This document shows, in pieces, positions 1-64,000 of a stretch of 64,000 bases of DNA. The stretch covers positions 744,001 through 808,000 of the forward strand of contig JAKTTT010000001.1 of the NCBI GenBank assembly GCA_030581615.1, given 5' to 3'. Each line of letters starts with the position of its first letter. Position 1 is the first letter of the stretch. Under the pieces are notes generated by a model that was not told the DNA's origin, made no database searches, and saw only the letters and a list, made by a program, of their open reading frames with translations. The position numbers and the translations under genes were made by a program. The DNA is from Alloascoidea africana (lineage: Eukaryota; Ascomycota; Alloascoideomycetes; Alloascoideales; Alloascoideaceae).

Positions 1-314
1 AACAGAAACAGTAGATCGAAAACGGGCTGGCGTTGGCCATCGCTTATCGGTCTACACTTTTGTATTCTCAATTGAGTTTACCAACTCTTTCTCTCAGAGA
101 CCAGTACTAGTAGTATCGGTGCTGTGCTGAGCTGAGCTGAGCTTGCCAGTTGTGTCCACTCGTTCATCCATCGGAGCCAAATCCTGTCTCGAGCATCAAT
201 CCTTGGTGACTTTTCCTCTTTTCTTTTCACAATTGTGCAAATCTCTTACTAGTCCCGCCATGGCTTAAAATTGTTTTTCCATAAAAAGTAGAAACTCACC
301 TTTAGAACCAGGAT

Positions 315-358
315 CTTTTCCCTTTTCCCTTTTCCCTTTTCGCTTTTTACCCTTTTCG
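315..358. repeat. pyrimidine tract of CCCTTTT-like units
   Basis: Tandem imperfect TTTTCCC units followed by CGCTTTTTACCC form a one-strand pyrimidine tract. It is a simple low-complexity repeat of a kind common in yeast promoters. No function is claimed. Confidence 0.7.
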
Positions 359-1062
359 CTCAACCTCTTGTCTTCTCTCCTATAGTCTGTGACACATAAG
401 CTCCTGTTCTTCCCACGAGGAAAATAAGAATATTATTCACGTAGATGTACTCTCCTGAAAAGTCCCTTGAAATATTAACATCAAGGAGCCTCGTAGATAC
501 AATGAACAAAATACCATGGGTGGAATTGAACAAAAAATCCTGTAAAAATAAACGGGATCTCCACTATCAAATACTCGGCTCTACCAACCAACCAACCAAT
601 ATATACATTTTTAATCCTTGTCATTAGGCCCTCCACTATCAGTCCAGTCACTCAACTCTTGTCATTATATTTTTTCAAAACTATTTATTTTTACTTATAC
701 TCCCTTTTTTTTTTGGCTCTCTCAGTAGAAGAAAAACAATAAATAATAAATATTTGACAAAAAATAAACGGGGTATAGTGTCAATATGGCTCATTGTCAA
801 GCGGGATTAGCTGGGGGAAGGCCAAAAAAAAAGAGCATTGATCTACCTATTTTGTCTTTTTCTCCACCGCTTAACAATTTTTTTCCCTTTAATTTCATTC
901 ATTTTCAATTTTTTCTTTTAGGTTTATTCCAATTCTCTCAACTTCTGCTTATGAACCTTTCCTAAATTCTACAAAAGATTGTAAATAAATGTGTGGCTTT
1001 TGTTCTTTTACTTTCTTTTTCTAATGGATGATGCTTAACAAGTCTGCACAAAGATTGTTGAT

Positions 1063-1078
1063 GATCGATCGATCGATC
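1063..1078. repeat. (GATC)4 microsatellite
   Basis: Four perfect GATC units lie in the gene-poor region. It is a simple repeat. Confidence 0.85.
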
Positions 1079-2051
1079 GTCACTGCATAGGGCTAAACTC
1101 AGTAAAAAGATTCGTCTTTTTCGTTTCATCATCATCGGCTGTTTCACAGGCCAAAAAGCAAAAAGCCGGTGGAAAAGTCTTCTCTTTCTATTGTATGTAT
1201 TTGTCTATCTTTCTATCTGCCTGACAGAACCTCCTCCCCTCCCTTCTCCATCCTTATTTTCATGACCACTGTGGTGTCTTTTATAGCTAGAAATTTGCCG
1301 CAGTCCTGTAATATTTTTTTTTTTAAGTATATCCCGGATTGCTGGAGGCCTGTAAACGTTCAAACAAAACCTCCTGCTGTGCTCCCCTGTGCTGATGCTC
1401 ACACACGAGAGAGTCTGCCGGAGTAAGCTACTCCTCCTCCATGTCTAATCCCAACTCCGACTCGCGATTGAGATTCAAATTCAAATTCAGATTCCAATAT
1501 CTAAACCTATCCACGCGGTTCTTAATGACCTCAAACAGACACCCCAGGGTTGATCTCCCGATCGTACAGCTCCAATCCGAACCGCCAGCGGTGTAGAAAA
1601 GCAAGAAGCTGTGTCTTTGCATCTTCTCACGCAAGACTCGATATTTCATTATCGTTAACGCCATCATCATCACCAAACCCTCGCCTTTCTAACTTTTCTC
1701 TTTTTTGTTCTGCTCTCTTACCCTTTTGTCAAAAGTACGGGTTTCCCGGCTCCTGAATCGGGATTTCTCCAAACAAGCAAAAAAACCGAAACACTTCAAA
1801 AATTATGTATCCTGTAATAAATCGGAGAAATAGAAGCTTGGGACATTCGAAATTCGATGCAAAGATATCTAATCTGCTGCGAGACCAGTATAGATTAATA
1901 CTCCAGATTTTACACACCTTTTTTTTTTTTAATGGTTGTGTTATGAGAATCGCCTCGGGAATTTTCTTTGCCTTTGCTTATGTTTATGCTCTTCTCCAGC
2001 ATAAGCAAAAGCAGAGCGACAGTCCCTATCCATTCTTGTTCTTTCCCTCCT

Positions 2052-2079
<28 letters not shown>
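2052..2079. repeat. (AATC)7 microsatellite
   Basis: Seven perfect AATC units. It is a simple repeat that is probably length-polymorphic. Confidence 0.9.
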
Positions 2080-2082
<3 letters not shown>

Positions 2083-2340
2083 ATCAACCCAACACGTTCG
2101 TTCCCCTTAATGACTATGCTACGCACCCGATTAAAAAAGCCGCTTTTCCACTTAACACATCTAAACACTCTTTTAATTTCCTTGCTTCTTGCTTCTTTAC
2201 TTTTGCATTTTTAATACGGTTAATCATACTCCTTCAAGATTTTTGAAATCTTCAATGTGCTCATACACTTTTGATCAAACCGCTTGGCTTATCTCTTGCC
2301 TTCCCCATTCAGTTACATGTTCCATCTTTTGATTTTTTGG

Positions 2341-2368
2341 AAAAAAAAAAAAAAAAAAAAAAAAAAAA
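2341..2368. repeat. A28 homopolymer
   Basis: A run of 28 adenines. No retroposed gene or target-site duplication is visible beside it, so I read it as slippage. A sequencing length error is also possible. Confidence 0.9.
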
Positions 2369-4539
2369 CACTGGATTTGATAACTTGCAGAGCCAAGACG
2401 TCTACACTGGAAAGAAAAATGAGTTTTTGAAAATTCAACATACTTTTTTTGTATATTGTGCTTTTCTGTGTTCTAATATATCAATCCTCTTCAACTAAAA
2501 ACGAGTTCGATATGACCATGAAGAGGAAACAATTGGAACAGATGAGAATGAATGGTGAATTTCAAAACTAATCCTCCCTTTTTTTTACATGGAAAACCAT
2601 AGAGAATGTTGAAAAGGTTTTTTTTAGATTTTTCTGCAGCATGGCGTTTCAAAGTATAGAGATAAAGAAAATTGAAGATGTCATATGCATAGATGCATTT
2701 TGCAGTTGTGTTTTTCTCATCACACAACACCAAAAAAAAAAAAACGAAACATAAACAAATTGATCATCAAAAGGTGTTGATATCAGAATTGTTCATTTTA
2801 TAGCTGTTCTGTTATTACTGTCATATTCTATCTTATCGTTCATGCGGAAAGAAGACCAAATCCAAAAGATTTTGAGCGCATACTCCTTCCACTTTCTTCC
2901 TTGGCTTCCCAGGATCTGCCATGTTTCAGGAGTTAATTGCATCTGTTTGCCAGGGTAAATGATGACTTCACAAAAAAAATATAGAGCATGGTGTTAAAGC
3001 TTTATGTTTGGTCTTCTGAGTTTCCTTGTTCTACCCTAATTAATTAACCGATACTTTTGATTAATTAATGCTATGAAGTTTGGAAAACGTACACTAATGA
3101 GTTCTTATATGGGAAAATAAGGAACAAAAATGCAAAATGTTTAGGCACTGTATATTGCATTGTGTCTGGCCCCTTGGCTGCTAGTGCGCTTAAAGGAAGA
3201 TAGAAGCATCAACTCCTAAAATTCTTGTTTTTATGGAAGCTTTTATTCCCTTGGACATATCGGTTTGCCTAATATTATCATTCTCAAAACGGTTTTATTC
3301 ATTTTGATGGAGGAATGGGAATGAAGGGATGCGAATGTAACTCATGTAAGCGAAGGGCGTGGGTGAACAAAAACACCTTCCTGTAGTGCGATACTCCAAA
3401 CTAAGAAAGCGTGCCTGGATTCAAATCCTTCTATTTTTTTTTTTTTTTGTCTTTTCCTTCTTTATGTCCATGTTTTATTCTGAAAAAATGTTGTTTATTT
3501 TGAAACTTGGAGGTTTGAATTTGAGTCCAAACCCCGTTACAAAATGGACCAGATACCTTGCCTTGTTCCCCTTTTGTATTGAGTATGGAAAATTATTATT
3601 ATTATTCTAAGCTTATTAAGTTCCCATTTTTTCAGAAAAGGTTTTGAAAGAAACCGTTATTTATTAGTTGAGTTAGTGACTTGAGACTTAAAATGTTACA
3701 AGCAAAAAAAAATTAAGGTACGGTTGTAGTGGTGGTTTGGTGGGGGATGGAGGTGAAGATCAGAATGCTAAGGAAGAGAAGAAAGGTCACGCACCAACAA
3801 ACGAATGAACGAGTGGTGAGGATTACAAGCTAAGCACAGCCTAGTCTCCAAGTTGAATGTTGTTAGTTCTAGTGTATACATAGCATTTTTGTTTTGCCTG
3901 TTATAAGTATCAATGTGAAGACACTTTATAGCCTTATTTGTTTTACTTCTTCCTGGATCATCGACCACACAAGCATTAGGGTAAAAAGGTATGACCAATC
4001 ACCTCCAATGTGCTCTGTGTTTTGGGTTTTGTTTTCTGAGCAAGCTGTTAGTAGTAAAGAGTTTACACTTCGAACCGTTATAAAATATCAATTCGTATAG
4101 ATTTTTAGATCTTAAGGACTGATTGACGGACGGCCTTTGACCTTGCCAATTCGTCTTCGGCGATTTTATTTAACCGTCGACTCATGTATTTATTTATTTA
4201 AGACCAACACAAACGCAGACCCATTTATGGATGGAACCAGTATAGCTCGATTAAATGATGATTTTGTCTTTTCTCTTTTTGGAGTTTCTTATCTAGGAAC
4301 AGATCCATCCCAATTGAGACTCCAACTTCCCCTTTTTTTTTCTTGTTGCTTTTTTATAATTTTTTTTCTGAGTATGATTATGAATGGGGCTAGTATTCTG
4401 TCCATATACACGTATTGGCCTATTTCTACAGTTGATTGAAACAACCGGCGCCCACCCAGTACTAATCATTCAATTGCCAATCAGACGCGACACAAATGAT
4501 AGGAGACAAAGACGAGAACGATGAAAGATCCTACCTGGA

Positions 4540-5130
4540 CATATTATTCTACCACCGAACTGATTCTGGCGGGAAATGAACGCTCGCGAGAAGCCTTTAG
4601 CGATCCCAATGCCTCTCTCCCACTGGCTCCAGCTCTCTCTAGCTCCATACTCTTACCTTACCACCTGCCTGGGAGAGGGGAACTTTATTGTTCAGCGGTT
4701 ATGAGCTATCGGCACTCTCCAAAAGCTCAATAGCACAAAACTGCTAGCTGGCCAGCAGAAGCCAATTCGCCTCGCATACTTCGGTATACTTTAATTTTGC
4801 TGGCGATCGCTTTATTACATCACGCCAGGCTCCTGCCTTTGTCATGTTCCGCGGGTGTGGGCCATGAGATGAACAGCCGCCAGCACCAGGAACCAGTCCA
4901 AGTCTCTTGTCCACATCCACCACCACGGGCCCCGTCACAGCGAGGTCCAACAAACGTAGATTGCCAACACCTCCTGAGCAAAAGCCCTCTTCGGATTAAA
5001 ACAGCGTTGGGGGTGAAGATCACAGGTTCATGTACAATACGAGCAAATGAACATGAATTCGAGCTCCAGGCAGGTGTGCAGCTCCCTTAATCCTGCTCTT
5101 GCTCTTCCTCTTGACCTTGTCCTGGACATG
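4540..5130. other. GC-rich island inside the gene desert
   Basis: Base composition jumps here: I count 34 G+C in the 60 bases 4861-4920 against 16 in 8881-8940. Short open frames exist on both strands (about 4797-5090 forward, 4744-5023 reverse), but their translations look random. It may be a decayed gene, a non-coding RNA exon or a recombination-shaped patch. Confidence 0.4.
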
Positions 5131-8100
5131 ATCAAAATCAAAAATGCTGTTTTGCGCTTCCGCTTGGCAGCTCGGAAGTGGCTCCGGAATACCTCACGTC
5201 CATAATAAAAGAAAAATGTCCCTCCAGCACTCAATCCATCGCAAACCTGTAAATTAAATACACAGAACCTTCGATAATAAAATCACTTTGAAAATATCCC
5301 CAGAAAAGAAACAAAAATACCCAATTCAATATCCGGTTCTATTTTTTTAGCAGGAGAGAGAATATCGCATCTATCAGATTAGGTTTCGAGTTCGACAACA
5401 CACCAGGCTCTAGATTTTTAATTATATCCCAGGTCTCTTTCGGTTCGGTCCTCGTCATCATTATCATTATCTTCATCATTCATACTGGGCCCCGCTCTCA
5501 CCCCCGTCAACTTTTACAACACTCCCGAGCAAAACCGTTACGCATGGAAGGGAATGGACAGTAATTTTAAAGCTTCTGTTTGAATATTTTAAATGCCCTA
5601 TAATAGTAACACAACAAAACTTGTAAATACTAAACACTGAAAGAAGAATAAAAAATAGGGGTGAAGGGAAAATACAAATCATGTTGAGCATCATCAACAA
5701 ACAATAAAAAAGATCGTTCGTTTTTTTTCTTTTTTTTTTTCTTCTTAGATTGATATCTGGCCTGCCCATTGAGAGCATCGAATCATCACATACTTTAGAA
5801 AAGCCCCCCATCGTTATATTCGCAAAGGATTAAATATCTTCCACTATTTTAATCACCTGTCGTTCTCTAAACCAAACAAAAAACGACACGGAGCTAGACA
5901 AATAAAAAAACGAAAATCGCTGTCGCTTTTCTCAACCCCAAGGATGACGAGACAAAAGAATTGGAAAAAGTTTATGTTGAAGCCCCATGAGGAGATGGCT
6001 CTCTGTGATCCATTTTCTTTATTCTGATCGATTATTATATCCGCCAAGTCATGTCATGTGTTCAATACTCGTCGTAATAAAGCATAGGAGAGATGGGGAG
6101 AGAAATGGTACATCTAACTAAACTTGTAACTAACTGATCCAGACTGAATCTAAACTCTGTTATACCAATAATTATCTTAGTTGAAGGTTTTCCCAGATAT
6201 TTGTAGAAAATAGTGATAAAGTGCTCCTCCATTATGTACTCTTCCACATGCACAAATGGATCAAAACCACCATTTCGGTCCATTCCTATTGTTATTTGTC
6301 TCAGTAATCTCAACATCGACCTGACTTGACAACCAGAAACAGTAAATAAGTCGTGATTGGGTTCACAAGCCAAAAGGGCAAAAAACAAAGAAAATGATAG
6401 TCATGAAACTTTTAATCCCTAGGAACAGAATTGCCACATTTAATAACAACTATATATCTAGCTTCCGTCCGAAAATCTCTGAAGCAGAGATAAGCCATGA
6501 TTCAGGTGTGGCAACTGAAATCCGTGATTACAATTACTTCTTGTTTTTGATCGTTTTGAAATGATCTATGCCGTCTTGTTTTAACAACCTTTTCTCTTAT
6601 ATTTTTCCCTTTTTTCATTTGCCCATCAACAGATCCTCTTATGGCACGTCATCTTCTCAAAACGGGAAAGTTCCGTTTCTCCAAATGTTTCACTATAGAG
6701 GACAATTTTCCCTGTTTCAAAACCAGTTTGATTTCCGGTTCCAAAGACGTTTCGGCTTCACAAAATGATCCAACTTTTTTCAAGTTATCCGACAAAAAGG
6801 AATAATAGTAATATTAAATATATGTGGTGGTTTTTACTGTTTGCCTCAATTTCAAGTTTTAACATGTAATGCTTTTCTAATCTGAATATTCTACATAGCG
6901 CCTATATCTTCCAATTGAACAAATGTAGTAAAATATCCAAAAGTTTGATCTTCATCCTGAACACCGCTTAATTAAATACATAGTGCTCAAACTCTCAGAT
7001 TTTTACGGAGTAGTGCCTGATGATCTTGTTCAATTCTGTCATGCTGACAGAGAAAGCAAGAGAAACAAGGTTTGCGTAACCCGGAATTAGAATGTTGAAA
7101 AGTTAAGGCGGGTAACAGATGTCACCCAAGGTAAGTTTTCTTCCTTGCATTATGGTGCCTAGACTATTATTCAACAGCAAGTCCATCATGTACATTTCTG
7201 TCAAAAAGGATTGTTATTCCCCTTAATGGGAAAAGTGGGGGAATTAGCTACCTATCTAGCTTGTTTGGATTGTTTTTTATGGAGATAGAGGGAAGAATCT
7301 CTTTATCTTTGCCCAACAAGCAAGAATCATCTGTGGATGGACACAAAAAGGCGTTGTTTCAATGCAGCCTAACTTTTTGTGCCTCTTCAACTTCGAGTCG
7401 AAATATACTGTGTATTTAGCAAGCTATTACTACCAAGCTAGTTCTGATTGTAATGAAACGGTACTTGGACATATTTTTCAATTTTAGTCCATGTTGGTGC
7501 ATTACACAAAAAAACAAACCAGAATTGAAAGGTAGGAATATTCTAAAGAACGGCTATTTTTTTTTTCCATTCATGCTTTGAGTCTCCCACTGATGCTCTG
7601 CTTTCGGGATATATTGTATTTTTAAGTTTTTTCGAATCTAATTGTGGCGGTAGAATAAGCGATTTGTCAAGAATACCCCCTCCTTCTCCCCCCCTCTTCA
7701 TTACCATATCGAAAAACACAAGACCTCTCGATTTCGTAAAAAAAGACAATGGCTTCAAGGGTCTTTTTAATCCACAGCAATTTTATGCTTGTTTTTGGCC
7801 TTGTGTATTGTGAATAAGATAAGATTGTTGGGGTCAAATTGTTAAACTCTAGAACAAGTATACGGAGTAGGGATCATCCGGAAAAATGAAATTGATAAAT
7901 CGACGATTGGTTCGTGATTTTGTGTGATCAAATAACTAGTCGCTGTGGCTGACTATACTCTTCTGTGCATTTCTACAAATCCTATTCCATATCCTGGCTT
8001 GTCAATGGGAATATGACGAAAGAACTGTGAATCCAAATCATCTGGATCATTTATTATTAATGGGTGCTTTTGCCATATAAATTTTAAAGAGCAGTATTGT

Positions 8101-9029
8101 ATGCACACGCAGTGAAATTGGACCTGACTTTTACACTCCCGATGATCTCGAATGGTGATATTCCACCTTGAATAATGCAAAGATCAGATGTCAGAGTCTG
8201 CTATGCGTTCCTAAAGCGAATGGGACTTTCACTTTTTTTCAAATAGAGGATCAAAATCCAAGATATCAAGGCAGGAGAAAAAACATGTTTGTCTGTACAA
8301 GTGCATTCTTGCGCTTTTTATTTCAAATCATCCTTTACTTTTCAAAGAGTCTTACATTGTAAACTCAAAGATTGATTCAAAGGTTCTGTATTACTGGCTA
8401 TAAATTCAACAATGCAAATAATAATGTTACAAATTTGTACAACGAATAAATTCTGTCAAGTTGTTCCCTTTATTACAATGCCACCATTTTTTTTAGATAA
8501 GATCAATGGAGTAGTTCGTAAAGAGAAAAAAAAGAAAGACCGTAATGCAGGTAAATTATTCCCGTATTGGTACATTCCCTATATAAGAATTTGAAAGACT
8601 AAATCTAGCCATGAAGGTGTCAACATTAAATACGACCCCTTTTCCTCATCACTTGCCATCATCAATTTGCTAAGCTTCCGTGGTACACATATACACATAA
8701 ACAATACTAATAGTTCAATATATTGAACAATCTTTTTGTTTGAACTCTTCCATTTACGTTCTAGAATTGCTCGGCGAAGTTTCTAAAGGCATCAAATTGT
8801 TTATTTTGATGGTTTTCTAATCAAGCTTATTTTGTGCTTGGTTACGTTGCCCTTACCCCTTTGTAGACTATTTGTGTAACTGCATTCATACTAATTTGAA
8901 AAAAATTGAGGATCAGACAAAAGGAATGAATTATATCTTGATCAGAAAAATGAAATCATAATTCTCATATCAAAAACGTTCAAAACAAAAAAGAAATTGC
9001 AAACTGTTAATTACTAGTACTTTTACTGC

Positions 9030-10889
9030 TCAACCTTTTAGAACCTTCCATACCTTGCCCCAAGGTGTCAATTTTCTACCGTCTGCCTTATTTTTAGAAG
9101 TGTCTACAGAAGACAACTCAGCGTCATCAAAACTCTGCTTATCTTCCAATTTTCTATCCTTTAAGACCATTGCAGCTGCAATATTTAAAACACAGAAAGC
9201 AAGACCGACAATAAGCAAGATTTTCTGAACGTGTCGGTACGCTTCAACGAGTGCCTTTCGTTCTGGAGAATCCCAAGTGTAGAAGAAAATAAACTGAAAT
9301 GGTGAACCAAACGCCAGTTCATCCAATGGTGGTTGTAGCCTTTTCGATATTTCATCAGGTAAAAGCTGGGTCCAAATGGCTCCTGCAACAGTTGCTCCAA
9401 CGGCACCACCAATTCTGTAAAAAGTGTAGGTAAGACCGGTTATAGTAGCCATGTGCTCATGCTTAGTTAGAGCTTGAATTGAAGCTTGATTTGGCGATGT
9501 GAAAAATCCTGTTCCAATTCCTAACAAAACCATACTACCAATGACTCCATCGTGCGAAGCTTCACCCGTTCGGTACCGGATCATGAGACCAAATCCAACC
9601 AGCCAAAGTGTTGTGCCGAAAATAATAAACGGTTTCAACCTTCTTACCTTTGTCACAACAAGTCCCAAAAAGAACAGTACAATGACAGAGACAAATCCAG
9701 GTAAGGAGTTGATTCTGGTAGCTGATTTGACCGATTCATTCATTGCAACCACCAAAACTGTGAAAAAATACGATCCATACATGAAATAGATGTAGTTGAT
9801 TAAAAAAGAGATTGTGAGTGATCCCCATACACTCAAGTTTTTCAGTAAATGATAAGGGAAAATTGGATAAGGACTGTATTTCTCCCAAATAATAAACGCC
9901 GGGAAAAAGGGTGCTCCAATTGCCAATGGAACAATGATTTTTGCCTTTTTCCACTCTGATGAAAGACCACCGGCAAGAGTAAACGGTGTAAGGAAAAAGG
10001 CCAAAAACGCAACGAGCAAAAAGATTCCAATAGTGTCCAATTCCCAAAACAAATCAGTGAGATAGGTTTTCCAGCTGAGCTGCTTTTGTAGGTTGACTCT
10101 TTCTCTAATTTCGTCCCATTCACCAGTTTTCTTAGCCCTCCTCTTCATTTCATACAAACATCCGAGAACAGGTAAAGAGGCCACAACAATGATGATCCCC
10201 CACATTCCTATTCCCCATCGCCAATCTTCTCCAATCGCATCTGTGACATCTCCAGAAATCCATGTATTGATGATATATGGAAGCCCAATAATACTTGTAC
10301 CAAGAACCCTATAATTCAACAAAGAAAGATCTCCAATGATGATGGCAACAAGCAAAGTGATTCCTGTAAAACCGAGTTGGTAGAAGATTGATCCTGCTGC
10401 ATAAAGTTGGATATTATCTGCCTGAGTCGTGATAATCGTTCCAATGACGTAGAACAGAAGAGAAATCAAATAAACTTCTACTCTCCCAGCTGTGTCAGAC
10501 AATCTTGAGTAAATTGGCTGGGCAGCAGCAGAAAACACAGATTGGAGGACATAGATAGTAGACATGAGAGAATGCTGCTGATAGGAGCTTGTTGCAAAAG
10601 CTGTATACACCCATCTGGTACTAGAGTCCAAACTGTAGGCATAAGCCAAAAGGAAGAGGGAAAAGTAGAGAAAGACTATGCCTTTTTTCCCTAATTGTTT
10701 GGATTGAATTTCAATCTTTCTCACACCGATAAATTTCTTCTCCTCATATCTTCTTTGTGAAGCAGTAAGCTCGGGCTTTTCTGGTGTTACTTCAGAGGGT
10801 GACAACACCTTATTAGGGAGAGAACTAGTGGAGGAAGAATTTGCCTTCTCCGACAGAGTTGGCTTGTCAATAGGTGTAGCAGATGACAT
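9030..10889 (-). CDS. siderophore-iron transporter, MFS (ARN/SIT1 family)
   Basis: A 619-residue intronless polytopic membrane protein. A hydrophilic N-terminus of about 75 residues, rich in Ser and Pro, precedes a long series of hydrophobic segments. The first reads LYFSLFLLAYAYSLDSSTRW, which is typical of the 14-segment ARN/Sit1/Taf1 ferrichrome-type permeases. The MFS loop 2-3 motif is seen as YSRLSDTAGRVEVY. The long loop before the last segment (FIFFYTWDSPERKALVEAYRHVQKIL) is also typical of the family. Members import Fe(III)-siderophores by proton symport at the plasma membrane or endosome; the exact siderophore cannot be read. The gene is divergent from the IRC20-like gene across 1.65 kb. 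Two TATA elements lie about 75-90 bp upstream of the ATG. Length is usual for the family. Confidence 0.88.
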   Translation of the reverse strand: MSSATPIDKPTLSEKANSSSTSSLPNKVLSPSEVTPEKPELTASQRRYEEKKFIGVRKIEIQSKQLGKKGIVFLYFSLFLLAYAYSLDSSTRWVYTAFATSSYQQHSLMSTIYVLQSVFSAAAQPIYSRLSDTAGRVEVYLISLLFYVIGTIITTQADNIQLYAAGSIFYQLGFTGITLLVAIIIGDLSLLNYRVLGTSIIGLPYIINTWISGDVTDAIGEDWRWGIGMWGIIIVVASLPVLGCLYEMKRRAKKTGEWDEIRERVNLQKQLSWKTYLTDLFWELDTIGIFLLVAFLAFFLTPFTLAGGLSSEWKKAKIIVPLAIGAPFFPAFIIWEKYSPYPIFPYHLLKNLSVWGSLTISFLINYIYFMYGSYFFTVLVVAMNESVKSATRINSLPGFVSVIVLFFLGLVVTKVRRLKPFIIFGTTLWLVGFGLMIRYRTGEASHDGVIGSMVLLGIGTGFFTSPNQASIQALTKHEHMATITGLTYTFYRIGGAVGATVAGAIWTQLLPDEISKRLQPPLDELAFGSPFQFIFFYTWDSPERKALVEAYRHVQKILLIVGLAFCVLNIAAAMVLKDRKLEDKQSFDDAELSSVDTSKNKADGRKLTPWGKVWKVLKG

Positions 10890-10963
10890 TGCACTTTCTT
10901 TGTATTATTACTATTACCTTTTCCCTCTTCACTCCCCAGAGTCTTTACGAGGATACTTGGATA

Positions 10964-10978
10964 TTTATACTCTTTATA
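10964..10978 (-). promoter_or_regulatory. two TATA elements of the siderophore permease
   Basis: On the reverse strand two TATAAA sequences (10973-10978 and 10964-10969) lie 75-90 bp upstream of the start codon at 10889. The position suits an inducible yeast core promoter. I found no convincing iron-GATA (ATCWGATAA) site close by. Confidence 0.5.
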
Positions 10979-12478
10979 AATTCAACCGTCCAGAAAATTT
11001 TCAACAGAAATGAAAAAAAGTAGATTTATTTGCTACATATTCCTAACGATACATTAATAAAGTGTTAGCCAAGAAACGGAAATTCTATTTAACCCTGCTT
11101 TTGAACCGCTTTGGCTTCTGACCTCCATTGAACATTACTGATAGTATTCAGAGCTTATTCGGACACAACCGAAAAAACGTTTGAAGAATTCACGGAGATA
11201 ATTTGACAGACTAGTATTTCCATTGTTTAATTTGTACGTTTTCTGTTTCAAATTCATATAGGAAGAAATGGTTTGGGAGGAGATTCTAATCCTCAAATTG
11301 TCAATTTGCATGACGCAGGGAACAAATTCAACCAATAAAAACTGCTCATCTAGATCAAGATCTTTTAGATGTCCGCTTATCGATTTCATCACAAGACCCT
11401 TGCTTCGCTACTCCGTTAATTTGTGTTCTTGGTCATGGACCTGAGTTAATGTTGTTAAACGTTCTTTTATCGCCCGATCCGCTTTTACATAAAGTCTCCT
11501 TCAAAATGGCTCATAGGAAAACTTTGCTGACAAATTTGATTGCTACCAACAATCTATATGAAACCCTTGTAACTTTTATGTTATTAAGCAAAGGCAAGAG
11601 AGGGACAAAAGGAAGCCGTTCAAACGAAATCCCGTGCCGAGTTAAAAAGTTAAGCTTAACGTAGACATCCTTTAACTCGCTCTGGTTGTTAATTTCTCAA
11701 TGCTCTACAAGCCCACTATTCTGAAGAGAAACTGTAACTGGGTTCCTACACAACACATGGCCAGGGGCTCAGGTACCTGTATACCATAGCCATAAAGTGC
11801 CGAGCTTCCTCCACCAAACAGGAACAAATAATTTTCAACCCCAGAAAGTGCGCACTTTCATCTAAACATATAGTTCTTGTACTCATGAAATGATCCCACG
11901 AGGAAAACTCCAATAGTAATGAAAAACAAAGTACCAAAAAGTCTTGGCCGACAAATCCTATTCCTCTTTTTTTAAAGCGGAATTGTCACATGAAGGAGTA
12001 AATGAGGATGTGTAGGTGCTTGGCGTTTTTACAGCAATCCTTGGTTCAAGACAAATAAATGGCATTCCTCTCATTGTCGGACTGATCGTTAAGAATGTGA
12101 TGATTACACCTCTGAGCCCCCACTCTCTTTTTTTATCCAGCTAATGCTCAGGTAATAACCGCCTCTTCTTGGCTAAGTATGGCGGAGGCTTTTGCCGCTT
12201 CTACTTTTATAATTTCAACAACGCTTACCATCATACTTAGCAGTACGAGTAAACAGAATCTGCCATCCCTAAGGACTCGATAGTATAGAATCTATCCAGT
12301 TGATTACTGGGGCCTTCAGTATAGACAAGTAACCTGCCCTCATCGCTCCAACATCCCACCCAAACTACTACAAATGTGATCTAATATACGCACTTAGAGT
12401 ACATTACGTCACGGTATTATTAGTCGAAACCCCAATATGTTGAAAGTACAGCAGGCTCATCTGCCCCCACCCAACGGC

Positions 12479-12485
12479 TATAAAA
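12479..12485 (+). promoter_or_regulatory. TATA box of the IRC20-like gene
   Basis: TATAAAA 52 bp before the ATG at 12537. Confidence 0.45.
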
Positions 12486-12536
12486 CTGCTTATAACCTTT
12501 AATGTTATTTCTGATTACTGACAGTTACCTATAGAA

Positions 12537-15500
12537 ATGGACACTGTCTGTGTTGTGATAGCTAAATCCGATAAGGCCTGGGAATCAATAATTACTACGG
12601 AGGGCCCACTCCTGAAAAAGCCAAAGATCAAACCTGCAGAAAGCCTGGACTTTCAGAAACTTGTGCTGCTTGTTAATCGGAGACTCCACTTTTCTTTTGA
12701 AATACAATGTACGAATGGTGTGAACCCGTGTGCTCATGATCTTAAAATCCCAATCTCTATCGACCCCAACAGCGATGGGAAATTAACTGTCTCTACACGA
12801 GCCATGGGTAGAGCTTATCACAAGGGCGTCTTAGCTACACTCACCTTAGATCCATCCCGGGGCGACAAACCAGACTTCAATTTGTTACGGAAAGAATTAT
12901 GCTTTTTTTCAAGGATAAGAAAAGGAAGGGCTGTGCCTGAACCTCCAATACTTTCTTTTGAAAGCGCCATCAGTACTTCTGGCGAAACTATATCTATCCA
13001 TGCTTCATGCCATTACTCAATACGATTCAAGGATTCCATATTTTCTGACACACAACCGAACCCATTATTCTTAAGCTTAATCGAGGAGCTGGCTGTTAAA
13101 GAAGATACCATTCCCGATGGGACTTCGGAAGCTACTGTCACGTCACAGCTCTTTTATCAAATAGCCTCAAACAATACCAAAGCATTGGTTCATGCCTGCC
13201 CTAGGATAGTAACAGGCCTTTCCGGTAAGCTCTTCAAGTACCAGGCTCAAACAGTACATTGGATGCTTCTCAAGGAAGGAGTACTATACGATGAAGAATC
13301 AAACACATATTCTCCTCTTGCAAAGGATGATCTGAGACTTTCAAAGCTTGCAAACAATGATATACAGGAATTAATGAATAAATTAAGCTATGGGTGGAGA
13401 CCAATACAATTATATTTACCATCTGAGAATGACAATAGTCAAGATATAACCACATTGTGGTTTGACAAGTTTACTGGCGCCCTTTGCACTCATGAAACGG
13501 TTGTGGCACTGCTGAAAACCGAGAGAAACACATTAAAACATTCTATTGCGCAAGGACTTTTAGCGGAGGAAATGGGACTGGGAAAGACGATTGAAGTGAT
13601 CGCTCTCGCTTTACAAAACCCCAGACCCCAAGATACAATAGGTAAGGAAATATTCGATCCAGTACTATGTCAATTGGTTACAACATCCAAAACAACCTTA
13701 ATCGTCGCCCCTGCTCCTATCCAAAGGCAATGGCTTTTAGAAATCGAAAGCTTTGCACCTTCATTGTCGGTCTGTGTTTACAAAGGCGTTGGTAAAAAAG
13801 TTAAAAGGAGAGATGTTAGCATGCATATACCTGAAAGCGATCTACCAGAAGCAATAAGCATAGAGTTTCTATCGCAATTTGACTTTGTGGTAGTTAGCTA
13901 TTCTACTTTGACAAAAGAGATACATTATGCTGAATATACAAAAAGACGATGGCAAAATCCTAGAACGGAATTGATCACTCCCTTGTTGAAGCTACAATTT
14001 TGGAGAGTCATAATTGATGAAATTCAGATGAACTCAAAGTCATCAGCAGCTAGTGCTGTCGTAAGATCAATCCCTCGATTTCATTCCTGGGGAGTATCAG
14101 GTACACCTCTCAGCAAGAATCTTGCTGATTTGTCTGACATTTTGATATCTCTTAGATATCATCCTTTTGTGAGATATTTATCGTCACCAACTGGAAAGAA
14201 TAGCCCTTTTGATATTCTAGTTCATGATCCTTTGGAGTTTAAGAGGCTCTTTATGGGGCTAACAGTAAGACACACCAAGAAGTCAGTAAATTCAGAGATT
14301 TCCTTACCTCAACAGAAGAGGTTGTTAATTTCCATACCTTTCACGCCGGTCGAGGAAGAAAACTATCAACACATTTTCACCTCTTTTTTGGAGCTTACAG
14401 GCTTTAATCACAATGGTGATCGAAAGAAAGAGTATGATGGATCATCGCAGCAGCTAATAATATTAATGAAACAATGGCTATTCACATTAAGAAGAATCTG
14501 CTGCTACCGAGATCTAGAGCCTGGGAACCGAATCACTAAAGTATCAACCATAAATGACATACTGGAGGATATGTACGATAACCTCAGTGGAGAACTTCTC
14601 ACACACTCCAAATTACTCTATCTAGCATCATTGGATCTTGGACGATATTATGAGCTGATGGGTGATTCTCAAAAGTCTCTGTCTACTTTTCTAGGCACTG
14701 TTGGAGAAGTAGAGACTATTGTAAACGAGCTGAAAGAAGAAACAGCATTTTTGGAAAAGAACAAGAGAGAAAGAGAGCCAGAAGATTTTATCAAAAAGAG
14801 CGACGAACGGGAGCTTTTGGAAGATGATGAAACGGACCAAATAGAAGATGGGCCTATTAACAAAGCCAGATCAAGATTACGGGCTTGGATGGAATTTTTA
14901 CACCGTTTTTATTTTTTCATTGCATCGGCCCATTACCAGTTGTACAAGGACTACGATGAAACAGCCTTAAAGTTAATAAGAGAGTTGGAATTTTCAAACG
15001 AAGAGATAGGAGGTATTGTCATGTCAGAGGATAATGAGAAAGTTAAAGAGATTATAGAACATCAAACACTAGAACAGACCTACTACGAGAAGGCCGAGTT
15101 ACTACGAGAAGAAATTTTGGGAGATGCCATAGAAAAGGTAGAAATGCTTTCAAAAATTTTGAACCAACGAATCAAAAATGATCACTTTGTGTACTTCAAA
15201 GACACCGCCTCTGTTGCAGATAAATGCGTTATAGTGCTCAAGTCTAGGACCCTTTCAGAGCCAAGCAAAATTGCTCCTCATCAAATAGCAAGCGTTTATT
15301 TATCTCTACAGAAGCAGGCAAAGCAAATTCAGGTTTGGCGCCAGAATCTGATCAAACTATTGCTCAGTCCAATACAACAGAAAGATGATGAAGCTACTGG
15401 CGAAGAGTACGGATCTTCGCTTACGGACCAGGAAAACGCTTTTCTTCTTTTGGAAGTCTTACAGTTGTGTTATCGCGATAGATTGAAAGCGATTACAGGA

Positions 15501-17047
15501 GTGGATTACTCCCTTGGAGCAGACCTAGAGTCTCGGTTTACATATAAATTGGAGACGAAATCAGAATTTCAACAAAAGCTAGCGAAAACCAGAGAGGAGA
15601 TAAACCCCAGTATTGGGAATAATAGCTTGAAAGAATTCCACAAACTTATCGCTAATGAAAGCAGAAAGGTCAAAGAAGCAGGCAACAAAGAAGTCAAATC
15701 TGTTGACAAGCTTATCAAGCAATTGAGATATTTGTCTACTGGCCAGACAAAAGAACTGGAGAACTTTAGAAAAGAAGTTTTTGATCTGTTCAACAAACTT
15801 TACAATGCCAGAGTCGAGTACTATCGCAGGCTTCAAAGCATCTCTGATAACGTTCAATCTTATACTCCTTTTGACAGTGAGCTAAAAGAAGGTGAAATTA
15901 ATGGAAAACCTGCGAATCATAGCGGAATTCCCGCAAAAGTAGAAAAGACGAAAAACCGATTGACTACTATAATTAACAAGAAAAAGGGTCGTCTACATTA
16001 CCTAGCTTCTCTTCGTCACAGCTTGTTAGGTTCCTCACCTGAAAATGTTGACTCGAAATTGAGGTTCTGCGTAATTTGTCAAGGAGATATTGATAATGGT
16101 GCAATGACGCCATGTGGACATCAATACTGTAGTGAATGCATCTTAGAATGGGTAAAAGTGAGCAGACTTTGTCCAATCTGTCAGACTCCAATGAAAAGAG
16201 ATGCAATTTATTTTTTTTCATTCAAGAGGCTCGATATTATGGGGACTAGTAAGGACAAATCAAAATGCAATTACCAGACCGCAAAAGCAATTGATTACGA
16301 ACCCGTTGATCAAACATTCCTAGGTGAAGTTAAAGAAATACCTCTTGAGAAGCAATATGGCACCAAAGTAGACACTATTGTTCGATTATGCAAGGTAAGG
16401 ATACCAAACACTTTTTTCTAGGTTCGGCAATGGCTGACTCTTGTTTCTTTTATAGTGGTTGACTGCACGCGACACGGAAGCACAAATTGTGGTGTTTAGT
16501 CAATTCTCAGATATTATTCCAGTTATTGAAACCTCTTTTCAAGAGAACGAAGTAAAATATACTACTTTCAAAGATATCGAAAGGTTCAAAAGTGATCACC
16601 GAGTTCCCTGCCTTTTATTCCCAGGAAAACAGAATGCGTGAGTATTCTTTAACATTATTTGTGTTTGTTTAGTTTGCTAATGTGAATGTTAGGGCTGGCC
16701 TTAACCTGATTAACGCGAATCATATTATTCTTTGCGAACCAATAATGAACCCAGGTGTTGAAATGCAGACAGTGAGCCGCATACACAGAATTGGCCAGCG
16801 TCGGCAGACATCTGTTTGGATGATTTCAATTTCGAATACTATTGAACAGTCCCTTTTGAATTACCTTTTTAGATCCAAGCAAAAGATAATTGAACATAAC
16901 CAGAGCCAAAACGATGATGAAGAAATGGTTGAATCAGAAAACAGCACCTGGAAGTTGTGCAAGGAAGATAATGATGACATAGAAGCTGAAGAATTGTACT
17001 ATCTTTTTTTTGGGCATAACTCATGGTTCTCTAAAACGGTTGCATAA
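12537..17047 (+). CDS. SNF2-family ATPase with RING finger, Irc20/SHPRH-like E3 ligase
   Basis: Three exons give 1,464 residues: 12537-16394, 16456-16637 and 16693-17047. Intron 1 (61 nt) runs GTAAGG to TATAG. Intron 2 (55 nt) runs GTGAGT to GTTAG with a TGCTAAT branch. The frame is kept through both. Motif I is EEMGLGKTIEV (near residue 350). Motif II is DEIQ (near 495), and SGTPLSK follows. After a long helical, coiled-coil-rich insert comes a C3HC4 RING (about 1176-1216, CVICQ...CGHQYC...CPIC). The C-terminal helicase lobe ends with AGLNLINANHIILCEP and HRIGQRRQTSVW (near 1377). A RING inserted between the two lobes defines Irc20 and SHPRH, which are ubiquitin ligases linked to DNA repair and recombination in the nucleus. 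Length is close to S. cerevisiae Irc20. The convergent neighbour is the MINDY gene. Confidence 0.9.
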
Positions 17048-17337
17048 GCACTCTTTATGTTGTTTAGGAAATTTTTATCTCATTCTCACAAACTTGACTA
17101 GTCCGGATAAATGCATGCCAAGGGGTTTTTTGTTTAATGAACATGATAACTGATTATGTTATAGCCATGCCTCGCCTGGCTTTGTTGTTGGAAAAAAGGT
17201 GGAATATTTATATCTTTGTATAGACGTTTATAGTATTGAAGAATTGAATTGAACACAAACATTCAGAAAACTAAAAGCAATTAATAAAGACATGATAAGA
17301 AACTAGCAAACGCCTCGTGACTCTCTAAACTTCTCCA

Positions 17338-18798
17338 TTACATGATTATACACTTTGACTTTTTCTTCCCATCCTCGATACGAGAGTTTCTATTCTTTCT
17401 TCTTGAGTTTGCACGTAGCGGCTGTTGTCCCGATTGTTGCTGCTGCTGCTGCTGCTGCTGCTGTTGTTGTTGTTGACGTCGCTGTTGGTTGCGTCTGTAG
17501 TTCTCATCAAACATGTCCTGTTGTGCTCTAGCATACTGCTCGTCTTCTTCTGCTTGTATGGCCCTTGCAAGAACAAGATCATCTTCCTCTTGCAATCCCG
17601 ATAAGCCAAAACCAGCTCCACCGCCAGTTGCGCTCACCGGCTCAAATGTGCCAGAATAGAACAAGTCGTCTTGGCCACCAACACCTGTGACAGATTGCCA
17701 GACAACGTCTTTGCGAGAATCAAAGCCTGTATCAGTAACCAAAGAGTATATGTTAGAGCCATGTCGGTAAATTGTGGAGAAGTGATCATTCCTGAAAAAT
17801 ACGGCAAATGATCCATTGGGAAGCAGATCTGTTAGGAATTGAATCCCATACTGGGTTAGCTGCGTTGCCGTTCTTCCCAAAAAGTTTTTCACAAGTTCAG
17901 CCCTGTTGATGAGCTCTTGATCCGCAGAGGTCGCATTCGTGGTATCTAGCTCGTGAATAGAAACAAGCAAATTTTGGGAAGCTTCATACGAGGATGTCTT
18001 TTCAACAGCAGGATATTCGTAGTCGGACGGATCGACCAGCCACCCATGCACAATGTCAACTTTATATGATCTAAACAAGGCCATCTCGTCGTTATCCTCA
18101 AATGACCCGGTGAAAATTGGATTAATGTTCAGTCCTGTGTGCAAATTGGGAAGCATAGTAAGAACCTTGTTCAAGTCATCCGGTGCTGCCGCACCGCTTG
18201 CAGTCTTTTTCGAATAATGGGTAATCAGAATGTCTCCAAGAGTCTCCAAGACTACATCCAAAGCAACTGTTGACTTTCTCTCTGTCAAAGAAACCAGAGA
18301 GTGCGCATCAAGATAGTACTCATACCCTGGCTCGGCGGGACGGGAGACGTGAGCCAGAATTAGTGTGTTGACAAGCGCTATCAAAGCACATGGCCCATTC
18401 TCGTTCTGTAATAAGATCCAAGTTGAGTGATTGTTACCTCGGTCGTCATACCATTCAATGCTCTTGACTTTGAATCTGATTTCGCTTGTTGGTTTACCCT
18501 GGGCAAACGCCGGGATAGAGGAAACTGTAGTGGGGCCCAAATCAACTAATGGGCTTTCATCAAATGCTTTACCCTTTCCATTCCCTCGTGGGTTGCCACT
18601 GGGGGCAGTGAGGACCTCTGACGTAGTGTGAGGATCTGATCTGCTGGGAAGATCCACATCCAAAAGGGTGTTGCTGGGTGCCTCGGAAAGTCCTTCTGTA
18701 TTAGACTCATCTAGAAACGGATTCTGGCTCGCAGAAGACGAGTTTTGAACCCTATCAGAGTCAATTGGCTGTTTTGGAAGCTGGCTCATTCTAGTCAA
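17338..18798 (-). CDS. MINDY-family K48-chain deubiquitinase with MIU, polyglutamine and CAAX end
   Basis: 486 residues, no intron. A disordered Ser/Pro-rich N-terminus (1-100) precedes the MINDY catalytic domain (about 105-380). This carries NENGPCALIALVN with candidate catalytic Cys137, and FRNDHFSTIYRHG with candidate His339. A ubiquitin-interacting helix of MIU type follows (about 403-425, EEDDLVLARAIQAEEDEQYA). A run of 14 glutamines (442-455) and a basic tail end in CIIM, a CAAX prenylation signal. The family cleaves K48-linked ubiquitin chains; the yeast homologues are MIY1 and YGL082W. Together, MIU plus prenyl anchor suggest a membrane-bound enzyme that holds long chains. A second ATG at codon 4 could be the start. 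The gene is convergent with IRC20. Confidence 0.9.
   Translation of the reverse strand: MTRMSQLPKQPIDSDRVQNSSSASQNPFLDESNTEGLSEAPSNTLLDVDLPSRSDPHTTSEVLTAPSGNPRGNGKGKAFDESPLVDLGPTTVSSIPAFAQGKPTSEIRFKVKSIEWYDDRGNNHSTWILLQNENGPCALIALVNTLILAHVSRPAEPGYEYYLDAHSLVSLTERKSTVALDVVLETLGDILITHYSKKTASGAAAPDDLNKVLTMLPNLHTGLNINPIFTGSFEDNDEMALFRSYKVDIVHGWLVDPSDYEYPAVEKTSSYEASQNLLVSIHELDTTNATSADQELINRAELVKNFLGRTATQLTQYGIQFLTDLLPNGSFAVFFRNDHFSTIYRHGSNIYSLVTDTGFDSRKDVVWQSVTGVGGQDDLFYSGTFEPVSATGGGAGFGLSGLQEEDDLVLARAIQAEEDEQYARAQQDMFDENYRRNQQRRQQQQQQQQQQQQQQSGQQPLRANSRRKNRNSRIEDGKKKSKCIIM
17434..17475 (-). repeat. CAG/CAA trinucleotide array coding 14 glutamines
   Basis: On the reverse strand four CAA, eight CAG and two CAA codons run in frame inside the MINDY gene, followed by SGQQ. 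The eight uninterrupted CAG units make it a likely length-variable site. Confidence 0.9.
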
Positions 18799-18930
18799 GT
18801 TCCCTGCAGATGCTGGAAGAGGCGAGGCTTTGTTTGTGGAGAAAAGGTTTAGGATTCTTCTGAGCGTACATTACACACCGGTCTGAGTATTACTCACATT
18901 GATATACTAACTATGTACGACATAGCATTC

Positions 18931-21900
18931 TTACCATGAGATTCTGGCAATAACTCCCTTAGGATATTTGCGAACAAAAAACTTTCTGGTTTCATCAAGG
19001 AAGAGCAAAATGAAGCCGAACGCTAAAGGCAGGAAAAAATATTCAACTGGAACAGTGCTGGAATTGATGACTTTCTGAAGGCGTGGAATATAGTTGAAGA
19101 TAAAGATCATCACAAACGCAAACAGTATGCCGATGAATAGCCTAGGGCTCTGTGTCTCCTTGTTAAACAAAGGCGGATGATTTATCACACTCATATATCT
19201 TGTCCTGATACACATGAGATTGAAGAATTGCATTATAACCAAGTTGGTGAAAAAGATACTGGAAGCTTTGTTCGTGACAGTAGCGACATACTCCGGCGTC
19301 GCACCTTTCACATCGCCAAAAGACATTGTCAAGTCGCTGAACTTGAGACCTTGGCGCTAAATTTTTGAAAGTGTAAGCGGATGAATGTGAAGAGAATCGA
19401 GAAATAAAAAACATACCTGCATATACCAAAATGCCATGGCATTGGAACATAAGGATTCGATTACACCAATAAAGAGATACGCTTGCCCGAAGAATTTGGC
19501 ATTGACCAAACGCTCCCCAGTAACGCTCCTTGGTAGTCTTTTCAGGAGATCTCTTTCTGGTTTTTCATACGTTAGCATAACAGCTGACAAACAATCAGTT
19601 AAACAGCAAATGACAATCATCAGGAAGGATGACAGAACCTGTGGAAGCCCGAAAAAGACGTTCAACAGAACTGGCCATATTTCACTAAATGAACCAGCAG
19701 GAACGAGATAGAGGATGACTTTCTTCAAATTGTCTACAAGAATTGTGTTAGTTTGTACTGCGAGCCACATGTTGATAAGAACTTACCAAACACCAGTCTT
19801 CCGTATTTGAGAGCATGCACCATGCTCGAAAAGCTGTCAAAAAGAACAAGATCTGAGGCCTCGATGGCAACATCCGAGCCGTTTCCCATGGCTATTCCAA
19901 CGTCTGCCGCCTTCAGCGAGGGTGCGTCGTTGACTCCGTCGCCCGTCATCCCAACAATGTGCTTCCTGCTTTGGAACTCCTTCACAATCCGGTACTTTTG
20001 CTCTGGCGTCGTCCGCGCAAACACAATCTCCCTGTAGTCTGTGAGATGGCACCACTGGTTCTCGTTCAGCGCGCCTAGCGACCCGCCATTCACCACTATT
20101 GCCCTGTCGATGAGGTCCTCGTTAAGGCTTTTCTTGGACGCTTCGGGAATTGTGTACTCAGGATCCAGGTCGTCTGAGCTGTCAATGCAGTCGCTGCGGA
20201 CTGTCACAATCCCACACTGCTGGGCGATAGCCAGTGCCGTGAGCTCATAGTCGCCCGTCACCATTGCCAGGCGGATTCCAGCTCCTTGCAGAGTCTCGAC
20301 CACATCTGGGATGTCGTCCTTCGGCGGATCTGTGATTCCAGCCAGCCCAAGAAGTACGAGGTTTGCTTTCGCCATCCCAAAAATGCCGTTCGCGAAAGTT
20401 TCAGAGGTTGGCGGGTTCATTGACTCCAGCGACTTGGACGGGACCGTGAGCCTCCTGGCCAGCAGGATCACTCGCTTTCCCTTCACGGACCAGGCCTTCT
20501 GGAGATCCGAGATTCTGCTTAAGTACTCCTGAGTAATCTCCTTGATCTCTCTGTCGCCAGGATCGAGATAGTACAGGCATCTGGGAAGGAGAATATCAGG
20601 AGCGCCTTTCACAAACAGAAGATGGTCTTCTTCTCTCTTGACGCCGAGCTGGTCAAAGTACACTGGGTCCGCGTTGTAGTGCCCAGGCACGGGCTTGAAG
20701 AGACTGACCATGAACTTGTTTTTGCTGTCGAATGGCAGCTCGTACACCTTTTCCCACTTGCTTCTGGTTTCGCCAACAGACGAAATGTACTCAGAGAACC
20801 TCAACAGAGCCTGGTCTGTAGCGTCGCCGTGGATCTCTCGCTCGGCAAGAGGAGCCTTTCCCTGGTCGTTCTCCGAAGTTGGCGCAGCAAATTCGCCGGC
20901 GTTGCACAATGCCGCTGCTGTTTGGAGCTGTTTCAAACATTGTGGATCAGGGCGGTCGTTATCCTCGTCAATCAGCGACTCGTCCAGTACGTCGTAGCCA
21001 TGAGCTCCCACAGACACGTTTGTCACAAACATTTTGTTCTTGGTAAGTGTTCCCGTTTTGTCTGAGCATATCACAGACACAGAGCCCAGGGTTTCGACAA
21101 CAGCCAGCGATTTACAAAGAATGTTATGTTTCTGCATTTTCCAAGCGGTAATCGTCAAGCACATTCCAAAAGCAACAGGTAAGCCTTCAGGAATAAAAGC
21201 CACTGCAATGCTGACACAATCAATGATCAATCCACTAACGTTAATCCAATCGTGATGCTTCTTTCGTATCCAAGTAGCCCAAACGATGATTACCACAATA
21301 ACCGTTGTGAAAATAAGGATTGTAGTAATCACAATAAATCTCAGAATTTCTTTCTGGATGGGAGTCAATCCTGTAGTAGGAGCGGAAGACATTTTTGCAA
21401 TTTTACCAAAGACAGTATTGTCTCCTGTTGACACCACAACTCCAGTTCCATTTCCTGAGGTACAAAAGGACCCTTGCATTGCAATTGATTTCGATTCCAA
21501 ATAGTTGGTCCCCAATGAAGACGGCTCGGCAGAGCCTATCACGGGCTTTGACTCACCAGTGAGCACAGCTCTGTCAAATTTCAACTCAGTAGATGCTTCG
21601 ACAATTCTCAAATCAGCGGGGATTTTACTACCAATTTTGAATTTCACAACGTCTCCAGGAACCAACTCTTTGGAAAAAATGACCGAGATTTTTCCATCTC
21701 TTACCACCATTGAAGTCTCAGGCATCATGCTGCTAATCGATTCCATCACCTTGGAAGAGGAATAATCTTGCCAAGCATTGAAAGCAGCTTGGATAACAAA
21801 GACGATGAGCATGACGATACCCAGAGCCAAATTAGCAGCTTGAGGGTTAGGATTACCAAGTGGTTTCCAACAAACACAACAGAGAATACCAGCAATTAAC

Positions 21901-22382
21901 AACAATGGTCCAAACCCATTGAAAAGGTATGAGAAAATTTTCTTCGCCAAATGTCTGGATGGCTTTGAATGAGCATTAACACCATAAAGTTTTTGCCTTC
22001 CTGGAATGTCATTTTCATTAAGACCTTCTCCCAACGAAGTATCAAGTTTGAGATATAGTTGCTTAAGAGGCAATGTGTGCCAATCAAGGTGAGAGAATTC
22101 ATTAATTGTGGGATCCTCGACCTGACTCTGTTTGGACTCCTCTCTTTCGTGGGCTTCGTCAACGCCAAGCGAGAGTGTTCTATAGAAAGCAGGAAGAAGA
22201 ACTTCGGGTGCAATTTTTCTTTTTCCACTCAAAGTGCGCTCGAGGCTAATTCTGGACCTTGAACGGGACTGACTGCGATTGTGGCCACGGTCATAGATAC
22301 TTTTCTTGGACTTCCTTCCCCGTTCGGCGTCTTCAGCAATTTCAATGGTGAAAGATTTGGTTTTGGGCTCCGAATCAGACAT
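18931..22382 (-). CDS. P-type alkali-cation ATPase, Na,K-ATPase/ACU-like (copy 1)
   Basis: Three exons give 1,112 residues: 22382-19787, 19733-19417 and 19356-18931. The introns are 53 nt and 60 nt, with GTAAGT and GTATGT donors. I chose the ATG at 22382 (MSDSEPK) over one 43 codons upstream because the cytoplasmic N-terminus begins there and the upstream part is hydrophobic leader-like sequence. Seen in order: a cation-ATPase N domain (FSHLDWHTLPL), LTGES, M4 PEGLP (Glu399), the phosphorylation motif CSDKTGTLT (Asp near 441), FARTTPEQKY, MTGDGVNDAP, DNLKK and M5-M10. This is a type II pump close to animal Na,K-ATPase alpha chains and to fungal Na,K/ACU pumps. M5 keeps Glu883; M6 reads ICCLTD, with Cys where animal pumps have an Asp. 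It is a tandem paralogue of 24905-28331. Confidence 0.9.
19718..21175. repeat. identical block shared with the second ATPase gene (copy 1 side)
   Basis: This 1,458-bp stretch matches 25706-27163 base for base wherever I compared them (constant offset 5,988), including the 53-nt intron at 19734-19786. Both edges are sharp: at 21175/21176 the copies split into different codons just after the M4 motif, and at 19718 they split inside exon 2. Outside the block the copies are clearly diverged. G+C is raised inside it. Confidence 0.92.
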
Positions 22383-24904
22383 GTTCCTTTTGCAAAGTGC
22401 AGCTAGAAGTTGGATAGTAAATCCGGGGAAACAGTATTTGAAACAGAGTTTGAAAAAGTACTTTGGAGAGTGTGCTAACACAGCCAAAAAGGAAGAGAAT
22501 ACTGAGAGCAAGGGAAAATTGGAAGAAAAGGGGAGCTTTATACCCTCCAGGATATCACTACGATTGAATTATCGTCCTAAGAAAGCAGGATTCAAAGTTT
22601 GTCACTTTTTTCGGTTTTAATTTCGATACTAGAGTTCGAATTTTCAGATATTCTTCTATCTTCTTTGGTTACATCGTGCTGGAAACACAATTTCAGGATA
22701 CCAGAAATCTAAGCCATGCTACTATGGGAGAGGCATTTTTGCCAGCCCTGAAAGGGTGGTGCGAGAACTACTGCGTGGCGGTCTTTGCTCACCCTCATTG
22801 GCCATGTTGGGACATATCTGAGTTCATCTCAGTGAATGAGCGATTTTTGAAGATTTAGTTAAACATATGAAAAGGGTGTTTGGGTGAACGCGTAGGGTGG
22901 TGTCCTTCTATGGCGTTGAGACATTTTTTTTCCATTGCTGTAAACAAGCATATGAATGGACAAAGTAAATAGAGTCAGACCCATTATAGAATGGAGATCT
23001 CCATTCCACTTGTGCTCCTGACAGCGTCCCAAATAGTCAAAGTCACGAATATCCCTCGCGTTAGTCTATTTGCAGTAGTTTTTGCGAGTTCCTTGATCAC
23101 AATCGTACCCCACACTATGAGGCACCAGTAGTATAAACTGAAGTACGTCATCTTGAGCGATAAATGAAATGATTATTCTCTCCCTTTGCTTTCAGTCAAC
23201 ACGTTGAAGTTAGCTGACGTCAATTATTATTCACCTTTGTCCATACTTTTTCTACATTTATTAGTCTGAAAACTACTCTCAGAAGTGTTCTAATCCTCGT
23301 AAGTTCTTGATTTCGGTACATGTAGATAAGATTGCGTTGACATCTCCTTACAACCAGACTGGCGGAGTGCATAGGCATGAAAGGCTGAGAACTCATTCTT
23401 AAACCTAATCTTCCTTTTCTGTACCATCTGGAATCAAGTGAATATTCAAAAGGGTTTCGCATAGCCTTCCCATGTTTAAAACAATTCTTGCCAGCGCCAT
23501 ACTCTTGGTAACTTTTTTGAGTTTTTTAGCCGCGGCTTTTCGCTTTTTCCCTTTCGAGATTGAGCCCTTCGAGTTTTATGCTTATTAGCATATTTTGAAG
23601 TTTTGTTATTCGATGGACGCGCACAACAAATCCCATCCTTCTATTCCTAAATCTAATCTACAAAATGATAGAAGTAAACAACGTAGGCTACTCTCCGTTG
23701 CCGCTCCCTATCAAATTTGAATCAACTTTCTTTCCACTTCCTGTACAGTTATTGAATATTTTGAGCAATTATAGTTTGAATTAGACTTCCTTTTTGTTAT
23801 TCCAAAACATGGCAATACAATTCACTGCAATTGGATTCACAAGATAAAAGTACAAAGTATATGTTAAAAGGCAAGAGACTGTCTTGGCTTATGCCAGCTC
23901 ACCGGCTTCCACACGGAGGGTCGCAGAATATCTGACCAAGTTGGCAAATTCGCTTTCTACACAGACGTTGCTTTCAAAATGGCTAGGTTTTTAACGAGAA
24001 ATTCACCAAATGCTCTCTGTGCAAGCCCCGCTCCCAACAAAGGGTGTACGGGTGTTGACGTTCTGGGATAATCTAGGGGCAAGGAAGTTCATTAAGAGAG
24101 GCCTCGGATAGAAAATGAATAAGTAGTATTTTAAATCTGTGGCGTAGTTGATAAATTGGAAAGATTTTAGCTGGTGTCCGGTGCTGGGTCCTTTAAGATG
24201 ACTTCTATAAATATACTTAGTGGGAAGTGATTCACACCAGGAGGCCTCAAAATACGGAACGATACTAGCACATTAAATATATCCTTTAGATTAGCTAGCT
24301 TGCAATGATAATGTGGTAAATTATAGTAGATCTCGCTCATGACATCATAAAAGGGCAAATATGAATGAAATTTAAAAAGCTGAAGACTAAACTTCCATCT
24401 AGTGCATGCCCTCAGAAAACCAATCTAGTAACAGAACGGCTCGGAAATTTTTCTCTTTCCAACTTTATTAGAGATGATTGAATTGAATGTTCTTAACCAC
24501 GAGTGTTTCAGAACCTGTAGTAAACCCTGGTCTCAAATATTGAGTATAAAGGTAACAAAGTCGACTCCTTGCGTCAATATCTAGATCAAAGTATGAGAAG
24601 ATCATGAGCAATCCTGTCACCCTTTTTGCTGGGTTTTGTTAAGCTTTGAATAGCTTGAAGCAATGAAACAAGTCTTTGTTTTCTTGACATTCATTTCAAC
24701 CAGTATCGAGAGACTTTTTGTTGAGTATCTGGTTAATACTTGTCTAGGATTAAGTCAAAGTGTTTTCGCGAATGGGGACAGTGGTTGAAACTAGTATATT
24801 GAAAATAAACGGATCCTTATTGATCATACTACTTCTCTCTACATAAACATAAATTCTACTCCAAAAAATTAAACGATTGATAATGAAAATCCGGGCAAAC
24901 TTTT
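22383..24904. other. spacer between the two ATPase genes
   Basis: 2.5 kb that includes the copy 1 promoter and the region past the stop codon of copy 2. Short frames (22676-22858, 23220-23462, 24167-24358) have no recognisable product. I see no third ATPase remnant and no repeat at the ends of the duplication. Confidence 0.6.
22536..22542 (-). promoter_or_regulatory. core promoter of ATPase copy 1
   Basis: TATAAAG on the reverse strand, about 155 bp before the start at 22382. It sits in CTGGAGGGTATAAAGCTCCC, which resembles the second copy's CTGGAGACTATAAATTCCC, so the two core promoters share ancestry. Confidence 0.5.
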
Positions 24905-27900
24905 TCACCAGGAAATCCTGGCGATTTTTCCTTGTGGATATTTGCGAACAAAGAATTTTCTGGCTTCATCAAGGAACAGCAAGAAGAAGCCAAAAGCCAA
25001 AGGCAAGAAGAAATATTCCACTGGAACAGCAGTAGAGTTAATAACTTTTTGAAGTGGAGGAATATAATTGAATATAAAAACCATTGCAAAAGAGCCAATA
25101 ATGCCAATGAATAGTTTGGGGCTCTGTGTTTCCTTGTTGAACAGAGGTGGGTGGTTGATGATGCTTTTGTATCTGGTCCTAGCACACATAAGGTTGAAGA
25201 ATTGAATGATCACAATGTTTGTGAAAAAGATACTAGAAGCCGTGTTTGTTGCAGCGGCTACATACTCTGGTGTAGCACCTTCAACATCCCCAAAAGACAT
25301 TGACAAGTCACTAAATTTGAGACCTTTGCGCTATTGTTCTTCAATGTTAGGTTATTTTACCACTAATATGCAGGGAATAGGAATAAAGTAAACCGAACGC
25401 ATACCTGCAGGTACCAAAATGCCATTGCGTTGCAACATAGAGATTCAAACACGCCAATGAAAAAGTATCCTTGTCCAAAAAATCTAAAGTTCACCAAACG
25501 CTCGCCTGTAACACTTCTTGGAGGTCTTTTCAGGAGATCTCTTTCTGGTTTTTCATAAGTCAACATAATCGAGGGGATACAATCGGTTAGACAGCAAATG
25601 ACAATCATCAGGAAGGATGAAAGCACCTGTGGCAGCCCGAAAAAGACGTTCAACAGAACTGGCCATATTTCACTGAAAGACCCCGCTGGAAGAAGAAACA
25701 AGATCACTTTCTTCAAATTGTCTACAAGAATTGTGTTAGTTTGTACTGCGAGCCACATGTTGATAAGAACTTACCAAACACCAGTCTTCCGTATTTGAGA
25801 GCATGCACCATGCTCGAAAAGCTGTCAAAAAGAACAAGATCTGAGGCCTCGATGGCAACATCCGAGCCGTTTCCCATGGCTATTCCAACGTCTGCCGCCT
25901 TCAGCGAGGGTGCGTCGTTGACTCCGTCGCCCGTCATCCCAACAATGTGCTTCCTGCTTTGGAACTCCTTCACAATCCGGTACTTTTGCTCTGGCGTCGT
26001 CCGCGCAAACACAATCTCCCTGTAGTCTGTGAGATGGCACCACTGGTTCTCGTTCAGCGCGCCTAGCGACCCGCCATTCACCACTATTGCCCTGTCGATG
26101 AGGTCCTCGTTAAGGCTTTTCTTGGACGCTTCGGGAATTGTGTACTCAGGATCCAGGTCGTCTGAGCTGTCAATGCAGTCGCTGCGGACTGTCACAATCC
26201 CACACTGCTGGGCGATAGCCAGTGCCGTGAGCTCATAGTCGCCCGTCACCATTGCCAGGCGGATTCCAGCTCCTTGCAGAGTCTCGACCACATCTGGGAT
26301 GTCGTCCTTCGGCGGATCTGTGATTCCAGCCAGCCCAAGAAGTACGAGGTTTGCTTTCGCCATCCCAAAAATGCCGTTCGCGAAAGTTTCAGAGGTTGGC
26401 GGGTTCATTGACTCCAGCGACTTGGACGGGACCGTGAGCCTCCTGGCCAGCAGGATCACTCGCTTTCCCTTCACGGACCAGGCCTTCTGGAGATCCGAGA
26501 TTCTGCTTAAGTACTCCTGAGTAATCTCCTTGATCTCTCTGTCGCCAGGATCGAGATAGTACAGGCATCTGGGAAGGAGAATATCAGGAGCGCCTTTCAC
26601 AAACAGAAGATGGTCTTCTTCTCTCTTGACGCCGAGCTGGTCAAAGTACACTGGGTCCGCGTTGTAGTGCCCAGGCACGGGCTTGAAGAGACTGACCATG
26701 AACTTGTTTTTGCTGTCGAATGGCAGCTCGTACACCTTTTCCCACTTGCTTCTGGTTTCGCCAACAGACGAAATGTACTCAGAGAACCTCAACAGAGCCT
26801 GGTCTGTAGCGTCGCCGTGGATCTCTCGCTCGGCAAGAGGAGCCTTTCCCTGGTCGTTCTCCGAAGTTGGCGCAGCAAATTCGCCGGCGTTGCACAATGC
26901 CGCTGCTGTTTGGAGCTGTTTCAAACATTGTGGATCAGGGCGGTCGTTATCCTCGTCAATCAGCGACTCGTCCAGTACGTCGTAGCCATGAGCTCCCACA
27001 GACACGTTTGTCACAAACATTTTGTTCTTGGTAAGTGTTCCCGTTTTGTCTGAGCATATCACAGACACAGAGCCCAGGGTTTCGACAACAGCCAGCGATT
27101 TACAAAGAATGTTATGTTTCTGCATTTTCCAAGCGGTAATCGTCAAGCACATTCCAAAAGCAATTGGCAATCCATCTGGCATGTAGGCAACAGAGAGACT
27201 CACACAATGAATCACCAATTGGCTAGGAGAGATCCAGTTTGGATATGCATTTCGAATCCACGCGGCCCAAACTATACTGACTATAGCTGAGGTTGAAACA
27301 ATCAAGGAAATTGTTATCATAATGAATCTAAAAATTTCCTTTTGAATAGGAGTAGATTCATCATTAGGCGCGGATGACATCTTGGCAATTTTACCGAAAA
27401 CAGTATTGTCACCGGTTGAAACCACAACTCCAGTACCATTTCCTGAGGTACAGAAAGACCCTTGCATTGCAATTGATTTGGATTCCAAATAGTTGGTCCC
27501 TAAGGGAGAAGGTTCGGCAATGCCCAACACAGGTTTTGACTCGCCAGTAAGAACTGCTCTGTAGCATTTTAATTCGCCTGCAGTTTCTATGATTCTTAAG
27601 TCAGCTGGAATCTTGCTACCAATTTTAAACTTTACAACGTCACCGGGTACCAACTCTTTTGAGTGTATCACCAATATCCTTCCATCTCTAACCACAGTAG
27701 CATTCTCCGGCATCATACTGCTAATAGATTCCATCACCTTGGAGGAGGAATAATCTTGCCAAGCGTTGAAAACGGCTTGGACAACAAAGACTATGAGCAT
27801 GACGATACCGAGAGCCAAGTTAGAAGCCTGGGGATTAGGATTACCGAGCGGTTTCCAACAAACGCAGCAGAGAATACCACCAATCAGAAACAGAGGTCCA

Positions 27901-28331
27901 AACCCACTGAAGAGATAGAAGAATGTCTTTTTGGCAAGATTACGTGAAGGCTTGGAATGAGTGTTTAGACCGTAAATCTTGTGTCTCTCTGGAATAGTAT
28001 TAGAATTTAGACCAGTAATGAGAGAGGTTTCAAGTTTCTGCGATAACTCTTGAAATGGTAAAGTATGCCAATCAAGATGAGAAAACTCGTTAAAATTAGG
28101 ATCTTCACCCGCATTTTCTTTGAGTTCCTCTTTGTTATGAACTTCATCAATGCCAACAGAAAGAGTTTGATAAAAGGCAGGAAGGACAGCCTCCGGTACT
28201 GCTTTTCTTGCACCTGCGGCTACTCGTCCCAGAGTGGATTTATGATGGTGTGGCTCACAATTGGATATGACCTTTTCCAAATCAGGCTCTTCGTTAGCTT
28301 CAATGGTAAAAAGATTCTTTTTATTGGTCAT
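24905..28331 (-). CDS. P-type alkali-cation ATPase, Na,K-ATPase/ACU-like (copy 2)
   Basis: Three exons give 1,099 residues: 28331-25775, 25721-25405 and 25330-24905. Introns are 53 nt (identical to copy 1) and 74 nt (GTATGC donor, CCTAAC branch). The domain order is as in copy 1: LTGESKPV, CSDKTGTLT, TGDGVNDAP, DNLKK and the M5-M10 segments. The cytoplasmic catalytic part is identical in sequence to copy 1. The N-terminus, M1-M4 and M5-M10 differ. The M4 cation motif is PDGLP (Asp386) instead of PEGLP. In animal Na,K-ATPase the equivalent Glu327 binds transported ions, so ion preference or affinity may differ. It keeps all catalytic motifs and looks functional. Confidence 0.9.
25706..27163. 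repeat. identical block shared with the first ATPase gene (copy 2 side)
   Basis: Partner of 19718-21175, in the same orientation. It covers the coding region for the phosphorylation and nucleotide-binding domains, the first intron and the first few codons of exon 2. The G+C count is 34 of 60 at 26641-26700, against 27 of 60 just outside at 27241-27300. Confidence 0.92.
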
Positions 28332-29457
28332 TTCTTAGATGATAATAGTTAGGCTTGAAGATAAAGAAATTTTTGATTATGATCGATGAAATATAAAGAA
28401 TAGGAGAATCATAAGGGAATTTATAGTCTCCAGTGATCTGGGGAGATCTTTATTAACTTACTGAAATTGAGACAATGCTACAATAAAAATAAAAGCTCTC
28501 TTAAGAGCCCATTTTTCTTATGGCCAGCACCAACTGGGTCCAGACTATTTGAGAAGAAGCATGTAGGCGAATGGAGAAGCCAGCTCCATTACGTATTATA
28601 TCTAATTGAAAAGGCAAACCCGGCGCTGTCTTCTCCTATTATTTGACAATAATTGTATTCATTGTAGCTATGAATCATATTTTTTTTTATATATTTACGA
28701 ATAGCCGCAGACTATTGCTTTCTCGCTTTGTTCGACAATGAGCAAGAACAACAGCTCACACTTTTCGTCTATCAATAGCATAAAACAAAGGGAATAGTTT
28801 ATTTCTTTAAAATTCATTGAGAGTAGTGTCGAATTCTTGCAAATCAACAGTTGTGTCTTGAAGTTGATTTTTGTTGATGGGGTGCTCCCCAGCTTCCACA
28901 ATTTCTATGAGTCTCCGTTTTGCGAATGCAGATTGGAATCACAAGGGTCTTAACCGATCTTAGAATAGACTTATTCTTTTTAGAATTCTAGATCAAGCGC
29001 CGAAGCCGATTTTATCTTACAATGTGTTTGACAGAGTTTCTACCTTACATATTGGTCACTTTGAATTCGATTTAAATCTCAGACATGCTCAAACTGGTAA
29101 CAGTGTACATGCCATTAAATGACCCTTCCACAGTAAAGTTTGCTTATACTATCGCGCTTTTGCCTTTTTATTTATCAAAAGTTGTTCTAATTTTGTCATT
29201 TTTTGACTCAGAGAAGAGAATTGGATATTGCTATAAACATGATGCTCACAGAGCGAAAAGAACAAGAACAGAAGTAAAACCTCCAGCACCAAATAAGGTT
29301 TAAGGTTTTGAGCTCGAATCTTGGACTTTAAATAATATGCACGGCTCTATATGCCCATACAACAATATACACATACACACATGTTCACACCAAAAGCTCA
29401 TTTCTATTTTCAGTATCACTAACGAAAGGGATAAGGTCTATGTGTATCTTCCAATTT
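28332..29457. other. spacer upstream of ATPase copy 2
   Basis: 1.1 kb of AT-rich DNA between the ATPase start and the ICL2 stop. The first 100 bp hold the ATPase core promoter. I see no other gene. Confidence 0.6.
28420..28425 (-). promoter_or_regulatory. core promoter of ATPase copy 2
   Basis: TATAAA on the reverse strand about 90 bp before the ATG, in the context CTGGAGACTATAAATTCCC, similar to copy 1. Confidence 0.5.
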
Positions 29458-31143
29458 TTAAAAAGCATGCTCAGTAGAGTCACCGCCAACAGCACTGGTC
29501 CCACTGCTTCCTCCATTTTGGACGGTTTGTACAATGGAGTCAAAGTAGTTTGCTCCACTCCACTGTTGATGCGTCAAAACGTCGCATTTCAAATCACGCT
29601 CTTTGCTCTGCACGAGGTCTACGTATGCTTTCATGCCCTCGTTGGCAAATCTATTTGACAGTTCCCAAGTTGCGACGGCATTCGAATGGAGACCAGCCAA
29701 GGAGATCAGCTGTAATGTGAATCCAACCTTTCCTAATTCCCAAACAAATTCCTTCAGATCCTTATCGCTGTAGCCCATTGCGGACCAATTGAAACTCGGC
29801 GACAAGTTGTAAACGAGAATCTTGTTAGGATGCTTCTCGTGTATCTTTTCAGCAATTGAACGGGCTTGGTTGATATCCGGGGTCTTGGTTTCGAGCCACA
29901 GGAGGTCAGCATAAGGCGCAAATGTGAGAGTCCTTTCGATTGCAACGTCGGTGCCCGATTTGACGTGGTAGTAGCCCTCTCTCGTTCTTGGTGCATCCCA
30001 GTCAAAGTGGAACTTGCCAAATTCTTCTGCAGAAACCAATGACTCGAGAGCCTCGAGTTTGTCGGACAGAGACACTCCGGGAGCTGCTTTGAATGATGTG
30101 ATCACATCTGATTTACCTATGCTTGTGAGGAATTGTTCAACAGCAGCATCGATTGTTACCAAAGGTTCGTTCTCCTTGAGCCATTTTGATTCCAAATCAT
30201 CAATTTGAGATGCAGTGAACCCCTTTTGTTCAGCTTCTAGCAGGATCTGGGCCAGAGGCTTGGCGCCCTTAGTTGTGGTACCCAGAATATACTTATGATC
30301 ATTTGGATCCACAGAGCTGCTCAGCAGTTTGGCACTTTCGCTGTCTGTTCTGGCAATTACAAGATTGCCAGTGCCCATCAAATCCCACTGGAATCTGGTT
30401 GCAGTCAGTCGTGAAACATGTGTTGAGGTTGGAACTATAACTTTTCCTCCCAAATGGCCACATTTCTTACCACCGTGGAGCTGATCTTCGAGATGGATAG
30501 CAGCGGCTCCTCTTTCAGCAAACAGTTTTGCCAGCTTCATGACGGCACCAGTGCCACCATGACCAGTGTCAGCATCAGCGATAATGGGTCTCATGTAGTC
30601 GATGAATCTGCCCCCTTTGTTCTTGTTGAAATGGAAAGTTTCCTTTCTATCATGAAGCAATTGGGCCTTGAACAGTCTCTCGACCTGGTTGGGGACGGTA
30701 TCATAGGGGTAGTCTCCAAAGTCAGGGCCCACCTCGTTGGTGGTGGTCAGGAGAGAAGAGCATGCCCATCCTGAGATATAAACTACCTGCTGATTGGCGA
30801 CTGATTGGGTCATCTGAACAGGATCTACGGACCCAATTGTGTGGACCGGTTTGCCCTGCTTGAAATTTTCATTCAAAAGATTCCAGAGCTTATCGGCAGT
30901 GACAGAGGACTCTGGAGGGATCACTGGGAAAGAGCCCCTGTGAAGAGCGACCTGGGCTGCTGTGTATGGCCTGTGGATGTCCTGAAAGCGAGGAGAGTCA
31001 AACCACTGTTGAATTTCAGCAGTGGTCTTGTCCAGGGCCTCTGATGAGTACGGTCTGGTTGCCATGGGAAGAGACAATCTCAAAGCGGAGGATCTGGCGA
31101 GGCGAGAGACAGAGACGGTGGCTTTCAAGGAGGAGGATAGCAT
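29458..31143 (-). CDS. mitochondrial 2-methylisocitrate lyase (Icl2-type isocitrate lyase homologue)
   Basis: 561 residues, no intron. Residues 1-35 (MLSSSLKATVSVSRLARSS...RPYSS) form a basic, acid-free presequence of mitochondrial type. The body is an isocitrate lyase fold with IIADADTGHGGTGA, HLEDQLHGGKKCGH (catalytic KKCGH at 226-230), IARTDSE, YNLSPSFNWS and ISLAGLHSN. The presequence and segments such as DFGDYPYDTVPN and TRFQWDLMGTGNLVIARTDSE match what I recall of fungal methylisocitrate lyases rather than glyoxylate-cycle Icl1. The predicted reaction is 2-methylisocitrate to pyruvate and succinate in the methylcitrate cycle, which disposes of propionyl-CoA in the mitochondrial matrix. 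A glyoxylate-cycle role is less likely but cannot be excluded. Confidence 0.88.
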   Translation of the reverse strand: MLSSSLKATVSVSRLARSSALRLSLPMATRPYSSEALDKTTAEIQQWFDSPRFQDIHRPYTAAQVALHRGSFPVIPPESSVTADKLWNLLNENFKQGKPVHTIGSVDPVQMTQSVANQQVVYISGWACSSLLTTTNEVGPDFGDYPYDTVPNQVERLFKAQLLHDRKETFHFNKNKGGRFIDYMRPIIADADTGHGGTGAVMKLAKLFAERGAAAIHLEDQLHGGKKCGHLGGKVIVPTSTHVSRLTATRFQWDLMGTGNLVIARTDSESAKLLSSSVDPNDHKYILGTTTKGAKPLAQILLEAEQKGFTASQIDDLESKWLKENEPLVTIDAAVEQFLTSIGKSDVITSFKAAPGVSLSDKLEALESLVSAEEFGKFHFDWDAPRTREGYYHVKSGTDVAIERTLTFAPYADLLWLETKTPDINQARSIAEKIHEKHPNKILVYNLSPSFNWSAMGYSDKDLKEFVWELGKVGFTLQLISLAGLHSNAVATWELSNRFANEGMKAYVDLVQSKERDLKCDVLTHQQWSGANYFDSIVQTVQNGGSSGTSAVGGDSTEHAF

Positions 31144-31245
31144 GGTGGGAGAGTATGGGGAAGGTCCAGCACAGCGCTTCTGGTATCAAAGGCTGCAATT
31201 TATGGCTGCTCGCCCAGACACAAACTCTTTAAGTAGGGCCCGTCC

Positions 31246-31258
31246 TCCGAAGCTCGGA
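31246..31258. promoter_or_regulatory. palindrome TCCGA-AGC-TCGGA upstream of ICL2
   Basis: A perfect inverted repeat lies about 105 bp before the ICL2 start. CCG/CGG half-sites in inverted order suit a Zn2Cys6 dimer, and TCC-N7-GGA is close to the FacB/Cat8 acetate-regulator pattern. The spacing is one base short of the published FacB form, so the regulator is a guess. Confidence 0.35.
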
Positions 31259-31432
31259 ATAGCCGCCGGCCGTTTCTCGAAACCGCAGAGTGGGGAATCC
31301 GAACCCGAAATTGCGGGGGGTCCACGATGGCGGGTGCACGGGTGTACTGGTCTCCTATGTTCGGAGTAGCGAACAGGAGCAGGTCCATTATCAAGTGAAA
31401 AAGTTACGGGACTAAAGTTTTCTACACGGAAT

Positions 31433-31467
31433 ATCTCGCAATGAGCATCTCGCAATGAGCATCTCGC
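31433..31467. repeat. 14-bp tandem repeat, 2.5 units
   Basis: ATCTCGCAATGAGC is repeated twice, then ATCTCGC follows, in the upstream region of ICL2 and just past the stop of the next gene. It is a perfect short duplication. Confidence 0.8.
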
Positions 31468-31505
31468 CATTACAACAGCCTATGTGCCTTGCCGCGGCCC
31501 TAATT

Positions 31506-32919
31506 TCAGTCTCTTGCTGGGATGATTAGCTGGTCCTTATTCCCGTCATTGTCACCCCCAGGCCCAATCTCATGGTCTCGTGGAGGAATTAACGGCGCTG
31601 ATTCTCCAGCATAAAGCAGCCGGTAGGAATGAATGTTGGGAAAGAGTATTGCTCTTTCGTAGAGTTCACTATCGCTGTCGTCCTCATCTTCACTTGATGT
31701 TGGCTCGGGTTCACTGTCATCGTCTTCCTGGCCATCGTTCTCAAAGTCAAGTTGATGTTGAACCTCCTGTATGCGCCGGTCCATAAAATTCAGTTCGTTT
31801 GAGTATTCTCGCAGAAAAGGTGTTGCCAGTGATTGCGTCTGGAGATAATTGAAGTCAATGTCATCTTGGTTTACATGAGACGAAATTATGGACACTTGCG
31901 AGGAGGATAAATATTTTTCTTCCTCGTCATTGTCTTTATCGCTATCGCTATCACTGAAGCTGGTGCTGGTGCTGGTGCTGGAGCGATCGTTCTGGTCAAC
32001 AAATCCATCTTCATTGTCATTTCCATTTCCATTTCCATTTGCATTTGCAAGACTGTCTCTATTCTCAATTGGCTTTGCTTCGCTAGCTACTCTCCAATGT
32101 CTCATCCGAGTCCTCAGAAACCTATACCGGATGTTCCCTTGCTCGTCCCGAAACGGCCGGAACGTAAATGGGAATATGACCCGTCCACGTCCTTGTCCTT
32201 GTCCATTATCATTATCATCATCTCCTCCTCCACTCTCATCCCTGTCATTATTCTGATTTGCGTTGTGGAGGTGATGATGCTCTAGGTCCTTGTCATGCGA
32301 ATCCAAGCCCGTATTCGTGACAGAGTCAGATGCCATTATTGCATTATTACTGCTTAAAGCGATTTGTGTTCCAGATTCAGCTCTTGAAGATGTGGCTGGA
32401 GACAGAGATATGATCAGGTCATTCGCCGTGGTTTCGGTGGTTGCACCATTCATCAAAAGATTCGAAGTTGGCGGAGAGTTTCTGATTACTTCTGAATGAG
32501 TCGGGTCAGTAACACAATTACGACAAGGTTATGTTCAAAAAGGATTCCTACTCACCTCTCGACATTGGCATCAATTCCTCTCTCTGTGCGTAGTTTTGTT
32601 GCCCTTGCTGTTGCACTATTAATCCACCGCTTCTATCGTTTTCGTTGTTGTTGTTCCTGGCCAAGTCGTTTCTGTCGTTTGCATCTGAATGGTCTGGTGC
32701 CCCAGTCTCTGATGCCACTCTAATCCCTGTCGTTGTATAAATGTATCCCCTCTCATCGCTAATCCGTGCTCTCTTCTCCTGACGATGGGGACCTGCTTGG
32801 TGATGACGGCGTAGACTAGAAGTGAGACTCGCGTACGTATGACTTCTTCTACGATGGCTGCTGTAGTACTCCTCGATGTACGAGCTATCTTCTTGAAAAT
32901 TTGTATATGGGATTCCCAT
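31506..32919 (-). CDS. acidic low-complexity protein of unknown function
   Basis: Two exons, 32919-32556 and 32491-31506, joined across a 64-nt intron (GTGAGT donor, TACTGAC branch, TTCAG acceptor) give 449 residues in frame. Most of the protein is disordered: Arg/His/Ser-rich at the N-terminus, then Asn/Asp/Ser/Glu-rich with coding minisatellites (GTGCTG-type and CCATTT-type repeats near 31970-32045). The only part that looks conserved is FPFTFRPFRDEQGNIRYRFLRTRMRHWRVASEAKP, in the middle. A second, weaker candidate is near the C-terminus (SYRLLYAGESAPLIPPRDHE). There are no membrane segments. I do not recognise the family. The spliced frame supports a real gene. Confidence 0.72.
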
Positions 32920-35900
32920 TATGCATCAACAACAACCCAAAAAAAAAACTATTAAAGAAAAGTTTTGAATACACCAAAAAAAGGGGAATTAAAGATGAAC
33001 AGAAAATGGGAACAAGGGAAGGAAACTCTAGTGAATATATATAAGCATTAATATTTGTTTAGTCCCGCCCTTCAATTAAAATACAAGGATCGAAAATGTT
33101 CCACGGCTAATTGCTTTACCGCTTGAATGGCCAATAGATTATCATCTTCTATGTAGTTTTCTTTGAGTTATCGTCTCAGATACCAATTCAACAAAACCGA
33201 GAAAGGTTGGATCGGATGGGACACATGCCACAAAGAACAACTAAACAAAAACAGAAACAGAAACAAGGGTCAAGAGCCACAAGAAAAAGTGTAGGTTGCA
33301 TTTGCATTTGCATGGATAGGAAGAAAAGGTCCGAGTAGCCTGGCTCCTTGATCGTCATAGACATACGCCAGAATGTCTGTATCTTCTCCGTGTTCCTATT
33401 GTATATTTCTTTTCTACGCCGCTATCATTTCCTCTTACTCCTTCCAGCTTTTTGCACAGTATCCTATTCGCCCGCTTGGGCATTCATTTATTGATTAGCT
33501 CTCTTTCTTCAGTCTCAGACAACTACCAGGATTCTCTATGCTGAGCATCTGCGAAGAGTCACTGAATCACTAGGAATTTGAATCCGTGCTCCAAAACAAA
33601 AAATTTCAAACCCTTGAATTGAGTAGCTGAGCACCAATGAGCAGCGCGGATGCAGGTCCTTTTTAAGATCTTTTGAATCTACACACATAGTTTCTGAATT
33701 GAATTAACTCAAAAGTGCTTTCATGCATGACAAAAGGCTTGGTGCTGATTTAAAAACCAATTAGCGGGTGGTTTGAATTATTCACAGGCAAGTCCTACAT
33801 TCTTTATCCATTATCTCATTTGCCTCCTTTATGACTTTTGAAAGGGGGTTTTCCCGAAACTGTTAGGAACACGTAGCAGACTCAAAAACGTATATTTTCG
33901 TTTCCACTGCGTATGCCTATTCTTGGAAAGATGAATGAAAATGGAAAAAGAAGAAAGAGACACCGGGCTCTAAAATTTTGAATTGAGGTACCGCACACTA
34001 CAAAAATGTTCTATTCTCAACGAACCTGGTCTGGTTCAACATTCTGATACTAATTCCCATCGAACTGAATACTACTCGTTCAGTTAGGCATCGCGATCAC
34101 CACTGTCATATTGGTTACACATGCGCATAACCCCTTTCTTTCATAGTAAAAAGAAAAAAAAAGAGATAGTTGTTCACTTAGTGAGTTTCAGGTTGTTGAA
34201 TCAACACCTAATCATCAATATGATGATCATATCTATTGAACCCGACGCTGAAGCGGATGATTACCTCAAAAATAAATAGAATGGATGGTGAATGTATCAA
34301 ATACTTAGTTACCAAAGGACAGCATTAACTTATTACACGCTGCTTTCAGTATGAGGTTAGCATTTGACTATATCAATCTAAACTTCTTTTCCCCTTCGTT
34401 CATCTATCTCTATCACAAACGACAAAGTGAATAGAAGTTAGTAATCGTTTTACTCGTTAGAGAAAAAGAAGAAAAAGAGGAGGGGAAATTCTTTCAAGCC
34501 TTCTTATAATTTTTCAGACCGGTCTGCATATGTGTCTAGCCCGTCGTGGGACTTGTACTACACAAACAGAAAGAGCGTTCATAATTGTGTCACGTGCGCT
34601 CCATCCAATGCGATAGATTGTAATATGAGTTGTAGTTTCCCAGATCTCGACTACAGAAAACGTATGCTATCCAAGAGACTTTGTTTGGTTACACACTTCC
34701 CTTTTTGCTAAAAGAAGTAATAATTATTGGTGGTTTCCCCCGTCGCTATGCCGCCCACAGATCCTGAAAGATATTGATGACTGGTGTCAAATTTACATCG
34801 GTCAACTGGATCCGAAACCGAAACCAGATCAGTCACGCCGGATCAAAAGGTGGGTTTGAATTATTTGATACCATATGCTGGGATAGCTTAAATTGGACGT
34901 GGATGTAGGAGTTGAAAGATTGCTGTGCTCCTATGATGTTGGGTTGTGGAGACAAAAAATGCATACAATAGGGGATTTCGCATCTTTCAACGGTCTAGCA
35001 GCCGTTTTGTTTGTGTGTTAGCTAGCAAGTAAAGCCGATTGATATTGAATAGGATGTTTTATGCATGCTCTCATGATTAGGATGTAACATCTAGTAACAA
35101 ACCTAGTCAGCGTTTCAATTACTGGAATCGCTTCAACGACGGTTAACTGTGAAAAGCGGATGAATTGAATACGAAGCTTTGTTTTGAAACTGCCTACCCG
35201 AATTATGAGTTGAAGGTTTGTCGGTTCTTTCTTTTCTCCGATTAGCAGAAATTGATATTCGGTAGAGGCAGCGTATTTATCGTTATACGTTGATATGGCT
35301 TACCAACAGTCCGATGCTGTTTGGCTTTCGCGAATGGTGATCACTTCAGTGAAGATTCATCTTCTCTTTTAGCTGTTGTAAATTCAATTTCGCTCTCCCT
35401 CTCAAGATCCTTGAACTTTGAATGAGTACTGAGTTCAAATATTGACCATCAATCACACTTGCCTGTTACAAGTTCTGGACTTTTGAATCCCTCAAAACAG
35501 GGATTTGATTTGCCATACATGGGCGAGTAAATTTGAACAAAATAAAAAGGCTAGTTTCTGACTGGTAGGACCAATGTAAAGTTTATCCTTAGTGTTTTGA
35601 ACTGAGCAAGTGGGGGGAAAAAGTGATGAGAAGTTTTGGTAAAAGTTAACTGGCTACACCAGTTTCCAGACCTCGATCTATTGTCTATCTGAATCTAAAA
35701 GGTAATTTTCGCAGAGACATTTTAATTTTGTATTCTCTCTCAAAGTGTTAGTTTTAAAGATCCCTTTTATCGTGCACATGTTGCCGCTCTACTCCAACAT
35801 TTTGTTTTTCATCTTCTTACAGATACCGTAATCTCTAATGAAAGATGGCTAAAAATGGTGTATAGAAGGAGAATAGTTCCAAAACAGATCCAAAAGCCCG

Positions 35901-36533
35901 CCTTGCAAAGGTCTTTTTTCTTTTGGAGTGGCTTCAAATGCCGAGTACAGAAATGATGTTTCTGAAGCTCCTATTTAAATCAACATTTGATATCACCGAA
36001 AGCACCGATAATAATAGCACGACAAGAGTCGGAATTTGTAATGTACCATTACCAAAGTTTTGAAAAAAAAAAGATGATCAAGGAGTTAAAAACAATAACA
36101 GCCATTCTATTTACCCGTATATAGAATCATTGAATAATCAAAAATGGATGTCGTAAGATGAGAATAGGGATGGATCCAAACCAAAATCAAAATCAAAAAA
36201 AGCAAAAGCTTATTTTTCTAGAGCGACAAAGAAAAAGGAACCCCATTAGAATTAACCTAACCGAGCAAAAGAGCTTGTCGTCTATGGTAATATCTCTATC
36301 TTGTCTTTGGGCAAATCAGATGCAGCAAAAGCGAATAAGATAAAAAGCAACAAAAGGCGTAAAACATTCATAATGAGGTCAAAGGCGTCCAAAAACTAAA
36401 AGACATAGATATCCTTCATAAGCTAATGGCTTAAGCCTGAATAGCCAGAATCAGGAGCAAAAGAGTCGTAAAAATAAATAGGCAGAGAATAAAAATAGAA
36501 AAAAAAACTAGAACACAGGAAAAAACTAGTCAC
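32920..36533. other. 3.6-kb intergenic region
   Basis: Lies between the start of the acidic protein gene and the Nramp stop. No frame exceeds about 61 codons. It is AT-rich, and a TCACGTG element occurs at 34590-34596. Such a long promoter suggests complex control of the acidic protein, or an unannotated RNA. I see nothing else definite. Confidence 0.6.
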
Positions 36534-38294
36534 TCACAATGGTACATCTTTCCCCATGGCAATTGCAATTATCAGATAAATATTCAATGCCGAGATCAGA
36601 CCCCAGATTAGAGTACTGATGACAGTGAGCAAAGTACTGTTTCCAAAATCAACAAACCCGGAAGAATCCTTTTGGTTTTGTGAGCTAGCAGTTTCCAAAA
36701 ATGAGGAAGACATAAGGGGGTCAGCGATTTTATCTTTCGGATCAAGTGCATTGTATTGCCGTTTAGTACCGTGATCAAGCAATGGTGCTGCTGAATCTAC
36801 GAGTTCACCGATTTCCCTTTCCTCCCCCACATCTGAGAGCTGATGGACCTGTGATTTGGGTATCCTCATGATTTTTTTGTTTGCTGTGAAATAGATCAAG
36901 GGAGCTGAGACAAAGGGTAGCAACAGGGACAAAATAACCTGGCTCAGATTTAACATTTGAGAAACACCTTGTTCCCCCACGAGAAAGAATATAAAGATAC
37001 AAGGCACGATGGCAATGGATCTTGTTACCAGTCGTCTGATCCAGGGCGCAAAAGACCAGTGTAGGAAACCTTCCGAAACCATCTGACCGGAAAGCGTACA
37101 AACTATGCCTGAAGATTGCCCGGAAAACAATAGTGCCATTGCAAAAATCTTGCCGGCAGCTGGAGACAGGTATTTCTTCAGCATGTCATAGATTGAGTAG
37201 AGATCCGCGTCTTCAGCCTCTGGTGTTCCGGATAAAGTAGATCCAGCAACGATTAAAATTGCGCTGTTGATAAACATTGCGATACTGAACAGAGAGATTA
37301 TGAGTTCGGCTATAGAGTAGCTCATTGCGTATTTAATGGCATGAACCGTGGGCTTGTACTTTTTGTCCAAATCGCTCGTTGAGAGGAACCCATGCTCTGA
37401 AGCCGTTTCTGTCGAGTCCCTCGATGATGTTTCCACTTCTTCATTAGGATTGTAAAAACCGTGTTTGACGTCATAGTCTCTTAGCCTGGGTTGGACGATG
37501 CCTGAGCCAAGGTAGAGGCTATGAGGCATGACCGTAGCGCCCAAAATGGCGAGTGAGATGTAGAGGCCTCTTTCTTCGGTCAGTTCTTTAGAGGGTAAAA
37601 ATCCTTTCCAAACCTCTCTGGCGTCAGGAATATCAACTTGGGCCAGTTCGATTGCAAAGCAGATGCATGTGAGAAAGACAAAGATCGAGACCAAGATCTC
37701 AAAGAGCCGTGTAACGCCCATTCCACCATTCGGCCGATAAACGACTAAAATCAGTAATACATCGAGAATCGTAAGAGCTAGTCCGTAAATCAAGGGAATG
37801 TGGAAGAGGATATCCAGGCCTATTGCTGTTCCAATAACCTCTGCGAGATCGGTCGCTATGATTGCGATCTCTGCAAGCACGTATATGGTGATGTTCAATT
37901 TTTTGGGGAGATACTTGCGGCAGTTTTCAGCCAGATCGAGGCCAGTGACGCTTCCAAGTTTTATACACAAAGATTGCAAAACAATAGCGCAGATGTTGGA
38001 CACAAAAATTGCAAAGAGAAGTTTGTATTGGTATGAAGCGCCACCAGCAACCGAAGTACTATAATTCCCCGGGTCTTGATAACTAACGCTGATCATTATT
38101 CCGGGTCCTATGAATGAAAAGTATTTTCGCAAAATCTTGAACGATTTTTTCGTATAGTATGTTAGCTGTTCGAGGTACCCACATACTGTATCATTAGTCC
38201 CACCGTTTCGGCTTGGATATAGCTTTCTCCTGTTCAAAGGAGCCTCCCGATTGCGAGGAGAGCCGTTCTGACGTGTTACTGATGTCTGAGACAT
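36534..38294 (-). CDS. Nramp-family divalent metal transporter (SMF family)
   Basis: 586 residues from the ATG at 38294 (MSQTSVTR). An upstream in-frame ATG at 38414 would add 40 hydrophobic residues unlike Nramp N-termini. About 11-12 membrane segments are visible. The metal-site signatures are both present: SYQDPGNYSTS in segment 1 and GATVMPHSLYLGS in segment 6, followed by the SMF-type IVQPRLRDYDVKHGFY. Family members import Mn2+, Fe2+ and related ions with protons at the plasma membrane (Smf1), in vesicles (Smf2) or from the vacuole (Smf3). The sequence resembles the Smf1/Smf2 group more, but the compartment cannot be decided. An acidic loop between segments 6 and 7 (about 40 residues) is a plausible regulatory site. 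Confidence 0.9.
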   Translation of the reverse strand: MSQTSVTRQNGSPRNREAPLNRRKLYPSRNGGTNDTVCGYLEQLTYYTKKSFKILRKYFSFIGPGIMISVSYQDPGNYSTSVAGGASYQYKLLFAIFVSNICAIVLQSLCIKLGSVTGLDLAENCRKYLPKKLNITIYVLAEIAIIATDLAEVIGTAIGLDILFHIPLIYGLALTILDVLLILVVYRPNGGMGVTRLFEILVSIFVFLTCICFAIELAQVDIPDAREVWKGFLPSKELTEERGLYISLAILGATVMPHSLYLGSGIVQPRLRDYDVKHGFYNPNEEVETSSRDSTETASEHGFLSTSDLDKKYKPTVHAIKYAMSYSIAELIISLFSIAMFINSAILIVAGSTLSGTPEAEDADLYSIYDMLKKYLSPAAGKIFAMALLFSGQSSGIVCTLSGQMVSEGFLHWSFAPWIRRLVTRSIAIVPCIFIFFLVGEQGVSQMLNLSQVILSLLLPFVSAPLIYFTANKKIMRIPKSQVHQLSDVGEEREIGELVDSAAPLLDHGTKRQYNALDPKDKIADPLMSSSFLETASSQNQKDSSGFVDFGNSTLLTVISTLIWGLISALNIYLIIAIAMGKDVPL

Positions 38295-39143
38295 TGCCTT
38301 TCTAAAATATATATAAAAATTGTCTGCACAGAGACAGGAAGGGTTGCAGTGGCCGAATAAGAAAACAAGCAACTGAAAAAAATAACCAAACAAAGTTTCT
38401 GGAAGCTTAAACAAAAGAAGGAAAGAGAGTCAGAAAAAGAAGAGTGAGATAAAGCGGTCTTTTATAGCTGAAGAGAACACGAGTTTATGTTAGATCAGAA
38501 TCAGATCATGATGAGCTGCCAGGCAAGTGAGTAGAATTCCGTATTTTAATAGTCGATAGCGGTCAGGCTTTAGAGGCCATCTGCTTCGCAAAGGTGGTTT
38601 ATCTTCTCGATCAGTATTTAAATTGAAATAGCAAATTTTATGTATTTCTTGGTTGACACGGTTTGAGGTGGTTGCTTTTTACTTCTTCTGTGGTAGTGTC
38701 TCGGAGAAAGATTTTTTGTCATATTTTTGTTGAAGACTCACGTCAAACTTTTCCAGTCTTTCATGCCAGGATATTGCGAACCTCGATTCACTCCCGTATA
38801 TATAGAGCTCACAGTTTCAGATCTATCAAATGATCGTGTTTTATTGCTCAACTTGGCCCGACTCTTTGCGATTAGACAGGAGTGAAATAAATAAATAAAT
38901 CGTGCGATACCTATTTGAATTCGATTCGGTTTGAACTGAAATTGAGGGAGAGTTTGTCACCAGGAGAGGAGTCTCTAGTGTGATGATGATGACGATGATC
39001 TTCGCTTCGATAAACTCTTATTTTATGGGCAGGTTCTGAATGATAAAGTTAAGTCTACAGTACGTCACGAATCACTCCATCTTTTTCTTCAACTTCAACT
39101 CGATTCTGTAGACTAGAGCTACATAAATAGCATATGCTTCGAA
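38295..39143. other. spacer upstream of the Nramp gene
   Basis: 850 bp of AT-rich sequence with TTTATAGC near 38460 on the forward strand and short ATAA/GATGAT simple repeats near 38888 and 38980. No gene seen. Confidence 0.55.
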
Positions 39144-40405
39144 TTAGAGCTTGGAGCGTCCAAAGATAACCTCTTCCACGAGCTTGACGGTGATTTCCGC
39201 AGTGCCATACGAGGACTGGTAGCCCGCTCCCCCGGCCCCGTAGTTGTGAACAACGTTGCCGACGCCAGGAATCGCTTCCTTGTCGACTCTGATTCCACCA
39301 ACACGTCCGGGACGAAGCCCTACGCAGGTCCGCACAAGGTCTATTTCCTGACCGTTTTCCACCAGCTCAGGGGCATACTCGATCGCACGCTCAATAATCC
39401 GCTGCTTGAGCTGCTCGTCCGGCTCTCCTGAGTCAACATGGGGCAGAAAGCAGCCGCCCAGAATTGCACCTCCCTCTTTCCGGGGCATCATATACATGGC
39501 CTCTCCTGGATAGTCGGGGTAGCCTTCTCGCAAAACGCCTCGGCGAATATTGTTTCGTACCAGGAGGACCTGGCCGCGGATGGGATACACATTTGCGTCC
39601 TCGACTCCCCCCAGCGTCCTTGCCAGGAGCCCCGTGCAATTCACAATGACGTCGGGGTTCGCGCCCGAGTGGTGGTGTGAATTGGCCTCGCGAATGTGGC
39701 CAATGTGCACTCGCTTAAAAGAACCGCCGAGATTGACGATCTTGGAAAGCAGATAGTGGAGATAGATGGTCGTGGTGATCACGACGGTGCGGTACTTGTA
39801 GCCATAGACACAGTCTTTGGGAAGCTCGTCCTGGCCCAGCTCGGCAAAGTCGTGTACAAAGTCCTTGTACCAGGGCTTTCCTTCCTTCTGGGACTCGAGA
39901 TCGTCCTTGTGGTAATACACATACTGGAAGGTGCTCTATCGTGGAGGAGGTTAGCAAGGTTGCACACCAAGGTGCCAGGCACTCTGCACTCATACCCAGA
40001 TTCCGCTGGAGGGCTCCTCCTTGGCCAGCCGAAGAAACTCGAGATAGGCAGGCTTATCATACTCCTGATGGCGGAGGTCGCCGTTTTTTGCAAAGCCTTT
40101 GGATATCGCACTCGACCTGTTAGCTCCGTTCCCATAAATGTGTCCGCATACAGCTCAACTCACTCATCCAGTTGGCCCCTGCCCAGGGACTGGTGTAGTC
40201 AATGTCCAGATCTCCCGGTAGGTGTCTCGCAATGACCGTAACGTCATGTCCTCTTTGCAAAAGCAGATAGGCCGATGTCAAACCTGCAACTCCAGCTCTG
40301 GATCAAGACGGTTGGGTTAGCAAACCTCATCCTCATCACGGTACAAAATATCTCTCTCCTCCAACCAGAAGAGCTCTCTTACCCGACAACAACTACTTTC
40401 CCCAT
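39144..40405 (-). CDS. peroxisomal D-amino acid oxidase
   Basis: Four exons: 40405-40383, 40297-40164, 40096-39996 and 39935-39144. They give 349 residues with introns of 85, 67 and 60 nt. Each has a GT donor, a CTAAC branch and an AG acceptor, and the frame is kept throughout. The N-terminus MGKVVVVGAGVAGLTSAYLL is the FAD-binding Rossmann motif. TSPWAGANW, NCTGL, YPIRGQVLLV, CVGLRPGRVGG and VHNYGAGGAGYQSSYG are family signatures, and the whole resembles the Trigonopsis enzyme. It ends in SKL, a type 1 peroxisomal import signal. It oxidises D-amino acids to keto acids, ammonia and hydrogen peroxide. The 23-nt first exon is easy to miss. Exon 4 is GC-rich (35 of 60 at 39541-39600). The gene is divergent from the septin gene. 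Confidence 0.9.
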
Positions 40406-40843
40406 TTCCGGCGGCTTTGTTTTCGGTTTGGTGGAGTTCTTCTTGGAAAAGGAGAGGTTTATATGTTTCGGCTTTTTGTAGTCGGCCGATCCGCTCTCAA
40501 CCCGCTCATCTACTTTGGCTGATCTATCTACTTGGAGATAAGGTGAAAAATTTAAGCGACCGACACGCAAAACAGAAAAAATCTAAACTGCTTGATAAAC
40601 CACATTAGTTTCTTACTCTCTATACTCAAATGCTTCTATTCTGCCATTTTGGGACGTCAGCTTTCTTAGCCCGGGGCAGGAGGAAGAACGGGCCTAGACC
40701 GCCTCACTGACACCGCCCTGCGTGGCCTTGTTTCTACTGACAATGTTTAAAGTCAAAAAAAAGTGCCCTCCTTGAATTTCCCTTTCCTCATCCTTCTTTA
40801 CCTAGAAGTATATACTTCAACTTTAAACTGTCAAAGAGGAACC
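40406..40843. other. divergent promoter, D-amino acid oxidase / septin
   Basis: 438 bp between two start codons pointing apart. I see no clear TATA or repeat. Confidence 0.5.
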
Positions 40844-42399
40844 ATGAGACCATTCAAGACAAACAATCCTAATTTCCCAAAGACCTCCGTGTCTTCTTCC
40901 ACCATCTCAGACGCGGCCGCGGCAACTACACAGATGACTGATCAAGATGCTGCCTCTTCTCCTGGAAGAGCTAAAGAACCTATTGACCCCAGCATCATCG
41001 GCATATCTGACCTTCCCGCTCAAAAGTATGTGTGTTCTGGGATTGAGCTCACACCCAAAAAGAAAATGGTCCAATCCGCCCCTCCTTCCAATTGATTGAT
41101 GTACTAATATTAAGCCATGATTCTGCAGATATAGACTGGCACTTCGAAAAGGTGTCAATTTTACTCTTCTTGTAACAGGCGAAGCAGGTCTTGGTAAGTC
41201 AGAACCACAACAATTCAGCTTGACAATCACTAACTGAATCGAACCAAGGCAAAACAACACTTATCAATAATTTATTTCAGTCGACTTTACTGCAGCATCG
41301 TAGTCCCACTGAACGACTCACAAGGAGAGAAGAACAGCACACCAATATAGACCTTCTAAGAGCGGTTCTGACAGAGAATGGTTTCAACCTGCATCTGAAC
41401 ATTGTTACGACGCCTGGATACGGACCGGGTATGGATAATAACGACACTGTGAACCCCATCATCAGATTTATAGATGACCAGTTGGAGAGTTATCTTCTTC
41501 AGGAATCACAACCCGATAGAAAACAGATAAAAGATTTGCGAGTTAATGCTGTTTTGTATTTCATCAGACCTTTCATGCTTACACCTCTAGATGTTATTGC
41601 AATGAAGGAAATTTCAAAAAGAGCAAATCTGATTCCTTTGATTGCAAAAGCAGATACTTTGACACCCGAGGAACAAGATCGTTGTAAAAACAGACTGAGA
41701 GATGTTTTCGAGGCCCAGGATATCAGGATTTTCAGCCCTCCTATGGACCCAGATGACCTCAAGATGAGTGCCCTATCCAAGGCGCTAATCCAGGTTATGC
41801 CCTTTTGCATCATGGCTTCTGAATACGAGGTGGAAAACAGCAATGGGGATCTCATCAGAGCCAGACATTACCCCTGGGGGATAATCCCCGTTGAAGATGA
41901 GCGGTACTCGGATTTTGTCAAGCTAAGAAACATGATGATGCGGGATCATCTCATGGATCTGATAAACGCAACCAAAGAGGATTATTATGAGCCATATCGT
42001 AAACATCGAATGGAACAACTCCATCTTTCCGGAAAGGAGGCCAAATCGAATACAGCCCCTATTCCATGGGATAGTCTCAATGCAAAGATGACTGGATACC
42101 TCATGGTCACTCGATTCTCAAACAACACGGAGTTTAGAAAAGAGGAAAATGTATTGAGACAGAGATATACCTTAATGGTTGCGGATGCAGAGACCAAATT
42201 TCGAACTTGGGAAGCTGAAGTGGTTGAGAAAAGAGATGAACTCGCACGGACTTTGGAGGAATACAATGCTCAGATTAGAGAGTTGGAAGAAGAAATTAAG
42301 GTACGAGATTCAGAACGACGCTTTTCCATGGGCAGGAAGAAGAAAAGTAAGCTATTTGTGAACTCGGTGAATGTTCCACATCAGGTTGAAGCTGCTTGA
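40844..42399 (+). CDS. divergent septin
   Basis: Three exons, 40844-41025, 41129-41193 and 41249-42399, give 465 residues. The introns are 103 and 55 nt (GTATGT and GTAAGT donors). Intron 2 splits the P-loop codons. Seen: P-loop GEAGLGKTT, G4 AKAD, the septin unique element (RHYPWGIIPVEDERYSDFVKLRNMMMRDHL...DLI.AT) and a C-terminal coiled coil of about 60 residues. Unusual: the switch II/G3 motif is TTPGYGPG where most septins have DTPGFGD, and the PTGHxL segment after YFI is shortened to RPFMLTPLD. Septins form cortical filaments at the bud neck and prospore membrane. The changes suggest a weak or absent GTPase and a specialised, perhaps sporulation-type (Spr3/Spr28-like) subunit. Which orthologue it is remains open. 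Confidence 0.85.
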
Positions 42400-45015
42400 T
42401 GACATGTATGCGAGAGCCATACGCAAATGTGCTGGTTACTAGACTGTTTTTTGTTTTGTTTTTGTTTGCTCGCTTGTTTGACTGACTAGTATTGTAAAGT
42501 GTGTTATCATCATATTTTGTTTCGTTTTATTTCATGCTTCTGCATTTGTTTCTGTTGATCTAATTGCTTTACTGAGTGCCTTTATACTGTTAACTTCTTT
42601 TCTTTTTGTGATATATACGATGCGAATGAACCAAAAATTTAGGATACAGAATGTTTTTAAAAACAAAATGAACTCTTCTGATTGTCGTGAATATTCTGCT
42701 GGATTTGAAAAAAAAAGGTAATGGCTGAGAAATGAAATACATTAATTCCCCCTCAACATGAATCTTATCTTAATGCTGTGAACTAAGTCTCTGGAATCTT
42801 TGTAGAGAAAATACGTTATACTTGCTGGAGAAGACTTCTGGAAAAATCGAACCAAAACTAGAGTACAAATTGTATCGATAAGAAAAGATCAAAAATGGAC
42901 TTATCTTGACCGATGTCACTTCATGAACAAAAAAAACCGGGGAGGCAGCTAAACGTTAGGCAGTCGTTCATGTTAATTTAGAGTAGCTAGGACCAGGTAG
43001 CTCAGTTGAAGCGAGCATTGACCAGAAAGTTGTTTATCGAAATGTTTTAACGTCTTGTTAAGCATTACTTGAGGTATAAAACCCAAAGACAATTCAGGAC
43101 TGCAAGAATAGGAGTTGGAAAATCGAAACGATGCGAAAAATATTTAAGTTATTGAAGACAAGGATCATTCTCAATTTGTAAGATCTTTAACTTCCGAACT
43201 GCATTGGACAAAGCTTACATTGGAACAGGGAAGGAGAAATAAGAATGGTTGATGCCCATTCTATACAGAGCCACTCTTGAACAGAAATTCTGTTAATAAG
43301 GTATCATTGTAAGACATAATGTATGAATTTTTTGGTAAATCGTTCGATGATGACTTCTTAAATGCGTTGAAAACTGTAAATACGTTGTTTGAAGAGTTGT
43401 GCAGGCCATTTTTGATTTTGCTAGGGTGCCATAATTAAAGAAGTGCAATCACTCCTTGCTCTTTTGGCATTTTTAAAATGCGGACATACTTCTTGCACTG
43501 ATGTGGCTTTATAAAGTCGGATGATTGAGGCCTAGGCCATGAAGAACCCCTTGCTTAACTTGGCAGAAAAGTGTTCTACAGGATGAACAAGACGGAGAGG
43601 TCCGAATAATAGGAGTATCGAATATTTATGTGGTGTAATATCTTTCTGATGCTTCTCTTCCAGTTCGAAATCTAGTCCGTCTTGTATCTTTTGTCCCAAA
43701 ACACCTTAACACAATAAATATGAATACCCTCAGCATTTTTTTCGTCTTGCATCGAATGCAAGGCGTTTTCTGCTTGCTGCTCATGCTCCTACACCTGCTG
43801 GTAGTGCTGTTGCTGTTGCTGCCCTGCTCCAAAAGCAGACCGTGTACTAGGAACAGAAATCTTCCTAACCATGACATTCTCCCTTTTTTACAAACAAAAT
43901 GCTAACCAAAATGATGGGTTTACAAGAACAACAGAGTTGATATACTTCTAAGCCTCAAACTGCCATGAAATTGTTCCTGCCCTTACATGTTCATATTCTT
44001 TTCAGTACAAGCTGGTTGGCTATAACCAATCCGATTGTCACTATGCATCATCATCGACCATGTTGTTCATGGCATTTAAATCCATTATCATGCGGTCGTA
44101 TGTAAACTTCTTCTACAGATTGCTCAAATGCAAGATCTTTCAATAGAAATGGCCATCAACACCTCGGTGACCACCATATCCGTGGAGCAGGCATCATCAG
44201 GCAATGGTGAAATGCTTGGTCTTGATATTCCTGTTTGATACTGGTGTTAAACAGATTATGAAAAAGTAGAGCCCGTCACGGTGCAACGGTTATCCGATTA
44301 TAATAGTTCCAAATGAAAACCTTGTAAGTTCCGTTGTTTTAACCGGTTTCTAGAGTCAATACTTTCCTCTTTATTTCAAAAGATCTACTTCTGGCCTCCG
44401 CAGCTAGTAGTTATCGGTCTGTAGGCACCCACAGCCTGATCAGTCTTTCAACCAAACCGTCCCAAAACAAAGTAGAAAGATGATTTTGGGAATTTGGATA
44501 ATTAGAATGCATGCTGTTGATTAATTAATAGAAAAAAACAAGGCGGCCTTCTCATCTCTCCGTGCGGCTAGCGATCCGCTGTCAGCCCGCAGACTTCACG
44601 AAATCACAGCATGAAATGCGATTATTGGAGCGCTAAGATCAGAATCAAGGCACAGGTCTGCTTCTTGATTTTCCCAGTCCAGGTCACCCCCTCGCTTGAT
44701 AGTCGCATGGTATATACGCATAGACCAATCGATCCATGTAAGCCACGGTGACAAATAATTAGGAACCGAATTAGATATTGTGAAGGTGCGAGAGATGAGA
44801 TTCTCGGCTACGGGAAAGAGGAATGTCCAATAGCGCTTCCATAATTTTGCGGTTCCCCTTTCATGTCGGGGACTCTTGCTTCTGTTTTTTCTTTTCTTTT
44901 CTTGACGGGAGCGGCAGAGATAAATTCGCAGTGAATCCTGCTTTTTCTCTTCTTCTCATAGTTATCAACAAACTCACTAATAAGCCAACCCTCAGTTTAC
45001 AATCAACAGTACACA
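42400..45015. other. 2.6-kb intergenic region
   Basis: From the septin stop to the start of the small Cys-rich gene. Only short frames (for example 43626-43877 and 43720-43905) without recognisable products. A CTG-rich stretch lies near 43785-43830. Part of it is probably the promoter of the gene at 45016. A possible leader intron (GTAAGC near 44738, CACTAAT...CTCAG ending near 44990) is weak. Confidence 0.55.
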
Positions 45016-45297
45016 ATGAGCTCCCAACAACCCACGGAACCCGAAATGACACAACAGCAGGCAGCACCTGCCGATGACCAAACAGGATTCATGGGCCATC
45101 ATAGCACTCCATCGAATGGTGGCTACAATCCACAGCCAGCCCCAATAGTGCCACACGGAGAACAGACGACTACCACTTCAGATACTGGAGACAAAACCAC
45201 AGATGTGGATGATGATGACGACGATGAAGACAGTGGCTGCTGGTCGGGATTTTTGAACAGCATTTGCTGCTGCTGCTCGAATAATGACGACGATTAG
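45016..45297 (+). CDS. small acidic protein with C-terminal cysteine cluster, CYSTM-like
   Basis: 93 residues: a Gln/Pro/Thr-rich disordered N-terminus, an aspartate run (VDDDDDDED), then SGCWSGFLNSICCCCSNNDDD. A Cys-rich short hydrophobic segment at the very end, after a Gln/Pro-rich leader, is the plan of CYSTM proteins, which are small palmitoylated or tail-anchored stress proteins of yeasts and plants. Here the hydrophobic part is short and ends in acidic residues, so membership is tentative. Palmitoylation of the four adjacent cysteines is inferred. The ATG context (CACAATG) and the single clean frame after a long upstream region support a real gene. Confidence 0.6.
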   Translation: MSSQQPTEPEMTQQQAAPADDQTGFMGHHSTPSNGGYNPQPAPIVPHGEQTTTTSDTGDKTTDVDDDDDDEDSGCWSGFLNSICCCCSNNDDD

Positions 45298-46255
45298 ACA
45301 TGCTCTTAGAGTTTCCCCTAATTCCAAACATCTTGTTGCAAGCTATAGCTTTCTCTCGTTTTGCATTATGGTAACAAGGTGCTGATATATTTGTATGCCC
45401 AGTTTTCAGCTTTTATTTTGATAAATTTTGCATGTTTAATTTTGTTTCGTTGTTTTCAGTAGTATGGATTAGTTCTTAGTTTTTAATGTCTTTGTTGTTT
45501 CTGAATAGAGAATTCACGAGAAGAGGAAAAGCTCAGAATATAGTGGCAACTTCATGAATATACCTTGCCTAAATTACACCCTTATTCATGATCAAGCGCT
45601 GTGAATAATTTATTTCATAGTGACTGTTCTCTATGTAAATGGTAGCACAATGCCAATTTTTCATCGGTCTTATGCTTCATAGCTTGAAATTGTACGAGAA
45701 CATCTGACAACTGCTTCAAGCGCATTGTTCAACATTTAACAACCACATTCATCGAAGAGTAGCACACTTCAGCTTCACTTGGCAAATTTCTAGTTCAAAT
45801 CCAGCAGAACCCTAATGCTTAAGTTTGTATTTTACTTGTCAGTCTGTCAAACTATTCTGGCTACAGTCTATAGACATCCATTTATAACGGCCCATATCAG
45901 TCGCATCAATGGAAAAGCCAAGAATCGAACGAGCTACGCACTGTGCATCATTCGGAGAAGCTCTCATTCAGCACATTGCTGCTACCCAGGCTCATTACAG
46001 CATACATTCAGGACCCAACTTCCCAAAATTCCAATAAACAGTCTCACTAACAGCAAGAGAAAAAATTCGTTTCACTAAAAAGAGAAAAAAACGCGATACG
46101 CGACCTCTGTTGATCACGTGATTACTTCACTTTGCGTACCTTCCGTTTCGGGAAATCGAATAACTTACATTCCAACCTCCTTTTCTTATTGCTTCACAGG
46201 TACCAAAAAGATCTCTCAACACGGTTGAAGACAAGAAAAACATTAGGGGGAAGAA
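45298..46255. other. intergenic region upstream of the Ser/Pro-rich gene
   Basis: Downstream flank of the small Cys-rich gene plus the promoter of the next gene. A frame at 45815-46078 looks random. The last 170 bp carry the ACGCG and CACGTG elements listed separately. Confidence 0.5.
46091..46122. promoter_or_regulatory. paired ACGCG cores plus ATCACGTGAT palindrome
   Basis: ACGCGATACGCGA at 46091-46103 holds two ACGCG cores as in MluI-cell-cycle-box elements bound by MBF. Ten bases further on, a perfect palindrome ATCACGTGAT (46113-46122) is a high-affinity Cbf1-type E-box. Both sit 135-165 bp before the ATG at 46256. Confidence 0.5.
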
Positions 46256-47497
46256 ATGAAAAACCCGCCAAGCTTTTTTCCTTCATCTCCAACGCTTCCT
46301 ATCCCCCAAACTCCTTCTTTAGTACCTCCTGTTCCTGAAGAGGATGTTTCAGAAAGAATTTTGTCTTCATCACCCAAGAGCTCCAGAATAGCAGATCCCA
46401 CCGATGTTGGTGAAAGCCCCAACCTCAAGCCTTCAACGACAGAAAGCACTCCTAGAACAGAAGCTCCGATAATTTTGATGAAATCTCCACACATCTCTAA
46501 ACTGCCCCCTCTGCCAGCAGGATCTCTAGACATTCCAAAACGACGGCGCATGATGTCTTCATCCCCTTCATTAGATCAATACACTAGATCGAGTTCTGCA
46601 CAGTGGGGGATTTCCGGTGGTGCTAGCAGCCCACAATTTAGTAACAGCGAAGAAGATGATCTTTCCTCAATATCCTCCCCACATCTTTCCACCATTGCAG
46701 ATGATGCTGATGGAGATGGATATGCAACACCTTTGATACCGGTCAAGAGCAGAAATTTTACGTCTCCTGTTTTACCAAGAGGTAAAAGAACACCATCTCT
46801 GGTTGGGAGTCCATTTCCGGTTCTTTCACCACCAGAGAGTGCAAAGACGTATGACACCTTGGATGCAAATCCGTGTCTCTCACCAAGCGAAGAACTCCGA
46901 TCCAGATCCAGATCTCGACATACAATGTCACCAAGACGGACAATAAGCCACTATCAATCCAACCGATCTCAATCGCCGATCCGCAACTCGAAAATGGGGT
47001 ATCTGAATCGGAGATCAAGCTCTCCCATCCACATGGGCAACAATTTCAAACGGAAGCCGATCCTAGAAAGCGATATAAGCGCCGAATTTCCTGTTTTACA
47101 GCCTACTCTCGAAACAAAATCCCAGCACAGTTTTCCAAACAAGAATCAAATAAGAAGTCTGGACTTGAAGCCCCCGCTAGGGCCACTCAAAGAGCCATCA
47201 GTATCTGTTCAGGATTGGGATCTACAACGCTATGAAAGCTTAATCAACACACTACGACGAGCAGTTGGGCACCTATCAAGCAGTCGTGCACAAGACGAGG
47301 ACGATGATTGTAGTTGGTGGAGAGAGACAAGCATCCGGGTTGCGAACGATATCTTGGAGCGCATCAAAGAGGATTATTCAAATAATATCAACAATGAAGA
47401 TCAAGATGACGACAGGATGGAGTTGGATTTTATGAGTGAGTTCACCCTCGCCAACCTGTTCAAGAGGTTAGGCATTGATGAGTGCATTTTTTCGTAG
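46256..47497 (+). CDS. Ser/Pro-rich protein of unknown function
   Basis: 413 residues with no recognised domain. Residues 1-300 are disordered and packed with SP/TP dipeptides (for example SSPKSS, SSPSLD, LSPPES, MSPRRT, SQSPIR), the minimal CDK/MAPK target, together with basic patches such as PKRRRMM and SRSRSRH that could serve nuclear import. A predicted folded C-terminal helical region follows (DWDLQRYESLINTLRRAV, then WWRETSIRVANDILERI and FMSEFTLANLFKRLGID) and is the likely conserved part. Taken with the ACGCG-rich promoter, a cell-cycle-controlled nuclear protein is plausible but not shown. The gene is convergent with mitoferrin, with 147 bp between the stops. Confidence 0.68.
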   Translation: MKNPPSFFPSSPTLPIPQTPSLVPPVPEEDVSERILSSSPKSSRIADPTDVGESPNLKPSTTESTPRTEAPIILMKSPHISKLPPLPAGSLDIPKRRRMMSSSPSLDQYTRSSSAQWGISGGASSPQFSNSEEDDLSSISSPHLSTIADDADGDGYATPLIPVKSRNFTSPVLPRGKRTPSLVGSPFPVLSPPESAKTYDTLDANPCLSPSEELRSRSRSRHTMSPRRTISHYQSNRSQSPIRNSKMGYLNRRSSSPIHMGNNFKRKPILESDISAEFPVLQPTLETKSQHSFPNKNQIRSLDLKPPLGPLKEPSVSVQDWDLQRYESLINTLRRAVGHLSSSRAQDEDDDCSWWRETSIRVANDILERIKEDYSNNINNEDQDDDRMELDFMSEFTLANLFKRLGIDECIFS

Positions 47498-47644
47498 GAA
47501 GTTGGCAAGTTCTCATGCTGGTTGAATCATTTCTACTTTTTTCTTATATAGTATTAGCTCCATGTAAACGTACGGTTTCTTCTTTTGATCATGTTCTTTT
47601 TGCAGAGGTTTTGTCCCGCAAAAAGAAGAAAAAAATATATTTTA

Positions 47645-48928
47645 TCATAGTATAGAATCCTTTTTGTAAAGGTAAAACTTTGCCATTTCGTATGCTGTCC
47701 AGCTAATTGCCGTTGATGGAACATTGGCAACAACACGGGGCTTCCAGCCTCTTGTGAAACTGCTGAGGCCATCTCTTTGATACATTGCTTTGATCGCCTC
47801 ACGAAACGAATTGATCTCTTTTATCTTTGTGTCCATAGTCGTTGCGCTTTTTGTCTGCAGAAAAGTTTTTATACAGTCTAGAGGAGTTGTGAGAAAAGAA
47901 GAGACGGCACCAGCTATCCCTCCAGAAACACAGTGCACCATTGGATTGTAGCCACCATTACTATTGTCCAGGAATTTTACGCTAGACTCGTAGACCGTGA
48001 AATTTAGAGCGCAAAAGGGAATGTTCATTGCTAGTGTCGTTGGATAACTGAGATAAAACGCTTTGAATCCTTCCTTTTTGTATATCTGTGCACTAACCTT
48101 TGCAAATCCCATCTTCTTCATGGCCAGTTCTGGCAATTGCATCCTCTGTTTTACAACATCGAAGGGATTCATCAAAGCCTCGCTGGTGATAGTTGCTGCG
48201 GCCCCGGCAAGACTCGTTATTACTGGATGATGCCCGTCATCGTTATCAACATGATAATTATCTTTAGGATTTTGACTCTCCAACCTCGAAGACGCTGCCT
48301 TTCGCGTCCGCGTCCATGTCAAAAGCTCGTGCTTTGTATACTCATAAACACCAAAATAAACCGCATGGGCCGGGCCTGCACCCAAGATCATCGACGAAAC
48401 ACCGCTCCAGAGTGATCCTGCTCCTTCAGTAGAAGAAATTTTCATCATGGACTTCCAAATCGACCGCGAAACCGAGGATGCCACTTGTGGATTAGAAGCT
48501 TGACCCAGTGCTTGCATCCGGGTTTTGATGGCATCGACTGGATAGATGAGGGTATGCTCCATTATTCCAGCAAATGCCCCGGCCACAAGGTTTGCGGTTA
48601 GCGATGATCCATCGGGGAGGCCTTCATAGTCATAATCAATCGGAGAATCAAAGTGGGGTGGAGGAGAGTTTTGACTCAGATCCAACCCAGTCATATATCG
48701 TGAAGAGGAAGGGGAACCTGTGTTTTGAGCAGCATTGATGGGTTCCTTTTCTAAAGTTGACATATTGGGTCTGTGGTCTGGCTTCCTCTTACTGAGAGAA
48801 AGACGACTTGATGATGAGGAGGTGGTGGCAGTGGTCGTGGGTGGAAACTGAGTTTCTCGAGAAAATGCAAATCTGATAACCCCAAAAGGGAAGTCGTTAC
48901 CAATCCTGCATCGAACTATCCTAACCAT
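47645..48928 (-). CDS. mitoferrin, mitochondrial iron carrier (Mrs3/Mrs4)
   Basis: 427 residues from the longest start; the ATG at 48763 (MSTLEKEP) would give 372. Three mitochondrial-carrier repeats are visible, with signatures PVDAIKTRMQ, PFDVVKQRMQ and PLDCIKTFLQ. NLVAGAFAGIMEHTLIYPVDAIKTR and ILGAGPAHAVYFGVYE are characteristic of Mrs3/Mrs4 and mitoferrins, which carry Fe2+ into the matrix for heme and Fe-S cluster synthesis. The N-terminal extension is Ser/Thr-rich and absent from the S. cerevisiae proteins (about 304 residues). An insert of about 25 residues between repeats 1 and 2 also lengthens it. No intron. Confidence 0.9.
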   Translation of the reverse strand: MVRIVRCRIGNDFPFGVIRFAFSRETQFPPTTTATTSSSSSRLSLSKRKPDHRPNMSTLEKEPINAAQNTGSPSSSRYMTGLDLSQNSPPPHFDSPIDYDYEGLPDGSSLTANLVAGAFAGIMEHTLIYPVDAIKTRMQALGQASNPQVASSVSRSIWKSMMKISSTEGAGSLWSGVSSMILGAGPAHAVYFGVYEYTKHELLTWTRTRKAASSRLESQNPKDNYHVDNDDGHHPVITSLAGAAATITSEALMNPFDVVKQRMQLPELAMKKMGFAKVSAQIYKKEGFKAFYLSYPTTLAMNIPFCALNFTVYESSVKFLDNSNGGYNPMVHCVSGGIAGAVSSFLTTPLDCIKTFLQTKSATTMDTKIKEINSFREAIKAMYQRDGLSSFTRGWKPRVVANVPSTAISWTAYEMAKFYLYKKDSIL

Positions 48929-50086
48929 GAAGCCATTATGAGCATTTACCAGGCACTCTCATCTTCTCCTTTGTTCTAGGTTCTACAGAAAGAAGCCACT
49001 GTCTAAGCCTTTTCTATTCCTTTTCGGCACTTGATAAAAAGATATAGTGTGTTCTTTTCCCGTGGCTCCGATTGAAGCTGAAAGATCTTTTGATCTTTTC
49101 ACTTGAAAATTTTCATGAGACTATGACATGTTTGGCTTCTGAAAACAGTTCCTTGAGCGATGAAACATCCCAATCGAAAAAGATAAAATATTGTATGATA
49201 TTTCGAGCTTGTACGATATAGTTACGAGGTTACGAGCTTGAAATAGAGCTCAAACTATTTTTGAAGTTTTGAATTCAAGCTTATCAGATGCATTGGTATG
49301 TCAGGGTATTTATCAGGGATTTCTTCAGCGACAACAATCACCTTTTTGATCAGACATGAGTTGAAAATTTATTTTGGAGACTGGTATAGCGCTCAATCAT
49401 TCAAAGACCTTTTAAATAGGTTGTTTTGAATTTCTTGATCGCTGGAAAGAGGCTTGAGCGTCTAAGGGACAAAGAGTCACAAAAGGCTTAAAGGTGCCAA
49501 GTTCTTTCAGAAATGATTTGTAGAGGATTTGACATTACATTACCTGTAAATGGACTCTGGGTAAAACCTCCAATGATGGTCTTGTGGGAATAATTTGAAA
49601 CCCTCTGATGCACCGCTTGTTTTTTTTTGAAAACAGTTTTCATAAAGGACTGTCGACTTGAACACAGTCCAAGTTAACTATCACTGGTCATGGCAATTAC
49701 AAGTAGCAAATGTGGTTTATGAACTTATCATGAGATTGACATGCAAGAGGTTAGCTATCATCTCCAAGACCTAAACTACAAGAATATTCTGAAACCTGAC
49801 GATGGTCCATAACACTTTCGCCGTGCTAGATGGGATTTCAAGCACTGTAAACTTGCGATAAGAAGTTACAAAGATCGCTTCACTTTCAAATATTTCTCTT
49901 CCAATTTATTTGCCGCCAAAAGTGTGATAATCAATGTACCACTATTTCCTTCATCAGTGTTGCTTTCAAAATCGTGATTAAGAAGATAAATGTGATAGAT
50001 ACCAAACAAGAAAGCATTGTCTTGGCTTTACAATCTAGTCGAAAAACGACGCCAAGGAGATCACACTAACCCATCAATACAAAACC
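48929..50086. other. spacer upstream of mitoferrin
   Basis: 1.16 kb of AT-rich DNA between the mitoferrin start and the arrestin stop. No open frame of note and no repeat. I found no clear iron-responsive element. Confidence 0.55.
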
Positions 50087-51514
50087 TTAAAAATTGACTA
50101 TTTCCTCGAAAGCGGGTAGAGGAGGTGGAAGCAAATCACTAGACCCCGTGGGAGCAGAGTTAACATTAGTAGCCGTATATACAGGCGGAGGAGGATTCAA
50201 GGGAAATATTGCTGAAGACCGCTGGTTTGTAGAATTGATAGCAAGACTTGCTTCTATGGTCCTGGTTTCTTTAAGTTTAGGTTCACTTTGCAGGAAAAAG
50301 GTTCCAGACACCTCCATTTTATAGTCAACTTTGGCGGTGACCGTTTCAAACGACGCCAACGAATCAGCAGGAATAGCAGCGTTGCAGTATAACCGGGGCT
50401 CAATCAGCACCTGATATTGTTCAATATCTTCCTGATTAATCTTTATCCGGTGAGTGGGATCAGCATGCTTGCGGGCGACGGATAAATCTACAGGGAAATT
50501 GATGCACTTCGAATTATAAAACTCGCACACCGTAATCTTCTTTTCCCATGCCTTTGCTCGAGTATACATGTTTCTCACAAGCTTCATGGATATGTTGTGC
50601 ACCACAATAACTCTGTCCTCCTCTTTCCGGTTTTCCAGCATCGAAGGGGACATGAATAAGGTGAGAAACAGCTTTACGAACCTTCTTGAACCAGGCACTA
50701 TGGAGTTTGGTCCTATAACGCGTGCTTCAAAATACAAAGGCAAGGAATCGGCAAACACAATAGGAGAGTTCTTGTTACCTTGAGAAATGAGCTTATTCCT
50801 TTGTGAAGGACAGCGTAAAGGAACAGTTGGCAAAATATGCAACCGCTTGATGTAGGACCTCTGTGTTTGTGCAGTGGTAAAATTGCCGGGGAGAAATGGG
50901 ATCCGCAGTCTTTGCTCGCAAATCTCCGGCTTGAAAAGGGTATCTCTCTTTATCTCAACCTTCAGTTCGTAAACAATCCGGAGTTTATCATCTGTGGTCT
51001 GGATCATTGGCGGCAGGGAGAATCGAGAAACCACACCGTTGACCCGGGCTTTAACAGGGAGTATAAACAGGAAGGGATATGCATGAGTTCCTGGCGCTAT
51101 TTTGTAAGACTTTGAGTTGAGAAAGCTTTTCATGTTTGAAGGAGGGAACAGAGTAGATTTGAGGGAAAGAGCTTTAACAGATTCCTTGTGGCACTTTGTG
51201 TGATTAAGATTGTGGCTCTTCTCTACCCGCGGGACAAATCCTTTGGGGAAAGTATACACATAAAAAGCCTGTTCTTGGGGATCGTAAATCTTGCAATGCT
51301 GTTTTGATTCACATCCTCTTTTAGCTTGTCTAGCAGTGGGTAGAACGAGCCTTGTTTTTATTGTCGCCTCAAGAGCTATGGTCATCTTTGAGAGCTCTAT
51401 GCCGTTTTTTGTTGACAAGATGACGGAACCTTTGACAACATCAATGTTGGTATAGTATTTCCGCCGGTTTGTTGAATTTTCCAGTTTGATTTCAATACTT
51501 GGAGGGGACAGCAT
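50087..51514 (-). CDS. alpha-arrestin-like ubiquitin-ligase adaptor
   Basis: 475 residues, no intron. The N-terminus (SPPSIEIKLENS...NIDVVKGSVILSTKNGIELSKMTIALEA) fits an arrestin N-lobe beta sandwich. A typical arrestin linker patch follows at APGTHAYPFLFILPVKA, and a second lobe around SLPLYFEARVIGPNSIVPGSRRFVKLFL. The tail contains PPPPVY, a PPxY motif that recruits the WW domains of the Rsp5 ubiquitin ligase. Such adaptors (ART family) direct plasma-membrane transporters to endocytosis. The sequence is divergent, and I cannot assign it to a particular ART (Art10-like and Bul-like are both possible). Targets may include the permeases encoded in this window, but proximity is no evidence. 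Confidence 0.75.
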   Translation of the reverse strand: MLSPPSIEIKLENSTNRRKYYTNIDVVKGSVILSTKNGIELSKMTIALEATIKTRLVLPTARQAKRGCESKQHCKIYDPQEQAFYVYTFPKGFVPRVEKSHNLNHTKCHKESVKALSLKSTLFPPSNMKSFLNSKSYKIAPGTHAYPFLFILPVKARVNGVVSRFSLPPMIQTTDDKLRIVYELKVEIKRDTLFKPEICEQRLRIPFLPGNFTTAQTQRSYIKRLHILPTVPLRCPSQRNKLISQGNKNSPIVFADSLPLYFEARVIGPNSIVPGSRRFVKLFLTLFMSPSMLENRKEEDRVIVVHNISMKLVRNMYTRAKAWEKKITVCEFYNSKCINFPVDLSVARKHADPTHRIKINQEDIEQYQVLIEPRLYCNAAIPADSLASFETVTAKVDYKMEVSGTFFLQSEPKLKETRTIEASLAINSTNQRSSAIFPLNPPPPVYTATNVNSAPTGSSDLLPPPLPAFEEIVNF

Positions 51515-51984
51515 AGATCAAGAGACAACAGTAAACAGTACTTTTTCCTGGTGAGAGCTTATCTGGAAGAAACGCGATATGTTGATCTACCTATGAAGGT
51601 CATGTGACCCGGATATTGCGTGCGAATTTCGATTTCAGCTCGGCCCGGTCCGGAGAAATCGCTTGTAAACTTTCGATATTATATAATGTGTAAGGCAAGA
51701 TCTTGTAGGACTTCTACCCATTTCACCAATTTAGCTAAGTTTATTGATGCTAGAACAATAATGGTGGTATAGTTCAATATTCGCAGTGTCATTAATACAC
51801 GCTGAAAAAGAATAAAAACACATTAAGCTACAGGAATAGAGCAAGATAAATCAGTGCATATCAAAGCGACTAAAGTACGATTTAATCAATCCACAAAAAA
51901 ACAAACAAACAAATACATAAATAAATAAATAACAAGAGAGTCCGTTTCCCTTTTTTTCTATTTCATACAAAACAATAAATATTA
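51515..51984. other. arrestin promoter / zinc-finger gene downstream flank
   Basis: 470 bp, AT-rich, with an (ACAA)/(ATAA) simple repeat near 51897-51931 and TCATGTGAC near 51599. No gene seen. Confidence 0.5.
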
Positions 51985-54900
51985 TCATGAGGAAGAGGTT
52001 GAAGAAGAAGAACAAGAACGTATCAATGAAGCACCAACAGGCAAGTTTGCGCTTTGGAATCTGAGATTTGCCAAAGACAAGGCCGCAGTTTCAGCCTCTA
52101 TCTGATGATTAACCATGTTTGCCCGATTTCCCCCGGAAAGTGACTGATCCATGGTCAATGAGGGTAGAGGTAAGGGTAATGACAGACCACTTAGTCTAGG
52201 TAACGAACCACCAGATCTTGCCTTTTCTGTCAGGTCAGGAATACTTGTAGTTGAGTTAAATATAGTTTCTGAATGGTGTCTACGGGAAGAGGCCGCTTTT
52301 GTAGTAGGAGAATTTCTGGTTGATGAGTTTAAACTGTTGGAAGAAGATGAAGAGGTGAGATATATAGATTCAGAGAAATCACTAGAGGTTGAACTGGTTG
52401 TACTTGAAAATGCGGGAGAAGAGTATAAGTCAGACTGGCCGCTTGATCTTGACTGAGATCCCGATGAATAACAATAGTTGTTTGGCTGAGCCAGGTTTTG
52501 TGATTTCGCATCTAAGCCTTGTCCTTCTCTGGTTATGTTTGATGTTGTGGAATCACGAACATTACACAGACTGTCTATATTTATGACTTGAAACTTTCTT
52601 CTTCCCTCATCTTCGTCTTGCACTCGTGGTTCTTCGCTGTCATCTCGGTTTACAGCTTTCATCTTTCCCCTTTGCATTATTCCGATATTTACAGATTTGG
52701 GACGCTCTGGGTGATCCAAATTTGGTGAGTTTACTGTTGATTCGTTCTGATTACGAAATTCCGGAAGTTTGTTTTGGGTTTGGGGAGGTAAACCAGAATC
52801 GCTTTCCCTCGACGAAGGATACTTGGAACCAAAATTTGTTCTTTGCTTTGTAATCGATTTCACCCGCTGATGCTGTTTCTTTGCACTAGAAGATGCTCCA
52901 GATCTGTTGGAAAAGTCAAGCACCGATACACAGTTTGACTTCCATAGCTCTGCTTGAGATATGCTCGAGGACCTCTGCCTCTTCCTACTGTTTTGTGCCT
53001 CTGTCATTTGAGCAGCGTTGGTGTTTGCTGTGAAAGTATATCCATCAATTTGAAACTTTGTGGTTAGCCCCGCTCCATTGGAGGCAGTTGGTGTGGTCAC
53101 ATTATCCAGGTGTTGATTGCTTGATGAGGATATATCAGAAATGACTGTCTCATCTTTTGGAAGACCCATATTGGTATTGACGTACGGGGAGTTTGGAGAA
53201 GACATTGAAGTGAACAGAGCCTTTTGCTGTTTTTGTGAGGCAGTTGGAGGTCCCAGTTTGAATTCCATTTGTAGATTGATGCTCTTGATTAGAAATCCAA
53301 TAGCTTTGACGATTCCATGGTTGGCGCCCAAAACTTCTAACGTACTTTGAATTTTGCGTAGAAACTGAACGGCTAGGTACTCTGCACCTTGATTTTCGTG
53401 ATTCTCTGAAAGATTTGCACTTTCTAAACTAGCGCTATCTTTGTTATACGATTGTTTGTTCAAGTCGTTTCGATTTTCTGAACAAATCAAAGAATTGGCC
53501 CCAAGTAATCCCAGCACAAGGTTGAAAAAATAAAATCGCTTTGTCTCTTGGGAGCAAACATCATCATCCTTGTCTAGTGCAGTCTCATCTTTTTCAATCT
53601 CAACTTCGATGTTGTACAGCAAAATTGCGATAACAAGTCCGAATTCCGTTAAGCAGTTTGCCATCCAGCTGTTTGCGCCTGGTTGTGGCTTCAAGCTCGA
53701 TATCATCTGATCGTTAATCAGGAACAGTAATATCCAAATTGAAAAAATATCAGATTCTAGGACAAAGTCAACCAGCTTATTCAGTTTCTCAGTGTTTCGC
53801 TGTTGGTGTAAATGCAGGTTGTTGTTAACAATGGAGAGCATCGCAGAGTAAAGTTCCTCAATGTTCAGATTATCGCCGTTGCTACCTTCTGCCACGCTCA
53901 TTAGCGATTGGAAATTGGTACTGTAATTTATGGGGAGTTCTTCGGATATCAGCGCAAACCTGTGTAGTCTAGAATAAGACTCCACTAAACCCTGTGTTGA
54001 GCTGTCGGATGATGAAAGAGACAAAATGTTGAGAAACGCGGGCAGGGATGAACCAGTTCCAGAGTTCAGTTTTCGCCAGAGCTTAGAAGGAAGGTTGTGG
54101 AAGAAAGGATAACATCCTCCGACCAAGTTCATCCTGAACATTTTCAAAAGAAGTTGAAATTGTCCTGAAACGATCACCGTTGTGGCTGTAGAAGAGTTTT
54201 CATTCGAAGGATCAGAATGAGCCGTGGAGCTTGAAAATAGTAGTGTGCTTGCTCTATCAACGACCGAGATTTGATCTGATGCGTTTCTGCTATTCAAGAT
54301 CAATTCCACCATTACAGCAATCACCAGCGTTGTGCAGGTCCCCGAGATGCTGCAGTCCGAGGAAGTATGTGATCCATTCAAAATCTGCTTCAAAAGCTCT
54401 CCGATCGTCTTTTGATTCTTGACTGGCTCAAGAGATGAAGTTGAAAGCGATATGCCTTGAGAAGAATCGCTGGAATCAAAAAGCACATCATCACAGATTG
54501 GCAGTTCCAAGGAACAGATTATCCCAGTTACACCAGAGTTTATGTTAAACAAGAGATCAAAGGACTCGCTAATGTTTTCTTGCCCATTTTTCCGGGTTGT
54601 AGAATGCGAAATTTGAGAAATGACGATAAACGAGGCCAAAAGAGTCCGTATCGTAATTTCTTTCTCCTGCCAAGACGTGAAGCATGCGGGGGAATCTGGA
54701 GAAGGGGCTGAGGATACAGAACTGTAGGAGGTGTACCTTTGGTAAAGATTTGAGAACTGGGAGGATAGAAATTTAACAGCGTTCCTCAGCAAGACTTTCG
54801 CCTCGAATTTAAGCGATAGTAATCGATGGTGTTCCTGTTGTAATTGTCGAAGTCTGTGGAAGATCAAACAACTAAGGATCATGAACTGGATATGATCGAT

Positions 54901-55557
54901 TGAAGTTGTAACATGATTCTGATGTTTTGCGACTTTTGAAATGAGGAATTCTAGCTCCAGGATCGTTGTTGGTGGTATATGATTACGATTCTGGAGATGG
55001 AAAAGACATCCAAGAGTGCTTGCAGCGTAGTAGATTGGGGAAAATGCAATCACACTGGAGTGAGGGAATAGAGGCAGCTGAGGGTGTAAATGGAGAATAT
55101 ATTTGAGATAGTACGAATAGAAGCGAGTGGTTATGGGGATATATCTGATTCCACCAGTTTCCTGTCCCCCGGTGCTTCTCAAACCATGATTGTTTTTATC
55201 GTTGACAATGATGTGTCTATGATTCAGAGCAGGCATCAGGAGGTGATGTTTCTGTCTCCTTCTCGTGCCTGTATCGTACAGTTCACCATTTGTTGTTGCG
55301 GATGGTGGTGTTACTGAGGATGATGATGATGACGATGACGATGACGATGAGGACGATGTTGAATTTTTACTCTTGTTGTGGACGGTTCTCGTGTGACGCA
55401 GGAGTAGATCTTTCCTGACGAACGCTGAAGGGCAGGATGCGCATTTGAAGGCCTTTTCGTTGGTATGGCTCAGCTCATGACGGTTTCTGTGTTCAGCTCT
55501 TGTGAAGGGACGCCCACAGTAGGAGCAAACGTACTTTTTCACAGCAGCTATGGGCAT
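51985..55557 (-). CDS. C2H2 zinc-finger transcription factor with fungal-type middle domain
   Basis: 1,190 residues, no intron. Two adjacent C2H2 fingers lie at the extreme N-terminus (about 10-30 CSYC...HELSH, and 38-61 CASC...HTRTVH), joined by the usual TNEKAFK linker. A poly-serine run follows (about 70-83), encoded by a GAT-type repeat on the opposite strand. The helical middle region (about 150-620, with RFYSYYLKYILHLHPQLPLFP and PIYYAASTLGCLFHLQ) looks like the fungal transcription-factor domain of Adr1/Klf1-type regulators. The rest is Ser/Asn-rich and disordered, with basic patches. It is a nuclear DNA-binding regulator; targets unknown. Paired N-terminal fingers of this kind in Adr1/Msn2-type factors read GG-rich or CCCCT-like sites. 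Confidence 0.85.
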   Translation of the reverse strand: MPIAAVKKYVCSYCGRPFTRAEHRNRHELSHTNEKAFKCASCPSAFVRKDLLLRHTRTVHNKSKNSTSSSSSSSSSSSSSSVTPPSATTNGELYDTGTRRRQKHHLLMPALNHRHIIVNDKNNHGLRSTGGQETGGIRYIPITTRFYSYYLKYILHLHPQLPLFPHSSVIAFSPIYYAASTLGCLFHLQNRNHIPPTTILELEFLISKVAKHQNHVTTSIDHIQFMILSCLIFHRLRQLQQEHHRLLSLKFEAKVLLRNAVKFLSSQFSNLYQRYTSYSSVSSAPSPDSPACFTSWQEKEITIRTLLASFIVISQISHSTTRKNGQENISESFDLLFNINSGVTGIICSLELPICDDVLFDSSDSSQGISLSTSSLEPVKNQKTIGELLKQILNGSHTSSDCSISGTCTTLVIAVMVELILNSRNASDQISVVDRASTLLFSSSTAHSDPSNENSSTATTVIVSGQFQLLLKMFRMNLVGGCYPFFHNLPSKLWRKLNSGTGSSLPAFLNILSLSSSDSSTQGLVESYSRLHRFALISEELPINYSTNFQSLMSVAEGSNGDNLNIEELYSAMLSIVNNNLHLHQQRNTEKLNKLVDFVLESDIFSIWILLFLINDQMISSLKPQPGANSWMANCLTEFGLVIAILLYNIEVEIEKDETALDKDDDVCSQETKRFYFFNLVLGLLGANSLICSENRNDLNKQSYNKDSASLESANLSENHENQGAEYLAVQFLRKIQSTLEVLGANHGIVKAIGFLIKSINLQMEFKLGPPTASQKQQKALFTSMSSPNSPYVNTNMGLPKDETVISDISSSSNQHLDNVTTPTASNGAGLTTKFQIDGYTFTANTNAAQMTEAQNSRKRQRSSSISQAELWKSNCVSVLDFSNRSGASSSAKKQHQRVKSITKQRTNFGSKYPSSRESDSGLPPQTQNKLPEFRNQNESTVNSPNLDHPERPKSVNIGIMQRGKMKAVNRDDSEEPRVQDEDEGRRKFQVINIDSLCNVRDSTTSNITREGQGLDAKSQNLAQPNNYCYSSGSQSRSSGQSDLYSSPAFSSTTSSTSSDFSESIYLTSSSSSNSLNSSTRNSPTTKAASSRRHHSETIFNSTTSIPDLTEKARSGGSLPRLSGLSLPLPLPSLTMDQSLSGGNRANMVNHQIEAETAALSLANLRFQSANLPVGASLIRSCSSSSTSSS

Positions 55558-55857
55558 GTTTCCATACTCAGTTTAGGGAAAGAAAAGAGAAGAGGGAAAA
55601 AGAGGAAGAAAAGTACAAAACAAGCGGTTAGTACTTAATATTATTGGCCGTATTTGCCTACGAGAACTCAGATACCCCTCCTTTCCCCGCCATGCGTCCG
55701 TACGCACGCACCCCCGCACTCCGCTTGCCGTTTTCGGCGCGCCCGCAAAAGCACAAAAATGCGTCCGGCTCCCCCGCCCCCTCGGAGTCCGCGCCCGGCC
55801 CCCGCCACAGAGGACCCGCCCGTGCAGCCCCGGCCCCGGCCCCGGCCCCGGCCCCGG
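55558..55857. other. zinc-finger gene promoter / JLP1 3' region with GC island
   Basis: 300 bp. The half next to the zinc-finger gene is purine-rich and AT-biased. From about 55640 to the JLP1 stop it becomes extremely GC-rich (for example 55741-55800) and ends in the (CCCCGG)5 array. Confidence 0.6.
55828..55857 (-). repeat. (CCGGGG)5 array directly after the JLP1 stop codon
   Basis: Five perfect hexamers, CCCCGG on the forward strand and CCGGGG on the coding strand. The first base follows the TAG at 55858-55860. The coding-strand RNA would carry five G4 tracts spaced by CC, a strong G-quadruplex candidate at the start of the 3' UTR. Confidence 0.92.
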
Positions 55858-57048
55858 CTAGTAGGGTCTCTCGCCCTGGGGGGTCCACCGCACCACATGC
55901 CGGCGCTGGCCAGTGACCCAGTCCACTATGGCGCTGTGCACGACCCGGCGGTTGTCCCACACCACAACGCTGTCTTCCTCCCACTTGGCCCGGATCTGGA
56001 AGTCGGCTCCCTTGGCGATGTGGTCGTACAAAAACTGCAACAGAAAGTCGCTCTCCTCCTGCTTCAAGCCCACGATCCTTCGACAGAACTGCGGGTTAAC
56101 AAACAGCGCTTTTTGCCCTGTGGCTGGGTGGGTTCGCACCAGTGGGTGCACCGTTTCCACTGGTTCGCGCCGCAGCATGCCCCCACGGCTGCTTGCTGCA
56201 TAGGCCTGCTCGAAACCCGAGTGAACGACTTTCAAATCTGCCAGCTTTTCTCGAAACAACGGGGAAAGTCTGTTGTACGCTTCAAAGGAATCGCTGAACA
56301 GGGTATCTCCTCCTGTCTCCGGCCCATCCAGAATTGCCAAAAAGGTGGTTGAAGGGGGTTGTAGCTCATACGAAACATCGCTGTGCCAGGCCACTGAAGA
56401 GATGTGGGTCTTGAAATACTCCAGTGGCACCAGGTCACCATCTTGCCGGTACGAAACGTGGATTTCAGGATACCCAAGAGGTGACGCCGTGGTTGGATGA
56501 ATGTGCAAAGGTCCAAAGTGTCGAACAAAATCCAACGTGTCTGGGATGGGCAAATCTATAAAGTCCTGCTTTCGGAAAATCACCACTCCTCGCTGGGCAA
56601 CGAAAAGTGCAAGCTCATCTTTCCCTGCATCTGAAAGTTGAGATAGTTGGACTCCGCTTAGTTCCGTGCCCAGTTTGGGACTCAGGTCCGATCTCTTTGA
56701 GCCCCGACCCAGCAGGTTGGGGAAAGTGGGGTCTGCTCTTAAGCCAGGCTCGGCAAACGTGAATGGTTCCAGCGGTGGGAACTTTTCTGATGGGTCCCAG
56801 TATGGTAAGTACTGTGAATGTTTGACACCTGCTTTCTTGAGCGTGTCCTCCACTGTTATCTTCCCTCCCCCGAGACGGACTATCCCTTTGAACTCCCCTG
56901 TTTTGTGATCGACTGTGGCAACTGCATCAATCTCCTCAATCTGAGATCCAATCGCGTATGTACCGGAATCCCAAGTGCCGCTGGCCTTTTTGGATTGTTT
57001 TGTTTCTGCTGGTGATGATGTGACTGTAAGAGTAGCAGTGGCTGACAT
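55858..57048 (-). CDS. Fe(II)/2-oxoglutarate sulfonate dioxygenase (Jlp1/TauD family)
   Basis: 396 residues, no intron. The TauD/TfdA fold has the metal facial triad visible as WHSDVS (His222, Asp224) and RVVHSAI (His371), and the 2-oxoglutarate-binding Arg in HVVRWTP (Arg387). An N-terminal extension of about 110 residues is normal for yeast Jlp1. The enzyme uses oxygen and 2-oxoglutarate to split sulfonates such as taurine or isethionate, releasing sulfite for sulfur assimilation in the cytosol. A TCACGTG element about 400 bp upstream fits Cbf1/Met4 sulfur control. G+C climbs toward the 3' end (30 of 60 at 56941-57000, 43 of 60 at 55861-55920). Confidence 0.9.
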   Translation of the reverse strand: MSATATLTVTSSPAETKQSKKASGTWDSGTYAIGSQIEEIDAVATVDHKTGEFKGIVRLGGGKITVEDTLKKAGVKHSQYLPYWDPSEKFPPLEPFTFAEPGLRADPTFPNLLGRGSKRSDLSPKLGTELSGVQLSQLSDAGKDELALFVAQRGVVIFRKQDFIDLPIPDTLDFVRHFGPLHIHPTTASPLGYPEIHVSYRQDGDLVPLEYFKTHISSVAWHSDVSYELQPPSTTFLAILDGPETGGDTLFSDSFEAYNRLSPLFREKLADLKVVHSGFEQAYAASSRGGMLRREPVETVHPLVRTHPATGQKALFVNPQFCRRIVGLKQEESDFLLQFLYDHIAKGADFQIRAKWEEDSVVVWDNRRVVHSAIVDWVTGQRRHVVRWTPQGERPY

Positions 57049-57164
57049 TTTTCCTCGATCTTTACTTTTTTTCGTTCAGTTTTTTGTTATTCTTTATTCT
57101 TTCCCGTTGAAATCCAATTCAAGTAGTTCTGATAAACGGAGAAACAAATCGGACTCAGTTTGTG

Positions 57165-57172
57165 CTTAAATA
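57165..57172 (-). promoter_or_regulatory. TATA-like element of JLP1
   Basis: TATTTAAG on the reverse strand, about 117 bp before the ATG at 57048. Confidence 0.4.
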
Positions 57173-57445
57173 CTCTTTATTCCACAAATTTCAACACTTC
57201 TCGTGATCCAGACCCGTTAAAGCTCTGTAACTTTGCGCTGTATACAAAAGGCGGAAATTGACTCTTTTCTAAAGCGCTATCTCTGTTCCAATTGCCCAAA
57301 CCAGTATACATTGTTACTAGATAACGGCTTTTTGGGTGAAGATTGCATATAACGAAATGGCAGATGGCGATGGTGTCATCGCTTTACGGCCCGTATCTGG
57401 ATCGGAGTCGGCTCGTACCCGGCTAGAAATCGCCATTGCAAAATA

Positions 57446-57452
57446 TCACGTG
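57446..57452. promoter_or_regulatory. TCACGTG sulfur-type E-box upstream of JLP1
   Basis: TCACGTG is the binding site of Cbf1-Met4-Met28 in S. cerevisiae sulfur genes. It sits about 400 bp upstream of the sulfonate dioxygenase start, which fits the gene's job. Binding here is inferred. Confidence 0.55.
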
Positions 57453-59000
57453 TACGACTATAAGCTATATCCGGGGTACATATAAAACCCGTCCACCCCA
57501 TGGTGGAACCCCTTTCTGCAAGAACGAATTACTTCCCTTTTCGGAAAAGGTTTTAGTAATAGTGCGCCGTAGAACAGTTTACATCACGAGGCTTGTATTA
57601 TATATACTCTACGGAAAATAATTTTGTTAGTGTTCCAGTTAGAAATCGATATTTTCATACAACGTAAAATAGCAAATTGCGTCTTGAGCTTCAGTGGGGT
57701 TGGGGTCTTCGGTAAGGCAAGGGACGTAGGAAACAGTGTATTTTTTCCAAATAGGTGTGAGGGGTAGCATAGCAGTTATGGATGTACTCCCTGTTGAGAA
57801 AAATGGGCATCCGGAGATCGCATATCCAATTGTCGGTATCCTAATTATGGCAATTGGATAAACAAAAAACAGAAAAACAGAAAGCGATGATTGATTTTAT
57901 TGTAGGCTTTGACTCAATATTTTTCGTCTCCTCACTTTGATGAAAATGGGGGAGCTTCGAAAATAGGGCTTGTGTGTCTTTTGCAAGAGTTTTGTTGTTG
58001 TCACCACTTTTTTTAAGGATGCAGGTTTACGTAAGTGAGGGTAAAGTAATGTAGACAAGCCATGGTGGTATCATGGAGAAAAGGATCCATCAAAACTTTT
58101 TTTCTTCTTTCGTATTCAACACTATTGGGGGGGGGAGTTTGGGTGGTTATAGTGAAAGCTACTAATGAATTGGTTAGCTTTACAAAAATCCTCCATTCAT
58201 CCTATTCGTGTATCAATTAGCTCCTCAGCATTGCGGTTAGCTCAGCAGTAGTCTCATATAATTAGCTTGCCCTAAATTTCAGAAAACGTGGAAGTGGGGT
58301 CTTACATTTCATAATTTTTGCTGCGATTATCGGACATTCCATTTGGAAGTGTTGTTTTTTCTTAAAGACCTTGATTGACGACGCACTCATTAGTTGACAT
58401 TCTGTCAAACATATCATGTATTCCAAGGTTTGAGGTAAAAAATTTTACATTAAGACTTGGACTAGTAGGAGGAGTAAAATCTGGTTAAAGAATGTGGTCT
58501 AAAAGCAAAGGCAAGATGATCATTATTGGTTTACCGCCTGGCTAAATTACATATACAATTTTTTATTTATGTTTTATCCTAAGTTAAAGAGACAAAATGT
58601 GGTGGTCAACATTTAGTACTCGGCGTCTAATTTCTGAAACTGTCTTGTATAGAGAGAATCTAGAATAACAAATCTTGTCCGGTTGTTTTGGCTAAAATGG
58701 TAGAACTTGGTTTAACAAGGCACGGTATGGAAACTTTACAGCGTGTTCAAAAGTACAAGAAGCTGAATGCTTGTTAATTCTTTTGGAGCTCTGATTTGTT
58801 GAAATTTATTAGTGAATTTCAAACTTTTCCTCAGTCTAATAGTCTACCAGATTTCAGATATTCTTTTCTGAAAACTATAAGCACATCTATGACTTGACTA
58901 TTTCGTTTACAACTTGTTTAATTCACTTTTAATCATTCCATTCTTTGAGTAGCTCCGTAATCGTAATTATTCTCCCACCAAATAGACTCAAAGGATCAAG

Positions 59001-59055
59001 ATGGTAAGTCCGTGTCCGATGGACTTGATGTTCATCATCTGCTATGCTAAAACAG
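59001..59055 (+). other. ATG followed at once by a canonical small intron
   Basis: ATG at 59001 is followed directly by GTAAGT. A TGCTAAAAC branch-like element and CAG at 59053-59055 would close a 52-nt intron, the size of others here. The spliced frame stops after seven codons, so this is either a chance match, an upstream ORF, or the first exon of an unrecognised gene or spliced RNA. Confidence 0.3.
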
Positions 59056-59099
59056 GTAACAGTTTTCGAAAATTAAATAGTAAGGGTCTCTGATTGCTG

Positions 59100-59480
59100 G
59101 CCATCCTCGATGCATGTTGAGCTTTTTCTGGAACATCTTTGCGCCTGGTGTTGGCGCGCTCTTCGGGGTAGAACGAGGAGCTCAACAATCTTAATCTAAC
59201 AAATGCTGTCCAGGGCTGAGGTAGACCCTTGCCTTAACCTGCTTTTCCAATCCCACCACTTTTTTGCAAATTTGGCTAGGGTAAAAGCAAATGAGGAGGA
59301 CAAGAAGGGCGCACCCAGATGTCTGCACAGAAGGAGCTGGCAACGGTGGGAGGATCAGAAGCGAACGGCGCCAAGAGGACAAACCCGCACAAACCGGACC
59401 GGAGGACCTTGGCAGATCGCGGGAATAGAGGCTTGAAGAGCGAAAACATCTGCTCTCATCCTCCGATGGTGCGACACTCC
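59100..59480. other. GC-rich island in the JLP1/ATO spacer
   Basis: G+C reaches 37 of 60 at 59341-59400 within otherwise AT-rich spacer. It carries no recognisable protein frame and I could not fit a tRNA. It could be a structured RNA exon or a gene remnant. Confidence 0.35.
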
Positions 59481-59818
59481 GTGGGCTCTTTGTATTGTAA
59501 ATCTGCTTGCGTAGCTAATGTATGTTCGGCTTGGCTTGCCTGCTTCACCTCATGCTTGTATGCCAGATGGTGGGGAACCGTACAGATCCTGTCCTCTGCA
59601 ATGATGAAAAAAACCAAAAAAAAAAAAAATGCGCTGTTCCTTCGATGCTACTAGTAGAATTGAACACAGAAATGTCTGGTAGAGACAAGACATGCCGCTT
59701 AGATGGATGCAACCCACTCTGACTTGTCTTGTCCTGTGGAGTAGGTCTGCAATTTGACACACATGGAGAAGGCCTAAATGCTCTCAGAGATCGAGCCTCT
59801 TGCTACTAGAGCTTCAAG

Positions 59819-59828
59819 TATTTATATC
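59819..59828 (+). promoter_or_regulatory. TATA-like element of the ATO gene
   Basis: TATTTATATC lies about 120 bp before the ATG at 59944. Confidence 0.45.
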
Positions 59829-59943
59829 TCCTTTCATTCCCATCTAATTCATCATCATCATCAATCAGCTTTCGCAACAGTCTGCTTTTACATTAACAGT
59901 TTCGCTTTTCACTTTCTATCTACAAAAAAACTTACTTTCAAAA

Positions 59944-60741
59944 ATGTCTCACGATTTGGAAAAGGCTTACGAATCCGACAACTCAAACGTCTCCAGAAAT
60001 GTCTCCAAGGTCGTCAACACAGGTTTGACCGGACCTAATGGTCAAGAAATCATTCACATTGGAAACACAGCTGTTTACAAGCATGACTTTATCGAAGCTT
60101 TTGGTGGTAGCTTGGTTCCAGGCAGACAGGAAGTCCCTGTCCACAAGTTTGCTAATCCTGCACCCCTTGGTCTTTCTGCTTTCGCTCTTACCACGTTTGT
60201 TCTTTCTTTGATTAATGCACAAGCAGGAGACGTCACTGTTCCAAAGGTTGTTGTCGGTTTGGCATTCTTCTATGGTGGTCTTATCCAGCTTTTGGCCGGC
60301 ATGTGGGAAATTGCCGTGCAAAACACTTTCGGTGGTACTGCTCTTTCTTCCTATGGAGGATTCTGGATGGCCTGGGCCGCAATTCAAGTCGATGCCTTTG
60401 GAATCGTTTCTGCCTATGGTGATGATACTCATCAATTGAAGACTGCCATCGGTTTCTTCCTCTGCGGCTGGTGGATTTTCACAACAATGCTCACTATTTG
60501 CACTGTCAAGTCAACCGTTGCCTTCTTTGCACTCTTCGCCTGTCTTGATGTCACCTTCTTCTTGCTCATGCTTGGAGACTTCCTTGAGAACAACTCTGTC
60601 ACCAAAGCCGGTGGAATCATGGGTGTCATCACTGCTTTCCTTGGATGGTACAACGCCTACGCTGGTATCGCAACCAAGGACAACTCCTACATTCCAATCA
60701 CTGCTATTCACATGCCCGGATCTCCAGCCAGAAAACAGTAA
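59944..60741 (+). CDS. GPR1/FUN34/YaaH (ATO/Ady2) acetate/ammonium membrane protein
   Basis: 265 residues, no intron. A hydrophilic N-terminus of about 70 residues leads into the family signature NPAPLGLSAF (71-80), then six membrane segments with FYGGLIQLLAGMWEIAVQNTFGGTALSSYGGFWMAWA, typical of the family. The C-terminus is short and hydrophilic. Relatives are Yarrowia Gpr1 and S. cerevisiae Ady2/Ato2/Ato3, plasma-membrane proteins for acetate uptake and ammonium export or acetate sensing. Codon choice is biased toward C-ending codons (GCC, GTC, TTC), suggesting strong expression. The gene is divergent from JLP1. Which member it is cannot be told. Confidence 0.92.
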   Translation: MSHDLEKAYESDNSNVSRNVSKVVNTGLTGPNGQEIIHIGNTAVYKHDFIEAFGGSLVPGRQEVPVHKFANPAPLGLSAFALTTFVLSLINAQAGDVTVPKVVVGLAFFYGGLIQLLAGMWEIAVQNTFGGTALSSYGGFWMAWAAIQVDAFGIVSAYGDDTHQLKTAIGFFLCGWWIFTTMLTICTVKSTVAFFALFACLDVTFFLLMLGDFLENNSVTKAGGIMGVITAFLGWYNAYAGIATKDNSYIPITAIHMPGSPARKQ

Positions 60742-61172
60742 TTCAATTGACCATTCTCTGGTGATATTTATTGATGGATAACGAAGTTGTTTTGAATGTT
60801 AGTGATAAAGACAGATAAGAAATAAGGATTACTATAATAATATAAATGTTACTTTTTTAATCTTTTTCATATTTATTTTAATAGGAGAGTTTAGCAATGA
60901 GAATTCTACTGTTTTCGAATCTAAAGTGATCTTTAGAAAGGAACACTGATCTAGTTGAATCCTTCTTTAGCTTAGTTTTTTTCGTACCATATTATGAAAC
61001 ACCCATATTTCGAGCAACTGAAATGATACGATACTGTGGGGCAAAGGTGACTTGTTCTCAGGTTGACAAAATACTCATGATCAAAGCAGCTACAGGTACA
61101 TAACATAAAATTTCATGAAATCTTGGGTTGCTTTATTCTTTTATTAGACCGGTATTAAACGCACTATAGAAT
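60742..61172. other. convergent spacer, ATO / RPL32
   Basis: 430 bp between two stop codons facing each other. AT-rich, presumably the two 3' UTRs. Nothing else seen. Confidence 0.5.
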
Positions 61173-61568
61173 CTAAGCCTCCAAAGTCAAACGAGCAGAG
61201 GGGTTGGTAACCTTGACACCTAGGGCACGGGCCTTTTCAACAATCTCGACTCTCTTGCGGGAAGAGACATTGTGGGCAATCTCAGCAGCATATGTCTTTG
61301 TGTGTAACAGTAACAAATCCAAGTCTTTGATATTCGAAACGAGGAAAGTCTTGTGGCCGGAAGGAGACAAGTGACGGGTCTTCTTGTTGGAACCATAACC
61401 AATCTTGGGCATGCGGATTGTGCCACGGAATCGTCGGCGGACACAGGAGTCGATACCCTTTGGCTTTCTCCAAGACTCGCTTACTCTCTTGTATCGGTCA
61501 TGATGATGACGCTTGAAAGCTTTGGCGTGTTTCTTCACAATCTTGGGGTGTGGGAGTGAGGCAGCCAT
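61173..61568 (-). CDS. 60S ribosomal protein eL32
   Basis: 131 residues, full length for eL32 (130 in S. cerevisiae). Recognisable parts: [58 protein letters not shown] and a C-terminal [18 protein letters not shown]. It is a structural protein of the large ribosomal subunit. The ATG is immediately preceded by TGTATAG, and a TCTAAC branch element (61585-61590) lies 15 nt before that AG, so the ATG opens the second exon of a transcript with a leader intron. The gene is divergent from the Ser-rich gene at 62259. Confidence 0.95.
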
Positions 61569-61945
61569 CTATACAGTAAAATAAGTTAGAACTCGAAACT
61601 CTTTACAATGTTGTTGGGTAGCCATGCTGCTATTGATACATGAGAGCCGCTTCTTGCTTAAGTTTGAAAGTTCAACTGCCACCAAAGAATACAAGCGACA
61701 AGTTCCATGTTCACTTTTAATTTATCACCAAAGTTCATAGCGATATGTAAATACAAAAGCTCTTTTATGCTGGAATATGAGTGATTACTGTCAATTCGCA
61801 TCATATTCATCTGGATGAGTCCGATTTCACCTTCAAAATTCCATGTCGTTCATTATCACTTCATCTACTGGAGTTTCGTCACTGGAGCAAAAATCGGCTC
61901 AACATGTTCAACAGCTACTAACTGAAAAGAACGGGTTTTGCATAC
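61569..61945 (-). other. probable 5' leader intron of RPL32
   Basis: Reverse strand: donor GTATGC starting at 61945 (preceded by AAAAAAG), branch TCTAAC at 61585-61590 and acceptor TATAG ending at 61569, directly before the ATG. The 377-nt length is typical of ribosomal-protein introns in yeasts, and the same GTATGC donor is used in ATPase copy 2. No ATG lies in the proposed leader exon near 61946-62000. Confidence 0.6.
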
Positions 61946-62258
61946 CTTTTTTCTTCTGCTGTTGTGCTTTTGTCGACTCTTGATGAACTGAAGGGTAGGT
62001 GTTGTAAGCCTTTCCCTCAGGATGCCCCGTTCTCACATTTACTTCGTGTTAATCAAATGTTACACAATTATCCAAATTAGGAAACCCAATGTAGTTCATA
62101 TGCCCTAGAGTCGTCACATGATATACACATGCAATTATTTTCTTTACCCGGCCACGGTTTAGCTCGAAAGGTCACCACCGAGTTTCTGGAGAAGCATGCC
62201 AACACAAGGTCAGCCTTTTGTTTAATATCGGCACCATCACACAAAAGTACAATGGGAA
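61946..62258. other. divergent promoter, RPL32 / Ser-rich gene
   Basis: About 310 bp holding the probable RPL32 leader exon and both promoters, with TCACATGAT near 62115. A frame at 62129-62380 overlaps the next gene's start and looks like a shadow. Confidence 0.45.
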
Positions 62259-63959
62259 ATGTCTTCACAACCACTCCCGATAAAGCACAACCACCACATG
62301 TCGCCAGCAGTGGCGAGCATCTTATCCCAGACTGCTATTCCGAACTTACGGTCTGGGCGGCGGAGAACTGGCAGCGATAGCCTTAGATCACGTTCTAGGT
62401 CACCCTCGATTTCACATCAGAATTTAGAAATAGAAACAGTTTCTAAGGCAAATACAAAGTTCAAATGGAAGTCAAACACACCAAAGGGGAATACAGGTTC
62501 CACAGTTACAAACCTAGCTTCAAAAGTAGACAATACTACAGATCTTATTTCTAAATCAGATATCGACTTGACTTTGGATTACTACCCCAGCCCTTGGAAG
62601 CCACTAGAGATCCTGTACCAATCCCCACAATTCTCGGACTATTCGCCTTCACTGGATATCGATTTAGATGACGACATTGATAATATCTCTTTGAACCCCG
62701 AATCAGATATTCTCTCATCCAGCCCATCGTCAACTGAATCAGCCCTAAATGGGGAAATGGCTTCTCTTAACGAGTCGTTACTTGGCTCACAAGCAGGATC
62801 AGTGCCTACCCAATCACATCAGACCCCTACTTTGCCTCGGATAGAGCCCGTGGCCCCTGATTCGCATCCGTTGTCGTTGGAAGCCCGTTTGAGTGAGCTA
62901 TATGACGATGATTACGACGATGACACTGATTCGATTTCATTAAGGCAGACCCTATCGTATACTTCGGCTACATCAAACTTGGCTAATGAAAGCAGTTCCA
63001 CAAGGAGAAAGAAGAAAAAGAAGAAAAAATCTAAAAAGTCTTTTGTTTCACGGATGAACAAATCTCTCAAGACATTTACCACTCTAGTTTCTGCAAATTT
63101 TGTCCATTCAGCTCCTTCCTTTGGGTTTAGTCCACGATTAACGGATGATCGAGCTCCCTTTTATTCAATGTCTCCTTCTTCTTCCGCTTTGGTTAACAGC
63201 GGGTTATCATCTCTCGCGTCTTCGCCTAAACAAAAGATGGCAAAGCCAAGGTTTTTCCCGTTAAAGACCTACGCCATAAAAGAAGTCTACCCTTCTTCTA
63301 TTTCCTCAACCGACGATGTTGAACATATCAGTCCTGATTTCAAAGCACGGCAAGCAAGACAGAATCCGGCTTTCTTACGGATGTATGCTTGTGAGAATCT
63401 GATGCGGCATCGGGGTGTGGAATGGGGAGGCAAGAATAATACAAGTAAACAGTTCAAAGGAAAAGCGTGGGATGCTGTGATGCTTGGACCCCGAAATGAT
63501 CAGATAATAACGCCTCGTATCAGTTTCGACGACTACGTGTATGAGGTTGACGAAGAAGAGGACGATGGTAAAACTCTGGACGCAGACAAGGTGCAAAGTA
63601 TTGCATGCGATGAGAACGTAGACTCGGGTAATGGCCCAGAAGTGAACGGAACCAAGGACATTGATCAAGATACAAAAAGCAAAAATTCAGGGGATTCCAT
63701 TGGGACTTCTACTTTTAAAGCTTGGGCTGGCCTGGACTACAACCGAGTTGATTCTGCAACTCCCAACCCCAATATTCCGGTTTTGGATCCTGTTGTTGTT
63801 TCAAATTTTTTCAAACAGATTCGTAGTCTTGGAAATAAACCAGTCAGCTCACGAAAGTGCTCTGGTTGGAGCTTTACGGTTAAAGGATGGGTCAATAAAC
63901 GATGGGTTGGTCAAAGATGTAATTACAATGATGAAACGGTTATAACGATGGGCGAGTAA
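62259..63959 (+). CDS. Ser/Asp-rich protein of unknown function
   Basis: 566 residues, no intron, complete 41 bp before the window end. The first 240 residues are Ser- and Asp-rich and disordered (RSRSRSPS, DIDLDDDIDN, YDDDYDDDTD). A strongly basic block, RRKKKKKKKSKKS (about 249-261), could be a nuclear import signal. The middle segment PRFFPLKTYAIKEVYP, then RQNPAFLRMYACENLMRHRGVEWG, and the C-terminus SGWSFTVKGWVNKRWVG look folded and conserved. I do not recognise the family. An alternative ATG at 62251 is in another frame and closes soon. The gene is divergent from RPL32. Confidence 0.7.
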   Translation: MSSQPLPIKHNHHMSPAVASILSQTAIPNLRSGRRRTGSDSLRSRSRSPSISHQNLEIETVSKANTKFKWKSNTPKGNTGSTVTNLASKVDNTTDLISKSDIDLTLDYYPSPWKPLEILYQSPQFSDYSPSLDIDLDDDIDNISLNPESDILSSSPSSTESALNGEMASLNESLLGSQAGSVPTQSHQTPTLPRIEPVAPDSHPLSLEARLSELYDDDYDDDTDSISLRQTLSYTSATSNLANESSSTRRKKKKKKKSKKSFVSRMNKSLKTFTTLVSANFVHSAPSFGFSPRLTDDRAPFYSMSPSSSALVNSGLSSLASSPKQKMAKPRFFPLKTYAIKEVYPSSISSTDDVEHISPDFKARQARQNPAFLRMYACENLMRHRGVEWGGKNNTSKQFKGKAWDAVMLGPRNDQIITPRISFDDYVYEVDEEEDDGKTLDADKVQSIACDENVDSGNGPEVNGTKDIDQDTKSKNSGDSIGTSTFKAWAGLDYNRVDSATPNPNIPVLDPVVVSNFFKQIRSLGNKPVSSRKCSGWSFTVKGWVNKRWVGQRCNYNDETVITMGE

Positions 63960-64000
63960 TGATTAAATGTTGCATTGAACCTTTACATAGATATGTATAT

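Follow-up and report, generated by a model that had tools for sequence, protein, structure and literature searches.

The window analyzed here, 64,000 nucleotides of an Alloascoidea africana contig, carries two tandem cation pump genes on its minus strand, copy 1 (18931..22382) and copy 2 (24905..28331). Each consists of three exons, separated in copy 1 by introns at 19786-19734 (intron 1) and 19416-19357 (intron 2) and in copy 2 at 25774-25722 and 25404-25331, respectively. The spliced frames, of 1112 and 1099 aa, are both intact, which excludes a pseudogene reading; residue 1 is the Met of the first ATG, at 22382 in copy 1 and 28331 in copy 2. The exon 1 frame, which lacks nearly all of M5-M10, matched the Pfam families E1-E2_ATPase, Cation_ATPase, Hydrolase, and Cation_ATPase_N in copy 1, all above their cut-offs, and the exon 3 frame matched Cation_ATPase_C. 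The copy 2 scan covered exon 1 and returned the same domains as copy 1 exon 1. Both proteins contain DKTGT, LTGES, and TGDGVNDAP and, as judged from their sequences, are P2-type ATPases.

Placement within this family is less straightforward. The best NCBIfam model for copy 1 was TIGR01106 (animal Na,K/H,K-ATPase alpha, IIC), against which the spliced protein aligned over profile positions 13-991 of 997 but scored 593 bits (cut-off 946.1); copy 2 scored 473.9 bits for its exon 1 frame only. Among the structure matches listed, the exon 1 frame scored about 413 bits with Na,K-ATPase vs about 258 bits with SERCA. No fungal IIC or IIE pump was named among these structure matches, the remaining collections being prokaryotic or viral; two stretches in viral contigs fit the pattern of a relative, and neither was confirmed. 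Both copies retain the M5 Glu and the second M6 Asp (D808), but the residue aligned with Na,K-ATPase D804 is a Cys encoded by TGC in each (C908 at 19606..19608 in copy 1; 25594..25596 in copy 2; both on the minus strand), in a column that holds Asn in 59, Asp in 5, and a gap in 2 of 66 relatives. At the third-site positions D926 and E954, numbers that we take to be those of alpha-4, to which copy 1 was aligned, both copies have Asn and a non-acidic residue, respectively. Because of the Cys at D804, neither copy is a canonical Na,K-ATPase, a conclusion in keeping with the other missing ligand acids and the score below cut-off, and the same Cys weakens any inference drawn from Na,K-ATPase E327. 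The SYG beta-subunit assembly motif was absent from both proteins; since no fungal sequence in the set described in PMC9609216 has SYG (nor do its protists, choanoflagellates apart), this absence does not separate them from fungal IIC pumps.

The two genes share a block of 1,458 bp without a single mismatch (19718..21175 in copy 1 and 25706..27163 in copy 2, both on the minus strand, offset 5,988), an identity that is beyond chance. It runs from the last part of M4 through the P and N domains and intron 1 into the first part of M5. All 53 nucleotides of intron 1 are the same in both copies; intron 2, which lies outside the block, is 60 nt long in copy 1 vs 74 nt in copy 2, with unlike sequences. 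Across block codons 404-872 (∼324 silent sites) there is one silent difference, at edge codon V871, where the identity run has just stopped. Outside the block, silent differences occupy 287.7 of 424.8 sites (pS 0.677, i.e., saturated), and amino acid changes are far fewer (pN 0.144). The contrast between silently saturated flanks and a block that is silently unchanged except at its edge is best read as the product of recent ectopic (non-allelic) gene conversion, in which the tract was probably copied from one gene to the other. The pair has the appearance of gene-converted paralogues: the identity begins and ends abruptly, extends to silent sites and an intron, and is set within diverged homologous genes. 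The direction of transfer could not be read from codon usage (the likelihood difference spans zero). Third-position GC content is 0.626 in the block vs 0.35-0.46 in the flanks and is graded toward the block ends. The initial annotation had proposed that the shared catalytic part was homogenized, and the P/N loop does indeed fall within this identity.

Homology between the copies falls at both ends of the block, with 64 of 150 bases differing just upstream and 10 of 28 just downstream. The upstream edge lies, as had been claimed, inside the codon that follows the M4 motif: copy 1 has GTT there (V403) where copy 2 has ATT (I390), the first base differs, and the identity run begins at the second. 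When a 1,458-bp tract was placed at random over the alignable span, its upstream edge came to lie ≤15 bp from the M4-acid codon in 2.2% of 1,505 placements, a figure that applies to this one codon, chosen post hoc, and carries no correction for further ligand codons or domain boundaries. A search of the flanks for older, smaller tracts gave no significant signal. Uninterrupted silent identity reached at most 12 codons downstream (residues 882-894, permutation P 0.07; a second 12-codon run covers residues 921-933) and 6 codons upstream (P 0.90), and the best 20-codon windows yielded P 0.07 upstream and 0.23 downstream.

The M4 motif itself reads PEGLP in copy 1 (21177-21191, CCT GAA GGC TTA CCT) and PDGLP in copy 2 (27165-27179, CCA GAT GGA TTG CCA), both on the minus strand. 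The third base differs in all five codons, and only the E/D change among these alters the protein. The acid is GAA in copy 1 (E399, 21186..21188, minus strand), which aligns with Na,K-ATPase E327, and GAT in copy 2 (D386, 27174..27176, minus strand). Reading of the codons thus bore out the two motifs with the numbering first given, and the alignment upheld the match to Glu327. Every one of 65 non-redundant prokaryotic P2-type relatives has Glu at this column and none has Asp, which makes the Asp of copy 2 unusual. Na,K-ATPase E327 is a listed site II ligand in E1 (PMC5026471), as SERCA E309 is of site II (PMC7890198), and substitutions at E309, E309D among them, are described as generally blocking site II Ca2+ chelation (PMC7890198, simulations citing mutagenesis). 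Neighbors of the M4 acid have also changed (D388H, A393S, F396Y, and I397M in copy-1 numbering), and at the 16 family-invariant flank columns the copies differ twice, by L161F and E399D. At L161, A164, A393, I397, and E399, copy 1 has the family consensus residue and copy 2 has another. Copy 2 is nevertheless not uniformly deviant, because at the 11 flank columns with ≥70% conservation where the copies differ, the consensus residue is in copy 1 at five, in copy 2 at three, and in neither at three.

The segment from M3 through M4 up to the block edge (21174..21365, residues 340-403, in copy 1; 27162..27353, residues 327-390, in copy 2; both on the minus strand) is the most diverged membrane part, with 27 of 64 residues differing. 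Relative to an expectation derived from family variability among distant prokaryotes only, M3-M4 had 23 amino acid differences vs 10.4 expected (57 scorable columns, P = 0.0001), and the excess was repeated with two family subsets of 37 and 29 sequences (23 vs 8.3 and 9.6). No such excess was found in M1-M2, M5-M6, or M7-M10, where 8/59, 14/99, and 24/141 residues have changed, close to the 19/134 found for the soluble A domain, and the two copies do not differ at the aligned M5-M6 ligand residues. The initial annotation held that the ion site and the membrane helices stay different; this is true of the M4 acid and of M3-M4, but it does not extend to the M5-M6 ligands or to the other helices, so that a general preservation of differences in the membrane was rejected. 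Silent sites follow a similar course. Codons for residues shared by both copies are identical in 11 of 34 cases in M3-M4, against a pooled 202 of 351 for M1-M2, A, M5-M6, and M7-M10; the comparison excluded pre-M1, where the count is 13 of 36. M3-M4 is therefore the membrane segment with the greatest silent divergence, and part of its amino acid excess may reflect the time elapsed since conversion; indeed, missed conversion alone could account for much of it.

The explanation that we favor, and consider probable, is that the two P2-type cation pump genes form an ancient tandem pair that evolves partly by concerted evolution. Under this explanation, the 1,458-bp tract would have been copied recently between the genes by non-allelic gene conversion, its ends would mark drops in homology that physically restrict strand exchange, and M3-M4 would be the membrane part that has gone longest without conversion. 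Binding of the transported cation would then differ in copy 2, most likely as an affinity change at the site lined by M4. It is only possible that the M4 difference was itself selected and that conversions reaching into M4 were removed.

A wholly neutral mosaic is a serious alternative, if somewhat short of probable: conversion halts where homology ends, M3-M4 happened to be missed and has drifted the most, and the Asp is tolerated with little effect on transport. An edge at a homology drop needs no selection, and the many mismatches just upstream of the block provide such a drop. Same-residue codon identity is lowest in M3-M4 and pre-M1, and an edge as near to any of several ligand codons is likelier than to the one named in advance. 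The invariance of the M4 Glu among relatives, which implies strong constraint, and the reported impairment of chelation by SERCA E309D (PMC7890198) are harder to reconcile with a neutral Asp.

The initial annotation proposed that selection maintains a difference in ion specificity or affinity between the pumps, a reading in which convertants with the wrong M4 are removed and tract ends gather next to the M4 acid; we regard it as possible, though on balance unlikely. The M3-M4 excess and the alteration of an otherwise invariant acid point in this direction, and the poison-frog alpha-1 variants (PMC10102066) offer a partial precedent. However, one gene pair supplies one edge, and the remaining membrane segments show no such excess. 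An extended form, in which recurrent GC-biased conversion renews the ATPase engine that the genes have in common and selection maintains a different M3-M4 ion pathway in each, one of them with Asp, appears less likely still. It is doubtful that constraint on M4 of copy 2 is relaxed, its function being lost or changed while conversion renews the catalytic part; the five departures from consensus would fit such a course, but copy 2 is intact across 1,099 codons, amino acid changes between the copies in the flanks are far fewer than silent ones, and it alone holds the consensus at three conserved columns. An assembly artefact, with the middle of one gene filled from the other, is very improbable, for although the block exceeds short-read length and the case is judged from assembled sequence alone, the window has no N and the graded GC content suggests a biological history, both being weak counterpoints.

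If the pumps differ in ion handling, the pair is a near-clean natural swap, with one catalytic loop serving two M3-M4 pathways. Asp would then sit where the same change in SERCA reportedly impairs chelation, and one could ask which accompanying changes make it workable. Were recurrent conversion combined with selection to prove true, the pair would be a natural domain-swap system for the role of the M4 acid in cation selectivity. Even without an ion difference, it is a clear case in which to measure the shares of conversion and selection in a membrane protein.

Among known systems, the animal Na,K/H,K-ATPase alpha subunits (IIC, TIGR01106) resemble both copies in the M5 Glu and second M6 Asp and only copy 1 in the M4 Glu (E327), copy 2 having Asp; they differ in the low profile score, the Cys for D804, the Asn for D926, and the lack of an acid at E954. 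SERCA carries PEGLP in M4, as does copy 1, and its N796 is presumably aligned to the M6 Cys of both copies, most relatives having Asn there. Fungal IIC (BePAT, NK) pumps are reported from all basal fungal taxa, with IIE (ACU) also in Zygomycota, and two of three Glomus species have two IIC isoforms (PMC1479386); the likeness to these fungal P2 pumps is one of description. Members of the IIE group would be expected to cluster with Ustilago ACU1/2 and to take up alkali cations. Frog ATP1A1 (Na,K-ATPase alpha-1) is also a duplicated cation pump gene, and non-allelic gene conversion between its copies has been suggested in Leptodactylus (as cited in PMC10102066). Three poison-frog species have two alpha-1 variants whose differences fall mainly between membrane segments 1 and 2, the rest of the sequence being identical (PMC10102066). 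In the frogs it is the toxin-binding loop that differs, with toxin resistance reported, whereas in this pair, known from its genes, the difference lies in M3-M4 and takes in a cation-binding acid.

The tandem P2-type ATPase genes lie on the minus strand, copy 1 at 22382-18931 (introns 19786-19734 and 19416-19357) and copy 2 at 28331-24905 (introns 25774-25722 and 25404-25331), each with three exons and short GT-AG introns, and have as neighbours isocitrate lyase, septin, GPR1/FUN34, mitochondrial carrier and Nramp genes; these neighbours and introns suggest a fungal source. The spliced frames contain no internal stops and predict proteins of 1112 (copy 1) and 1099 (copy 2) residues; Pfam placed the expected ATPase domains on the exon 1 frames of both copies, and Cation_ATPase_C on the last exon of copy 1. 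At the M4 cation-binding acid, aligned with E327 of Na,K-ATPase, codons read directly gave PEGLP (Glu399) at 21191-21177 in copy 1 and PDGLP (Asp386) at 27179-27165 in copy 2, as the initial annotation had stated. It also placed the start of a block of identity inside the next codon, and this was confirmed: the block begins at that codon's second base (21175 and 27163), and the contrast beside its edge is real and accurately placed.

The block is 1,458 bp of complete identity, running from 21175 down to 19718 in copy 1 and from 27163 down to 25706 in copy 2, from the end of M4 to the start of M5. It includes intron 1, identical at 53 of 53 bases, and its codons show a single silent difference, located in the edge codon. 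Because ∼324 silent sites and the 53-bp intron are unchanged, neutral divergence since copying is at most 0.8% (a rough 95% upper bound, 3/377). In the flanks, the alignable parts of both copies on either side of it, silent differences number 287.7 over 424.8 sites (pS 0.677) and replacement differences 210.3 over 1465.2 sites (pN 0.144), and intron 2 is unlike between the copies in both length and sequence. Homology falls just beyond the block, where 64 of 150 upstream bases and 10 of 28 downstream ones differ. Recent non-allelic conversion is the most economical explanation of the block; codon usage permitted no call on its direction.

Third-position GC in the block (0.626) is above the values found upstream and downstream of it in copy 1 (0.375 and 0.456) and copy 2 (0.347 and 0.407), and at fourfold sites the block (135/224) exceeds the flanks of copy 1 (117/286, P = 1.8e-5) and copy 2 (103/281, P = 1.7e-7). 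It dips toward the block ends (0.49 at up to 40 codons from an edge, 0.58-0.72 deeper), and GC rises with distance from the edge across degenerate codons (Spearman rho 0.10, P = 0.027; fourfold sites alone, rho 0.099, P = 0.14). The pattern would be consistent with repeated GC-biased conversion but is no more than a hint, because third-position GC also exceeds 0.55 in 2 of 15 other frames in the window. The highest of these 15 was a DAO-family frame at 39144-39920 (0.669).

Relatives were drawn from the best matches in two prokaryote groups (matches in all 99 genomes of one and in 75 of 96 in the other; 30 loci taken per group) plus five further records, with ∼27-38% identity over the longer matched stretches; the 85 loci yielded 83 frames that matched copy 1 and were 450 residues or longer, and 78 after removal of repeats. 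The M4-acid column held E in 73, C in 4, S in 1 and D in none. Twelve frames were left out of the main count: seven with E that were duplicate retrievals of genes already in the set, four carrying CPC (two genes, both present twice), which we take to be of heavy-metal type, and one unclear (S). The remaining 66, all prokaryotic, reduced to 65 at 90% redundancy, and Glu was found in 65 of 65; because the comparison covered prokaryotes, PDGLP may be commoner among fungi than the count implies. The copies differ at two of the 16 flank columns invariant in the family, L161F and E399D, and at the same two of the 44 columns at least 90% conserved. The third base differs in all five motif codons, the E/D change being one of these five.

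The initial annotation suggested that selection keeps two ion specificities or affinities against conversion, and an excess of substitutions was sought in the membrane segments. With expectations scaled by family variability, M3-M4 showed it (23 differences vs 10.4, P = 0.0001); M1-M2 (7 vs 9.0), M5-M6 (14 vs 19.3) and M7-M10 (19 vs 21.7) did not, nor did the A domain (18 vs 24.5) or pre-M1 (16 vs 12.0, P = 0.13). When rates were instead estimated from the remaining regions, in two subsets of the family separated by locus number (37 and 29 sequences), the M3-M4 excess persisted (23 vs 8.3 and 9.6; 0 of 20,000 simulations as high), the A domain showed a deficit (18 vs 29.5 and 28.2, P = 0.008 and 0.016) and M5-M6 a weaker one (14 vs 20.6 and 21.5, P = 0.055 and 0.034). 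Raw residue differences agreed (27/64 in M3-M4 vs 46/299 across the remaining membrane segments, Fisher P = 8e-6). This excess is the strongest support for the initial annotation. However, codons for a residue shared by both copies are also least often identical in M3-M4 (11 of 34, vs 202 of 351 for M1-M2, the A domain, M5-M6 and M7-M10 combined, P = 0.006); pre-M1, which did not enter this comparison, lies near the M3-M4 level (13/36). Most simply, conversion has been absent for longest from M3-M4 and pre-M1, and time would then account for part of the amino-acid excess. Amino-acid divergence is higher still in the N-terminal tails (22104-22382 and 28092-28331), where 46 of 80 aligned residues differ and copy 1 has an Arg/Ser-rich stretch absent from copy 2, perhaps a regulatory difference.

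Copy 2 carries further M4 changes (D388H, A393S, F396Y and I397M, copy-1 numbering), and its cation affinity is probably altered; selection for such a change is only a possibility. In SERCA, E309D and other E309 changes generally block site II chelation, according to a simulation paper citing mutagenesis (PMC7890198).

Other ligand positions were read by aligning copy 1 with Na,K-ATPase alpha-4, to which we take the ligand residue numbers to apply. Copy 1 keeps the M5 Glu (E883, matching E779) and the second M6 Asp (D912, matching D808), and copy 2 has identical codons. At the first M6 acid, D804, both copies have Cys (19606-19608 and 25594-25596), a column with N in 59, D in 5 and a gap in 2 of the 66 relatives. 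Copy 1 has Asn at D926 and no acid at E954, and spliced copy 1 scored 593 bits against the IIC profile, below the cut-off of 946.1. Judged by these residues, taken from the cation ligands listed in PMC5026471, and by the score of copy 1, neither pump resembles a standard Na,K-ATPase, and inference from E327 transfers only loosely.

What stands out is one uncommon residue inside an uncommonly diverged M3-M4; the pair itself is concerted evolution of tandem pumps, ordinary in kind. Published accounts describe IIC pumps in all basal fungal taxa, IIE pumps in Zygomycota too, and a duplicated IIC pump in two Glomus species out of three (PMC1479386). Non-allelic conversion has been proposed for the duplicated ATP1A1 of Leptodactylus, and in three poison-frog species the two ATP1A1 variants differ mostly between membrane segments 1 and 2 (PMC10102066).
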